64,000 nucleotides of DNA from the NCBI GenBank assembly GCA_008330645.1, contig VLTN01000010.1:248001-312000 (forward strand), given 5' to 3'. A program made the position numbers and the translations under genes. The notes beneath the pieces were generated by a model that worked only from the letters and a program-made list of their open reading frames with translations, was not told the origin of the DNA and ran no database searches. This DNA is from Cafeteria roenbergensis. Lineage: Eukaryota; Sar; Bigyra; Bicosoecida; Cafeteriaceae. Positions 1 to 64,000 of the stretch are shown one piece after another; the first letter of the stretch is position 1, and each line of letters starts with the position of its first letter.

Positions 1-987
1 GCCGCCGCTGCCGCCGCCGTCAGCGTCGTCGTCGTCCATAAGTGCATCAAACGGGTTCACGTAGACGGGGGTGGAGGCGGACGGCTCGGCGGTAACCTCG
101 CCACCTGGAGCCGGAGTACGGGCCGAGACGCCTGCCCCGCCCCCGGCCCATGCTCCGGAGGGTGCCCTACCCTCGCCTGCGTCACGCACCCCCGTTTGTG
201 CACGTGGCCCGGGACTAGGCGCCTCTGCTACCGCGTGCAGATCGTCCGCGGATCCCTCCGAGCCGAACTCCCCAAAGCCGTCGCTGTCGGCGGCATCGTC
301 CGTTGCAGGAAGCGACGGAGGCACCGTCGCCGGCGTCGGCTTGCGAGCAAGAGAGGCGGCCCATGCGTCGGCCAAGTCGGCTGGAGACGTCGGAGGCGCG
401 GTGCCTGCCGCTGCGTTGCCAGCGGCTGCCACGCCAGCGCCGCCAGGCTCAGCGCCCCCCCCAAACTCACCAAAGTCCTCGTCGTCTGCCGCGGCGGTAC
501 TTTGAGATGGTGCTGCAGCCCAGCCCGCAGGCGCAGCGGGGAGGGGGCGGCCATAGGGCGCAGGTGCAGTCGCTGGGCCTCCGGCGGCTGGCCGAGTCAT
601 GTGACCCGGGGCGTGGTGACCTGGCGCCGCCGAAACCGGGGTAGGGCCGACGCCATGCGGGCCGGATGGCCAGAGGGCTGGCGGCCGAAGCTGGACCTGT
701 GCCGTGGCCACGAGGGCTTTGTACGACGGCACTGCTCCGGCTTGGCCGATGCTGACCAGCCGCAAGAGAGCGCAGAATCCCCCAAAGTCGACAAAACCCG
801 TGTCCTTAAAGTCAACGATCTGCCAAATGGAGCGCAGGCTCGCGTCGGGCAGGCCTGACCGCCGCAGAACGGCAGCCACGGAGCGCCCAGAGGCGTGTCC
901 TGCAACGCCGTGGCCGCCAGCCTCAGCGAACCACTCCCGGAACTGTCCCACCCAGGCCGCCGGAGGGTGCCACACAACGGAAGCCAT
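1..987 (-). CDS. EH-domain endocytic adaptor (synergin/Eps15-like), partial at the left edge
   Basis: Reads from ATG at 987 leftwards to the window edge, 329 codons with no stop and no intron. Residues about 15-95 form an Eps15-homology (EH) domain: LPDASLRSIWQIVD, then VDFGGFCALLRLVSIGQ, the usual helix-loop-helix pair. The rest is a Pro/Ala-rich tail with short endocytic motifs: DEDFGEF and DSDGFGEF (acidic phenylalanine motifs of the type bound by gamma-adaptin/GGA ear domains) and NPFDAL (NPF, the classical EH ligand) near the last visible residues. An EH domain followed by DFGxF motifs is the layout of gamma-synergin, so a role in clathrin/AP-1 traffic at membranes is inferred. A single N-terminal EH plus its own NPF could allow self-association. 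The C-terminus lies outside the window. The domain call is strong, the synergin comparison moderate. Confidence 0.82.
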   Translation of the reverse strand, partial: MASVVWHPPAAWVGQFREWFAEAGGHGVAGHASGRSVAAVLRRSGLPDASLRSIWQIVDFKDTGFVDFGGFCALLRLVSIGQAGAVPSYKALVATAQVQLRPPALWPSGPHGVGPTPVSAAPGHHAPGHMTRPAAGGPATAPAPYGRPLPAAPAGWAAAPSQSTAAADDEDFGEFGGGAEPGGAGVAAAGNAAAGTAPPTSPADLADAWAASLARKPTPATVPPSLPATDDAADSDGFGEFGSEGSADDLHAVAEAPSPGPRAQTGVRDAGEGRAPSGAWAGGGAGVSARTPAPGGEVTAEPSASTPVYVNPFDALMDDDDADGGGSGG

Positions 988-1891
988 GGTGCGTTGCCAG
1001 GCCCGCGCGGCTTGAGCCTGACTACGGCCTCGGGTGTGCGCTTGCCCAACTCCAGGGCCGGCAGAGCAGGACTATCCCCGTCGCTGAACGCCGAGGCTGC
1101 TCGGTTCAACCCGGAGCAGCAGCTCCGGCAGCAGGCTGCCGCCTGTGTGCGCCGTGCTGTGGTCGAATGCGGTATGCTGCTCAAGGGCCCAACGTCATTC
1201 GCGGGAACCAAAGCAACGCCAGGCCGACTTCTCCCCCGCAGCGCACGGCAACCTCGCTCTCGAGGCTGAGCGCGACCGCCTTGGCCCGACCTCAAAGACT
1301 ATAACCGGCCAAGTGCTCCGGCTCGAGAATGCACTCAATTCTGCGGGCGAGGCGCGCCAAGGTGGCTGTTTCGACCCCTTCGCAACCTTGTTCCGCGCGT
1401 CGCGACATCCGAAATCTTGAACTCCGGCCAGCTCGAGCCTTCAGCGCGCCGGCGCTGTGGCCGAAGCGGCGACAAGAGCACGCCGAGGGTGGAGGGTGCA
1501 GCAGCAAACGGCGAACCTTCCCGCCCCCTCAACCCCCCCCTGGCGCGTGTGCTGCCAGGTCGCGCCGCCGTCAGTTCAGCGGAGTCAGTGGGGGGGAGTG
1601 ACAGGCGGCGTCGCTGGTCGCTGGGCGTCACTGGCTGCAACGCAGCACACGGGTGGCTCTCACGGCCAAAGCCAGCACGTACCAGGGGAGGGGCGCGCCA
1701 CTGGCCGCGTTGGCCGAATCCCAGGAGCCGGCTTCTCCTGCGATGCGGAGCTGCCAGCCTCAGGCTCGGTCGCGGCTCTGTCAAATCGCGCCGCGCGATG
1801 CTCGCCCGGCGGTGGCGGCCAGCGCCCGGGCTCCGCACGCACCCCTCCGCCAGCAAGTCAGCATCGCTTCTCCCGTTGCCTGGGGCCGGCG
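988..1891. other. Divergent intergenic region
   Basis: About 0.9 kb between the divergent starts of the EH gene (987) and the SulP gene (1892). Open frames here lack ATG starts that lead to recognisable protein. It most likely holds both promoters and the 5' leaders. I see no RNA gene and no clear repeat. Confidence 0.6.
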
Positions 1892-4849
1892 ATGAGCGCT
1901 GCAGGCCAGGGCAGCCCGCCGAGGTCGCTCGCAGATGACAGCAACACGCCGTCAGCTGGACACACCGCCCCCGCGTTTGCCGTCCACCCTGACTCGCGAC
2001 GCTTTCCGGAAATCACTCACCAGCTTGTCTCCCGGGATCGCATGGATGCTGCGCGGAAAACCGAGCCCGCGCGCTCTGGTTCGGGGCTGGTGGACGCGCG
2101 CGGCAAGCCAGTCAGAACCGTGCAGTCGAAGCGCGGCGAGGAGTTCGCAGAGGTGCCCGCGGGCCAGCTCTCGTGCAAGGACGCCACCAGCTTCTTTCGA
2201 GACGCGTGCTCGTGCGCGTCGCTGTCTGACTTGCCCATCGTGCAGTGGCTGCCGCGGTACAGTCTCGGCATCCTGCGCTCGGACCTGATTGCCGGCCTCT
2301 CGGTGGGCGTGCTGCTCATCCCCCAGAGCATGGGGTACAGCCTGCTCGCAGGCCTGCCGCCCATCTACGGCCTCTACTCGTCCACGGTCCCGCTGATGGT
2401 CTACGCGCTCCTGGCCTCCTCGACCAAAGTCTCGCTCGGGCCAGTCGCGCCCTCCGCGATCCTGATCAATGGCATCATCATCTCGGCCGCCGCCAACAAG
2501 AACGACCCGGCCGAGCTGGCCACGCTCGCCTCAGGGGTGGCGTTTTGCTGCGGCCTCATCCAGATTGTCATGGGGCTCCTGCGATTCGGCTTCGTGGCGC
2601 AGCTGCTCTCCTGGCCGGTCATGTCCGGGTACCTCGCCGGCGCAGCCGTCACCATCGTCGCGTCGCAGCTCCGAGACTTTTTTGGCGTCACCATACCCTC
2701 CGACGTCGAGGACCGGCTCTTTTACGAGCGCGTCGTTAACTTCTTCACCTACATTGAGACCGCCTCGCTCCCCACCACCCTCATCAGCCTGGGGTGCCTC
2801 TTCGTCCTGGTGGGCTTCAAGTACCTCCCCGCCTGCGGCCTGTGGCGGCCCGTCTGCCGCCGCACCTGCGGGCCCAAGCCGCCCGCCTGGATCCCCCTTC
2901 AGCTGCTCGTCGTCGTCGCCACCATCGGCATCGCAGTCGGGTTGGGCGTCACGCTCCAGGACAACAAAGGCGTCGCCGTCGTGGGCACCATCCCCCCCGG
3001 CTTCCCGACGCCCGCCTTTCCCATCAAGGACGGCGAAACATTCTTCCGCCTCCTGCCGCAGTCGCTGGTGCTCGCAGTGATCGCATACGTCGGCACCATC
3101 TCCATCGGAATTTCGTTTGCCCGAAAGGACAACGAGGAGGTGTCCCCCAACATGGAGCTGCTGGCCAGCGGCGCCGGCTGCCTTGTGGGGTCCATGTTCC
3201 AGGGCTTCGTGGTCGCCGGCTCCTTCACGCGCACGGCAGTGAACGCCAACATCGGGGCCAAGACGCCCATGGCAGTCGTCTTCACGGCCCTGCTGATCAT
3301 CCTCACTCTCCTGTTCATTTCACCGGTGTTCGAGCTGCTGCCCAAAGCAGCGCTCGCCGCCATGGTCATCGCGTCTTGCCAGTCCCTCATCAAGCCGGTA
3401 GAGTTCCTCGACTTCTGGCGTCGAAAGCGGACTGACGCCTTCCAGACCGCCCTCACCTTCATCTTCACCCTCTGGCTGGGTGTGGACTGGGGCATCATTG
3501 CCGCGGTGGGCGTCGCCCTCGTGATCCTGGTGCTGCGCTCGTTCAAGCCCCGCATCACGGAACTCGGCTCGCTCAGGGAGTCGGACGTCTTCGTCGATCG
3601 CGCGCGGTACCCCGACGCGAAGATGGTCCCTGGTGTCATCGTCTACCGCGTCGACGGTGAGCTTCACTTTGGGAACATCAAGCTGGTGGCCACGTTGCTG
3701 CAGCGCACGCTGGCCAACGCGATCGACGCGGAAGCTCTGCCTCCACCCTTTCCGGCTCTGCCGGCCGCAGCGGCGGCGCAGCCTGAGGATGCCGCCGCAG
3801 AGAGCTCCGAGGGGGGCGGAGCATCGCCCAGTGGGGGCGGCGAGCGGCGCGTTGCAAAGACTCTGGAGCTGACCGAGGTGGTGGTTGCAGCCGGCGCTGG
3901 GCTCAGCGACGGAGCAGCGGAAGGTGGCGGCTCCGGCCCGACCGCCGCTGCCCGGCCGCCCTCGACGCAAGCAGTGCCGAGCAGCGCTGCTGGCGCTGGC
4001 GCTGGACCTGGCGCTGGCGCTGGAACTGGCGCTGGCGCTGGCGCTGCTGACGCTGGTGCGGGAGCTGATGGCGCCTCGACTGGCGGAGACAGCGGACACA
4101 TTGAGGCCCCCAGCCCGACCAGCGAGCAGCGCTCCGAACCTGGCGCCGAAGCCGCTGTCCCTGAACAGGGGTCACCTCAGCGCAGCCCGTCGGGCGCTGC
4201 TGCTGGCTGCTCGTCCGATGGGGCGCCCCCTGCAGCGGCTGCGCCGGCTTGCCCGGCCGCACCGGAGACCTCAGCAGGCGCCACGGCCCCGCCCCGGGAT
4301 GCGGGCTCCGCTGGTAGAGCCAAAGGAGCCGGCAGACGTCCGCCGCGTCGGCTGCTGACGAGCGAGCAGCTGGGCCTTGAGTCCGCGGGCTCGGACTGCG
4401 ATGGCGACGGAGGAGACGACGCCGCAGCCCAGGCCAGAGTGCGCGGAGGCGGCAGCGACTCCCCCCGCCGCGCCGGGACGGGCCGGTCGCACAGGAGGCG
4501 GGGGTCCTCCAAGGCCAGGCTGGACGCCGAGCGCGAGGCAATGCTGGCCAGCGGCGTGCTGAGGGCCGTGGTGGTGGACTGCGTGCGCGTGTCCGGCGTG
4601 GACCTGACCGCCTGCCGGGAGCTGCAGGACATTGTGGGCAGCTACGCCGACAAGGGGATCTGCCTCCTCTTCGCGGCTCTGCCTGGGCCGTCCCGCGATG
4701 TCATGGAGCGCTTCGGAGTGATGAAACCGCTGGACGACGCGCTCGGCACCCACAGCCGGTTCATCACCGTGGCGGCTGCTGTCGAGAGCGTAGTGCCACG
4801 GAGAGCATGGGGTGACGTGCCGACTCCTCGGGGAGCGGAGAGCGTCTGA
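1892..4849 (+). CDS. SulP/SLC26-family anion (sulfate) transporter with split STAS domain
   Basis: 985 residues, no intron. The ATG at 1892 is the first one in the open frame. Residues about 113-556 are the SulP membrane core, starting with LPIVQWLPRYSLGILRSDLI and containing the family signature GYSLLAGLPPIYGLYSS; about 12-14 hydrophobic segments follow. It should move sulfate or another anion across the plasma or an internal membrane. The cytoplasmic STAS domain is in two pieces: its first strand and helix (VYRVDGELHFGNIK, ~residue 583) and its second half (RAVVVDCVRVSGVDLTACR onward, ~residue 885) are separated by about 260 residues of Ala/Gly/Ser/Pro-rich sequence. SLC26 proteins have a variable loop at this place, here greatly enlarged. 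The next gene starts about 410 bases downstream on the same strand. Confidence 0.93.
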   Translation: MSAAGQGSPPRSLADDSNTPSAGHTAPAFAVHPDSRRFPEITHQLVSRDRMDAARKTEPARSGSGLVDARGKPVRTVQSKRGEEFAEVPAGQLSCKDATSFFRDACSCASLSDLPIVQWLPRYSLGILRSDLIAGLSVGVLLIPQSMGYSLLAGLPPIYGLYSSTVPLMVYALLASSTKVSLGPVAPSAILINGIIISAAANKNDPAELATLASGVAFCCGLIQIVMGLLRFGFVAQLLSWPVMSGYLAGAAVTIVASQLRDFFGVTIPSDVEDRLFYERVVNFFTYIETASLPTTLISLGCLFVLVGFKYLPACGLWRPVCRRTCGPKPPAWIPLQLLVVVATIGIAVGLGVTLQDNKGVAVVGTIPPGFPTPAFPIKDGETFFRLLPQSLVLAVIAYVGTISIGISFARKDNEEVSPNMELLASGAGCLVGSMFQGFVVAGSFTRTAVNANIGAKTPMAVVFTALLIILTLLFISPVFELLPKAALAAMVIASCQSLIKPVEFLDFWRRKRTDAFQTALTFIFTLWLGVDWGIIAAVGVALVILVLRSFKPRITELGSLRESDVFVDRARYPDAKMVPGVIVYRVDGELHFGNIKLVATLLQRTLANAIDAEALPPPFPALPAAAAAQPEDAAAESSEGGGASPSGGGERRVAKTLELTEVVVAAGAGLSDGAAEGGGSGPTAAARPPSTQAVPSSAAGAGAGPGAGAGTGAGAGAADAGAGADGASTGGDSGHIEAPSPTSEQRSEPGAEAAVPEQGSPQRSPSGAAAGCSSDGAPPAAAAPACPAAPETSAGATAPPRDAGSAGRAKGAGRRPPRRLLTSEQLGLESAGSDCDGDGGDDAAAQARVRGGGSDSPRRAGTGRSHRRRGSSKARLDAEREAMLASGVLRAVVVDCVRVSGVDLTACRELQDIVGSYADKGICLLFAALPGPSRDVMERFGVMKPLDDALGTHSRFITVAAAVESVVPRRAWGDVPTPRGAESV

Positions 4850-5260
4850 GTTGCGCCAGTGTGTTGCGTTCAAGCTTGGGTTTGCCAAACGAATACGAAA
4901 AGCGCGCGAGCGCGCCCGCATGCCGAGCACACGCTTGACATGCTATGCCCAACCTGACTCTCACGGCGCGATCGGCGCCCTGTCGAGCGGCCCCCAGGCG
5001 GGCAGCTGCTCTGCATGTCTCAGGCCGTCGCGCCGGTCACCACTTGCTGGCGTCACCAGCAGCGAGCAAAAACTAACGCCGCATGCAGAGTCAGTGAGGC
5101 AGAGTGCTCGTCGTCCACTTGTCGCGCGTGGGCGCGGCTGGGCCGAAACCAAGGCCCAGCAAGTTCCCCATTCGGGCTCCTGTTTGGCCGCCAGCGTGCT
5201 TTTGCTGGGCCCAGCGCGAGCGAAGGCCGGCTGACGCGCCCTGTTGCTGTGCGGCCTCGC
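4850..5260. other. Intergenic
   Basis: About 0.4 kb between two same-strand genes. The open frame that continues upstream of 5261 has no recognisable protein content; I see no RNA gene or repeat. Confidence 0.55.
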
Positions 5261-8200
5261 ATGGCTGCCTCCGCGCACAAGCTGCTCCCCGGGCTCGCGG
5301 AGCCCTCGCGAGCGGATGCGCCCAGCCGAGCAGCAGCGCTGCTCCCTCTGAGGGAGGGGCCGGGCGGCGTGGAGTGCCTGTTCGCCCAGAGCGAGATTCT
5401 CAACACTGTGCTGTCCACCGCACACCGCCTGGTGTTCCACCGATGGCCGGGCGAGCTGCGCTTCATCGGAGGGCCAAAGGTGCTGGGTCACGCTGACCCG
5501 CTGGAGACGATGCAGCAGGAGTTGGAGCTGCTTGGCCTCCCCCTGCCGCGGGGAGGAGCGGACGTTCGGCTGTTCCACAAAGCCGTGTTCACAGCCCGGG
5601 ACCGTGACTTCGAGGTCATTGTGTGCATCATTTGGGTCAGCAGTGAGCCTTTGCAGCGCTGTAGCGTGACTGCTGGCCACGTGCTCGTCCTGCCTTCCCC
5701 GCAGGGCAGCCGGGACACGCGAGTCTGTGCACGGCTGACGACCCGCTCAGAGTGGTTCCGCCCTTCATTCCGCACGCCCCGTGGGGTCCGCCGCTCGCCG
5801 TGACACGCCCCCTGGCTCACTGCCCCCCTCTTCCCTGCCCCTCCCCCGCGCCCTCCTCGCCCGCCCGCCCGCCGCAGACCACACCCCAGGCTTCAGCGAC
5901 GCCAGCATTCGCGACGTCAACGCGCAGCTGGCAGCGAGGCACGCGAGGGTGGACGAGCTGCGCGCCGCCGGCCGCCTGTGGGCGCTGTCCCCCGCCGAGC
6001 GCCAGGGCCTCACTCGCAAGATCCGCGGACTCACCTGGCTCCCCGTCCACCGCGCGCTGCGCATCTACGGCGGCCCGGCCCACGAGCCGCCCACGGAGTT
6101 CGTGAACGAGTGGCAGCGGACGGCGCTGTCGCAATGGGCCGCCCTGCAGCCGGGGCTCCGCCGCCAGCCCCCAGTGACGGGCTTCGTCGGGGTGCTCAGG
6201 CGGCTCGCTCAGCTAGGCACCCGCGCGCGGATCGACGCGGCTGCGGCTGCGGCGTCCGGCTCCCCCGTCACAGCCTCGGCGGGCGGTTTCGCGTCTGGCA
6301 GGCCGAGCGTGCGGCGCGGGGTGACTGGCCCCGCGCGTCACAGGCAGCCAGGACTCGCGGCTTCGGTCAGCGTGCCCCGGGGATCGTGGGCGCACGCAGC
6401 GCCGACGCGCCCAGGCCTGGATACGCAGTCCCCGGCCGCCGCAATGGCGGGCTCAACCCGCAGCATCGCCGATGGGTCGGGAACGGGCCAAGACGGTGGC
6501 TCTCCTGGGCAAGACGCACCCAGCAAACCGGACGCTGCCGGGCCGAGCGACGCGGGCAGCAGCCGGCCTCCGCGGCGCGCGTCGGACGACTCTGCGCGCT
6601 CTGCGGCAGTCAGGGCCAGGTCGGCTCCGCACGCCCGCCCTCCCACGAGCAGCCCGCTCTCGCAGCCTGCTGACAGTGCGACACCAGGCATTGCTTCCGG
6701 TGCGGTTTCGCCGCTGTCACCGCGCTCCCAGCACCAGCCAGGGCCCCGCGACGCAGCGCAAGACGCTGCGACCATGGCCGCGGCTGCGGGGCAGTTCAAC
6801 GGGAAGCACGGCGCTGGGCTGATCAGGGGGCAGCCCGCTGCCTCGCCACGTGCCCTTGCCGGGCATGCGTACGGCGCCAGCGGCGCCTCGTCGCTGTTCC
6901 CGCCTGCCCTAGAGATGCGCCAGGCGAAGCCACCGCCGGGGGCTTCGCCGGCGCGCCCCAGCCCGCTGGGCATCCCTCCTGCGGCGTCTCCGGAGGACGG
7001 GAGCACCCCGTTTGCAAGGCAATTTTCGGGGCCCGAGATGTCGGGCTCGCCGGCCTCGTCCCAGGCGCGCCCGCTCCCCGCCACGCCCCGCCTCCGCGTG
7101 CTCTCATTCAACTTGAACATCCTGCCAATCGGGGCGGCGCTGTTTGGCACGGGGCAGGGCATGCGCGCTCGGGAGCGCCTGGAGTCGTTCATCGAGGCGA
7201 TCGAGCAGTCCGTGGAGGCGTCGGCTTCGGCGGCGTCGGCTTCGGCGGCGTCGGCTTCGGCGGCGTCGGCTTCGGCGGCGTCGGCTTCGGCGGCGTCGGC
7301 TTCGGCGGCGTCGGCTTCGGCGGCGGTGCCGGCGCCGGCATCGGCATCGGCCGCTCAGGGCAGGGGCGGAGCAGCGAGCGCCGCCGCGCCCGGCCCCCGT
7401 GCTTGCACGCCCCACGAGGAGCCGCCTCCGCCCGCCGCGGCGGCGGGCAGCGAGCGGCAGGCCGGGGTGCCTCCCCGGAGCAGCTCCACGGAGGGAGCCA
7501 TCGCGTCGCGCCGTGCTCCAGATCACGCCGGCCGCCGGGACGCGCCCCTGCGGCGGGCGGCGGCAGCTGCCGCCGCCGCTACCGGATCGACCGGGGGTCT
7601 CGCGAGCCTGCGGCGTCGCTCCAGCTCGCCGCCCTCAAGCGCGGACTCCAGGCCCCGGGTGGCTCTGCCAGTGAGCTTGTCCGACTTTCCGGGAACCCCT
7701 CCCAGGGCCAGCGCGGCGGACAGGCTGCTCTTCGAGCTGGACGCCAACGAGCCGCGCGGCAGAGCCGCCGCTGCATCGTTCGCGCTCTCCGAGCTCTCGG
7801 CCGCGGGCGGGGGAGACTTTTCCCGCTCCGAAGCGCTCGAGCATGCGGAGCAGGCGCAGGCGAGCAGCACGGCCGCTGGCGGCACCGACGGCGGCATCGG
7901 CGGCGGGGGGGCTGGCCACGACGACCTGCCGCACCGAGGCCATAGCAGTGCGAGCAGCGACGCGCGTCGGGGGAGCACGGCTGTGAGCGAGACTGGCAGC
8001 GACCGCCACCCAGACAGGCCGCCCGGCCGCTACGAGCCGCACTCGACGTCGCAGGTCCCCCCGGGCGGGCCTTACGACGTCATCATCCTGCAGGAGTGCT
8101 TCGCAAGCCCGTACGCCCCCTGCTTCTGCCGCCAGCGCTTCCTGGTGCGGCGCCTGCGTCGCGCTGGCTACCGCTGGGTGGCCCACACCCCGGCGCCCAG

Positions 8201-10065
8201 CGCGCGGACGATGGCGGCCAAGCGCCGGGTGACCGACTCCGGCCTGCTCATTCTCTCCCGGCACCCCATCGTGGCGAGCGACTTTCTCACGTTCCGCACG
8301 GAGGGCCTCAGCCTGGACAGCGGGGCCTCCAAAGGCGTGCTCTTCGCCCGCGTGGCGGTGGGCGGCGGCGAAGGCGAGCCTGCCACGTTTCTCGACGTGT
8401 TCAACTGCCACCTGCAGGCGACGCACTCCTCGGGGGGGGGCATGGGCGGCGACGGCGACGACGACTACGCCTCCGTGATTCGAGAGGCAAGGCGCCGGGC
8501 GGCGGCTGCCGCTGCGGCGGAGGCGGAGGCGGAGCACGCCGAGACTGGCGGGCCGGGCAGCTCCTCCGACCAGGCCTCTGCCGCCAGCGCCGCCGTGGGC
8601 CAGTGGCCGTGCGGCTGGTGCTGCGGCCCGGGGCGCCGGGCCGCCCAGCCTACCGTCGGCGCGGAGGCGGGGCTGTTCGACCCGGCCGACGGCGCGGCCG
8701 CCGGCTCGCGCATGGACCCCTTCGCCTCCGCGCTGCTCTGGGCGCTGACGGCGGTGTGGACGCTGCTGGCGGCGGCGGCGTTCTGGTGGGTGTGCTGCGT
8801 GCCGGGGCTGGGCGGCAGCGGCAGGCGACACCGCAAGGCTGCTGTCGGGTCTCGGGCCGACGCCTTCGAGGCTGTGCGGAAGCAGCAGCTGCACGAGCTG
8901 GTCCGGTTCATCCAGCGGCACACGCACGGGGCGGGCTGCCCCTGGGTGCTGGTGGGAGACTTCAACGTGGACGCCATCGCCCAGGACGCCGGCGAGGGCA
9001 GCGGTCTCGCCTTCTTCTCGGGGGCGCCGTCCACGGGCGAGTCGGAGGCATACCGACGCCTCGTCAGAGCGCTCGCCCCCCTCGGGGAAGGGTCCGGCCG
9101 GTTCGCAGTCAGGGACCTTCTCAAGCTGGCCAAGGGCAAACACGTGTCGACCCGGCCGCCCCGCCTCCAGTTTCCAACCAGCATTCGATATTTGCTCAGG
9201 CACAAATATCCACAGCGCCTGGACTACGTCTTCGCGGGAGGTGGCGGGGACCCGGGGCAGCTCGTCCCGGACGTGTCGTCGACCAGCGTGGTGGAGTTCC
9301 GCGTCGACGACGTGCTCGCCGGCGGTGGTGAGTCGGTCGGCGGCCGAGGCGGCGGCGGCAGCAGTGGCGGCGGCGGTCCTGCCGGCGGCTCTGCCGCAGC
9401 GCACCCGTCGTCCAAGGCCAGCCGGCGGCCGTTCAAGTACCTCTCGGACCACTTCGGCATCGAGGTCACGTACCGCGTTCCGGCCCTGCAGTGGCAGCCG
9501 GTCCGGTGGCAGAGCGCAGCGGGGACCCCGCTGTGGGCGGAGCACCAGCCTCGCCCCTCCCCCGCGCTCAGCGGCGAAGTGCCGGGGCTCACTTCGCAGC
9601 CGGCCGCGGAGGAGGAACGGCCGGAGACGCAGGCGAGCGAGGCGCTTGCAGCCTTCCGGGGACCGGCGGCGCTGTGGCGGAAGGCGATTGCGTCAGCGTC
9701 GGCGGCCGCCTCCGTTGCCTCCGTCACGCGGCCGGGGTCCCGGCGACGCGAGTTGAGCGGCTCGTCGGGCTGGAAGGAGCGGGGCGGTCGAGCCGTGATG
9801 CCCTCGCCGGCGCACGCGGCCCCCGACGCCACCTCGGCCGCGGCGGGCGGGACGCCGGCGTCGGGGGCCGCGCCGCCCCGATTCTTGGCCATGCCGTCAG
9901 TTGGCGACGTCGTGGGGCAGTCGCTGCGGTTTCGCCACGGCAGGGCGAGGCTGGCCACGCAGATGGTCGAGTCGAGCTCGTCGCCGAACCTGCAGGGGAG
10001 CGCTGGCGGGGAGTGGAACCCTGACGGGGCGAACAGGGGCTCCAAGGCCGGTGCCTCTGTGGGCA

Positions 10066-10128
<63 letters not shown>

Positions 10129-12611
10129 CGAACTGGTTCTACGAGGGTACGGATGACGGCAGCCTCTGGCACCCCGGAGGCGACGCTGGCGGCGGAGGCG
10201 TAGACGACCCAGAGCCACTCGGCGACGGCGAGGCCCCAGCCGGCGTGCGAGCGGGGGACCTAGGCGGCTGGGCCGGCCGCGCGGGGCTGCAGCGCGGAAC
10301 AGCAGCGGCAGCGCCTCGCCCTGGCCTGCTGCGAGCCGCCTCCACCGGCGACGACCCCGCCCGCACGCAGGCGCACATCTGGGCTCGCGGCGGGCCTGCG
10401 GCAGACCCGGCCCCGCGAGCCGCGCGGCGCGGGGCGCTCAGCGCGTCGGGCGACCGGGGGAGCGGCCGGCTGCCCGCCTCGCCCTCTGCCGGCGTGCCCG
10501 CTCGGCGACAGCCCCTGCTGGTGGGGGCGCCTGTGCACGCGCTCGCAGAGCCGGCGTTTCGGGTCGCGGCGGAGGCCGCCGCTGCCACGGGCCGGTGCGT
10601 CTGCCTTGGCCGCGAGTGGGCGCGGCCTGAAGCCTGCTCTGCCGACGCGCTCTACCGACTCTGGAGGCTTCTCATGCCTGCCGCTGTGCGGAGCCTCATC
10701 GCCAAGACGGTGGCGGTCATCGCCGGCAGGGCGTGGGGTCTTGTGTCGGCCGTGGTGGCTTCGCTGCTGGCGCTGCTTGCAGCCGCGGTCATCTGGGCGC
10801 ACCTCCTCCCCAGCTCCAGCGCCGCCGCCATCAGCGTGGCCCTGCCGGTGCAAGACACGCTGCTGTCCGCGCTATCGGCAGCGGGCGCCGCCATCCGCGT
10901 GCTTCGGCGATCGCTGGCGGCGGTGCTGGTGTACGGACTGGGGCTGGCAGTGGTGGAGTCCGGGTCGCCGGCGGCCGCCGCCGACATCGCGATGCGCTCG
11001 TCGAGCGGCGCCGGCCTGCCGGACGAAGCCCTGCTGGTGGTGTCCTGGCTTGGCCACGGCCTGGCGGCGCTGGCGTGGAGCGCGCTGGCGGCGCTGCTGC
11101 TGTGGGGGGCAGCCGCGCAGGTGCAGCCGGAGCGCGCGTGGGCCTGCCTGTGGCACGCGCTCTTCCGCCTCACGCAGGGGCAGCTGCCCTTCTCAAGGGC
11201 GCACGGCGCTCCCGTGAGCAGGACTCACCGCGTGCTGCGGGACGTGCGCGGCGGCGAGGGGGTCGTGGTGGTTGGCTCCCTGGCCAGGCACTGGCAGGAG
11301 CTGGCCTCCAACCCGGCCTCGTGGAGCCCGCTCGCGCACTTCCACGACGCGGAGACCCCCGTGGTGGTGGTTCGCGAGCAGTCGCAGGGAGTGCCGCTGT
11401 CGCTCGTGCGGTCCACGTCCGCCTGGTCGGAGTCGCTGCACCGCCGCCCCGGCAGGCCGGGGATTGGCAGGGCTGCCACCGCGCCCCTGCTCCGCCAGCC
11501 AAGCAGCACCGGGTCGGGGCGGCACCGCCTGGCGGCTCCGAGCTCCCGGCTGGCCTCCACGCTCTACGAAATGCTGCTCGACTCCGTGCACGCCTACGGA
11601 TTCCGGGAGTGCCTCGGCTACGCCGTGGGCCCGCAGGGGGGAGGCGGCGCGGGGGGCGGGACGGCCGCCTCGGAGGGGGAGGTGCGCTGGCTAACCTACT
11701 CCGAGGTGCTGGCGGGCGCCACCTGCCTCGGGTCCGGCCTCAAGGGCTTGGCAAGCCTGGCGCCGGGGGACCGCGTCGGCATCCTGGGCTTCAACTCCAA
11801 GGAGTGGCTGCTCACGGAGCTGGCTTGCTCCTGCTACTCGCTCGTGTCCGTCGTGCTCCACGCCCCGCTCTCGAGGAGCGACTCCCAGCGCCCGCTTCGG
11901 CACCTCGACCGGATGCTCCGTGCCTCTGGCTGCGCCGTCATCGTCTGCGACCGGCTTTGGACCACCGCCATCATCGAGGCCGCCGCGCGCGACGCCTGCC
12001 CCGGCCTCCGCGCCATCGTGCAGACGTCGGCGCTCACCTACGACGAGCAGATCCAGGCCTCCACGAGCACCGTGCGGCTCCTCCCATTCGAGTACGTTGC
12101 CGCGACCGGCCGCGCCTACACCATGCCCCACACGCCCCCCGACCCACGCGGCCTCTCCACCGTCACCTACTCCTTCTCCTCCGACATGGACCTGATGCAG
12201 ACCGACCACACACACGCCTCCGTGGCGGCCGCCGTCCTCCGCCTGCGCGCCCACCCCCTCGGCCGCTCCGTCACCCGCTTCGACGTGCACGTCTCCTACC
12301 TCGCGCTGGTCCACGAGGGCGAGCGCTGCTTCGTGCACCTCCTCCTGGCCTGCGGGGCCGCGGTGGGCTTCGTCGGCTCCGCCGAGTCCGGCCACCTCGC
12401 CTCCACCGTGGCGCGCATGCAGCCCACTCTGCTGCTTGTCACCCCGGCTCTGCTCAAGAGCGGCTACGCGTACTTCTCCCGCATCAAGCGCTCCTGGTCC
12501 CCGGGCTACCGCATGCTCTTCGAAACGGCCTTGCAGAGCAAGCGGCAGGCGGTATCCCTCCCGGCCTCCGCTCGAGCCGGGGCGTGCTCCCGCCAGTGCG
12601 CCCGAAGCGCC

Positions 12612-12648
<37 letters not shown>

Positions 12649-14765
12649 CAGACGCCTCTGCTTCCGCGGCTGGCGAGGACGGCGGGGCCGACCCTGACGA
12701 CGTTCCCGGGCAAATTCCAGCCGCAGCACGTCGGGACATGTGGGCCGACGTCTTCATCTTCCGGGTGCTTTCGGATCTCATCGGCACTAGCAGGATCCGG
12801 TTCCTCCTCGTGATGGGGTCCACCGCGTCGGGCGCGGCCCTCGACCCAGCGGTCATCGACTTCGTGCAGCTCACTCTCTGCGTGCCCGTGCTCTCCGCCT
12901 GGACCTGCCCTGCGGCTGGCTTTGTGGCGGTGTCGCCGGCTCAGACGCGCGCGGCCCCCCTGGTGGCCACGCCGGCCGGACATTGCTTGTCCGAAGGCGA
13001 GGGCGCCGCCGCGGCCAGGGCCGCCCCGGGGGACCGTCCGCGAGAAGGCTCGTGCGGGGCACCGGGCGCGGCGAGCAAGACGTCGGCGCAGTTTGCCGGC
13101 TTTGCCCTGCCCGGGCTGCGAATCCTGCTGCGGCCGGCGGCGCAAGACGCAGCCGAAGAACCGCCCGCTGGCCCCATGGCAGGGCCTGGCTCCGGGAGGG
13201 CTGGCAGAGCGGCGCGCCGACGGGGACGCTCTGGGGGCGACCGCCCTCCGGCTCGCTTCGCCGGGGAGGCGCCGTTCGAGGTGGTGCTCGTCGGGCCGGT
13301 CGCCGGCATTGGCCACCCCGTGGACCCGCTGGCGTGGGTCGGGGCCACCCGATGCGTCGACTCCGCCAGCCGCGGCTTCGGCCACCTCTGCCACCACAGC
13401 CGCCGCCGCCGCCACGGCCGCTGCAGCAACAGCCGGGGCGTCGGGCTTGGCAGGCGCAGGCGCCTCTGGCCGCTGTCCCCAGCAGCGGGAGGCGACTTCC
13501 CGCCCGAGCCCGAGCTGGAAGACGACGACGACGTCGACGACTTCGGCGACGACGGCGCATGCGCCGACACTGACGGGCGTCCCTCCAGCGCATCATCATC
13601 GCGGAGCGACGCTGCGAGCCGAGGGAGCTGCAGCGAAGGCGAAGACCCTGGCTTCGACGCCGCCGCGGCTGGGCGGCGGCTGCTCGCCGTCAGCGGGATG
13701 GTGGGGGTGGCCGCCGCGGCAGCGGCCCACGCCAACGAGGTGGCGCCCCACGGCTCCCTGCACGTCAGACACCACAGCGGCAGCCGCTCGCACCCAGCTG
13801 CCCTCCGCTTCGGGGCAGGGGCCGGCGCACCGCAGCCAGGCCTGCTCGCGGCGCTGTCCCCGCTGGGCGGGGAGTCGGGCCTGCCGCCGGACCCCGCCGC
13901 CTGCGCCAGCTGGGCGCCCCCGAGCCCTCTGGGAGGGAGCCCGCGCCCGGCCGCGGGCGAGAGCGGGACCGGGCACAACCCCGCATCGCCGCTCTCGCCC
14001 GGCCGCCCCGACTCCCCGGCCGCTCCCCTCGGCGCCGCGGAGCGCACTGGCATGCTTGTGCATGTGGTGGCTGGCAGCGGCCGCGCCGCCGTCCCGGGGG
14101 GCTCGCTCAGCCGGTCAAGCCCCGCCTTCTCCGAGGACTTCGTCCAGGCCGTGCGCGAGCCCTCCGACCGGCTGCTGCACCCGTTCGAGTGCATCCGCCT
14201 TCTCGGCCACGCCTCCTCGGTCGTGGAGGTGGAGGAGCGTCCGGATCCACCACCCTCAGCGCCCTCAGCGCTGCGCGGCGACAGTCGCGCGGAGGCGGCG
14301 GCGGCGGGGCAGCGCGACGGGGCCGGCCAGCCCTGCAGCCGGACCTCTGTGGTTTGCGAGCGCATCGAGGCGGCGCATCTTTTCGCCGACGGCCTGATCC
14401 GCAGCCTGGCCGTGCTGCCGCTCCCCGCGTCCCGGGGAGGCGGTCTCATGGCTGTGGTGTCCGTCGAGCAAGAGGAGTGCCTGATGTGGGCGGTGCACAG
14501 CCCCGGCGACGACGAAGACCCGGACTCCGTGAACATTGTGGACACTGTCTGCCGCCGCCGAGACTTCTGCGAGCACCTCCTGGGCCTGCTAAGGCGCAGC
14601 GCACGGGAGGCGGGGCTGGCTCCGCAGGAGACGGTGCGCGCCGTGTACGCAACCACAGTGGGCATCACCTCGCGAAACTGCCTGTCCACGCCTGCGGGGC
14701 TCTTGCGGCGGTCCAACCTGGCGCTGCACTTCGGGGCCAAGGAGCCGGTCGCCGCTGCGGATTGA
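5261..14765 (+). CDS. Giant fusion: Nudix-like + neutral-sphingomyelinase-type phosphodiesterase + acyl-CoA-synthetase-like protein
   Basis: Model: exons 5261-5642 and 5878-14765, intron GTGAGC...CGCAG, phase preserved, 3,089 residues. Residues ~30-190 resemble a Nudix fold with a degenerate box (IGGPKVLGHADPLETMQQEL). Residues ~532-1320 are an endonuclease/exonuclease/phosphatase (EEP) domain in several blocks: LRVLSFNLNI, VIILQECF, FNCHLQATHS, WVLVGDFNVD, LSDHFGIEV; all expected metal and acid-base residues are present and the pattern is closest to neutral sphingomyelinases. One hydrophobic segment (~1075-1100) lies inside it. Residues ~1731-1880 hold two to four membrane-like helices. Residues ~2020-3089 match long-chain acyl-CoA synthetases (LTYSEVLAGATCLGSGL, PGDRVGILGFNSKEWLL), but the ATP-binding Ser/Thr/Gly-rich loop is replaced by TVTYSFSSDMDLM, so adenylation is doubtful. 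Ala/Ser/Gly runs interrupt all domains. Two neighbouring genes merged by prediction is possible, but the frame is open throughout exon 2. Confidence 0.75.
7221..7325 (+). repeat. 15-base coding minisatellite, 7 copies
   Basis: Seven perfect copies of a 15-base unit (tcggcttcggcggcg) in frame inside the EEP domain, encoding seven SASAA blocks. The repeat lies between the first two catalytic blocks and is a likely length polymorphism. Confidence 0.95.
12615..12647 (+). repeat. (AGC)11 microsatellite encoding poly-Ser
   Basis: Eleven uninterrupted AGC codons in the acyl-CoA-synthetase-like region, giving a Ser run that interrupts the conserved C-terminal part. Confidence 0.95.
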
Positions 14766-15303
14766 CGAGAGCGGCGCTTCAAATGCCGGCGCCGTTGCTG
14801 AGTGTGCCCACAACGCACCGTAATCATGTCGTTTATATGTGCCTGCCTGTGCGGAGCGCGATTGCGCGTGTGGCTGTGCACTTATTCGGTCAGCTGCGCT
14901 CACACCGATGGCGCCGCGCCGGCCCGGCAGGAGGCGCCGCCGGAGCTGCAGCGAAGCGCGGCAGCAGAACGCAGACGGGCCACACCCAAGCGCTGCCAAG
15001 AAACCGCTGGTGTCTTCAGAAGGCCTGTGCTGTGAGGCCACGCAGCTGCTGGCGCTGCCTGGCAGGGCCGAGTGGCCGTGGCGCCGCCAGCTGGGCGAGT
15101 CCTGAGAGGTCTGGACGGCGCTATGCAGCGCGGGCATCCTCATGCGGGCTTGGGTTAAAGAGGCGGGTGTGGAGTATTGGCAGCTGGTGCCCGACCTGGC
15201 AGCGTCGTGAGCCACATGCAACAGAGCTGCTCTGCCGCGGCGGCCGAGACGGCGTTCCTGGAGCACTGCTGGGGCCGGGGAAGCTGTGCCGGCGTCAGAA
15301 GCC
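14766..15303. other. Intergenic
   Basis: About 0.5 kb between same-strand genes. No gene, RNA or repeat recognised. Confidence 0.6.
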
Positions 15304-17085
15304 ATGCAGCGTGCCTCCTCGCGAGTCCCAGCTGCGGTGCACCGTGTGTCGGCCATCGCCGGGGGGCTGCGCCAGCTTCCCAACGCGGTTGCCTGGGACG
15401 CCGACCACACGCTCGTGCGCTACCGCCTGGACAAGCTGCTCCCGAGCATTTACAACGGGCTGGCAAAAGCCCTCGTTAGCGGTGGGCTTGACTGGGCGGA
15501 GCCATGGCTGAGCAAGCCCTACGACGGGGACTGGGTCCAGCGCGGCCTGGTGTTTGAAATCAGCAGCGGGCATCTGCTCAAGCTCGACGAGTTTGGCAAC
15601 GTTGCGCGGGCATCGCATGGCACGCGCATGCTCTCCGATGACGAGCGCGCCGAAGCGTTCCCTGGCAGGTGGGCGCGCTTCGATGACCTCCACGCTCGGC
15701 GGCGGCACCCTGACTTTGCCGTGTTCATCACCTGGTTCGACGTGCCCGCGGTGCTGGTTCTGGCACGCCTTGTCGACGCCGTCGCGGAAGGGGCGTGCCC
15801 TACGCACCCCAAGGATGCTGCAGATGCCGGGGGCTACGCGTGGCTGTGGCCGAACATGGTATCGGCGTTCGACCATATATTCGACAACATCGACGGGTTC
15901 CGCTCCTCGCGGGGGTCCTTCTTCGAGGGCCTTGCCGCGGCCCCGCAGGAGGTGGTTGTACCCCGCCCGCGCCTCCGGCGGGCCCTGGAGCGGCTCCGTG
16001 AGCGTGGCGTGCTTCAGGTGCTGGCGACCAATTCGCACTTCCGTTTTGCAGACTTTTGCCTGAGAGCCTCTCTCGGTGACGACTACGCGTCGCTCTTCCA
16101 CCTGGTGGTGGTCAACTGTGGCAAGGGAAGGTGGTTTGCCGGGCGCGGCGCCAGCGAGGGCGGCACGCCGTTCCAGACGATGTGCCCTGCCGGGTGGGAA
16201 ACGGGCCCGGTGGCGACGCAGCTGAGGCTGGCACAGGAAGGCGTCGGCGGCGCCGCTGGTGGTGCTGCTGGGGCAACCGGGGCTGCGGGAGCGCCGGCGG
16301 CGAGGCTGGAGGGGCGCCGCGGCTCCGGCGCCGGAGCCGGCGCCGAGGCCACGGAAGCGGATGCGGACTGCGACGGCGGTGCGTGGCCCGCTCCGGAGGG
16401 GCCAGGGGGCAGGATCGCGTCGCTGGCTGGAAGGATTGACGACGCGTCCAGGCAGGCGGCCGCTGCTGGGGTGGTGGTTATGGGCAATGCCGCCGATGTG
16501 GCGCGCCTGGTAGCCGCGGCGCCCCCTCGACCCGCCCGCGGCGGCAAGTGGGAGGTTACCGCCGACGTGACGCCGCCCGCGGTGACAGGCGCTGCTGCGG
16601 AGGCGGCCCCCCCAGCGAAGGCCCCCAGCGCCATCGAAGCCATCCCCGCGGCCGGCCACTTCCGGGCCGAGGCTCTCATCGACGCGGTGGACAGCCCGCA
16701 GCCCCCGCGTCGCTCTTCCGGGCCAGGGGACAAGGCGGCAGAGCCGTTCATGGTGTACGTGGGCGACCACCCTCACGGGGACGTGGCGGCCGCTGTGCAG
16801 GACGCCGGCTGGCCCTCCGTGGCCGTGGTGGAGGAGCTGCAGGACCCGGCGCCGGAAGGGGCGCCGGAGGGGCTTGCAGAGCTCTACGGCCCAGCCAGGG
16901 GCGACGTGCACGGGAAGATGACGGCCCCGGGCGCGGGGTCCGCCGGGCGCTGGGGACACGCCATGACAGCCGGTGGAGCCCGCAGCTGGATGGCCGCGCT
17001 GCTTGCCACCGCGCCGGCCGCGTGCGTGACCGACGCCACGCTGGCCGCGGAGTGGATGGCTGAGATGGAGTGCGAGGGCGAGTGA
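15304..17085 (+). CDS. HAD-superfamily 5'-nucleotidase-like protein (NT5DC/IMP-GMP nucleotidase type)
   Basis: 593 residues, no intron. The first ATG of the frame is at 15304 (an upstream GTG is not used). Motif I is WDADHTLVRY (~residue 30), the DxDxT of the HAD 5'-nucleotidase group. Motif II is ATNSHFRFADF (~240). Motif III is VGDHPHGDV (~485), matching the GDH...GD signature of this family. Between motifs II and III lies an Ala/Gly-rich insert of over 150 residues. The family removes phosphate from purine nucleoside monophosphates, although NT5DC members are poorly characterised. The DxDxT residues are intact, so activity is plausible. Family assignment is firm, substrate is inferred. Confidence 0.85.
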   Translation: MQRASSRVPAAVHRVSAIAGGLRQLPNAVAWDADHTLVRYRLDKLLPSIYNGLAKALVSGGLDWAEPWLSKPYDGDWVQRGLVFEISSGHLLKLDEFGNVARASHGTRMLSDDERAEAFPGRWARFDDLHARRRHPDFAVFITWFDVPAVLVLARLVDAVAEGACPTHPKDAADAGGYAWLWPNMVSAFDHIFDNIDGFRSSRGSFFEGLAAAPQEVVVPRPRLRRALERLRERGVLQVLATNSHFRFADFCLRASLGDDYASLFHLVVVNCGKGRWFAGRGASEGGTPFQTMCPAGWETGPVATQLRLAQEGVGGAAGGAAGATGAAGAPAARLEGRRGSGAGAGAEATEADADCDGGAWPAPEGPGGRIASLAGRIDDASRQAAAAGVVVMGNAADVARLVAAAPPRPARGGKWEVTADVTPPAVTGAAAEAAPPAKAPSAIEAIPAAGHFRAEALIDAVDSPQPPRRSSGPGDKAAEPFMVYVGDHPHGDVAAAVQDAGWPSVAVVEELQDPAPEGAPEGLAELYGPARGDVHGKMTAPGAGSAGRWGHAMTAGGARSWMAALLATAPAACVTDATLAAEWMAEMECEGE

Positions 17086-17388
17086 AGAGGGGCGGGTGCG
17101 GACGGCCGTCTCAAACCCGCCAGGAGCAGAGTGATTTGCAAAGCTGCTAGGCGGTGCGCCGTGTGACGGCTGTGCGCGCAGGGACCCCGCGCGCGCGTGC
17201 CGCGCACACTGTCGCGCAACTGAGGCCGATTGCCCCGCCGGCCGTCCGGCTCACACACAGACGGCAAAGCAAGCAGACGCCCGGCTCTGCCCAGCGACGT
17301 GTGGGCGCAAACGGACGACCACAGGCCGCAACTCGCTGGCAAGGCGCACGAGGGGGCTCGCCTAGACGCACAAGCTGCTGGCGCCGCG
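17086..17388. other. Intergenic
   Basis: About 0.3 kb between same-strand genes; nothing recognised. Confidence 0.55.
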
Positions 17389-18954
17389 ATGGCTGAGCCG
17401 GCCGTGCGGTTCGAGCTGGATGGCTACGGGTGGAGCGCGGCAGTGCTGCGGAGCCGCTACTTGCCCGTCATTCGCGCCTCCGGCACCGAGACGGCGATGT
17501 TCCGGCACGGAGCGGCACCAGAAGCGGGGCGCGCCAGCAGCGACGGGGCGGAGCCTGCTCGTGTGGTCATGTCGGTGGCCGGGCGCGTCGCGGAGGTGCC
17601 TTCAACTGCGAGCCTCCTCACGCTCCTGCCCGAGCTGTCGCACGCCGTTCGCAAGGCGGACCTTTGCGCCGCGCTTGCAGGGACGGACCTGCACCCGCGC
17701 ACGTTTCTCGTGAACCAGGGCGTCGTGGAGGCGCTGCCTGGCTCCACAGGCGGGGCCGCTGTCTCGTTCCCCGCCGGCTGGTTCTACCTCAAGGCGTCGG
17801 CCAGCTCTTACGGGCGCGACGTCGAGCGTGTGTTCTGCTCCGATGGGACGGCGGCCCGGGTGCCGCGGGGGGCGGCAAGCGCGGGGGCCAGGGAAGCGGC
17901 CTGGAACCTGGACAAGCTGCTGGTGCCGCTGCAGACTGAGGACGGGGCCGGCGCCGAGGTGGCCACAGCAGCGCAGGGAACGGCCCTCGCTCGAGAGGCT
18001 GGGGTCTTGCAGCAAGAGCTGGTGTCGTGTGACCCGGTGTCCGGCCAAAAGTTTGACCTCCGCCTCTGGGCCGCGCTGGCGGGCGACGGCAGCGTGTGGG
18101 TGGCACCGACGTGCATCAGGCGCGTGTGTGCTGGCGACTTTGCAGGGGCGTTCAGGCAAGAGGCGGCCGCACGGGCGGCGGCGGCGGCGGCGGCGGCGGC
18201 GGCTGGAACCGCTGCGGTGGCAGCCAGCATTGCCGTCACCGCCGCTACGGCCGTGGCGGCAGCGGCAGCCGCCTCCGTCGCTGCCACGGCGGCTGCGCGA
18301 TCGACAGAGGCTGCCGATACGCCGGCAGCGGCCCCGTTTTGCCCTGCCCGCGCCCCCAGGGCGTGCTTTGTGTCGAACCGCAACGTGGGCAGCGGCGCTC
18401 TCGCCGGCGTCTGGGCCAGCGGCAAGGACCTCCCGCCTGCGAGAGAGCACGTGGCAACGCCTCCAGAGGCGGCGCAGTGCGCCCGGCGGGCATTGCAGGC
18501 GGTGCGCGCAGCGGCTCTGAGGGCGGGCACGCCGGCGGCGCCTGCCAACCACATCCAGGTGTGTGGGCTCGACGTCGGAATCTGCTTCGGCGACGACGAC
18601 GCCAGCGCTGTTGCGGTTGGAGCCAGCAGCAGCCACGAGGCGGAGGAGGGGGAGGAGGCAGAGGCGGAAGCGGTGGGGTGGCGCCACCTGCCAGCAACCC
18701 ACGCCGCGAGCCGCGCCGCCGCGGTGGCCCTTGGGGCTGCTGACTGGCCCTGCAAGCCGCGCGGCAGAGCCGTCTTGATCGAGTGCAACCGCGGGCCTTC
18801 GCTGGAGCTGCACGACGGGGAGGGGTCCAACCCCGCTTGGTGCGAGGGGTTCAAGCCGCTGTGGCTGCGAGACGTGAGCCTCTGGGCCGCGGGCCGTCGC
18901 GCGGCCGAGGTGGCTGCGGCTTCGGCCGCGGAGGCGGAGGCGGGGAGCACGTGA
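17389..18954 (+). CDS. Tubulin-tyrosine-ligase-like (TTLL) ATP-grasp protein
   Basis: 521 residues, no intron. ATG at 17389 sits in a good context (GCCGCGATGG). Conserved TTL blocks in order: WFYLKASASSYGRDV (~131), QELVSCDP with KFDLRLW (~210-227), VCGLDVGICF (~390) and LIECNRGPSLEL (~463), the last carrying the metal-binding Glu and Asn of ATP-grasp ligases. TTL-type enzymes add Tyr, Glu or Gly to tubulin and other proteins, so a role on microtubules or cilia is expected. An Ala run at ~260-304 interrupts the central domain. The N-terminal ~125 residues show no match I recognise. Which amino acid is added cannot be told from the sequence. Confidence 0.85.
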   Translation: MAEPAVRFELDGYGWSAAVLRSRYLPVIRASGTETAMFRHGAAPEAGRASSDGAEPARVVMSVAGRVAEVPSTASLLTLLPELSHAVRKADLCAALAGTDLHPRTFLVNQGVVEALPGSTGGAAVSFPAGWFYLKASASSYGRDVERVFCSDGTAARVPRGAASAGAREAAWNLDKLLVPLQTEDGAGAEVATAAQGTALAREAGVLQQELVSCDPVSGQKFDLRLWAALAGDGSVWVAPTCIRRVCAGDFAGAFRQEAAARAAAAAAAAAAGTAAVAASIAVTAATAVAAAAAASVAATAAARSTEAADTPAAAPFCPARAPRACFVSNRNVGSGALAGVWASGKDLPPAREHVATPPEAAQCARRALQAVRAAALRAGTPAAPANHIQVCGLDVGICFGDDDASAVAVGASSSHEAEEGEEAEAEAVGWRHLPATHAASRAAAVALGAADWPCKPRGRAVLIECNRGPSLELHDGEGSNPAWCEGFKPLWLRDVSLWAAGRRAAEVAAASAAEAEAGST

Positions 18955-19286
18955 GAGTCAGGTGCCAGCTGCGCGGGTTCGCCTGCGTGACTCGCTTGCA
19001 ACTCCCTCCTCAAAAACAGACACGCCTGGCTGTGCGGGTGCGGTGCTTGCGAGAATTCCATGCCGACAGGCCACGGTCGGGACGCCACACGAACGCCCAT
19101 TGCAAGCCCACCACGCTGCCGTACGAGAGTGTCAGTGAAAGTGCCAGTCAAACCAGCCATGCCCCTGGCCTCGCAACCCTTGGGAGACCCGGATCGCCCG
19201 GCTCTGCCGCGCACCCCCTGCCCTCGTGCAATCGCTGCGTCGGCTGCAGGGCAGAGGGGGGGAGGGGGGGTAGGGGCGAGAGAGCC
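18955..19286. other. Convergent intergenic region with C-rich tract
   Basis: About 330 bases between the 3' ends of the TTLL and coactosin genes. Bases ~19256-19276 are a G-run on the + strand, so the coactosin transcript has a C-rich tract within 35 bases of its stop codon. Nothing else recognised. Confidence 0.6.
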
Positions 19287-20548
19287 TCAGGCCTTGCCCA
19301 CGAGCATCCAGTTGTAGCCGGACCCGCTGGCGTGCACGGATGCCAGCGTCGACGCGAAGGGGTGCTCCGAGTCGTCCGCCGCGGCGTCCGCGCTCTCGCC
19401 GTAGAACTCGGCGTTGGCCGCCGCCTCCTCGCGAAGGGCCTTCATGAACGACTCGAGGCTGTACGGGTCCTCGTCGGCGTCCGCAGCGCCGCCGTCCACC
19501 ACGGCGGAGCGGCGCACCTTGTCGATGATGGCGTCGAGCGTCATCTCCTCAGCGGACGATGCGGAGACCTGCGAGCGGGGCGAGGGAGAGAGAGGGAGGT
19601 ATGGGGTGGGGGATGCGCATGGCGCAGGGGCGGGTGGGGGGAGGCGGCGAGGCGGCCGGGAAGGTGGATCGACGCGGGCCGACCGCGCCTTGAAGCGCTC
19701 GGCAGAAGCAGCAGCCGCGCACAGCCCGGCCCGCAGACGGACGGCCGTTTTTGGCGCTGCTGGTCTGCCGCCGGGTGGCCGCCGCGACGGCCCTGCCTTC
19801 GGGGCCCACTGCGCGAATCGCGCGGAGCGCGTCTCACGGTGAGGCTGAACGGTCCCAGCTTGGCCATGATCTCCTTCTTGAGGGCGTTGGCCCGGCCCCG
19901 CTTGACAGGAGACACCTTCTCGCCCGCCCAGTGGAGGCAGATCCACTTGATACGGCGGAACTTTCCGGCGCCAAAGCCCATGCGCAGCAGGCCGAAGAGC
20001 ACCTGGTCGTCCGCCATCCACTTGGTCATCTCGTTGACGGACATGGAGCCGGCGTTGTGGAGCTCGAGCGAGTCGGAGGCCTTGAACAGAGCCCAGTTGA
20101 ACGGCCCGAGCGGCTGCTTCACGGCCTCCAGGGCCTTGGCGCCCTCCACCGTGCCCATCTCGGCGGCCGTCTTGCGCGTGGCCGCGCGCTCCAGAGCGTC
20201 AGGCACGCCAGCGGGGCCTGCGGAGGCAATCATTGCCTCATAGTCGGCGGTGAGCTTGGAGATGGAGAAGCCGCCCATGTCGTCCACCTTGATCACCTTG
20301 CTCAGGTGCTCGATGAAGTGCTCGGGGGTGCACTCGTCCGCGCTGTAGAGCTGCACCTCGGCGTGAGAGGCCCCCATGCACTCCTTCACCGCGCCCTTGA
20401 GCGTGTTCAGGCGGCCCTTGGCCACGGCGCCGGCCTTCTCGCCCTGGACGTGCACGAAGACGAGCTTGTTCCGCTTGAAGCTCCCGGATCCGAGAGCAAA
20501 GTTGGCGAGGCCAAACTGGACCGTCGTGTCATCCAGCTTGGTCGCCAT
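19287..20548 (-). CDS. Tandem coactosin/ADF-homology actin-binding protein
   Basis: Exons 19838-20548 and 19287-19568, intron 19569-19837 (GTGAGA...CGCAG, phase 0), 330 residues. ATG at 20548 gives MATKLDD, like the MATK start of coactosins. Two ADF-H/coactosin-like units are seen: the first around VQFGLANFALGSGSFKRNKL to HFIEHLSKVI, the second around QVLFGLLRMGFGAGKF, KWICLHWAGEKVSPVKRGRA and, after the splice, FSLT/VSASSAEEMTLDAII. The GE-x-V-x-x-x-K-R-x-R/A blocks correspond to the segment of coactosin that contacts F-actin. It should bind actin filaments in the cytosol. Both units appear shortened at their N-terminal side compared with vertebrate coactosin, so the fold of unit 1 is less sure. 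Confidence 0.85.
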
Positions 20549-21265
20549 TTCGGTCACGCCACCTGCGCCGCTCAGTCGCAAAGCAGGACGTCAACCGCGT
20601 ACAGGAGCACTGGTGCAAGCATGCCGGCCGGGGATCTGCGCGCACGAGCCGCGGGCGCGCTGCTTGTCTCCCGGCGCCGATCCGCATCGGTGCAACGCTC
20701 CCTCGTCGCAAATGCGAGAGAGCGCGCCCTGGCCCTCCTGGCCGCGCGGGTTCCCGCAACCGCGGGGGCGTGCCATTGGCAGCAAGCAGGGACCGGCCCC
20801 TCCGTGCGCCCGGGGCAAGCAAAAGGACAGAGACCAGGAGGCAACAAGGTCGGCAGCGCGGGCGGACCTTCGGCGGCTCGCTCCTCCGCGGGCCGTGCCA
20901 ACGAGAACGGGGCTCACCGGTGCCGCAACCAACGACTTTGAGCCCCTTGGGGAGGGCCTTCCCCGCGGCCCCTGCCGAGGATGCTCCTGCTGCGGCTGCC
21001 ATGCTTGCCGGCCTGAGAGTGTGCGGTTCGGTGCAGTGTGCCGTGGGCCAATATTTAGACTTTCGGCCAACATGGTTCGATTTGGCGGCGGCCGGAAAGC
21101 CCAGGGCTCAGCTCGTCATTGCGCCAGGCAGAAAGCGGACCACACAGTACACCAGGCTTGGATGCGGGGCAGGTGTCGGTCTCACAGCGGCTGCGTGCTC
21201 GAGGTGGGCGCGCGAGGCGAGGCGGGGCGAATGCGAGAGTGTTGCAGGCAGCGTGGCCAGAAGCC
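20549..21265. other. Intergenic
   Basis: About 0.7 kb upstream of the coactosin gene and downstream of ankyrin gene A. A small A/T-rich spot with CCAAT (gggccaatatttagac, 21046-21061) could be promoter sequence for the coactosin gene, but it is ~500 bases from the ATG. No gene recognised. Confidence 0.5.
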
Positions 21266-22576
21266 TCAGCACCGGCTGGCCAAGGCCTTGAACTCGCTGA
21301 TGCGCTTGGTCACCGCCATGAGCTTCTCGGCGGCATTGGCGGAGGCGGTGGCGTGCGCCGCACGGGCCACCTCCATTTCCCTCTGCTTGGCAGCCAGCAC
21401 AGAGTCCATGTGCTTCTGCTTGGCTGCCAGGGCGGCATGCATCTGCTCCTTCGTGGCCTCCAGGGACGCCTCAAGGTGCTCCACCCTGGCCCTGAGAGCT
21501 TCGGTTTCCGCCCGGTGACTCTTGGTGAGCGTGGCAACGCTGCACCGGGCGACGAACCGACGGAGAGTCTGCTGGGGCCAGTCCGGGAAGCCCCCGACGG
21601 AGCAGTGGACCAGAGCCGGGTTGCCGTTCTGCGCCGCGCGGCCGAGAGCAGCAAGGGCGTGGTCCGATGGGCAAGTGGGAGCGCGCTGGCATGCATCAAG
21701 GCATGGACACTCATGCTGGCACGCTTGGCCAGCGCGACGCCGCACTGCGCCTCACAACGTCCCTGGCGTCCATGTCGGCGCCGTGGTTAAGCAGAACGCT
21801 TCCCACCTCGGCGTGCCCACGGCCAGCGGCCAACATGAGAGGCGACCAGCCCTCCTGCGGAGTCTCCGCAAGCGCGGTGCCGGCGGAGCATGAGCAATCG
21901 CAAGCGCGGTGCCGGCGGAGCATGAGCAATCGCAAGCGCGGTGCCGGCGGAGCATGAGCAATCGCAAGCGCGGTGCCGGCGGAGCATGAGCAATCGCAAG
22001 CGCGGTGCCGGCGGAGCATGAGCAATCGCAAGCGCGGTGCCGGCGGAGCATGAGCAATCGCAAGCGCGGTGCCGGCGGAGCATGAGCAATCGCAAGCGCG
22101 GTGCCGGCGGAGCATGCGCAATCGCAAGTCGGGGTCGGCGGGCGCCGAGGCGGGACGTGCGCCCAGAGCAGAGCAGAGCGTGCCATAGCCGCAACGGGAC
22201 GAACCGTGGTCTGGGCGTTGACGTTCGCCCCATGCTTGATCAGGAGCTCCGCTGCCTCGGCGTGGTTCTTCATGGAAGCGAGAATCAGCGCCGTGCTCGC
22301 ATTCTGCAAGGGCGCGGGGGGGAGAGAGGGGGTGCAGACTATGAGCTGGACGCGGGTGCGCGCGGGAGTGGAAGTCGCTGGGCTCGCCATGTAACAGTTG
22401 GACGTCGTGGTCGCCCGCCCGGGGCTGACGACCATGCCACGCCTCACCTTCATTGGGCTGGTCCAGTCGACGAGAGCGCCCGCGCTCAGCAGCCGCTCAA
22501 TCTCGGCCACGTCCCCGGAGGAGGCAGCAGTGAGAAGCAGCTTCCCCATGTCGTCAGCGGTCAGAGTCATTGCCAT
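21266..22576 (-). CDS. Ankyrin-repeat protein A with C-terminal coiled coil
   Basis: Exons 22448-22576, 22205-22303, 21759-21854 and 21266-21685; all introns in phase 0; 247 residues. Exon 1 encodes an N-terminal ankyrin cap (SGDVAEIERLLSAGALVDW). Exons 2 (99 bases) and 3 (96 bases) each encode exactly one ankyrin repeat: STALILASMKNHAEAAELLI and WSPLMLAAGRGHAEV. Exon 4 holds a degenerate repeat and a helical coiled coil (ETEALRARVEHLEASLEATK and on). The architecture of one repeat per phase-0 exon is the same as in the large ankyrin gene at 25528-30244, and exon 1 is similar, so the two are paralogues. Ankyrin repeats bind other proteins; the partner is unknown. The exon 4 acceptor is inferred from phase and is the weakest junction. 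Confidence 0.75.
21868..22123. repeat. 32-base minisatellite, 8 copies, inside an intron
   Basis: Eight head-to-tail copies of a 32-base unit (containing gcggtgccggcggagcat), all identical until the end of the last copy. They fill most of intron 2 (21855-22204) of ankyrin gene A and stop about 14 bases before its acceptor. Confidence 0.97.
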
Positions 22577-23212
22577 CGCGTCAGGTGTGCCTCCTCGGCC
22601 CTGCCTCTCTGCGCCAGCGAGTGGATGTCGATCGGGCTCTGCCCAGCCGGCTGCCGGCGCCCCGCTCCTCGTGAGGCCGCCCTTCCCCGTGTTGTGGCCG
22701 CCAACCCGCTCCAGGTCCCCGCCTGTGCCCATGGGCCGCAGCTGTGGCCCCGTTGGCGGGCCTCCATTCGATTTCCTCGCAACGATCCTGTCCCGATGCT
22801 TTTGCACCCCAGAGTGGATGTCGCCAGCGGCTCTGCGCGTGCTGCGACAGCCCGCCACGGCCTCGGGCCGGGCCGCCCTCGCACCAGCGGGCTGCGCAGC
22901 CGCATGTGCACAGGGCAGAGACGGGCCAGCATGTGCCAGTGGCAGCGGCAGGGCGCTGGCAAAAGGTGAAATTGGGAGGGTCGTGTGCAAGACCTGTCGC
23001 TTGCACGACGTGCGCAGTTCAAGTGCAGGGTGCGCGCGCGCCTCGGCCGGCCGGCCAGCCCCTTTTTTGTGCGGATTGTTCGGGCAGGCGCGGCTGGTGA
23101 GCCAGGAAGCTGCAGGGCGGTCTGCAAACAGTCCGGACTGAGTTGAAGAAGCCGTGTCGCGACACCCACTCGCAAGCACGAAGCCTCGTTGCGCGAGCCC
23201 CATCTTCATCGG
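22577..23212. other. Intergenic
   Basis: About 0.6 kb between two minus-strand genes. Open frames on both strands have no recognisable content and no convincing start. No RNA gene seen. Confidence 0.5.
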
Positions 23213-24300
23213 TCAGCCCCACCTCTTGGCGTTCAGGCTGCCCGGAGGAGCGGCCGCACTCCTTGCCGCAGCTGCTGGCGCTGGGGCCATTGCATTTCCA
23301 GCGCCAGCGCCAGCGGCATCAGTCGCCTCGCTCTTGAGGCTCTGCTCAAACGCTGCCTCCTCCTTGAGCTCTGCTTCGTCGGCAAGCTCTGCCTGGCGCC
23401 GCTGGGCGCGGGCCTCCTCCGGCAGAGTGCCCTCCGGCCATTCCCACGCCCCCGCCCCTGCCGCGCCTTCCTCAAGGGAGCAGCGGGCGGCCTTGAGCAC
23501 CGCAGCGGATTCAGCCGTGTTGGGGTGGACCGCCCCCGCCCATGAGGCACCGCCGCCGTCACTGCTGCTCGCCGGCTCGCCGCTGCTGCCCGCGCCGATG
23601 GGGAGGCAGAGCCCCGCCATCCCCGCCCCCAGCGAAATAGCGGCGCACGCCGCCGCAGCCGCGGGCATGGTTGCCGCCTCCCGCGTGCGCAAAACCGCGC
23701 GAAGCGCCACCGTGCAGTGCCGTGCCAGCTCGCCGTCCGCGCCCAGCGCCTGCAGCAGCAGCGGCACGAGAGTGGACGGCACCTCGGGACCCTCCGGCAG
23801 GAGGAAGCCGCAGTCGCGCAGCATCCGCAGCTCGGCCTCGCGGATGGCCTGCCTCATCCACGAGGCGAGCCGGCCTGCAGGCGCCAGAGGCGTCGCTGGA
23901 GCGCCGGTGCTTGCCGCTTTGGCCGCCCACAGAGTCCCAGCGACATCGAGGTCCGAACGAGGCTCGTCCGTCGCCTTGCCAGCGCAAAAGAGACTCGCCC
24001 CGGCCACTGCAAAGGAGCACCGCGGGCAAAACGTGGCGGGGCGAAGCAGTAAAACGAGCGCGCAGGCGCTTGGCCCCCGTGCCGCACCCCCCCCGCCTTG
24101 CGCCGCGCCCCCGCACAGCACTCACTAATGTCTGGATCGAACGCGTCGAATGGGCAGGTGCAAGCAAAGCGCTGAAGGATGAGCGCAGCGAGGCAGCACG
24201 TCTCGAACGGCAGCTCAAGCGACGTCCCGCACCCGAACACGAGGTCCGCCGCCGCGGCCCGGAGCTGCCGCACGCCTGCCGACTCGCCGCACGCCTCCAT
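23213..24300 (-). CDS. Cyclin-fold protein (transcriptional cyclin, L/K/T-like)
   Basis: Exons 24126-24300 and 23213-24006, intron 24007-24125 (GTGAGT...TGCAG). The phase-1 join turns the two parts into one cyclin box: LRAAAADLVFGCGTSLELPFE, then ILQRF, then across the splice DPDIMAGASLFCAGKATDEPR, which matches the VALACLFLAGKVEETPR block of cyclins L, K and T. WMRQAIREAELRMLRDCGF follows as the next helix. 322 residues. The N-terminus (ATG at 24300) is short for this family, so an upstream exon may exist. The Ala/Glu-rich tail has no known domain. It should bind a CDK that acts in transcription or splicing; the exact subclass cannot be told. Confidence 0.75.
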
Positions 24301-25067
24301 GCCTCTGCCCGTTGGCGCCGCGCCCGCCCCCCTCCCGGCTCTCTCCCCCCGCCTTCGGCGCGTGAGTGCAAGCAGCATCGAGCTCGGTTGCTTGCCGGGA
24401 ATCAAATATTTCCTCGTCCATGTGTGCCTTGTGCGCCGCCATCTTTCCGCCTTCACCCGCAGCCGCTGCGTCAGCGAGAGCAAAGGCAGGACTTGGCGCA
24501 AGGACCAGGTCTGCAGACTTGCGCCGCCTTCAGCCTCCGCCGCAGCCTCTGGCCATGTTCCCCCTGCTTGACCGAGCATACCCAGCAGCAAGCGGGGGTT
24601 GCAAAGCAGATACCAGTGCTTCATGCAGAGGAGCACTGCCTCCCCGCGCACCGTCATCCTCGCGCTCTGGAAGGTCCAAGTCGTCGTCGTTCCACGATGA
24701 CAGAGGAGCGACGCCCAAAGTTGTCATTCCCGTTGCCCCGCAGCCCCCGAACGCGGGAACTCCCGAGACGGAGCTCGTCCTCGGACTTGCGCTGACCGCA
24801 ATGGTCATGGACGATCCGGTCACCGGGATCTGGACGATCATCCAGCGCGCTGCGTCGGGCCATTCGCTGGGAGGTTCGCGAAGGGTCTGCCTCCGCTCTG
24901 CCCAAACTTGGCACGGACCGGCCCTGACCTGCAGCAGACGCCGGAGCAAACGGGCGGCTTGTCTGATTGGGAAGCGGAAGGCTAGCACGTCCTGGCGAAG
25001 CGGAAACACATCGCTGCAGGGAAGCGCCCGACCCCACCCGGCGAGTGTAGAAAACGCACCGACGCAA
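24301..25067. other. Intergenic, unresolved
   Basis: About 0.77 kb between the cyclin start and the left inverted-repeat arm. Frames around 24700-24870 have fairly high third-position GC on the + strand, but I recognise no domain, start or splice model. It may hold the cyclin promoter or a small unrecognised gene. Confidence 0.35.
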
Positions 25068-25455
25068 TGTTTGTGATGTAAATCTGTTTGTGGTGTCAAT
25101 CTTGTGCTGTCCCTTCGAGCTGACCGGCCGCCTCTCTCAGACACCGATACATCCCCTGGCCCGCTCTGCCTCGCGGCAAGCGCGGGCCATCCGACCCGCT
25201 CACAAGCTCGCCCTCTGGGCGGGCACACCGGTTCGAGCCCGCGTGGGGCTCACCGGCCGCACCCGCACCCGTACCCGCCGCACGCGCGCGCCCCGAGTGG
25301 TGTGTGTCTGCTCGATTCGATCGCGTGACCCCTCCCTCCCGTCCCTCGGGCGACCCCGTCTGGTCCCCGCCGCGCCGAACTTTAGCCACTTAGGTCAACA
25401 CCAGTCCTTCACCAGCAAGCGGCCTCTCAACGTCCACAAAGGTCAGCAGTGTGGG
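25068..25455 (+). repeat. Left arm of a long inverted repeat (upstream region of ankyrin gene B)
   Basis: Aligns with the reverse complement of 30235-30602. Bases 25180-25251 (72 bases) are identical to the complement of 30429-30500; the flanks match with small indels. The left arm carries an extra ~17 bases near 25085-25105. It ends about 70 bases before the ATG of the large ankyrin gene, so it probably contains that gene's promoter and leader. Confidence 0.93.
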
Positions 25456-25527
25456 TGTCGGGCTCTGCAGCGACTTGGTCCACAGCTCCAAACCAGCGCT
25501 CGCCCGCCACCCCGCACATCAGAAAGC

Positions 25528-28500
25528 ATGGCCACCCCTGCTATGGATGACAATGCAATGGCGAGCGCGCTCTGGCAGTCGGCGAAGGCCGGGAACACCG
25601 CCGAGGCCAGCAGGCTGCTCGATGAGGGCACGCCGCTAGACTGGCAAAACGCTGCAGACGTGAGCTCTGAGACTGTAGGCACGCTCCTCACTTGTTGCCG
25701 AGGAAATGGGGCCAGAAACAACGAGGCCGGTGTCTCTGTCCCGCCAATGGGGCTGCTGCACCGAGGATCGCGCGGCAAGATGTGCAGGCCTTCGACCGTG
25801 ATGGCTATGGCGGCAGAGTCATTGCGTGCTGGTTGGCTCTGGGTGGCTTGCGGGAGGTGGCATCAGCGGCATTGTGTGGGGGTCATGGTTGTTGAGAGCA
25901 CGTGGCCTCGCAGGATGGTGCTACGGCGCTTGCTGTGGCTGCGTCCGGTGGGCACAAGGACACGGTGGAGCTGCTGCTGGACCGGGGTGCCGACATGGAA
26001 GCCAAGGATGAGGTGAGTGCGGCGGCCGTGTGTTTACTGCGCGACGGGCCGCGCCGGGCGTCACGGGCGTTTGGGGGGGTGGCGATGGCGATCGCACGTC
26101 GGGGTGTCATGCTCCTGTCGCGGGCCGGCGTGCGAGGCGCTGGCGGAGGTGGGAACGTCGGGAGGGGAGCGATGGTACGACGCGGTGCGGTGACATGCGG
26201 GTCTGCGGCGTCGCAGGAAGGCGCTACGGTACTTGTTCGGGCGGCATTCGGTGGGCACAAGGACACAGTCGAACTGCTGCTGGACCGGGGTGCCGACATG
26301 GAGGCCAAGGCGCGCGTGAGTGCGGCGGGCGTATGTTGCACCGCGAAGGGCCGCGCCGGGCGTCACGGGCGGGCCGGAGGTGCGGCGATGGCGATGATGC
26401 GTCGGGGCGTCGTGCACCGGTCGCGGTCCGGCGTGTGAGGCGGCGCTGGCGGGGGGTGAGAACGTCGGTAGGGGAGCGATGGTGCGACGCGGTGCGGTGA
26501 CATGCGGGCCCGCGGCGTCGCAGAATGGTGCTTCGGCCCTGATGGTGGCGGCATTCGGTGGCCACAAGGACACGGTGGAGCTGCTGCTGGACCGAGGCGC
26601 CGACCTGGAGGCCAAGGATGAGGTGAGTGCGGCGGCCGTGTGTTTGCTGCGCGACGGGCCGCGCCGGGCGTCACGGGCGGGCGGGGGGAAAAGGCATGGC
26701 GGTGACGCGTCGGGGCGTCTTGCTCCTGTCGCGGGCCGGCGTGTGAGGCGGTGCTGGCAGGGGGAGCATGTTGGGAGGAGAGCAACGGTGCGACGCGGTG
26801 CGGTGACATGCGGGCCTGCGGCGTCGCAGAATGGTGCTACGACCCTGAAGGTGGCGGCATTCTGTGGCCACAAGGACACGGTGGAGCTGCTGCTGGACCG
26901 AGGCGCCGACCTGGTGGCCAAGGATGAGGTGAGTGCGGCGGCCGAGTGTTGCATCGCGAAGGGCCGCGCGGGGCGTCACGGGCGGGCCGGAGGTGCGGCG
27001 ATGGCGATGATGCGTCGGGGCGTCGTGCACCTGTCGCGGTCCGGCGTGCGAGGCGGTGCTGGCAGGGGGAGCATGTTGGGAGGAGAGCAACGGTGCGACG
27101 CGGTGCGGTGACATGCGGGCCTGCGGCGTCGCAGAATGGTGCTACGACCCTGATGGTGGCGGCATTCGGTGGCCACAAGGACACGGTGGAGCTGCTGCTG
27201 GACCGAGGCGCCGACCTGGAGGCCAAGGACCGCGTAGGGGCTTTGAACAGTGTCACACTGCGCGACGGCCAGCGGCGGGCGTCACGAACGGGCCGTGGAC
27301 CGTGATGGCGTCGAGGCGTCGGGGCGCCGTGCTCATTCCGCGTGCCGGTGTGGGAGGCCATGCTGGAGGGGCTGTCCGGAAGGCAGCGACGGTACGTCGA
27401 TGTGCGGTGTGGAACGAGCGCGCGTTGTCGCAGAATGGCGTTACTGCGCTTGTTGTGGCTGCATCGTTGGCCTGCAAGGACACGGTGGAGCTGCTGCTGG
27501 ACCGAGGCGCCGACCTGGAGGCCAAGGACCGCGTAGGGGCTTTGAACAGTGTCACACTGCGCGACGGCCAGCGGCGGGCGTCACGAACGGGCCGTGGACC
27601 GTGATGGCGTCGAGGCGTCGGGGCGCCGTGCTCATTCCGCGTGCCGGTGTGGAAGGCCATGCTGGAGGGGCTGTCCGGAAGGCAGCGACGGTACGTCGAT
27701 GTGCGGTGTGGAACGAGCGTGCGTTGTCGCAGGAGGGCGCAACTGCGCTGGTTTGGGCTGCCCGGCGAGGCCGCAAGGACACGGTGGAGCTGCTGCTGGA
27801 CCGAGGCGCCGACCTGGAGGCCAAGGACCGCGTAGGGGCTTTGAACAGTGTCACACTGCGCGACGGCCAGCGGCGGGCGTCACGAACGGGCCGTGGACCG
27901 TGATGGCGTCGAGGCGTCGGGGCGCCGTGCTCATTCCGCGTGCCGGTGTGGGAGGCCATGCTGGAGGGGCTGTCCGGAAGGCAGCGACGGTACGTCGATG
28001 TGCGGTGTGGTACGAGCGTGCGTTGTCGCAGGAGGGCGCAACTGCGCTAGTTTGGGCTGCCCGGGGAGGCCGCAAGGACACGGTGGAGCTGCTGCTGGAC
28101 CGAGGCGCCGACCTGGAGGCCAAGGGCCGCGTAGGGGCTTTGAACAGTGTCACACTGCGCGACGGCCAGCGGCGGGCGTCACGAACGGGCCGTGGACCGT
28201 GATGGCGTCGAGGCGTCGGGGCGCCGTGCTCATTCCGCGTGCCGGTGTGGAAGGCCAAGCTGGAGGGGCTGTGCGGAAGGCAGCGACGGTACATCGATGT
28301 GCGGTGTGGTACGAGCGTGCGTTGTCGCAGTATGACGCTACGGCGCTAGTTTGGGCTGCCCGGGGAGGCCGCAAGGACACGGTGGAGCTGCTGCTGGACC
28401 GAGGCGCCGACCTGGAGGCCAAGGACCGCGTAGGAGCTTTGAACAGTGTCACACTGCGCGACGGCCAGCGGCGGGCGTCACGAACGGGCCGTGGACCGTG

Positions 28501-30244
28501 ATGGCGTCGAGGCGTCGGGGCGCCGTGCTCATTCCGCGTGCCGGTGTGGGAGGCCATGCTGGAGGGGCTGTCCGGAAGGCAGCGACGGTACGTCGATGTG
28601 CGGTGTGGAACGAGCGCGCGTTGTCGCAGGAGGGCGCAACTGCGCTAGTTTGGGGTTGCATACGGTGGCCGCAAGGACACGGTGGAGCTGCTGCTGGACC
28701 GAGGCGCCGACCTGGAGGCCAAGGACCGCGTAGGAGCTTTGAACAGTGTCACACTGCGCGACGGCCAGCGGCGGGTGTCACTGACGGGCCGTGGACCGTG
28801 ATGGCGTCGAGGCGTCGGGGCGCCGTGCTCATTCCGCGTGCCGGTGTGGGAGGCCATGCTGGAGGGGCTGTCCGGAAGGCAGCGACGGTACGTCGATGTG
28901 CGGTGTGGAACGAGCGTGCGTTGTCGCAGGAGGGCGCAACTGCGCTGGTTTGGGCTGCCCGGGGAGGCCGCAAGGACACGGTGGAGCTGCTGCTGGACCG
29001 AGGCGCCGACCTGGATGCCAAGGACCGCGTAGGAGCTTTGAACAGTGTCACACTGCGCGACGGCCAGCGGCGGGCGTCACGAACGGGCCGTGGACCGTGA
29101 TGGCGTCGAGGCGTCGGGGCGCCGTGCTCATTCCGCGTGCCGGTGTGGAAGGCCATGCTGGAGGGGCTGTCCGGAAGGCAGCGACGGTACATCGATGTGC
29201 GGTGTGGTACGAGCGTGCGTTGTCGCAGGAGGGCGCAACTGCGCTGGTTTGGGCTGCCCGGGGAGGCCGCAAGGACACGGTGGAGCTGCTGCTGGACCGA
29301 GGCGCCGACCTGGATGCCAAGGACCGCGTAGGAGCTTTGAACAGTGTCACACTGCGCGACGGCCAGCGGCGGGCGTCACGAACGGGCCGTGGACCGTGAT
29401 GGCGTCGAGGCGTCGGGGCGCCGTGCTCATTCCGCGTGCCGGTGTGGAAGGCCATGCTGGAGGGGCTGTCCGGAAGGCAGCGACGGTACATCGATGTGCG
29501 GTGTGGTACGAGCGTGCGTTGTCGCAGTATGACGCTACGGCGCTAGTTTGGGCTGCCCGGGAAGGCCGCAAGGACACGGTGGAGCTGCTGCTGGACCGAG
29601 GCGCCGACCTGGATGCCAAGGACCGCGTAGGAGCTTTGAACAGTGTCACACTGCGCGACGGCCAGCGGCGGGCGTCACGAACGGGCCGTGGACCGTGATG
29701 GCGTCGAGGCGTCGGGGCGCCGTGCTCATTCCGCGTGCCGGTGTGGAAGGCCATGCTGGAGGGGCTGTCCGGAAGGCAGCGACGGTACATCGATGTGCGG
29801 TGTGGTACGAGCGTGCGTTGTCGCAGGAGGGCGCAACTGCGCTAGTTGGGGTTGCATACGGTGGCCGCAAGGACACGGTGGAGCTGCTGCTGGACCGAGG
29901 CGCCGACCTGGAGGCCAAGAACCGGGTGAGCTGAGCGAGGCTGCTGTTTCGGCATGCGTGGCATGGTGGCCATGAAGGCTCAAGCTTTCGCACCAGGAAT
30001 GGGGATGGTGGCCAAGACCTTTGTTCGTTAAGACCGGTTCGCTGTGCGTCCTGCTCACTTCGACAACGCTTGTCATTTTGGTGTCACCTTGAACCGGTTG
30101 GGGCTCTCCACTTCGCAGGCTGGCAAGGTCGCACTTGACATGCACGGAGCCAAATTATGTGCCAGTGTGCTGCAGGGTGCAGAGCAGATCCAGCGATGGC
30201 ACCGCCGCCGCATCTTGGCAATGTGGGCGCACTCTGTCTGCTGA
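25528..30244 (+). CDS. Modular ankyrin-repeat gene B, one 33-residue repeat per exon
   Basis: Sixteen exons, all introns phase 0. Exon 1 (25528-25659) encodes an N-terminal cap ending PLDWQNAAD. Exons 2-15 each encode one ankyrin repeat, e.g. GATALAVAASGGHKDTVELL: 25914-26012, 26217-26315, 26524-26622, 26830-26928, 27135-27233, 27434-27532, 27733-27831, 28032-28130, 28331-28429, 28630-28729, 28930-29028, 29229-29327, 29528-29626, 29827-29925. Exon 16 (30119-30244) adds a 41-residue tail ending WAHSVC and TGA. Every repeat exon is 99 bases except exon 11 (28630-28729), which is 100 because of an extra T. Including it shifts the frame and meets TGA at the start of exon 14; skipping it keeps the frame (514 residues). 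Ankyrin repeats bind proteins; the partner is unknown. No membrane or signal segment is seen. Confidence 0.85.
27135..29925 (+). repeat. Tandem array of 299-base exon+intron units
   Basis: Units start at 27135, 27434, 27733, 28032, 28331, 28630, 28930, 29229, 29528 and 29827. Each is a 99-base ankyrin exon plus a 200-base intron (gtaggggc or gtaggagc ... gtcgcag) that is nearly identical from copy to copy. The unit at 28630 is 300 bases. Exons 8-11 and 12-15 show the same order of variants (two EGATALVWAAR types, then YDATALVW, then the type with gcatacggtggc), so a four-unit block was probably duplicated. Introns 2-5 (204-208 bases, gtgagtgcggcgg) are an older, different intron type. Confidence 0.97.
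28630..28729 (+). pseudogene. 100-base ankyrin exon with +1 insertion
   Basis: Reads gctagtttggggttgcatac where exon 15 reads gctagttggggttgcatac. The extra T breaks the ankyrin frame after GATALVW. The shifted frame stays open through exons 12 and 13 and stops at TGA in exon 14 (CTA TGA). It may be a damaged or skipped exon, or a sequencing error. Confidence 0.85.
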
Positions 30245-30602
30245 GCTGAATGGACGTTGAGAGGCTGTGTGCAGGTGAATGACGGATGCTGACCTAAATG
30301 GCTCAAGCTCGGCGCGGCGGGGACCACACGGGGTCGCCCGAGGGAGGGGAGGGAGGGTCACGCGATCGAATCGAGCAGACACACACCACTGGGGGCGCTT
30401 GCGTGCGGCGGGTACGGGTACGGCCGGCGAGCCCCACGCGGGCTCGAACCGGTGTGCCCGCCCAGAGGGCGAGCTTGTGAGCGGGTCGGATGGCCCGCGC
30501 CTGCCGTGAGGCAGAGCGGGCCCGGGGTTGTCTCGGTGTCTGAGGGAGGCGGCCGGTCAGCTCGAAGGGACAGCAGCACAAGATTTACAACACAAACATG
30601 CC
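30235..30602 (-). repeat. Right arm of the long inverted repeat
   Basis: Reverse-complement copy of 25068-25455, lying just past the last ankyrin exon and overlapping its final ten bases. It points leftwards, so any promoter activity it kept would run antisense through the ankyrin array. I see no open frame or transposase in it. Confidence 0.93.
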
Positions 30603-31012
30603 TGCCGTCGGCCACACAACTTGGACTGATATTTCCGCGCAACGCCTCGAGCGCAGCGTGAGAGATCGCGGTCGTGCGCCCCGAAGCGGCCCGGGTGGGT
30701 CGGGGCTGGGCTCGGCCGCAGAGCGCACGTGGGCTCGCGAACCGGGTGCATGGGCCGCTCGACGCTGCCCGGCCGGGCGGGCGTGGCGTGGCGTGTGCGC
30801 AACCCGCGAAGCGCGGGCGATTTGGGCCGATCCGGCGAATGCGCAAGGCTGCGGCTTTGCTGGCTCGACCATGGCACGCGCAGCGAGGTCGGCGAGAGCG
30901 ATCGCAATGGCACAGACCCAACGCATGCGCAGCGCCGCTGCCATCGTCGCCATGCTGCCGAAGCAGCAGCCCGCAAGCCGCATGGCCACCGCTGCGGGTC
31001 GCGCGTGGCCGG
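30603..31012. other. Intergenic
   Basis: About 0.4 kb between the right inverted-repeat arm and the 3' end of the glycoside-hydrolase-like gene. Open frames on both strands have no recognisable content. Confidence 0.5.
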
Positions 31013-33335
31013 TCACACTGGGTTCCCGCTCGCGGGCGACTGTCCGCCGATGCTCCTCAGCCCGCTCGCGCCGCCGACGGCGGATGCATCGCTGTTACCG
31101 GTCTGCTGGACGGTGGCCGCGCCTGTTTGGGTCGGTCCGACAGCGCTGGGCGCGCTCCTGCCAGCCCAGTGGGCCAGCCCCACCTGCTTCATGGCCCAGG
31201 CCGCCCCGCCGAGGAGGAGGGCCGCCCCCACCACGGCTCCGATGACGACGAAGGCCGACACGCCACCGTCATCGGCGGGCTGGGCTTCATCGTCGCCGGT
31301 GCCGATGCTGCCGGTCGCGGCGCCCGATGCGGTGGGCGAAGTGGTGGGGCTGGCGGTGGAGGTCGGGGAGGCTGTGACCGTTGGGGAGGTGGTGATCGAA
31401 GGCGAGGGCGTGGACGTCGGCGAGGCCGTGGATGTCGGCGATGCTGTGGATGTGTACCCGCTGGCGCCACGCGCATGAGCTCCCATGAGCGGATGCGTGT
31501 TCGCGAGGGGCGGGAGAGGAGGCAAGCCTGCTGCGACGTGCCCCACGACCCGACGCTGCGCCGTCCGCTCAGTCTTGCAGTCAGCACGTCACGAAGTCAC
31601 GGAGACCCTCCGTTCGCGGCACCGCGGCCGTCGGCAGAGCGATGGGCAAGTCGGAGCCCGGGACGGTCGTCCCGAAGACCCGCTGCATCTCCCGCTCCGT
31701 GACCGCGCGGAAGCGGTCGAGCTTGGTGGCGCCGCCCGTGTCCGGCAACGCGGCCAGCGCCTCGCCCGTGAGGTCCCCGACGCCACCCAGGAAGCCCAGC
31801 ACCGTGGAGGACTTGCTGTCCCACGTGGCCACGGGAGCGATCTCTGTGCCGTTCACGTTGCAGGCTGCAGTGGACCCCAGCGGCCCTTGCATGGCCGTCG
31901 CGGCCAGAGTGTGGACGTACCACACCGCGGCCTCCCTAGGCGCCACGAGGGCCATGGCCATTGCCCCGTAGGGCGTGACCACGTCGCGGCGCTGGATGGG
32001 CTGCGAGGCCAGTGCGGCAATGCCCGCGGCGCTAATGTACCCGGGAATCACGGGCGGAAGCAGGTCGGAGGGCGGCACCGCAGCGACGTCCGTGACGCTT
32101 GCAAACAGGCCGGGGACGCGGCGCGCCGCCGAGTCGGCGGCCCTGGCCACCTCGCACGCACGCAAAACCTTGGCCGACGTTGGAACCAGCGAGGCGTCGG
32201 TGTACGGCAGGTAGAGCCCCTTCATCTGCTCGTGGGCCGAAAACCAAAAGCCGCGCTGCACCGAGACGGTGTCCGGGGCAGCAGCGCCCTGGGCGGCCAG
32301 CTGGCTCGGCATGCGGTAGGGCACGGCCGCCAGCTGGGGGCGCTTGGCCAGCCACAGGTCCTCGCGCTCCGCTGCGTCCAGGCCGGTCAGCAGGTCCAGC
32401 ACCCAGGTGAAGAGCTCGCCCTCGTACGGGTCGTCCAGCCGCCCCGAGCCCGAGACGGGGGACTGTCCGGGCGGCAGGCTCACGTTGGCGATGGTCGTGA
32501 CGGCAAATACTGCGCCGCGGGACTCGGCGCCGCCCCAGAAGAGCGTGCGCGCGGTGGCTGCCATCGCTGACCACACCGCCTCGAGCCGCGCCGCCAGCGA
32601 CTCTGCCTCTGTTGCCGCCGATTCAAAGCCAGGCGCCTCGGAAGCAGCGCCCGCGAGGCGCCTTGCTGCCTGGCCGGCGGCCACGACACCCCAGAACAGC
32701 TCTCCGTTGTCCAGGGCGGGGACGCGGTTTTCCCACCCCTGCAGCAGCCCCATGGAGCCGCTGTTGTTGGCCGGCACGCTGAACCAAGGCAGGTACCCAC
32801 CGAACCCGGGGAAGCTGGAGTTGAAGCGAGCGAACGAGTCCAGCTTCGCGCCAAGCGTGGCCACCCAGTACCCGGCGGCCTGGGCGGTCCGGCGCCTGCT
32901 TCCGCTCGACGGCCACCCGCACAGGGCCCGCAGCAGTTCCTTCCGCGCCAGTTGCAGCCCCGGGTCTGACGCCGCCGAGGCTCGTGGCCTTCCGCCCAGC
33001 GCCTCGGCGGCGTCAGCAATGCACCGCGCCGCCAAGGCTAGGTGGAAGCCCTCCTTGGAGGCCGCGGAAAAGTCGTGGAGCTGCGCTGCGGTTCCTGTGG
33101 TGTAGTTGAGCACGGCACCATCGCGGGTGACGCCGAGCCCGGACGACACGCCGACCCCACGAACGAAGGGCGCCTCGAACTCTCCAACCAAGCCGAACAC
33201 GCGGCCAAGCTCTGGGCTTCCGGGGTCGAGCAGCGCGCTGGCGTTCACGGCCGGTGCCCACCTGCAAGTGCTCCAGGCTGCCGTGGCCGACGCAGCGGCG
33301 CAGGCGAGCCCAGCCAGCGCGTGCTTCAAGCCCAT
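31013..33335 (-). CDS. Secreted, membrane-anchored glycoside-hydrolase-like protein (GH144/glycoamylase-like)
   Basis: Exons 31588-33335 and 31013-31460, intron 31461-31587; lengths sum to 732 codons, 731 residues. ATG at 33335 gives a signal peptide (MGLKHALAGLACAAASATAA). The ectodomain has GGYLPWFSVPANNSGSMGLL, ENRVPALDNGELFWGVVAA, RGFWFSAHEQMKGLYLPYTD and VVTPYGAMAMALVAPREAAV, the layout of the glycoamylase-type (alpha/alpha)6 family that includes GH144 beta-1,2-glucanases. After the splice comes a Ser/Thr/Pro repeat linker (TASPTST units), one membrane helix (VVIGAVVGAALLLGGAAWAM) and a ~60-residue tail. It is thus a type I cell-surface protein, probably acting on an external polysaccharide. 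The donor (GTGCTG) is weak; without the splice the protein would end at 31581 as a secreted form. Confidence 0.72.
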
Positions 33336-33594
33336 ACCGGGGCACGCCTGGGCCCTGCCGCCAGTCCGAGTGGCGCGCGCGTGCGTGTGCTCTGGCGACG
33401 CGCAAGCTTGGCTCGCCCTGAGGCAGCGATGCATGCGGCGTTGCGACGGCCGGGCTCTGCAGGCCACACTCACGGCCGTCTGCCCCGAAAAAGGGAACGC
33501 AACCAGCTACCCAGCACGTGGGCGTGCGTATGTCCGGGTGTGCCGCCCGCCTGGGGGCTGGGCGGAGCGGCAAACGCGCCTTGACGGCGCTTTC

Positions 33595-35056
33595 CTAGCG
33601 CTGCCCGTGCCACGGCCTGTGGTCGGGCCTCGCATGGCCAGGCGGCGGCCCGCGCACCCCTGGCGGCGGCGGGCGCTGCCCGTAGCCCCTGTGCCCCTGC
33701 TCACCCGGCGGAGGGCCCCTGAATCCCGGCCCGCCGCCACCCCTCGCGTCGCCGGCCCAGCGTGCCCCCCCCGGCGGCAGCGCGTGCCCTCGGTCGTCCC
33801 AATGTGCCGCCGGGTCGTCTGGGCGGCCAGGCGCCGTGCCCCGTGGGTGGTCGCTGCCTGCCCTCCCGGCTGGCCCCGCAGCCCCGTGGTCGCCTGCGAA
33901 CCTGCCACGCTGATCCCCGCCCCCGCCAGGGTGCCCGCCGTCGCCATGCTGGGGGGGCAGGCTGTGAGCCTGTGGCGGGAAGACGCCATGCCCGTTGCTG
34001 GCCGCGGGCGGGACGGCAGCCCTTCCCGTGCCCATGCGCGAGCCAGCGGCATCGGCGGCCAGCCCCCGCACTGCCGACGGCGGGTGCTGATGCGGCCGCC
34101 CGTCGCGGTCAAGCGGGCCTGAAGCTCCGTAGTATCGGCTCCGCGCGCCTCGATCGGTGGGAAGAGGAGCAGCATGGCCGCTGGGGGCGGCCCCGCGGAC
34201 GGGCTGGCGAAACGGTGCCCTCAGACCCTCTGCTGCTGCGGCTGCGGCTGCGGCTGCCGCTTGCGGCGGGAAGCTGTGGTGCCCTGGGTGGTGGTGGTGG
34301 TGGTGCCCTGGGTGGTGGTGGTGGTGCCCCGGGTGGTGGTGGTGCCCCGGGTGGTGGTGGTGTTGCTGCTGCTGCACCTGGAACGGCTGGCCCGGCCCAC
34401 GTGCGTCCTCCGGGGACGGCTCCCGCTGCCGCGGCGGGGCCGAGATGCCCCACCAGCGCAGCGTCGGGCCGTCGGGCGCTTCCCTGCCCCTGTGGTAGCC
34501 GATGACGGGGTGCGCCCCGGACTCGCTCTCCTGCTTGGTGCAGGGGAGCAGGCTGGTGCTGGCCAGGCGGGGGGCAGGGTCACTGTCCCACACGCCCCAG
34601 TTGGGCAGGAGCATGTGCAGCGGCGGCGTCGTGGCCTCGCCCAGCGACGACGCGAACGCGGCGGCGCCCGGATCGGCGCTCTGGACCGCGCGCGTGATTC
34701 GCGTCGCGGCTTTGGACACCCACGCCCGCATCTCGTCGGATTCCCAGCGCACGGCGGCGGCTTCGGGGCCGAGGCGGATCTCATCCTCGCTCACTGGCGG
34801 CTGGCCGGGGCTGTCTGCAGTCTGGGCCGACGGGCTTGCAGCAACGTCCTCGGGCCTTGGGCGCTTCTGCGAGTGTTCGGCAGGAATCGGAGCATCACCA
34901 GGGCGTGCCCTCAACCGTCCGTCGCGTCAGAATGACCTCTCGGGGCGCAAGCGGTGCGGCTCGCAGAGCGGGGGAGGGGGGAGCGTGCGGGCACGGGCCT
35001 TGGCTGGCAGCCTCGGTCGCCGGGCTTACCTGGGCCCGCGGGGCAAACGGGTCCAT
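33595..35056 (-). CDS. His/Pro- and Arg/Gly-rich protein of unknown function
   Basis: Exons 35030-35056 (only nine codons, MDPFAPRAQ, donor GTAAGC) and 33595-34866 (acceptor CTCGCAG), phase 0, 432 residues, stop TAG. I recognise no domain. Residues ~25-100 are the only ordered-looking part (VRWESDEMRAWVSKAATRIT and LLPNWGVWDSD). After it come a short Gln run, four His runs of growing length separated by PG (HHHHPG to HHHHHHPG), an Ala run, and a long Gly/Arg/Pro tail with RGPPPG-like units. The low-complexity RG/G-rich tail resembles RNA-binding or phase-separating tails, but this is only a resemblance. The His tract could bind metal. Exon 1 is inferred from phase, donor and start codon because the longer open frame has no ATG. 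Confidence 0.62.
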
Positions 35057-35287
35057 CGCCGCGCGTCGCCCTTGCGGTGGGGCAGGCCGTGCGATCGGGT
35101 CACCAGGTCCGCAGCGCCCTCGCAACGCCGGGTTGCAGCAAGTGGGCCACAAAGCTTGCGGGGAGCGTGCAGAGCAGCCACTTGCCCGACCTGCGCAGTC
35201 AGCCGCCCAGGCCTCGAGCACTCGCTCGCGACTCGCGCCTGAGCTGCAAGGCGTCCGCTTGCTGCTCCCGGAGGAGAGCCGGACGCG

Positions 35288-36529
35288 ATGCTGGAGCCAA
35301 TTTGGTACTTGCTCACGTGGCTGGCCGTGACGCTGCGGCTGTACATCGGCGTGCCCTGGCTGTACCTGAACAAGTGGCTGGCAGCCCCGCTCCGCATCAT
35401 CAACCACAAGCCAATGCACCGCATCGCAGTGATTGGTGACGGCTTCGCGGAGGGCGTCGGGGACTGGACGACGGTGATGGTCAAGTCTGGGCTGGCACAC
35501 CACCTGGACAAGGCCATCGAGGCCCGTGGCGCTGCGCGCCACCCCTGGGTCGTCGACTCCTTTGGCCAGTGGCAGTCAACCTCGCGAGACTGGAGGCCCG
35601 ACGCAGCCACCGGCGCGTCGAGCTGGCGCTCGCTGTCCTGCGCGCGCACCACGCCGCTGCTGCGCGCTGCGCTGCAGTCCGAAGCCTACTCCCAGGCCTG
35701 CGCAGTCGTGCTATTGCTCGGATCCCTGGACGGGGCTCGGTGAGCAGCGCCGCCCAGCCCCGCGTGGCCGGCTCTTCTGCGGCACCCCGGGCGCGCGCCC
35801 GCAACCACGACCGGGCCAGTCGCAAGGTCTCCCGTTGCCACTGCCCGCCCCCCTGCGCCCCATCCCTCTCTGGCTCGCAGCGCATCCCGCATCATCCCGT
35901 CCCAGAGCGGCGAGAACGTGTCCCTGGTGGCCCGCGCCCTGTCCAGCGGCACCCTGAGCATCGACGCGGCTCCCGGCCAGCTCCGCGCTCGGACGCCCTC
36001 CAAGGGAGACGACGCTGCGCTGCGCATCCCTGCGCGCCCCGTGTTTGTGGTGGGGCTCCCTGGCAACTCCCCCCAGGCGGAGGAGCGCAACGAGGCCATC
36101 CGCGAAGAGCTCGAGGCGCTCGACGCCTCAGCGCCCATCGTCTTCGTCGACTACCCGGAGCTCACGGCTTCCGACGTGTGCTTCGACGGCATGCACCCCT
36201 CGTCGGGAGGCTACTCGGGGCTGGCGGCCGTGCTTGCCTCGGAGCTGGAGCCCGTGATGATGAGCGTGGAGGTGTCCATGGCCGCCGCGCCGCCCGAGAA
36301 GCGCGGGCCCGCTCTCGACTCCGCCGCGGCTGCCACCGTGGTGACGAAGCGCATCAAGAGCAAGGGTGTCGTCTTCGCGGACGAGGGCCGGGACGCCATT
36401 GCTGTGGCGCTGGGATCCAGGCTGAGGCGCAGGGGCGACCCACGGCAAGCAGTGCTCGGCGCTGATGCGTCGGGGCTCCCGCCTGTGCGGGAAGCAGTGA
36501 GGATGCTGGCGCCTGGAGCACGGCTGTGA
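35288..36529 (+). CDS. SGNH/GDSL-hydrolase-like membrane-associated protein lacking the usual Ser
   Basis: Exons 35288-35739 and 35881-36529, intron 35740-35880, phase 2, 366 residues. An N-terminal hydrophobic stretch (IWYLLTWLAVTLRLYIGVPW) should be a membrane anchor. SGNH blocks follow: block I is AVIGDGFAEGVGDW, where the nucleophile position of GDS is Gly; a block II Gly in DSFGQWQS; block III GSLDGA in place of GxND; block V CFDGMHPSSGGY, with the Asp-x-x-His pair kept. The missing Ser and changed Asn suggest a pseudo-enzyme or an unusual esterase. The C-terminal ~100 residues have no domain I know. The short first block argues the ATG is correct. Confidence 0.75.
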
Positions 36530-37075
36530 GGCTGCCGCCGCGTCCTTCGCCCGCAAAGGGTGTGTGCGTTTGGTATGGCGGGCCAGGTGAGGCCGCCCGC
36601 GCAGCCGCGTCTGGCTGGTCCGCAATGTCGGGCGAGAACCCAGGCCGCGCTGGAAGCAGCGAGCGTGTGCAAAGGCGTGTGAGAAGTGGCGTGCAGGGTT
36701 AGCGGACGGCGGACGCGAGATTGGAAAGTCCGGCAGTGCCACGGGGAGCAACACACGCGCAAAGACACGCGCGGCTGCGGTCACCGAATGAACACGAAAC
36801 TGGGGGCCGATTGCGCCCTCCAGTTCCTGCCGGTGGTGCGCGCGCTGGGCGGCGCGCCGCGAAGTGACCGCTTCGGGAAAGAGAAGGGGTCACGGCTCGC
36901 GGCACAGCCTCCCGCGCGCAAGCGCCTCAATCGGGCGTCCGGGGCAAGACCTGCTGTCGCGTCGAAGGGAGCTCTCCGGGCTCGCCAAGGGGGCGAGGGT
37001 GCGAAGTGCTTTGCCTTCAACGCGACCAGCGCTCGCTGCTCGTCGCTTGAATGGGGGAGTAATTGCTCCTCATAT
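36530..37075. other. Convergent intergenic region
   Basis: About 0.55 kb between two 3' ends. Open frames here are shadows; nothing recognised. Confidence 0.6.
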
Positions 37076-39389
37076 TCAGAGGTTGAGCACCTTAGCCATG
37101 CCGGCGGCAAGCTTGGGGAAGTTGGGGGTGCCGAGGCCGGTGGTGGCGTCCCAGCCCTTGGTGGCCTTGAAGCCGGTGGTGCAGTCGCAGCTGGACTCGG
37201 TGCAGAAGTTGTCACCCTGGGTCACATCGTTGAAGGCGGAGTTGTCAGCCTCGTAGATCTTGTAGAGCAGCGGGGCGACGTGGCCGAGCTTGCCGCCCTT
37301 CTTGGCCGCGAGGAGGCCGAGCACGCCGGAGAACACGGGGGCGGAGCACGAGGTGCCGTCCACAGCCATGGCCTCGCCGTTGAGCTGGATGTAGTAGGCA
37401 TGGCCGAGGGCGGCCACGTCGGGGTAGCCACGGCCAGTGGCGTTGAAATCGCCCGCGGCGGGCACGCCGGAGCCGCTGATGTAGGCGGACACCTGGCTGG
37501 ACTGGTACGACGGGGTGGAGGCCACGTTGGAGAAGCCGCCGCCGGACACGATGAGGGCGCCGGTCTTGGTGGAGCACACGATCTCGTCACCGCCCATCTT
37601 GCAGGTGTTGGACTTGCAGAAGGGGGAGCTGCCGCCGGTCTTGATGGAGGCGGCCGAGAACTGGGTGGCGCCGACAGCCAGCACGTTGGGGGAGGCGGCG
37701 GGGTAGGCGGGGGAGGTGACGGGGTTCTGGCACATGGGGTCGGTGCGGCCGTGGGCGCCGGAGTCACCGGAGGAGGCAGCGAGGGTGATGCCGTTGAGGC
37801 CGACCTTGGCGAACTCGGAGTTGACGCGGGTCACGAAAGCCTTGGAGCCGGCAACACCGCCGCCAGCGCAGGGGGGTGCGCTCGGGGAGATCTGGCACTG
37901 GTCCTCCTCGTCCCAGCCGTAGGACATGGAGATGATGTCGGGGGTGCCGCTCTCGCCGGCGTTCATGAGGTCCTGGGCGAACTCGAACATCCAGCCCTGC
38001 TCGGTCCAGTACCAGTTGGTGTTGCCGCCGCCGACAGCGCCGAGGTACTGCACGTCGAGGGTGGACTCCGGCTGCGGCTCGTTGCCGTTGAAGGGGCCGA
38101 TCTTCTTGGCGATGGAGAAGGTGGGGATAGCGGTCTGCTGGATGAAGGTGGTCAGGTCGTCCTGGGCGTACGCGGGGTAGCCCTGGAACTCAGCGGCGGC
38201 CTGGGTGATGGAGCTGGAGCCCTTGGCGCCCTGAAGGTTGTAGGTGCTCACGAGGGTCTCGGGCACGGTGAACTGCTCGCCGGCGCCGACCTTGCGGGCG
38301 CGGCCGAGGTGCTCGGCGGGGAAGCCCTGGAGGCCGGACACGAAGTCGATCTTGCCCTCCATGGAGGCGGGGAAGGTGTACGAGCCGTCGAGCTGGTGCA
38401 CGAGGTCGCCGGACTTCTTGTGCTGGTAGGTGTGCATGCGAGCGCTCAGCATCTTCTCCACGGCGCCGACGGAGCCGCGGCACTTGATGGAGTCGCTGCG
38501 GGCGGAGCAAGAGTGCCCGTGGCTCTGGAGCCTGCGAGCAAAGGGGAAGGCGACCGGGAGGCGTTGCGCACAGTCGAGGCGGGCTCTAGCACTTGCAGGC
38601 GGGGCGCGCTTCGCCGGCAGCAGCGAAACGCCTGGTTCCCGTTCGCCAACTCACCAGGTGAGCACCTCGTTCTTCATCCAGCCCGGGGTGGCGGTCATCT
38701 CGTTGATCTCGGCCTTGGTCATGAACATGCCGTACTTGGAGCTGCGGGGTGGGGAAGGGGGGGAAGGGGGGGGGGGGGCGGTGCGGAAGCGATGGGTATG
38801 GGAAATCGCGCAGGTGAAGCGGTTGGCGACGGTGACAGGCGCTGCGGTTCAACTTGGCCACCGTCTCGGCTGGCTGCAATCGTTCCCCAAGATCGCTCAC
38901 CTGCCGGGGTTGGACACGGCGTCGAAGGCACTGCGGGGGACAGGAAGGGCGACGAGGCGAGCAGGGCACGGCAAGGCTTGGGTGAGCGGGGCGGGGCGGG
39001 GCGCAGGTGCGCGCGGCCGGCGCTTCGGGGCAGGGCAGCCCCTCAGCGCCCGCAGAACAACGGCGCGATCTTTGGAAGCGCCAGTCCCCGCGGCGCGCGC
39101 ACGTCCCCAGGCGAGAGGCTTGCGCCCGGGCGCCTGTGCGGCGCTACCTGCTCGGCCGCGCACTCGACACTGCCGATTGCGGGGCGCCGGCGGGCGGGCT
39201 GGGTCGCTCGGGCAGGGGGGCTCGGCCGTCAAGCGAAAGCTCTCACGCCTGGAGGCCCTCGGCGTTGGAGATGGGGGTGGCCACGGTGAAGTCGATGGTC
39301 TCGAACTTGGGCGCACGGGACACCTTCTCCCACATAGGGGAGGCGGTGGCCGCCGCAAGGGCAGCGAGGGCAGCGACGATGCGCAGCAT
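37076..39389 (-). CDS. Sedolisin (S53, tripeptidyl-peptidase-I-like) serine-carboxyl protease
   Basis: Exons 39247-39389, 38901-38930, 38655-38741 and 37076-38495; lengths sum to 560 codons, 559 residues. Exon 1 carries a signal peptide (MLRIVAALAALAAATA). The 30-base micro-exon 2 and exon 3 complete the pro-domain segment AFDAVSNPGSSKYGMFMT. The catalytic domain has the E/D pair in PESTLDVQ (~229 and 233), the oxyanion Asp in AASSGDSGA (~330), and the nucleophile in DGTSCSAPVFSG (~468). FNDVTQGDN and GWDATTGLGTPNF form the C-terminal Ca2+ site. All key residues are present, so it should be an active acidic protease of lysosomes, food vacuoles or the outside. The intron before exon 3 ends in an unusually long C-rich tract. 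It is divergent from the next gene (~0.5 kb). Confidence 0.93.
38901..38930 (-). other. 30-base micro-exon of the sedolisin gene
   Basis: Flanked by CCCGCAG and GTGAGC, it carries phase 2 on both sides and encodes AFDAVSNPG, needed to join the two halves of the pro-domain. Confidence 0.85.
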
Positions 39390-39913
39390 TTTTCAAGTGC
39401 TCCTCGGGCGGCAGATCGCAACCGCGCTGGCAGAGACGTCAGCATGCCTCTGCCAGCGCAAGACGAGGCTCGTGGCAAACCGCGACCCGTCTCGCGAGGG
39501 CTGCCATCGGCAACAGCGAGCGCGAGCGCGGATGGGACAGGCTGAGCCGCCCCAACGGCCCTCCTGCTCGCCCCCCCCCGCGAAGCCTCGCGCATCTCGA
39601 AGTTGCACGCACGCGCTGCTGCCGGGGAGCAGGAGCCCCGCACGCCGCAGCGCTTCCGGCGGCCGTGCCTGCTCCAGCGAGTCGCAATCGCGCGTGCCCC
39701 AGGGAAAGCGCGCCCGCGTCGCACCGCCGCCGCGAAGATGGGCCCGCGGCGGCGAAGGCGCCACTGGCCGATTGATGTTCTGGCCACTCTCCGCGCCGCC
39801 GGGCGCTGCCGCGAGAGCGGACTTGCGGCTCTGCCGCGGCACCGCCCGGCAGAGCCAGCGGGCAACGGGCGGCGAGGCCAACTGTCGGCCACGGCGCTGC
39901 CGAGGCGGCGGCA
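39390..39913. other. Divergent intergenic region
   Basis: About 0.5 kb between the starts of the sedolisin gene and the giant coiled-coil gene; probably both promoters. No other element recognised. Confidence 0.55.
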
Positions 39914-40606
39914 ATGGCGACGGACCTGTCCGGGGCTCCTTCGCTGGGGAGGAGGGGCCGCGCGTCGTCGGGGAGCGGCCAGCAGGCAAGAAGCGGCCGA
40001 AGCTCCGCCGTGGACGCGTCGGACCCGTTCGCAGCAGTTCTCGGCTCGTCCGCAGCAAGTGAGGCCCGCCCCGTGGGGGCAGGGAGCAGCTGGGCGGGGG
40101 CTGCGCCAGCACAACCGCGTCCCTCGGGCCGTCGAGGCGCCCGCGAGCAGTAGTGCCTCGCGGCTGCCGCGCTGCCGAAGGCCCACCGCGCAATGGCAAC
40201 CTGCGTCCCGGTTGCTGACAGGTGCTTGGTCGTTGCGTCCCCCGCCGTGGGCTGGAAGGCCAGCGTCCCCAGCGTGGGCCTGCTGATGCGTGATGTGCGC
40301 GCCTTCCCTCCTGGCAGCTGTTGCGAGCCGGCTCGGGGGCGTCCTGCGCTGGCCCGGGCTCAACCGTTGCTGCTCGCTGCTTGCCACGTTTCGCGCTGCC
40401 GTGTGCCCGCCGAGTGTGCGTGTCCGTGTCCCCGCAGCCAAGCCATCGTCAGGCTTCGAGCCGCCCGGCGACGCACAGGTCGGGGGGCGGGCTGGCGGCG
40501 GAGGGACCCGTGGCTTGCGCTCCACGTCCTCGTTCAGGCAGCACGACAGCGGCAGGCGGACGGGATCAAGCGTGTCCGTCGCGGAGTTCGACGCGCTGCT
40601 CCAGGG

Positions 40607-40637
<31 letters not shown>

Positions 40638-42287
40638 GGCGGCTCCCGCGGAGGCGGGCCCGACGACATCGACTCCGCGCTGGCCGCGGAGCTCGCCGCT
40701 GCAGTGGGGTCCCCGGCCGGGGGCGATGGCGGCCGGGGCGGGGTGGGGGGCGGCGCCCGGTACGGCGACAGCTCGTCGACCTCGTCGCAGTTTGGGGCCC
40801 GGGGAGGGTCGGTCGGCGCCGGAGCCGGAGCCGGGGCGAGGGGCCGCGCCGGTGGCGTGGGCAGGACGGGGCCTGCCCGCGGTCGGGGTCCGACCTCGCC
40901 TGGGCTTGAGAGTGACTGGGACGCAACGGACATTACTGAATCGCCAGAGGCCCATGATCGAAGGGGGCTCTCTGGGGCGGTGGGCGTGGCGGCAGGGTCG
41001 TACGGTGACGACGGCGGATCCTTCCGATCGGACAGCGAGAGCGAGGCCTCCGTCACAGACTTCAGTGACAGGAGGCACCTGCTCGCAAAGGACTCGGCCG
41101 ACAGCATGGCGGGCAGCTCCGCCAGCAGCGGCGGGCTGCCCCCCGGCATTCGCCCGGCCCATACGCGACTCGGCGGCGGCGGGGAGGCCCTTGGGGGAGG
41201 AGCGGGCTCGCCCGGCAGGCTCTCCCGCCGCCGCGGCGGCGTCGTCACCGGCTCTCCGGGCAGCCCCGACGGCCACGCCGGCCGGCACGGAGCGGGCAGT
41301 GCGGCCGGTCGGGACCCCTCGGGCCGCTTCTCGGACGAGGAAGCCGACGACCTCGACCTCGACCTCGACGACGTCTTGCGCGAAACGGCTGCAGAGCTGG
41401 ACGGGGGCACGGCGGCGACGCGACGTCCGGCGGGAGGGCGCCGCGGTGGCGGCAGCGGCAGGGGCAGCGGCAGCGGCAGCGGCAGTGGCGGCGGCAGCGG
41501 CGGCGGCGGCGGCGGGTTTGCCGTGCCGTCCTTGGACACACAGCGCGCCCCGTCGCCCGGGGAGGGTTTTGGATCCGGTGGTGGCATGAGCGTGGGCGGT
41601 GCTGCCTCGATGGGGCCAGGGGGGCGCGGCGCGCAGGTGGTCGTTGGCGGGCGCGGCGGGGCTGTCGGCCTGCACGGCGCCGGCGTAATGGGCGCGGCCA
41701 CTCCTGCGGGGATGAGGCCTGGAGGCGGCGCCGACGGCGGACACACCCCAATGGGGTCTGGGGTCATTTCTGTCACGTCGGGGGCCCGGTCCCGGGGGCG
41801 GGGCGCGCACCACGCCGCTCCCCAGGCAGGGGCCGCCAACGTGTTTGGCGTGGGCAGAGCCGGGCAGAGCGGCCAGATTGGGCTGTCGGGCTCCATGCAG
41901 ATGGTCAACAGGCAGGGCGAGACGCCGCCGGTGAGGCCCCGGGGCCTTGGCGCGGCGGCCGCCGCGGACGCCGCGGCAGTGCCAACCGCGGAGCCCCAGC
42001 CGGCCACGTGGCCCTCCGCCTCCCAGGGCCCAGCATCTGGTGCTGGCGCCGGGGCCGGCGCTGGCACTGCGAGCGGCCACAGTGGCGGCGTTGCCGATAC
42101 GAGCGGTGACGATGATTGGGACGCTCCCAGCCCGGAGCAGCAGCCGAGGGGGGCGCCCGCGGCAGGCAGGGCCTCGGGTGGGGGCGGACGGGGGGGGCTG
42201 GGGCTGTCCCCTGGGCGCGGGCAAGCGAGCAGCGGCGCCGGCTCTGGCCGCTTTGGCCGCGCAGGCGCACCCACTGCGGGCACCGAC

Positions 42288-42319
<32 letters not shown>

Positions 42320-45300
42320 TGACTTGTTTGGGGACGCGGACGGGGCCGATTTGGACGACGCTGCGGGGTTCTCGCCTCCGTCGGTTGCGACCGGGAGCGC
42401 GGGCACCAGCCCCTCTCAGGGGGGCAGGCCGAGGGGAGGCTTCCTCGCTTCGCTGACCGGAGGGGGGACTGCGCCTGCCAAAACTCCGAGCGCCCTGGAC
42501 ACAGGAGCGCGGGGTAGTAGCAGCGGCAACGGCAGCGGCGGCGGCAGCGGCGGCGAAGGCAGTGCCGCAGACGCTCCGGTTGACAGCTCTGTCGCGATGG
42601 CCCACGCCTCGGAGCGCAGGTGGCACGGCGGCGACATCACTGACGCCTTCTCGCCGCACCCAAACCAGGGCCTCGGCGGCGTGGGCGGGGTGGACGGACT
42701 CACGCCCGGCACGGGCGGCATGGAGGGGGGGGCTGCGTCGAGGGGCCTGGGCGCCGCCGCCGCGGCCGCGGGCGGGGCCGCGGACTCCGACACCGACAGC
42801 GTGGACGAGAGCGAGGACAGCGCAGATATTGCCACCGGGGGATACATGCCCTCCGCGATCGGGGGCGGCTCTCACTCGCGCCCAGCCGCCACCTCCTCCG
42901 CCGGCCGGACCGACCGAACGGCGGCTTCGGCGGACGCGGCCCCGGCGCCCGCCCGGCGCGGTCTCGGCTCCGTGCTGGACGGCATTCTCGGTCTCTCAGC
43001 GAAGCCAAAGGCGGACCCGGGCGCTGCAGCCGCCGCGGCGGGGAGCGGAGGCAGCGCCATGCGCTCGTCTGCGGGGGACGCGCAGCCTCGCAAGCCGCGC
43101 CGCTCGGTCACCTTCGCGGACGACGTGTCGCCTGCCAGCACGCCGGCGGACTCTCCGGCAACGGGCTCGGCTCGAAGCCGCGAGGACGCTTCCCTCAGGG
43201 AGGCTGCGCGAAGTGAGCTCTCGTCCGGCGGGGCCGACGCAGCGGCAGCCAGCGCCACAGCGCAAGACCGCGCGTCGGCGTTGCCCCAGGGCCGCGGCGA
43301 CGACGGCTCGCTGGAGCCGGGCCGGTCTGCTGGGGACGTGGCTGCCGGTTCACCGAAGCGCGGACACCGCAGGGGGGGCGGCGGCCACGTGTCCGACGGC
43401 TCCAGTCCGTCCCGCTCGCCCTCTGGGTCCGGTGGCCGCCGGCAGGTGGCTGAACGCGGTGCCTCGGCGGCGGGGACAAGAGCGGCACGAGCCGCCGACG
43501 AGGCGGCCGGACCCTCCGCCTGGCCTGGCCAGGGCAGCAGCAGCAGCGGCGGCGGCGGCCGCGGAGGCGGCGGCTTCAGCCCCACCTCAAGGGGGGCGGC
43601 GCGCGACCCGTCTGCGTGGCCGGGATCGGCTGCAGCCGCGGACGCTAGCGCTCATTCGGCGGGTTCGAGTCCGTCGTCGGCCCCTGCCGCTGCGCTGGCT
43701 CTGCTTTCAAGCCAGGAAGGCATCGCCGCGGCCCTCCACGACGGGCGCGGAGGAGGAGCTGGAGCAGGAGGAGGCGGTGGCAGTGGCGCCAGCGGCGGCG
43801 GGGTCGGCTTTAACGGCGTGTCGGCGGCGGTGGCGGCAGAGGCAGAGGCCGCCCTGGCACGCGCCCGGGCCATGGTTGCTCGCGCTCAGTCGGAGGCGGA
43901 GGACGCGGTGAGGGCGGCGGCTGAGCGCCGTGAGACGGAGCTCGCCGCTATGGCCCGGGCGCACGCTCGCGAGGTGGCTCTGCTTGAGCGGAGGGTGGAG
44001 GCGGCTGCGAGGGAGGGGCGCGCCTCGGCGCAGGGCTCTGCCAGCTCAGCATCGCGGGAGGCGCTGGGGCGGCTGGCGGCGCTGGAGCAGGAGGCGGCGG
44101 CGGCCAGGGCGGAGGCGGACTCACGGGTGCGGGCGGCGGCGGCGGAGGCGCTGGCGCAGGGGAGGAAGGAGGGCAGGGCCCTGGCGGAGGAGGACGTGGC
44201 GGCGGCCCGGCGGCAGGGGGAGGAGGCCGTGGCGCGAGTGCGGGCGGCGTTCGAGGCGGAGGCGGCTGCGGCGCGGCGGCGGGAGGCTGAGGCCGCTGCG
44301 CTGTCGCGCCTCCAGGGCAAGATGCACGAGCTGGTGGGCGACGTGAGGCGCCTGTCCGGGGCGGTAGAGGGGGACGCGGGTGCCGCTGCTGCCGCGAGGC
44401 TTGCAGCTGCCGAGGCACGGGAGCAGGGCGCGGCCGCGGCTGAGGCCGCAGCTCTGTCCGCGCGCCGCTCGGCTGAGGCGCAGACGGACGCCATGCGCCG
44501 TGCGGCGGAGCGCCTCGCTGCCTCCGTCGCGGAGCACGAGGCGGCCAGCCGCGCGGAGCGGGAGCGCCTGGCGGAGGAGACTCGCTCCCTGCGTGAGTGG
44601 CGCGACCGCATCGCGTCCCAGCTCGAAGCCCAGCGCGCCAGGGCGCAGGAGCAGGCGGAGGAGGCCAGGGCCGCCCGGCAGGAGGCCGACGGGGAGCGTG
44701 CCGCGGCCCGGGCAGAGCTGGAGGCAGCGAGACGCGAAACCGCGAGGGAGCGGTCCAAGGCCGACGAGGAGGAGGCGCGGGTCAGGAGGGCTCGCGAGGA
44801 GGCCCAGGCGGCCAAGGACGAGGCCGAGGCCGCCCGGCGCGAGGCGGAGCGGCGGCTGGAGGCGGCTCGGCAGGCGGAGGCGGGCGTGGCCGCGGCGCGG
44901 CGGAAGCTCGAGGAGGACCGTGCCGAGCTCGCGGCGAGGGCTCAGCGGGTGGAGGCGACGGCGAGAAAGCTGGCGGAGGAGCGGAAGGAGCTGGAGGAGG
45001 AGGCGGCAGAGGCCGAGGCCGAGGCGGAGAGTCAGCTGGCGGCTGCCCGGGAGGCGGAGGCCCGGGCCGCGCAGGACAGGAGGCGGGCCGAGGCGGCGGC
45101 GGCCGAAATCGACGCCAGGAGAGCGGAGGCCGAGGCGGAGGTGCGCCGGGCGAGGCGGGAGCGGGCGGAGGCCGCGACCGTCGTGGCGGCTGCAGCGGCG
45201 GCGCTCGAGCGGGCCGGGGTGCACGGCGCGCTCGCCGACGCCCCTCTGCTCCGCATCGCAGACGTGGAGGCCCCGGAGGCCGGGCAGCGCCCCGCGGGCG

Positions 45301-47015
45301 CCGCTCCCTCCCGCGCGGGCGCCGCCGATGCACGTGCCGGCGCCGCGGGCGCCGCCGAAGCCGGCGGTTGGGCGCTGATGCCCGCGGGTGGCGCCCGGGG
45401 CGGCGCTGGGGCCGCGCAGGGCGGGGCCGGTCGCGGCCGCAGTGCGCCCCGCGTTCAGCCCGCGACGGCCATCGTGCCGGGGCGTGAGACGGACGTCGAC
45501 CTCTGGCAGGAGGCTGACGGGCGCGTCGCTCGGGGCAGAGCCCGTGCCACCGCTGGCGTTGGCTCTGCCGCTTTGGATGCCGAGGGGCCGCTCGCTGACG
45601 TGGAGGGGAAGGAGGACGGCGGCTCGTCCCCCGGGGCGGAGAGGGGGCTGTCCGTTGGGGGCATGGACGCCTTCGACGACGATGCTGTGGAGGCGGAGCT
45701 GGCGCGGTGGGCGGGGGAGGCGGACGCCACGCGACGCGCAGTCAGAGCCAGGGGGGCGGCGGCTCTGGCGGGCAGCCCTGGCCGCGGTGGCGGGGCCGGC
45801 GCCCCCGGGGCGGTGTCACACCCAGCAGCAGCAGCAGCAGCGGGCAAGCCGGCCGAGGGCGGGGGCGGGGCTGTCAGCGCCGCTGCGCCTGCCCCTGCGC
45901 CCGGCGGGACCGCGGGTGCCGGCAGGACTGCGCCGTCGAGTCACGGCTCCGTTCCCCGCGGCGACCCGGCCCCGCCGGCCAGCGCGTGGGGCGCCGCGTG
46001 GCAGCACGAGCCAGCGGCATCTCCCCCCGGCTCTGCCACGGAAGCTGGGTGGCGCACCGGCCGCTCTGCGGAGAGCATCACCGGACCGGCCTCTGCCGAT
46101 GACTGGACGGACCGGCGGCGGGCGGGGTCCTCCTCTGGCGCAAGCAGCGAGCTGGCGGCTGCGGCAGTGACGGAGGCGGCGGCTGCTGTCGGAAGGGCCA
46201 CAGCCGAGGGAGGCGCCGGGCGGCCCGCGGGGGTGCGCGGCGGCGAGGCTTGGCAGCGGCCAGGCGTCGGCACGCACGTCGCTCACGGGAGCAACGCCAG
46301 CAGCAGCGTGGCAAGCGCCAGCACGTCGGGTCAGGGCGGGGCCACTGCCGGCGGTGCTGCGCCTCTGCGGGCCCGACCGGATCGCGACCTTACCGAGCCG
46401 CGACCGGGGTGGGGCACGCCGCCCCACCAGCAGCCGCACTCGGGACCGGCCGGCTGGCGACCCTCTTCGGCTTTGGGCGCGTGGCCGGGCAGCCACCACC
46501 GCACCGAGTCGGACAGCACCAGCGAGTCATCTGGCCGAGGAGGTCCCGAGAGGTTCGCGGGGCGAGGCGACGACGAGGGCAGGGGGGACTCATCCGGCAC
46601 GATGGATACGACAGCGCTGCTACGGGGCATGCAAAAGGTGCAGTCCGGGGGCGGGGCGGGGAGGGGCGCGGCGCCAGCCTGGCCCGGGGCGGATGCGGCG
46701 CCCCACGCGGCATGGGCGGGCGGCAAGCCAGCCCAGCCAGGCGCGCTCCTTGAGGAGGACGCCAACACGTCTCCCGAGGTGGCGGAGCACATTGGAAACC
46801 GGTCCGTGTCGCCGCAAGGCTCTGCCATCACGGAGGACGGCGTGGAGTCGCCGCCAGGCCGGGCGGCGCGCGTGGCCGTCGAAGGGTCTGGCTCGAGGCC
46901 CAACTGGGGGGCCTCCGACGCCTGGGGCGTGGAGGGGGCAAGCGTGGAGACGACGGGGAGTGTGAGCCAGCTTCTGTCCGAGGCCGCGGCTGCTGGAGGT
47001 GCGCAGGGCCTGTGA
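39914..47015 (+). CDS. 2,240-residue low-complexity and coiled-coil protein
   Basis: Exons 39914-40058 and 40438-47015, intron 40059-40437, phase 1, lengths sum to 2,241 codons. ATG at 39914 gives MATDLSGAPS. Short hydrophobic/acidic motifs lie near the start (DPFAAVLG, VAEFDALLQ, DDIDSALAAELAA, DLDLDDVLRETAAELD), in a background of Gly/Ser/Ala/Pro-rich sequence with a poly-Asp stretch at ~42299-42322. Residues ~1186-1640 form a long uninterrupted coiled coil very rich in Ala, Glu and Arg (RREAERRLEAARQAEAG type). The rest is disordered. Short conserved N-terminal motifs plus a C-terminal coiled coil recall centriolar distal-appendage proteins such as FBF1, and RRSVTFADDV is similar to motifs there, but this is speculative. 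A scaffold role is all that can be inferred. Confidence 0.72.
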
Positions 47016-47404
47016 CGGGCAGAGCAAACGCGACGGTAGAGCGGTTGCGCTGCGCGCAGCTTGCCGAGCGTCCCCGCGTCAGATTGCGTCATTGTTTTCG
47101 CGAGCCGTTGCATGATTTCAAGCGTGCCTTTGCACGACGAATGCGTGCAGTGCTTGCGTTGGGCGGCTGGGCCGCCCGTTTGCGCGGCGCTGGCTCGATT
47201 GAGCGGCCGGGATGCCCGGTTCGCCACACATTCACGGCCGTTAACGGCTTCGCGAGAGCCGAAATGGGCGGGCGCATAGTCCGCGCAAGCTTGGCAGGCC
47301 ACGCAGCGTGCGCGCGGTGCCACCAACTGATGCAGCGGATGCGGCAGGCGATCACGGGGGCAGGGGGGGGGGGGAGGGGGAGTTTGGGGCTGGGCTTGCG
47401 GGCT
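47016..47404. other. Convergent intergenic region with C-rich tract
   Basis: About 0.39 kb between two 3' ends. Bases 47356-47382 are a G-run on the + strand, so the CTL transcript has a C-rich tract ~25-50 bases after its stop. Confidence 0.6.
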
Positions 47405-49931
47405 TCACGCGTTGTACTTGTGAGTTGAGACGGCTGCAGCACCGGCCACAGGGGGGGGCATGACGTCGGGCGTGGGGCCCTTGGCGCCCGCAGCCACGGT
47501 GGGCTGGGCCTTGGCTGAATCGGTGAGCTGGTCGCCAAAGGTGGCGCCCATGAAGCGATGCACCACCTCGCCGCGGGGGCTGATGATGCCGTTGTGCGTG
47601 TCGATGGCGAAGCACATGAACGCGGCGTCGACGAGGTCCAGGATGAGCTGCTCCATGAAGCGCATGAGTGCGTGGGCGATGGAGCCGAAGAGGAGGCCGG
47701 CGATGAGGCCGTCGATGGGAGAGTTGAACAAATCGCCATTGAGAATTGTTGAGAAGAGGAGGGCCATTGCGATGCCGACGATCGGAGAGATGATGCAGGC
47801 GATCATGACAAATGCGAGAGGCCACTGGTTGGCGAGCGACTGCGAGTCGACGCTGACCCAGGCAATGACGCCGAAGACGACGGAGAACACGAAGCCGCTG
47901 AGCCACAGCACGCTGCGAAGGAGGGCCAGGCGCGGGTAGAGGGGCAGCGGTGCCGAGGGGCGGGCAAGCTGAGGAGCGGGACGACGCTGCAGGCGCGGGC
48001 CAGCTCCAGCCGCGGCTGGGCACGCGAGGGCACTGTCTGTGTGTGTGGCGTGGGGAGCGGGAAGGGGGTGAAGGAGCCACGGGGCGCACGCCAATCTGCC
48101 CCACCGCAACGCGCGAGCCGGCTCACCGGTTGGCGAGGCGGGAGGTGATGTACCCGTCGATGAACGCCTCTCGCATGATGGTCATCGTGCGCTTCGCGCT
48201 CTCCCAGAAGCCCAGGCCGGTGAGGCCTGTCATCACGACGAGGAAGCGGGTGAGCGTGCGGATGCAACGGAGCACGATCAGGAGGAGGCAGCGGAGGATC
48301 GCCCCGGCCAGCCCGCCGCCGCGCACGCGGGCGGCGCGGCGCAGCGCCTCCACGGCAGCAAGGACCAGGCCGGACAGAGTGTGGGTGCCGAGCTGCCGTG
48401 TGAAGGCCCACGTGGTGGCGAGGCAGACAATGTTGTTGGGCTTGGAGGGATCGTCCGGCGCGAAGTAGTAGAAGGTGCCAAAGACTGCGGACGCGATGGC
48501 CATGCGAACAGCCTCGAGGGTGGCCGAGATCCAGAGCAGGCTGATGATGGCCACGACCATGGTGGCCTGCGCTGCCTTGCTCCGGCCAAACACGCAGTAC
48601 TTGGCCGTGAAGCTGATGTCGTCGTTGGTGGCAAATGGCACGTCGTTGTCGTAGATGTCAGCGCCGAGCACTGGGATTGGCGTCACGTTGCCGACCGCCG
48701 CCACAATGAAAGCGACTTGCATCACGTAGCACGCCATCACGAGCACGTTGATGAGGATGGAGGCGAGCATGAGCGACGGGAAGTCGCGCAGCGCAGTCAT
48801 GGCCAGCTTGAGAATGCCTGCGGTCATGTTGATGTTGGCCCTGAGGTAGAACAGCGCGGCGGCCTGCACCACGGCCAGGACGGCCCACACGGCCGCGCTC
48901 TCCATGGTTCCGAACTCCGAGACGGCCATGTACACCGCAACCGCAGCCGTGAGTACGACATTCAGGATCAGGGTACCCCACTGCGCACGGAAACGTCCAG
49001 GAAAGCGGCGCCAAGTTCCACTTGTGCACAGCGCAAAGCAGCGGATCCGGCGTCGCTTGCGGCGCCAGGAGGACTCACAACCATGGCCGATGTCGCGCGG
49101 TACATGAGGTACACTGCGGAGGGGACGGCTCGGAGCAGGACGAATTGCGGGCGGTCAGGGTGCGCAACAACAAATCCAAAGGGATTGGGCCAGCCCAGCG
49201 GCCGCCTGCCCTGCTGCCAAATCCGAAGGATAGCTCACCCCAAGTGCCCGCAAGGGCAACAGCCGCGATGGAGAGGCCAGCGAAGATGCCGGGGTTGCCG
49301 GAGACGGCGGGAATGGAGAACTGGTCAATGAAGTCGTTCAGCTCGTTGATGAATTCGGACGTCCCCTGCTTGACTTTGTCGATGTCGAGCGTGTGCTGGT
49401 CCGAGCCTGCGGTTGCCACGCACGAGTTGAACTCCTCGGCGAGCGTCTGCGCGTCCGGATCCGGCAAGAGGCGCGCGGAGCACGTGCGCAGTTGGAGCGC
49501 TCAGAAATCGAGACCCAACGCTTGGCCGGAATCGCCGCGCGCGTCAGCTGGCTCACCACGGGCGTGGCAACGTTGGTCAGGGTGGAGATCCCCAACCCAA
49601 CATTGACGATAACAAAGAGGCCGAAGACGCCGAGGGCTGCCTGCGCGGGAAAGAGCGGCGAAGCCGTTCAGCACGCAAGCGACTCGCGAGTCCCCATCTT
49701 TTCCTGGAAAGGCGTCAGCCTCACCCGGGGAGCCTGCGCGCGTCTGCGCCCTGCCCAGCGACCGCCAGGCTCATTGCGCAGGCACACGCACAAGTGCGCA
49801 ACCCTTCGTGTGGCTGAAGAGGCCATGCTCACAACATTCCGCAGCGGGCGGTTCTTGACTTCAACCCGAGGCGGCACCGCGCCGTCAGCATACGGGTCTG
49901 CCGCCAAGAGTCCGGCGTCTGGGTGTGCCAT
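47405..49931 (-). CDS. Choline-transporter-like (CTL/SLC44) multi-pass membrane protein
   Basis: Exons 49833-49931, 49557-49640, 49239-49446, 49082-49113, 48127-48980 and 47405-47912; phases 0,0,1,0,2; lengths sum to 595 codons, 594 residues. The N-terminus has the NRP block before the first helix (KNRPLRNV then AALGVFGLFVIVNVGLG). A luminal/extracellular loop of about 65 residues follows, then some ten hydrophobic helices. The CTL signature is seen around TLEAVRMAIASAVFGTFYYF and LGTHTLSGLVLAAVEALRR, and the late block AAFMCFAIDTHNG matches the conserved CFAID end of the family. These proteins move choline or related amines and lie in plasma or organelle membranes. Exon 4 is only 32 bases. 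The splice model is long but every phase agrees. Confidence 0.85.
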
Positions 49932-50311
49932 GGCAACGAACCGCCGATCCGGGGGTCTCTCGGGGCCCACGAGTGCGCCGATCTGGGCGGGAAGTTGCCA
50001 TGCAGTCTGTGGCAGAGGCGTCGATTGCGGCCAGAGCCTGCTTGTCATGCGCTGCTCGCAGCCAGGACGAAGCGCCCACCGCCGGGGCATGCCCGGACGC
50101 GCCGCGACTGCTCGGCTGTGGCGAAGGGTACCCTCGGCGGCTTGGCCGGCGAGAGCGCGGAGGGGCGGCGCACCGAGAACAAATGGCAAAGTTGCCGTTC
50201 GGCGCCAGCGGAGAACGTTGCCAGATTCATTTCGCAACAGTTGTGGCTCGTTGCGCACGCTCAAACCGGCGCACAGCGAAGCAAACAGGCGCGCGCCCAC
50301 GCAACCTTGTG
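49932..50311. other. Intergenic
   Basis: About 0.38 kb between two minus-strand genes; no element recognised. Confidence 0.55.
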
Positions 50312-52723
50312 CTATCGCTGCACGGCAGTCTGCTTGGCCTGCCAGGCCGAGCCCCACATAAAGAAATTGCACCTGCCTCCGGCCTCCTTGCGCCCTGCGG
50401 GCTTGCTGCACACATAGAAGACGCGATTCAGATTCTCGCCGGCCTTGAGCACGCGCCGTTCGACGGCGGGCGCCCGGGGTCGGCAGTTGCACAGCGGGGG
50501 CTTGAGCGGCCCCTTCAGCAGTCGCTGCCAGGCCTTGGCGGTGCCGGCGCTTGAGCCGACTCGAGCCGCAGGACCGTGAGGCGCCCCAGCACGCTCCTCA
50601 GAAGGCCGGAAAAGGCCACTAGCAATCGCAGCAGAGGGACGCGAGCCTGCCCTTGTCCGCTTGGGCGCTGGGACACCCAGGAGCGCCTGAATCGAAGACT
50701 GACGCTTCGGGGCGCGGCGGTCTGCAACGCGGGGGAGCGGCGCACCGTCGGCCGAGATCGGCGCAGGGGGTGAAACCGGCGAGGGGGGCTGTTTCTGCGA
50801 GCCCCCAGCTTTCGCTGCGCCCGCCGGACCTGCCGCTGCCGCTGCCTTTGCCGCCGCCGCTTGCGCCGCCCGCGCCGAGCCGAAGAATGCCGAGAGTCGC
50901 CGCTGCCGGGCGGCGAACTGGGGCCAGCGCAGGGGGTCGCACCCGTCGGGGTCGCACTCAGCAGACACAGGCACATGGGCGGACGCCGATGGGGAGTTCG
51001 GGCCGGACAGCTTGCCTGCCGCCGCCGCCGCCGCCGCCGCCGCCGCGCCTCGCTCGCAGCTGGCTGCCCCGAGCGCAAACACGGCGCTCACCGGGCAGTG
51101 GTCTGACCCCGTCACCGACTGCATGACAGCCGCTCCTGCCAGGCTGGCGCGCGCCAGCCCGCGCGTTGCCAGAACGTAGTCGATTCTGCTCCCAAAGTTG
51201 GTCTTCCGCGCTGACGTCATCTCGCTCCAGCAGGAGAAGGCTCCCTGCAGCCACGGGTGGCATGCCCGAAAGGTGTCGACGAATAGCGGCTCCGAATCCC
51301 CGCCGGCCTCGGCAGAGGCGCTGTCTCCTCCTCGCCCTCCTCCTCCTCCCCGGAGTCGCCCGTCGCCCGCTTCCCGGGTCTTTGCAGGGCACGAGGCATC
51401 GCTGGTGACTCGCGGCGGCTCGAGAGACGCCGCCCCACCGCTGCACCTTGTGCCGGGCTTCGCCTCGCCAGCTGCCGCCGCTGTCGACGCCCAGGCGGCC
51501 ATTCTGCGCTCCAGCCCTGCTTCCACGAGGCTCGGAGGACGCCGCGCCTCTGGGGCACCCGTCAGCCCCGAGATCCACTGGCGGAAAATTCCAGCCTCGA
51601 ATGCGGCTTTGCTCTCCTCCGGCAGCGGCACTGGGCGTGCGGTGGCCGAAGCCCACCCGCTGACACCGCTGTAGGCAGCAAAAGCGTCCCTGCCGCCGGG
51701 TGCGACGCCCGGCACCCCTGCCTGGGCTGCGCTGCCAGCCGCGACGGCCGCCGCCGCCGCCAGTGCCTTGGCTGCTGCTGAACGCCCCATTGTGTGTCTG
51801 AGCCATTCGTCGGGGGCGCAGTGGTCGGCCACCCCGTGTGAGGCGTTGACGTCTCCCATGAGCACCACCTCGCGCCCCGCCGCTGCCAGCCAGCGGCAGA
51901 GCCCAGACACCGCGTCGTGGAAGGCTGCCTTGTACGAGACTCGCGCGTCGGACGCAGCGCAGGGAAAGTAGCAGTTGACGACGACAGCGAAGCCCAGGTC
52001 CGCGACGATGAGCCTGCCCTCGTCGTCGAGCTGCTCGGGCGTCACGCCGGAGGCCGCAGGCGCCGCCCCAACAGGCTCAGCACTGGCGGCGTCCCCGAAT
52101 GAAGCAGGGGCAGCAGCTGACGCAGGACCCTGCCCCGCCGGGGCGCGCGGCGAGGTCGCGCTGCTGGCTGCCCCTGCCTGAGGCGCCGCTGCTGCGACGA
52201 CAGAGACCTGCTCGGCCTCCGCTGCTGCCACCGCCCTCGAGTCCGCGTCTGGCAGCAGCTCGGTGCCCTGCGCGAGCCCCGCGCTCTCTGCGGCGGCCTT
52301 GACCGCGGAGAACCCATCCCCGCGCGGGCCTGCGGCCCACGCCGCCCAGTCTGGGTCGGGAACCGCCTCGCAAAGCCGCCGGAACGAAGCTGCGCACTCC
52401 GCGCCAGCCAGCCGTGACGCGCTCGAGAACGTAGACGCGCACCATACCACCCGAAGCCCCTCGCGAAGATACAGAGCCACCCCGCTGTACGCAGACTTGC
52501 GCCTGTTGCATGCCCAGAGCGAGAAATAGCCCGGCACAGCAGTTGCCCATTCTTCCGCAACGTCCGCCTTGCCGCTGAGCTTGGTCTCCTGCAGCCCGAC
52601 AACGTCAGGGCTGTCCAGGGCCTGCACCAGCCCCACTGCCGATCCATAGTGCTGCGCTGCTCGCCGCATTCCGCGCAAGCCAATGTTGAACGACACGGCG
52701 CGCAACTGGCGCTGGGAGTCCAT
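50312..52723 (-). CDS. APE2: APE2-type class II AP endonuclease with PIP box and GRF zinc finger
   Basis: 803 residues, no intron, ATG at 52723, stop TAG. EEP/ExoIII motifs are complete: RAVSFNIGLRG, VVGLQETKLSG, VLMGDVNASH, SRIDYVLATRGL and GSDHCPVSAVF. Two Ala-rich inserts enlarge the domain. After it, QRRLSAFFG (~609) is a PCNA-interacting (PIP) box, and the end (~741-798) is a zf-GRF finger: PLCNCRPRAPAV, NRVFYVCSK and GRCNFFMW. This order is that of human APE2 and yeast Apn2, nuclear enzymes that repair abasic sites and 3'-blocked ends and signal replication stress. All catalytic Asp, Asn, Glu and His residues are present. The ATG at 52888 upstream is possible but its codons look noncoding. 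Confidence 0.95.
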   Translation of the reverse strand: MDSQRQLRAVSFNIGLRGMRRAAQHYGSAVGLVQALDSPDVVGLQETKLSGKADVAEEWATAVPGYFSLWACNRRKSAYSGVALYLREGLRVVWCASTFSSASRLAGAECAASFRRLCEAVPDPDWAAWAAGPRGDGFSAVKAAAESAGLAQGTELLPDADSRAVAAAEAEQVSVVAAAAPQAGAASSATSPRAPAGQGPASAAAPASFGDAASAEPVGAAPAASGVTPEQLDDEGRLIVADLGFAVVVNCYFPCAASDARVSYKAAFHDAVSGLCRWLAAAGREVVLMGDVNASHGVADHCAPDEWLRHTMGRSAAAKALAAAAAVAAGSAAQAGVPGVAPGGRDAFAAYSGVSGWASATARPVPLPEESKAAFEAGIFRQWISGLTGAPEARRPPSLVEAGLERRMAAWASTAAAAGEAKPGTRCSGGAASLEPPRVTSDASCPAKTREAGDGRLRGGGGGRGGDSASAEAGGDSEPLFVDTFRACHPWLQGAFSCWSEMTSARKTNFGSRIDYVLATRGLARASLAGAAVMQSVTGSDHCPVSAVFALGAASCERGAAAAAAAAAAGKLSGPNSPSASAHVPVSAECDPDGCDPLRWPQFAARQRRLSAFFGSARAAQAAAAKAAAAAGPAGAAKAGGSQKQPPSPVSPPAPISADGAPLPRVADRRAPKRQSSIQALLGVPAPKRTRAGSRPSAAIASGLFRPSEERAGAPHGPAARVGSSAGTAKAWQRLLKGPLKPPLCNCRPRAPAVERRVLKAGENLNRVFYVCSKPAGRKEAGGRCNFFMWGSAWQAKQTAVQR

Positions 52724-53223
52724 GCTCAGCGCCGCCGGTGCTTCCGCCACTGCCCGGCGGCGTCCGACTGCCCCAATGGCGGGCCCCTGATGCGCTGCAG
52801 CAGGACACAACAGCCCACTTCGAGCGCTGCCGCTCCGACGACCTCCGGGGCGGTGTGGCGAGCAATTGGCACGTTCGCTGTCCGTCATGCCGTCGGGTCG
52901 CTGGTTGCAGAGCCCGCCGTTCAAGCACGGCGATTTTGCCTCCCCCAGGACCAGCGTGCTTGCTCACGGCACCCACTGGGCTGGGGCCATTCCACTGTAA
53001 TGGTGCGTGCGATGCGTCCCCCGGCTACCACTGGGCACCGGGATTTGCGGCGGGCTGACGTGTCGGCTGGGTGCGCGCAGCGTTTCACGCGCAGCTGGTT
53101 TCGCTGCCGTTGTTGCAGTGGGAGCACCGCGGGCTCTGCCACTGGTGGCGCAGCCATTGCGGGCACCGGAGCCAAAGGCCCCTCTGCTCTTGCCAGCTGT
53201 GTACCCGTTGGATTCGCGCTCGG
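52724..53223. other. Divergent intergenic region
   Basis: About 0.5 kb between the APE2 start and the ATG at 53224 that may begin the next gene. No RNA gene or repeat recognised. Confidence 0.5.
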
Positions 53224-56099
53224 CATGCAGTCGCCTCCTCGGGCGCTCCCGACTTCTTCGAATGAGGGCCTCAAAGCTGCTGTGGTCGATGCTCTTGGCC
53301 TGCTGGAGGCAACCTCGTTGCGGGCGTTTCGAGGTGCAGTCGTTCGTGCTTTGGCGCAAGCAGCTTGGGACGAAATGGCCGCCGCGCCAGAGCCTCGAGG
53401 CCCAGGCGCGTCCGCCGATGCAAAAGGCGCTGCTCGAGGAGCGGGCGCGCGGCTGAACGCGGCTTGCGAGAGAGTTCTCGGCCGCGTGCGGCAGCTTGCG
53501 CCGCGGGCGAACCCGACTCCTTGGGATGGAGCAGCAGAGGCCTTGAGACATGTGCGCAGCGCCGAACCAAACCCGCCGCCCCCTGTTGTGCTCGACGCGC
53601 CCTCGATTGAACTTGCGACGTCCCAGAGGCGCACTCGGGCTGGGAGACGAAGCCAAACTGCTCGCTGCCCGCCGGACACGTGCCAACGATCACTCGGCCC
53701 GCCAACCCTTGCTCGCCGCCCTCCGTCGTGACTTCTGATGGCCCCCGCAGCAGCTCCGCTCTGAAGCGAAGGAGTACGCGAGGGCCAAGCTCAGGGTCCT
53801 CGCCGCCGAGGAGCTTCGCACCCAGTTCAATGCGCTATGCAAGCGTGCAACTGCAGCCGCAGACGACTTTGCCCAAGCCCGCGCTGCTTGCTCGGATTGC
53901 ACAAGCAGCCAAGCCATGGTCTCTGACCTGAATTTCCGGACCGCCGCAAACGCGCTCTCAGTGGCGAGGCAGGTGCTCACTGCGTACGGTGCCGTTCCAA
54001 CGCTCCCGCCGAATGCTGCCCTCGCCCGCTCGCCCCGGCCGTCGCTTCGCCAGGCTCAGGAGGCTCTCGCAAGCGCCTCAACTTCACTGGACGAGGCTGT
54101 TGCTTCCATTCCCGTGAATGAAGATGCGCGCCTGTCCCCTGCGCCAGCCCGTCAGGCCGCACCGGTCTCTCCTCTGCCTGCCCATGTAACCGCGGAGGAC
54201 TCTCCTGCGCAGACCCAGCCTATTCAGCAGAGTCCCCAAACACGCGCAGCTCCGCCAACGCCCATCGTGGCTCCGCCCGACCCCCCGTCGAGCACTGGGC
54301 GATACGGCGTGGTTCCGCCCCCGGTGCTGCAAGTGCGACCCCCCGAGGCGAAGGACGAATCCGGGTGGCAGCAGCACCGCACTGCTGCGCTCGCGGCAGC
54401 CGTGTCCGACCTCAAGGCGAAGCTGGAAGCACTCGTTGCAGCCTTTTGCACAGTCCGCGACAGCCGCGGCTCCGAGTCACGAGTCTTGGCCGGGGCAGCC
54501 ACGGACCGAGTCGTCGCAGCCATGGCGCAAGCCGGGACCAAGCTGCTTGAGGCTCAAGCTGCCTGCCGCTACAGTGCTGAAAGCATGACGCACCCCAAAA
54601 CCATCGTCCCTCTGCTGCGTGAGGCCGACTCGCGCGTCCGAGAGGCCGAGGAAGCCCTAGAGAGCCTCCTGCAAGACGTGGGCGAGCCTTCTCGGGCCCA
54701 TTCCGAGAGATGGGCACAGGCGGCAAGGAGCGTGGCAGCCGCGCTTCGCCCCGGGTCGCCGCTCGGCACGGCTGAGCCGACTCCATCGGGACGCAGCGAC
54801 GGTGCCCCGGGCGCACACAAGACCCCGCTCTCGGCCCGCAGCGGGCGCAGCGCTCGGTCGCTGAGGAGCCGTCGGCCACGCAGCGGCTTGCGAAGTGCAG
54901 CGAGCCCGGAAGCCAGGCGCGCACGGAGCACCGACGCCCGTGCTCGCCGCGCGCTCGCCGCCAAGCTGGCGGCCGATCAGCGGCTTCTGTCCCAGCGACT
55001 TGCGTCAACCAAGCTTGCCCGGTTTCACCGCCGCCAGCGGGACAAAGGCGACCCCAGGACGATCCACGAATGCGCGACGCTCGAAGGGCCTGCGGCAGCC
55101 GCGGCGGCTTTGCCACAAGAGCGGAGGCGGCCAGTGGAGCTGTTCTCGTTGCACCCTCAGGCAGCCCCCAGCCTGATCGGCAAGGCTGCGGCATGGGACG
55201 CAACCCACGCAGGTCGCGTCCGGGAGGCCAAGTCGAAAGCATCCGCGTTGTCGAGGGCGGTTTCGTCCTCAGCACTGACTGACACGAACACCGGGGGGCT
55301 GGAGCACGTGTCAAAGGACGCATCTGGCGTGTTCCGGTCTGGGGCGATGTGGGCTTCAGCCGGCGTCCGCTTTTCAGCCGACGCCGTGAGTCCGAGCGCC
55401 GCGTCGCGCGGCCGGGACGTGTGGGGAAGGCCAAGGGGCCGTCAACGCTCTGTTGAAGACGCAAAGTGGGCCAGCTACTCACTCTCGCGCGCCCGCAGCT
55501 GCGAGCGCGGGGAAATGGCTCGCCAAGTCGGCGAAAACGGGCGTCTTGCCATGGCGCAGCGGTCGCTGCGAAGGGTTCGGTCGCACCTGTCCCGGAGCGC
55601 TGGGCCACCCGGAGGTGGTGACGACTTGCGGCGCGCTCTCGAAGAGGCGCTGCAGCACATGTCTCCTCGACACGCTGTGGCGACGCGCTCTCCAGGCCCA
55701 GGCACCCGGCCTCGGGCAGTCAGCTCACCGCGGGCAGCAAGCCGTTCACGCCCGCTGTCTCGCCCGCCAAGTATGGCGCGGCCAGGAGCGCAGCGTTCCA
55801 GCGGGCAAAGCACCGGAGAGACGCCGAAGCAGCTGGAGGGTCCTGCAGGGGCGCAGGGCCTTGCCGGCTCACCTCCGCCGGTGCCGCCTTCTTCCAGGAT
55901 GGAGTCCGGCGCCCCTTGTCGTCGTCAACTGAGCCAGGCTCCGGGAATCGTCCAACTGCGCGAGCAGTGGTCGCAGCTTTCGCGCTCGGCTGCAGCACGC
56001 AAACCAGCGACAGAGGGGCACGGGGAAGCAGAGGCCCGACCCTCTCTGTCGTCACTTGCGAGTGCTTCTCTGGACTCGCTCGTGGGCCCAAGGACGTAG
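53224..56099 (+). CDS. Coiled-coil, Arg/Ser-rich protein of unknown function; 5' structure unresolved
   Basis: The 3' part (53751-56099, stop TAG) is clearly coding: helical segments such as SEAKEYARAKLRVLAAEELR and RTAALAAAVSDLKAKLEALV, then a long basic Ser/Arg-rich region (RSGRSARSLRSRRPRSGLRS) and a helical end. The frame just before 53751 also looks coding (DEAKLLAARRTRA, PLLAALRRDF) but meets TGA at 53736-53738 in the same frame. A further candidate exon starts with ATG at 53224 (MQSPPRALPTSSNEGL) in another frame and also looks helical. I could not find a splice model that joins the three parts. It could be two exons with unusual sites, a damaged gene or a base error. No known domain; a cytoskeletal or RNA-binding role would be guesswork. 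Confidence 0.55.
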
Positions 56100-56333
56100 C
56101 CTTGGGGTTCGCTTGACTGGTCGGGGCTGCATGTGCAAAATGTTCCTGCAGCTTCGCTACGCGCCGGCAGCGCGAGTGCTCCTTCCGGCTCGAAGCCAAG
56201 GGCGACAGTACGTGTGCAGCGCCAGCGACGACTGTGCTTGAACGAAGCCGTAATGCAAGTTGTGAGTTTGCTGGGTGTGGCCATCCTCAGTACGGTTCGC
56301 CGGCCGAAACCCAGTACTCAATAGATACGCGGC

Positions 56334-57714
56334 TCAGCCGTGCACGCGCAAACTCCAAAACCAGACAGCAGCCAACACCGCCAGGGCTGCTGCGGACGGC
56401 TGGGCCGCGTGAGCGGAGCTTGCAGGCGGGCTGGGGCATGGGGTCGGCATCTGCTGCGCAGGGAGCAGGAACGAACGGAGCGTCACGACGTCAGACGAGA
56501 ATGCCGTGAAGCCCGCGTTTGCGCTGGGGTCTCCGCTGACGACGCCAGCAAATACCTCTCCGTTCGTGACGGCTTGCTCAAGCAGGCTGGACGAGCCGTA
56601 GACTTGGAACGGGGTGCCTTGCGGCAGCACAGGGGCTACTGCATGCCAGTCGCCCTCGGAAAGCGCGCCGACCGGGCGCCCATTGACGGCAGAGGCAAGC
56701 GCGGCTGCCGAAGCGATTCCCGTGCTCGAGTTGACGAAGAAGGTGGAGTCGTAGCCAAGCACGGAGCAGCTCGCGTGCATCCCGACTCGACGAGGAACGC
56801 CTCGGTAAAAGGCGCCGGTGTTGAAGTACGGCTCCGTCAGGTGGTGGCGGCGCGTCCGGACTGCGTCCAGCACCTGCGTGGAGGAGGGGTAGAACGTGCG
56901 GTTGACCTGCACGCGGCCAAGGCTGTACTTGTCAGCGATTGCCTTGGCGATCCCAGCCACGTAGTCTGGCCAGAAGCCCACGGGAGGGTCGAGCTCGTAG
57001 TTGCCGTCCACGCCCCAGTCTGCCGGCCCCAGAGCTGCAATCTGCGCGGGCAGGTTTGGGCAGCTCCGCAGGACCGCAGCGGCAAGTGAAGCGCGGCGTG
57101 CCGCTCAAGCGGTTGCAGAGGGGAGGATGTTATACAGAGGATGGAGGGGAAGGGGGGGAAGGGGGGGGGAGGGGGGCTGTCCCACTAGCAGTCTTGCCCT
57201 CGTGCGTCGCGTTCCGCTCAGTGACAGCGGGCGGGCGTGGCGGGCTGAGGCGACCGCTCGTCACTCTGTCTCACTTGCAGATAGCCTGTGTCTAGCACCT
57301 CTCGCAGCGCGCCCACTGAGTCCGACGCCGCGGGCACGGTGTACGCGTCGGGAGATGCTGCGCACGTGAGCGCGGCCACCGTTTTAAGGTCCCAGCGGGT
57401 TTTTGCCGCCAACAGCGTGCCGTCCGCGGTGACCTGCAGTCGCGTCAAGACCGGTCGCGTGGCGAGATGTCGCCGTCAGCGCAGCGAACCTTGCCCCAAC
57501 TCAGCACGTTGCCGCCAGCGCGCCCGCCAGCCGCCCGGGCTCTTCCCAGGGGCGCACAAGCCCGACAGCCACAGCAGCTCACCTTGGCGATGGCAAAGTC
57601 AATCACTTGTGCCAGCTGGGTGTCTCCGGCGCCAAGTGTGGCAGGCGGCATGTCAGCCGTGGTCCCGATCGCAAGCACCGCGGCCGCAAGCACAGACGTG
57701 ATCGCCTTCGCCAT
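56334..57714 (-). CDS. Secreted family-3 solute-binding-like domain protein, C-terminally anchored
   Basis: Exons 57583-57714, 57275-57433 and 56334-57041, all phase 0, 332 residues. The N-terminus is a signal peptide (MAKAITSVLAAAVLAIGTTA). The mature part resembles bacterial periplasmic amino-acid-type binding proteins (SBP family 3): VGALREVLDTGYLQIAAL as the first strand, PPVGFWPDYVAGIAKAIAD, HLTEPYFNTGAFYRG and AVNGRPVGALSEGDWHAV. The last ~25 residues (SAAALAVLAAVWFWSLRVHG) are hydrophobic, like a GPI or tail anchor. No channel or kinase domain is attached. A surface ligand-binding role is inferred. The domain is much more common in bacteria than in eukaryotes, but the three introns show it is settled in this genome. 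Confidence 0.78.
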
Positions 57715-57870
57715 AGCGCTGCTGCCTGGTCACCTGCCTCTTGAGGGGCGCCCCCTGCTCGTTGGGAGTGGCTGCAAGCGGCCCCGCACAAAACTCCCAG
57801 CCCGGCAGAGCCGCACATGTCGCGAGCGTCGACGGACGCCGAGCGAGGCACGCTGGGGCCGAGAGCCGCG
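57715..57870. promoter_or_regulatory. Short divergent promoter region
   Basis: Only 156 bases separate the ATG of the solute-binding-like gene (minus) and the first exon of phosphomevalonate kinase (plus), so both promoters must lie here or overlap the genes. No core motif is obvious. Confidence 0.5.
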
Positions 57871-59489
57871 ATGGCGCTGTCCGCTGACGCGAGAACGATG
57901 TGAGGCGCCCCCCTTTCCCCCCTCGAGTGCACGCCGCTGCCCAACGGGTGGCGAGTGGCGCGCGAGACACCGGCGGTGCCGACCATTGCAGCGCCACGCA
58001 ACCAAATCTTGCGCGCCTTGCCCCCCTTGCGCAGCACGGCCTCGGCGCCGGGGAAGGTGTTGCTAGTGGGTGGGTACCTAGTCCTCCACCGCCCTCACCA
58101 TGCGCTCATCGCCGGGGCGTCGGCCCGCTTCCACACCACCGCCGAGTGGGAAGAGCCCGCCAGTTCTCGCGCATCGCCGGCAGCAGGTCTCGCTGTGCGC
58201 GTGACGAGCCCCCAGTTCCACTCTGACACGGAATTCAGGCTTTCCGCAACGCCCCCGCACGTGTTTGAGGGCGAGGAGCCGCCCAGCTTCATCGCCCTTG
58301 CGATCCGCGTGGCGCTGCTGGCAGCAGGCGAAGCCGGCGCTGCAGCGGTGGCCGCAGCGGCCGGCGAGGGGAGGCGACTTCGCCTGACGCTGCGGGCCGA
58401 CAATGACTTCTACTCCCAGCTCCCCTTCCTCCGCGTGGCCGGGGAGCCGGTCACGGCCGACGCCCTGAAGCGCGTGCCGCCGTTCCAGCCCCCCCCCACG
58501 GAAGCTGCCCTGGCGGAGGCGGAGGCCTCGGCCGCGGGCGCGGTCGCCGCTGCTGGCTCTGCCGGCAGGGACCCTGCTGCAGCGGGGGGCGCCGACGGCG
58601 GGCCCGCCATCCGAAAGACCGGTCTCGGGAGCTCCGCGGCGCTGACCGTCTCGCTCACTGCCGCGTTCGCAGTGGCGCTCGGGATTCTTCCAGGCGAGGA
58701 CGCGGCGAGCGATGGGCCTGTGGGGGCTGCGGGCAAGGCGTGGCTCATGCGCTGCGGCCAGGTGTCGCACGGGCTGGCGCAGGGCAAGGTGGGCAGCGGG
58801 TTCGACGTCAGCGCCGCGGTGCTCGGCACGCAGCTCTACCTCCGGGTGAGCAGGGACGCACTCGCTGACGCCATGGGCGCAGCGGGGGCGGCCCTGCGCC
58901 CAGAGGCGACGGGGGCCGAGCTGTCGGCGGCACGGGCCGCTCTCGCGGGGCCTGAGGCGACAGAGACTCGGTGGTGGGATCTGGAGGCAGGGCCCGCGGG
59001 GCTGCCGTCATGCGTGGACCTGCTGCTGGCGGACGTCAGCGGGGGGTCGAGCACCCCCTCCATGGTGCGCCGCATCGAGGCGTGGAGGACCGAGGGGGAC
59101 ACCCAGGCTGCCCTGTGGGAGGAGGTGGCTGCCGCCACCAGGAGCGCGCAGCGGGCACTTGCCGAGGTGGCGGAGGCCGAGGCCGCGGCAGGGGCTGACG
59201 GTGTGGCCGCGGCACTGGCCTATGCGGCAGCCACCACACCCGACGCGTGGCCGCGCGGCTTGCCAGCGGAGGAGGCCACAGCGGGCGCTTCCAAGCTGCT
59301 AGAGCGCCTCGCCGCGGCCTCAGCGGCTCTGGCCGCCTGGCGCGGGCTGATGCGGCGCATGGGCAACGAGGCCGGGGTTCCCATCGAGCCGGCCTCTCAA
59401 ACGGCGTTGCTGGAAGCCACGCAGGCTCTGCCGGGCGTCCTGGCGGCGGCAGTGCCAGGAGGTGAGTGCCTCTGCAGGGCGCCCCAGCC

Positions 59490-59552
<63 letters not shown>

Positions 59553-59828
59553 CCAGGCTTGCCCCGCGACGGAGTTGCTGTTGCCGCCGTGCGATTTTGA
59601 CTCTCGCACGCCCTCACCGTTGCCTCACCCGTCCCCGCAGCTGGTGGCTTCGACGCTATCTATGTTCTCTGCGTGCGAGACCCCGCCGTGCGCGCGGCCG
59701 TTGAGGCTTGCTGGCTGGACTTCAAGGGCGAAGGGGGCCAGCGGGTTGTCCCGCTGCTGCTGACCGCAGAGCCCGACGACCTCGTGAGCGGCGGCGTCCG
59801 CATCGCCCAGGGTAACCCCTCGGTGTGA
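57871..59828 (+). CDS. ERG8: Phosphomevalonate kinase (eukaryotic ERG8 type, GHMP family)
   Basis: Exons 57871-57899, 58035-59461 and 59641-59828; phases 2 and 1; 548 codons, 547 residues. The 29-base first exon supplies MALSADARTI, which joins TASAPGKVLLVGGYLVL, the N-terminal GHMP block of this enzyme. The ATP loop is KTGLGSSAALTVS; GKVGSGFDVSAAVLGTQLYL is the family signature. MRRMGNEAGVPIEPASQT follows, and the last splice completes PGAGGFDAIYVL. It phosphorylates 5-phosphomevalonate in the cytosolic mevalonate pathway to isoprenoids and sterols. All landmarks are intact and length fits, with an Ala-rich insert of ~50 residues before the ATP loop. Without exon 1 the frame has no ATG, which supports the model. 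Confidence 0.95.
59491..59550 (+). repeat. (CTG)20 microsatellite in intron 2 of phosphomevalonate kinase
   Basis: Twenty uninterrupted CTG triplets starting 30 bases after the donor of the 179-base intron 59462-59640. Read through, it stays open in the upstream frame and would encode poly-Leu. Confidence 0.98.
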
Positions 59829-60160
59829 TGCTACACGCAGGGGCACCGCTAAAGCCACTGGGTTGCAAGTGTAGGGGCGTCGCTGCCCCTCCCCCCAAGC
59901 ACCGGACAGCCTGGAGCGGTGCGCCCACGCACAACTAGCAGCGCGCTGTGCTGGGCACGAATCGATGCCTGGGAAAGTGCTTGGGAAAGCTGGTTGCTAT
60001 CAGATGAATCATCAAACTCACACCCAATTATTCCTCGATAAAAACAAATTGGGTTTCCCTTCCAGGGAGTTTTGCTAGCAGCGGAATCGCCCTCCCGCCT
60101 GATGCTGTCAAGAGCAGGGCCGAACGGGCATACTGGTCGCGAGGCATTAAGCTGGTGCAG
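59829..60160. other. Convergent intergenic region with an A/T-rich island
   Basis: About 0.33 kb between two 3' ends. Bases ~59990-60080 are strikingly A/T-rich for this window. They hold a perfect 7-base inverted repeat, cccaatt (60023-60029) and aattggg (60047-60053), around a 17-base loop. Confidence 0.8.
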
Positions 60161-63028
60161 TCAGCAGCACTGACTAACCCGGGGCACACTTGCCCGCCAT
60201 CCCACGAGGGCGGCAGGGTTGGCGCTCGTCATGACTGGCCCAGCGGTGGCGGGGGTGCAGCTGCCCTCTGCCCGCCGCGCGCCAAAGGAGGTGCCGAACA
60301 CGTGGGTTACCTTGACCCGGTACGGCGGCGGATTTGTCACCGCGCTGCTCGTGCTCCGCTGCGTCTCCAGGCCAACGAGCGCTGCGTCGTCCCTGGGACG
60401 AGAGCACTCCATGTCCTCGTGCAGGGCTAACGCAGCCGGCCTGACTGGCTCGAACGCGGTGAGGCCAAGACTCCGGCAGGCGCGCTTGGGGTACCTCGGC
60501 TGCTCGGCATCGCGCTGCGACGGCGGCATTGGCGGGAGACCGAATAGCGCGCTGCCACGCACGCGACGAGCGCCAGCCGGGTGCGCCGCCATGCGGCGCG
60601 CTGGGCTCGCCTGGCCGGGTGCGGGTGCGAAGAGGTCCGGAGACGGCGTGGCGGCGGGCCCGGGCAGCAGCGAAAACCTGCACGGGGTGTCGTGTGGGAC
60701 GTCGGCTGCGGGCGACCGCAGACCGCTGTCAACCGAGTCACGCACGCCAAAGCCGATCCCGCCGTCGGGAGACGCTGGCGACTGGCCACAAAGTCGTGCT
60801 GCAAGCAAGGTTGGCGAGCACAGTGCCAGAGGCGCAACCAGCATGCCATGCCGGCCATCCAAATCGACAGCCGCGCCCACGGGCGGCGGGAGCAGCGGGT
60901 GGCGAACGGGGCTGGAGAGGCCGAGGTCGGAGCCCAGGCTGTCCACGCGGGATCGCACGGAGCTGGCGCTGGATCCGTGGTCAGCGACAAACGCCGCCTC
61001 GCGAGTCACTCCTTGCTCCGGCGCAGCCCGAGGGCGCTTGGGGGCCCGAGGGGGCACGCCCAGGGGCGGGGCGCCGACTGTGCCCTTGGGAACCACGACG
61101 AGCGGCGCAACGCGGCGGCGGGCCTCGTGTGGCCTCGTACCCGTACAGAACCGAACCGGCGGGGGAACTATTTGCTGGAGGTGAGAGATCACGTCAGCGG
61201 GGCCCGAGTCACTCAGAGCAGGGGATGGGGGCATCAGGGCGCTGGCGCCTCGAGAAGCCACGCCTGCCGACCCCGCTGCAGCTGAGCTGTCAGTGGGCGC
61301 TGGCTCGGACCGCGACGGCAGGCATAGCACGGGCAGCGCGTCGACAGAGGGAGCATCCTCCTTCGCTTCCTCCGCCTCCGTCTCCGCCGCTGCCGCTGCC
61401 GCTGCCGCACCCGCTGCTGTGCACAGCTCCGCCGGCGCTGCGCCTGCCTTTGCCTTCGCCATCGTCGTCGCCGCCACCGCCATGGCATTCGCCTTTGCCT
61501 TTGCCTTTGCCTCTGCCTTTGCCTCGGCCTTCGCCGCCGCCGCCGCCGCGGCCGAGGCGCTCACTGCCGCGCGCGCCGCCGTGATGGCGTCGCAGAGCGA
61601 ATCCGCGAGCGTTCGCTTGCCTCGCCGGGACGCCACGCTGGCAGCTTGGGCGGTGTCGGCCCACTGCTCGGCGCCCTCCGCCCTCTGCTGCTTGGCCCTC
61701 GCCACGGCCAGGTGTACGGTCTGCAGCTCTCCTCGCAGCTGGCGCGGCCGAATGCGGAGCGTGGTTGCGCAGGCGTCGCACATGGCGGAGACGCCCTCAA
61801 GCAACGTGACGCCTCGCGGGACCGGCCTTGCGCGGTCAATGTTGCCCAAGGCAAACTTGGCGAGCCTCACCGCCGGCGGGGTCTTGTCTGACACGAAGGC
61901 ACAGTGGCTGCGGTAGGAGCACTTGCAGTGGAGGACCACGCGGCACTGCGCCGAAGCCCGGACGCTGCAGGCAAGCATGGGCTGCTCCAGGCTGACGGGC
62001 TGGCCGCACTTGCACACGCGCATCCACGGCTCGTCCGCGCCGCATCGGGGCGGAAACAGCGAAGCCTCTCCGGGCCGAGCAGCGGACCGCGACGCGTCCC
62101 AGTCCACCTCCACCGCGCCTGTGTCTGGGTCCCTGAACGCGACAAAGCGCGAGTACAGCTGGCGATCGGCTTTTTGGTTCGCGCGGGAGATGCCGAGGAA
62201 GCGGCCCCACCTGGAGTTCTCGTCGATCAGCACGTGCTGGGTCCCGCTGTCCAGGGCGTCGGGGGAGGGCTGCGGCGGCACAACAGGCCGGAGAAGAGGA
62301 GCGTGGGGGGTCGGGGTTCAGCCGCGCTGCGCCGACGAGCGGCGCAACAAGGGCCCGACGAGCTGGGCTCACGATGCTGAGGACCTCGACTGGGTTTCGC
62401 ATCGCGCTGAGGGGGACGCATGCATTGGCCCAGGAGGCCACCAAGAGCTCCGAGCCGCCGAGGGCCTGCAGATCAAGGGAAGCAGGCAAGTCCTGCTTGC
62501 TGAGCAGCCAGGAGATGTTGACGGTCCCGGCGGATCTGTCCACGCTCCGCACCAGGGCCACCTGCGCGAAGGGCGGGGCAGGCACGCTTCCGACACAGGG
62601 CGCTCGGAAAGCGCTGCTGACAAGCGCGACCGGCCGGCCGCGGGGAAGCGGCACGCTTGGGGAAGCGCAGCGCCTTGGTCAGCATGGTGCAAGTGTGGGT
62701 TCAATGTGACGCTGTCTGACCGATTGTGTCAGCTGCAGCGTCGCCGACCCGCCCTCAGGATCGGCTCGACGGCAGCAAGCCACAAGCGCGCGGGACCCTG
62801 CAAGGCGCCTAGGCGCGCAGCGCAAGTCTGGCAAAGGGGCCAAGGCAGCGAGGGGCGCCCGAGCAAGATGCTCGGCCCGGCGGGCTCGCGGCGCGAACGG
62901 AATCGGCTGCGCGACGAGGCGTCACGCCTCCCCCAACCGAGTCTCACCCGCAAGCGCTTGGGGCCATTCGCCGAGTTCAGCACCAAGTATGTGTTCCCGG
63001 GGCTGGGATAGCTGACGGCTGAAGCCAT
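60161..63028 (-). CDS. BAH-domain protein with Cys-rich (PHD-like) zinc finger
   Basis: Exons 62948-63028, 62373-62561 and 60161-62269, all phase 0, 792 residues. The first two exons form a BAH domain: NTYLVLNSANGPKRLR, then VALVRSVDRSAGTVNISWLL, SELLVASWANACVPLSAM and PVEVLSI. Residues ~165-260 are Cys/His-rich: CKCGQP, MLACSV, QCRVVLHCKCSYRSHCAF and AMCDACATT, a pattern like a PHD or related zinc finger. BAH plus PHD is typical of chromatin readers. The rest is low complexity, with an Ala/Lys stretch (AEAKAEAKAKAKA) and a tail containing SPVRHPLLPPP and other Ser/Pro sites. The ATG at 63133 is an alternative, but codons between it and 63028 have low third-position GC, so 63028 is preferred. 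Confidence 0.72.
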
Positions 63029-63272
63029 TGCAAGGGCTCGAGCTGCCGGGCTCGGGGGTGCGGTGAGCGGCAGAGTGCAAGTTTGTGGCGGGATTGGCTG
63101 AAAATCGGTATCTGCACATTTGAACTCGGCCATCGCGTGACTGGCACGTGACAGCGGGTCGGTCCCACTTCACAGTCACGCAGACCATCGAACAAGACCG
63201 GGGCAGACCGGGGAAACCCGCGGCAGGAGGGGAGGGAGGGCGGGGGGGAAGATGCAGACACGCACGGGCGGG

Positions 63273-64000
63273 TCAGCGCTGTGTCTGCAGCTTCAGCGCT
63301 GGCTCCGGGTTTTCGTTCCGGTTGCGCTGCTCAACCATGGCGCGCTTCGCAAGATCCAGCATGCTCTCCCACGGCTCCAGCACGTAGAAGCGCGGGGCGT
63401 TGGGCCGCCTGGCCTTGAGGTACTCGCCGATGGCGATGCGTTCGGCCTTTGTGATGCGCCGGTTGCGAATGCTTGCCACTCGCGCCTCGGCCTTGCGCGC
63501 CTCGGCGTCGAACCCAAGCTGCCAGTCGCGAAGTCGCTCGCGGTACCACGCCATTGCCTTGGAGTGGTCATTGCGCCGGCGCCGAAGCACCGTGGTCAGC
63601 ATCGCTCCCAGCTCGGTGTCGGGGATGGGAGGCCACTCCTCCAGGGTTCGCACGCGCATCACCGCCATTTCGATTGAGAGGCGGCGCTCCCGAGCCAGAT
63701 CGTCTGGAGGAGAATCGCCGGCAGACGCCTTGGTGGACGTGGGCAGGTCGGCGACCACGCGTTGCATTCTGCGGTCCGCGGATGCCGCCGCGCTCGCCAT
63801 CGCCTCGGCGCGCGCGGCAGCCGCGGCTTCCCGCGCAGACTTTCCGCCCGTCGCCCCTCTGCCAGGCGTCGCAGCCTTGGACCCCTCCCTGCTCAGCTCG
63901 GCGCGCGCCTCGGCCTCCACGCCCTCCGGAACTTGCTGCGTGAGCAGCTTGGCGAGAATCGTTTCCCACTGCGTATCTTCGTCGCCGCTGGCGCGGAAGA
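63273..64000 (-). CDS. Helical protein of unknown function, partial at the right edge
   Basis: Open from the window edge to TGA at 63273, 242 visible codons. The N-terminal visible part reads EDTQWETILAKLLTQQVPEG. It is rich in Ala, Arg and Glu and predicted helical: SIEMAVMRVRTLEEWPPIP, MLTTVLRRRRNDHSKAMAWY, RVASIRNRRITKAERIAIG and FYVLEPWESMLDLAKRAMVE. The motif-like segments with Trp and Tyr suggest an ordered domain, but I do not recognise it. The start lies outside the window. A C-rich tract (G-run 63225-63250 on +) follows the stop within 50 bases. Confidence 0.7.
   Translation of the reverse strand, partial: FRASGDEDTQWETILAKLLTQQVPEGVEAEARAELSREGSKAATPGRGATGGKSAREAAAAARAEAMASAAASADRRMQRVVADLPTSTKASAGDSPPDDLARERRLSIEMAVMRVRTLEEWPPIPDTELGAMLTTVLRRRRNDHSKAMAWYRERLRDWQLGFDAEARKAEARVASIRNRRITKAERIAIGEYLKARRPNAPRFYVLEPWESMLDLAKRAMVEQRNRNENPEPALKLQTQR

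What the first reader, a model, noticed from the sequence alone, without database searches (positions are those of the whole stretch)
25528..30244. Ankyrin gene built from interchangeable one-repeat exons
Exons 2-15 each encode exactly one 33-residue ankyrin repeat (99 bases) and every intron is phase 0. Any exon can therefore be skipped, duplicated or reordered without losing the frame. The design would let one gene produce many repeat lengths by alternative splicing or by unequal crossing over, and so many binding surfaces. The paralogue at 21266-22576 uses the same one-repeat-per-exon plan.
Basis: partly seen in the sequence, partly recalled or inferred. Interest (0 to 1): 0.85.

Follow-up and report, generated by a model that had tools for sequence, protein, structure and literature searches.

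The report
Protist ankyrin genes, one repeat per exon
A single-celled marine predator appears to carry a large family of genes whose protein-binding repeats each sit in their own exon, and in most of them the presumed binding surfaces differ more than the introns beside them, which suggests an evolving set of binding proteins whose targets are unknown.

Summary
The gene at 25528-30244 is real in outline: N-cap exon, 14 one-repeat ankyrin exons, C-cap exon, phase-0 boundaries. Thirteen of 14 repeat exons are exactly 99 nt; one (28630-28729) is 100 nt here, without the extra base in a second haplotype contig. The genome matches Cafeteria burkhardae BVI by size and contig number (inferred). The gene belongs to a family: 106 N-cap matches, 46 of them close. 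In 17 stretches 200 of 205 repeat anchors are exact AG|99|GT exons, against 0 of 43 in intronless ankyrin genes. Units duplicate and recombine in place. Changes at presumed ligand-contact codons exceed intron divergence in 14 of 14 arrays, with bootstrap support in 13; but in 3 of 14, this gene included, fourfold sites of the same exon half vary more, and intronless arrays show the same surface pattern. Haplotypes show little clean length difference; alternative splicing could not be tested. Inverted copies of a 365-bp repeat flank the gene. Closest known: 90-bp-exon LRR arrays of Tetrahymena, 72-bp-exon LRR genes of brown algae. New variant of a known kind.

The parts
25528..25659 (+). Exon 1: N-terminal cap (44 aa, MATPAMDD...), donor GTGAGC
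   Evidence: 106 matches to a family N-cap in the genome
25914..26012 (+). Repeat exon 1, 99 nt, AG/GT
26217..26315 (+). Repeat exon 2, 99 nt, AG/GT
26524..26622 (+). Repeat exon 3, 99 nt, AG/GT
26830..26928 (+). Repeat exon 4, 99 nt, AG/GT
27135..27233 (+). Repeat exon 5, 99 nt; type-A exon followed by type-B intron (chimaeric unit)
27434..27532 (+). Repeat exon 6, 99 nt, AG/GT
27733..27831 (+). Repeat exon 7, 99 nt, AG/GT
28032..28130 (+). Repeat exon 8, 99 nt, AG/GT
28331..28429 (+). Repeat exon 9, 99 nt, AG/GT
28630..28729 (+). Repeat exon 10, 100 nt as assembled (one extra base, frameshift)
28930..29028 (+). Repeat exon 11, 99 nt; identical to exon 12 here, a different repeat type in haplotype C129
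29229..29327 (+). Repeat exon 12, 99 nt, AG/GT
29528..29626 (+). Repeat exon 13, 99 nt, AG/GT
29827..29925 (+). Repeat exon 14, 99 nt, AG/GT
30119..30244 (+). Last exon: C-terminal cap with conserved QRWHRR motif, and stop
   Evidence: 99 matches to a family C-cap
25085..25449 (+). 365-bp dispersed repeat, left copy, 78 bp before the ATG
30238..30598 (-). 365-bp dispersed repeat, right inverted copy, overlapping the last 7 bases of the gene
21266..22576 (-). Divergent paralogue: N-cap exon 22576-22448, two 99-nt one-repeat exons (22303-22205, 21854-21756), tail exon 21628-21266

Best explanation
This is one member of a large family of capped ankyrin proteins in a bicosoecid flagellate (very probably Cafeteria burkhardae BVI); they look soluble (no signal peptide or membrane segment is evident by eye; no predictor was run). 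Each ankyrin repeat is one 99-nt, phase-0 exon. Arrays grow and are rewritten by unequal exchange and gene conversion between roughly 300-bp exon+intron units (shown by the unit patterns), while selection keeps the structural codons. Across the family, selection probably also favours change at codons of the presumed ligand-contact face (suggested for most arrays, not shown for this gene on its own). I infer that the proteins form an evolving set of binding modules, one binding surface per gene and allele, most likely for intracellular recognition of fast-changing partners such as viruses, endogenous elements or prey molecules. The partner is a guess. Diversity arises mainly over generations in the DNA; a contribution from alternative splicing is possible and untested.
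For: Family scale: 106 N-cap and 99 C-cap matches, 65 of 106 N-caps with a same-strand C-cap within 12 kb, spans 550-9582 bp. Exact AG|99|GT at 200 of 205 anchors in 17 stretches. Coding constraint: uncorrected dN at the remaining codons is 0.16-0.57 of dS in 16 of 16 listed arrays, two of which overlap or duplicate others. Diversification: first- and second-base differences at six ligand-face codons exceed intron divergence in 14 of 14 arrays, bootstrap interval above zero in 13 (C88 fails); in 11 of 14 fewer than 1% of random six-codon sets do as well (not in C88, C60, C61). In-place rewriting: intron blocks 1-4 and 5-13, chimaeric unit 5, identical units 11 and 12. Between haplotypes, 14 substitutions in 560 sites of exon codons 1-15 against 12 in 3038 other array sites (Fisher p 6.6e-6, not independent because they cluster; scrambled stretch left out). 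Ankyrin-domain genes as a class are enriched among C. burkhardae genes up in stationary phase (PMC7852580 Table 2, section 13 read).
Against: No transcript was available; splicing, expression and translation of this gene are inferred. Both haplotypes carry single-base indels in exons: errors or decay. Fourfold sites of conserved codons in the first half of the exon also vary more than introns (0.26 against 0.15 on average), and in 3 of 14 arrays (this gene 0.50 against 0.31, C60, C61) they vary more than the ligand-face codons; measured against fourfold sites of the whole exon this gene's excess is only 1.14-fold, the lowest of 14. So part of the diversity may be old variation that escaped homogenisation. 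Ankyrin repeats vary at these positions in general (recalled), and intronless arrays of this genome do too. Eight of 14 arrays hold no unit pair at 97% identity or more, so turnover is not recent everywhere. No target or effector domain is known.
Confidence: 0.55

Rival explanations
1. One reading: the phase-0 one-repeat exons serve to make many isoforms from one gene by alternative splicing (exon skipping changes repeat number without losing frame).
For: Repeat exons are symmetric phase-0 99-mers at 200 of 205 anchors. Nine of this gene's 14 repeat exons (5-13) are followed by GTAGGG or GTAGGA donors; none of the other 16 stretches tallied has these donors (the 8 counted are all from this gene; the tenth exon was not tallied), and GTGAGT is commonest (123 of 200); weak donors could favour skipping. 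Brown algal LRR exons of the same design are alternatively spliced (PMC11378527, sections 11 and 15 read).
Against: No RNA evidence. Family-wide donors and acceptors are uniform, which points to constitutive splicing in most genes. Uniform phase follows automatically from tandem duplication of one exon+intron unit.
Confidence: 0.15
2. Largely neutral expansion: the arrays are recombination-prone satellite-like DNA with ankyrin exons; many copies are dead, and surface diversity is relaxed constraint plus old variation.
For: Frameshifts in both haplotypes here; a copy on C39/C107 with no C-cap in the 4 kb held and one exon fewer in one haplotype; in this gene and two other arrays fourfold sites of the same exon half vary more than the ligand face.
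Against: Structural codons are conserved (dN rest/dS 0.16-0.57); ligand-face change exceeds intron divergence in 14 of 14 arrays, with bootstrap support in 13; splice sites kept at 200 of 205 anchors.
Confidence: 0.2
3. The gene is cargo of, or was spread by, a mobile unit whose ends are the 365-bp repeat.
For: Inverted copies flank this gene (and its haplotype C129) and the C8:734361 gene; 24 of the 40 best copies lie within 2 kb of a cap exon against 0.8 expected; 12 of them lie downstream of a C-cap in opposite orientation (13 weaker rows of the 53 listed were not used).
Against: I saw no target-site duplication by eye in the copies aligned; of 25 C-caps in held loci (my hand count, a sample biased because some loci were fetched for the repeat, with some haplotype copies counted apart) 12 have a copy within 200 bp downstream and 13 do not; tandem gene duplication would carry a 3' copy along; no reverse transcriptase or tyrosine recombinase match lies between the direct pairs on C62 and C36.
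Confidence: 0.1

Closest known systems
Brown algal LRR-ROCO (and NB-TPR) exon-shuffling genes (PMC11378527, abstract and sections 11 and 15 read; Zambounis 2012 only as cited there)
   Same: One repeat per exon of fixed length, uniform phase, tandem exon duplication, diversifying selection on the ligand face, large family in a stramenopile.
   Different: LRR (TPR), 72-bp exons in phase 2, with a ROC-COR GTPase domain; here ankyrin, 99 nt, phase 0, no other domain accepted in the parts scanned.
Tetrahymena 90-bp-exon LRR arrays (PMC6564038, passages read)
   Same: Tens of thousands of exons of one exact length, uniform phase, young gene families; link with a retroelement and with subtelomeres reported there.
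   Different: LRR, 90 bp, phase 2 in ciliates; here ankyrin, 99 nt, phase 0, and the contig-end clustering may be an assembly effect.
DARPin libraries (PMC8683736, passages read)
   Same: N-cap + n x 33-residue modules + C-cap, variation on a fixed framework; engineered DARPins are among the best PDB matches.
   Different: Engineered; here natural, with extra variable positions (7, 8, 15, 32). The list of randomised DARPin positions used as test set is recalled; the passages seen give no numbers.
Ankyrin 'accordion' of Bodo saltans virus (PMC5871332, passages read)
   Same: Large, recently duplicated ankyrin families, linked there to arms races around a flagellate.
   Different: Viral genes; that they lack introns is presumed, not read.
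Animal ankyrin genes with 99-nt repeat exons (recalled; searches gave no paper on it that I recognised)
   Same: Some repeats coded by single 99-nt exons (recalled).
   Different: Old, fixed repeat sets in a few genes (recalled).

Membership tests
Ankyrin-repeat proteins | 33-residue repeats matching Pfam Ank models above cut-off | tested here: met
   PF12796 233.8 bits, PF00023 226.9 bits on N-cap plus 9 repeats
One-repeat-per-exon symmetric-exon array genes (general kind) | Runs of exons of one exact length, each one repeat, same phase on both sides | tested here: met
   200 of 205 anchors AG|99|GT; 13 of 14 in this gene
One-repeat-per-exon symmetric-exon array genes (general kind) | Exons joined in transcripts | not testable with these tools
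   No RNA data held
Brown algal LRR-ROCO genes | 72-bp phase-2 LRR exons and ROC-COR domain | tested here: not met
   99-nt phase-0 ankyrin exons; no ROC or COR match in N-cap, 9 repeats and two C-caps scanned
Tetrahymena 90-bp LRR genes | Exactly 90-bp exons, phase-2 introns, LRR | tested here: not met
Immune-type receptor repertoire | Diversifying selection on the ligand face | tested here: inconclusive
   14 of 14 arrays above intron divergence, 13 with bootstrap support, but fourfold sites of the same exon half exceed the face in 3 of 14, this gene included, and intronless arrays behave alike
Immune-type receptor repertoire | Binding of, or response to, a parasite or virus | not testable with these tools
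   No binding or infection expression data
TIR transposon | Inverted terminal repeats with target-site duplication | tested here: inconclusive
   Inverted repeats present; no duplication seen by eye in the copies aligned

The most novel reading that the evidence does not exclude
A unicellular predator and giant-virus host keeps a genome-encoded, DARPin-like library: up to about a hundred capped ankyrin proteins whose one-repeat exons are shuffled, converted and possibly alternatively spliced, with the ligand face under diversifying selection, serving as an intracellular recognition system against viruses or other invaders.
Probability: 0.2. Interest if true: 0.9.

Novelty: new variant of a known kind. 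Interest (0 to 1): 0.6.

Why it matters
Exon-by-repeat arrays with diversified faces are reported for LRR and TPR genes in brown algae and for LRR genes in a ciliate (papers seen here); finding the same plan for ankyrin repeats in a distant stramenopile suggests that protists repeatedly arrive at modular binding repertoires. Cafeteria is a culture model for giant viruses and virophages with four sequenced strains, so the idea that such repertoires are recognition systems becomes directly testable. I found no paper describing this family in searches, and the word ankyrin is absent from the main text held of PMC6972860 and PMC8547959.

Tried and rejected
Identity of the organism by rRNA: the SSU search did not complete three times; 5.8S gave no match; absence of light-harvesting matches plus assembly size and contig number gave the inference instead. 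tRNA or Rfam origin of the 365-bp repeat: no tRNA in the window; two weak Rfam matches below gathering score in 20000-32000, neither on the repeat. Retroelement between direct pairs of that repeat: no match. Subtelomeric location: 36 of 46 close N-caps lie within 25 kb of a contig end against about 18% of the genome (contig lengths partly bracketed or interpolated), but 4 of 9 contig ends looked at lie inside arrays and no telomere repeats were seen, so assembly breaks may explain it. A BLAST self-comparison for block duplications missed known duplicates, probably because overlapping hits are dropped; replaced. Viral relatives: 6 stretches matched a peptide pattern, none confirmed. Pfam also lists PF03496 (an ADP-ribosyltransferase family) at 31.7 bits, above its cut-off of 23.4, but with no single stretch passing; I take it for summed weak matches to repeats.

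Choices that affect counts: C129 and the overlapping C74 piece were left out; exons lacking AG before or GT/GC after, or with stops, were left out and of the counts built on it. The anchors come from a strict helix motif and exclude the older clade, which was looked at; its 17 stretches lie at 16 places (two adjoin on C74; no exon counted twice). The hypervariable set was chosen from the same data; one search uses a set recalled from DARPin design, and its random-codon check used 40 sampled pairs in arrays of 12 or more units. N-cap matches with weak scores may be plain ankyrin repeats, and uncollapsed haplotypes inflate gene counts. Of 53 repeat-element rows, 40 were used.
Full report
WHAT IS THERE. 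The window is G000:C10:248001-312000 of a 36.30-Mb, 167-contig genome; the window has 71% GC and the other loci held 68%. A search for light-harvesting proteins found none. Cafeteria roenbergensis (now burkhardae) strain BVI is published at 36.33 Mb, 170 contigs, 70.1% GC (PMC6972860, first part and Table 3 read). I infer that the window comes from that strain's assembly or a near copy of it.

The gene at 25528-30244 has an N-cap exon of 132 nt, 14 repeat exons and a C-cap exon. Thirteen repeat exons are exactly 99 nt with AG before and GT after; the tenth has one extra base. Pfam finds ankyrin repeats in the N-cap plus nine repeats scanned; the best PDB matches are ankyrins and engineered DARPins. 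With 99 nt in every repeat exon the protein would have 547 residues; as assembled the frame is lost in the tenth repeat.

A SECOND HAPLOTYPE. Contig C129 (22.8 kb) is collinear with window 18066-40968 at 98.5-99.2% identity. It keeps the unit order, lacks the extra base of the tenth exon, has single-base insertions in the N-cap exon and the fourth repeat exon, and holds a scrambled stretch of about 230 bp in place of about 400 bp, which looks like an assembly fault. Outside that stretch, substitutions crowd into exon codons 1-15: 14 of 560 sites against 1 of 648 in codons 16-33 and 11 of 2390 in introns. They cluster: six turn the eleventh unit's exon into another repeat type, five rewrite the fourteenth. 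So repeats are being rewritten, probably by conversion, without a clean change in number. Other haplotype-like sets: C107/C36/C114 are collinear at 96-99% and keep their spacing where exons are recognised; C39 has one exon more than C107, in a copy with no C-cap in the 4 kb held; the first two gene pairs of C63/C78 (92.6% alike, so perhaps not haplotypes) keep their spans, while beyond them C63 has four cap pairs where C78 has three.

HOW THE ARRAY GREW. Introns fall into two blocks: 1-4 (87-92% alike) and 5-13 (96-100% alike), with 71-78% between blocks. Unit 5 has a block-A exon and a block-B intron. Units 11 and 12 are identical; exons 8, 9, 10 match 12, 13, 14 at 97-98%. This is the pattern of unequal exchange of one or several 299-bp units. 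Across 14 arrays, 6 contain a unit pair at 97% identity or more and 8 do not.

A GENE FAMILY. The array has 68 matches in the genome, itself included, a lower bound. A family N-cap has 106 matches at E 0.01 or better, 46 of them below 1e-10; a C-cap has 99; 65 of 106 N-caps have a same-strand C-cap within 12 kb. Complete genes among those held carry 6 to 21 repeat exons. In 17 stretches at 16 places, 200 of 205 helix-motif anchors have AG and GT exactly 99 nt apart; of seven intronless loci given as control, six held anchors, and 0 of 43 have both. A looser scan of the older clade (C78, C63, C94, C51) shows the same plan: 17 of 24 anchors pass, and the 7 that fail are N-caps by their sequence. 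So the plan belongs to the family, not to this gene.

SELECTION. Residue variety peaks at positions 1, 3, 7, 8, 11, 12, 15, 32 and 33 of the repeat (163 distinct repeats among 177). Five of these (1, 3, 11, 12, 33) are positions randomised in DARPins, as I recall them. For a test set taken from that recollection (1, 3, 11, 12, 31, 33), first- and second-base differences within arrays average 0.38, against 0.15 in the introns of the same arrays, 0.26 at fourfold sites of conserved codons in the first half of the exon, and 0.11 at fourfold sites in the second half. The excess over introns is present in 14 of 14 arrays and has a bootstrap interval above zero in 13; C88 fails. Three results stand against a simple reading. 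First, in 3 of 14 arrays, this gene (0.50 against 0.31), C60 and C61, the fourfold sites of the first half vary more than the ligand-face codons. Second, against fourfold sites of the whole exon the excess ranges from 1.14-fold in this gene, the lowest, to 7.7-fold in C55. Third, intronless ankyrin arrays here show the same concentration, 2.5-3.8 times the fourfold rate in six of six loci. So diversifying selection is suggested for the family, best in C55, C20, C43 and C88 by the fourfold yardstick, and is not shown for this gene alone; and the exon plan is not required for surface diversity.

FLANKS. The gene lies between inverted copies of a 365-bp repeat (25085-25449 and 30238-30598, 89% alike). 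The repeat has sharp ends. Of 53 rows found I used the 40 best: 24 lie within 2 kb of a cap exon, where 0.8 would be expected. In the tandem clusters held (C63, C78) it follows the C-cap by 17-72 bp in 8 of 8 cases, pointing towards the gene; some copies are partial and two of the genes on C78 may be counterparts of two on C63. One other gene (C8:734361) has copies on both sides. Its nature is open: a shared 3' region duplicated with the genes is the simplest reading, a mobile unit the bolder one.

FUNCTION. The caps and repeats read make up the whole predicted protein; beyond ankyrin-type families I accept no Pfam match in the stretches scanned (one odd listing is told under Tried and rejected). 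The architecture, N-cap + n x 33 + C-cap with a varied face, is that of a binding module. What they bind is unknown. Ankyrin-domain genes as a class are enriched among C. burkhardae genes raised in stationary phase (log2 0.75, adjusted p 0.026; PMC7852580 section 13 read), which shows expression of the class, not of this gene. Recognition of viruses, endogenous elements or prey is my inference from the variation pattern.

COMPARISON. Brown algal ROCO genes have 72-bp phase-2 LRR exons, alternative splicing and positively selected ligand-face sites (PMC11378527, abstract and sections 11 and 15). Tetrahymena has tens of thousands of 90-bp phase-2 LRR exons (PMC6564038, passages). This family works like them, but is not a member of either. 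Searches of the literature held gave no paper on an ankyrin version that I recognised. Of the two papers holding both Cafeteria burkhardae and ankyrin, one was seen by a passage and one section, the other only in the listing; neither was seen to describe this family. Animal ankyrin genes with 99-nt exons are recalled only.

VERDICT. Observation right but for one exon; interpretation half right: duplication and exchange are visible, splicing variety is untested, and length variation between haplotypes is not clearly seen. The wider finding, a family of up to about a hundred capped ankyrin genes in a giant-virus host, built like a natural binder library, is more interesting than the single gene.

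Noticed in passing
window 21867-22128: A 32-bp minisatellite (8.2 copies, 99% matches) sits in the intron between the two repeat exons of the neighbouring paralogue.
   Followed up: partly
window 25085-25449 and 30238-30598; 40 best places in the genome: 365-bp dispersed repeat with sharp ends, strongly associated with cap exons of this gene family.
   Followed up: partly
G000 contig ends: Many of the 65 reverse-transcriptase matches seem to lie near contig ends, some at the same ends that carry ankyrin arrays; judged by eye, not counted.
   Followed up: no
L001-L005, L036 (C20, C28, C126, C162, C82): A second ankyrin class without introns, mostly in 102-nt steps, shows similar surface-position diversity.
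   Followed up: partly
L051 2254-2588 and 4987-5321 (C107), L053 (C36): Another ankyrin locus holds a different inverted repeat pair, 335 bp and 99% alike on C107.
   Followed up: no
window 27234-29826 introns: The introns after units 5-13 start GTAGGG or GTAGGA; the 8 such donors counted are all from this gene, none from the other 16 stretches.
   Followed up: partly
C63:174600-191908 and C78:433-14368: Two similar tandem clusters of family genes differ in gene number (four against three N-to-C cap pairs).
   Followed up: no
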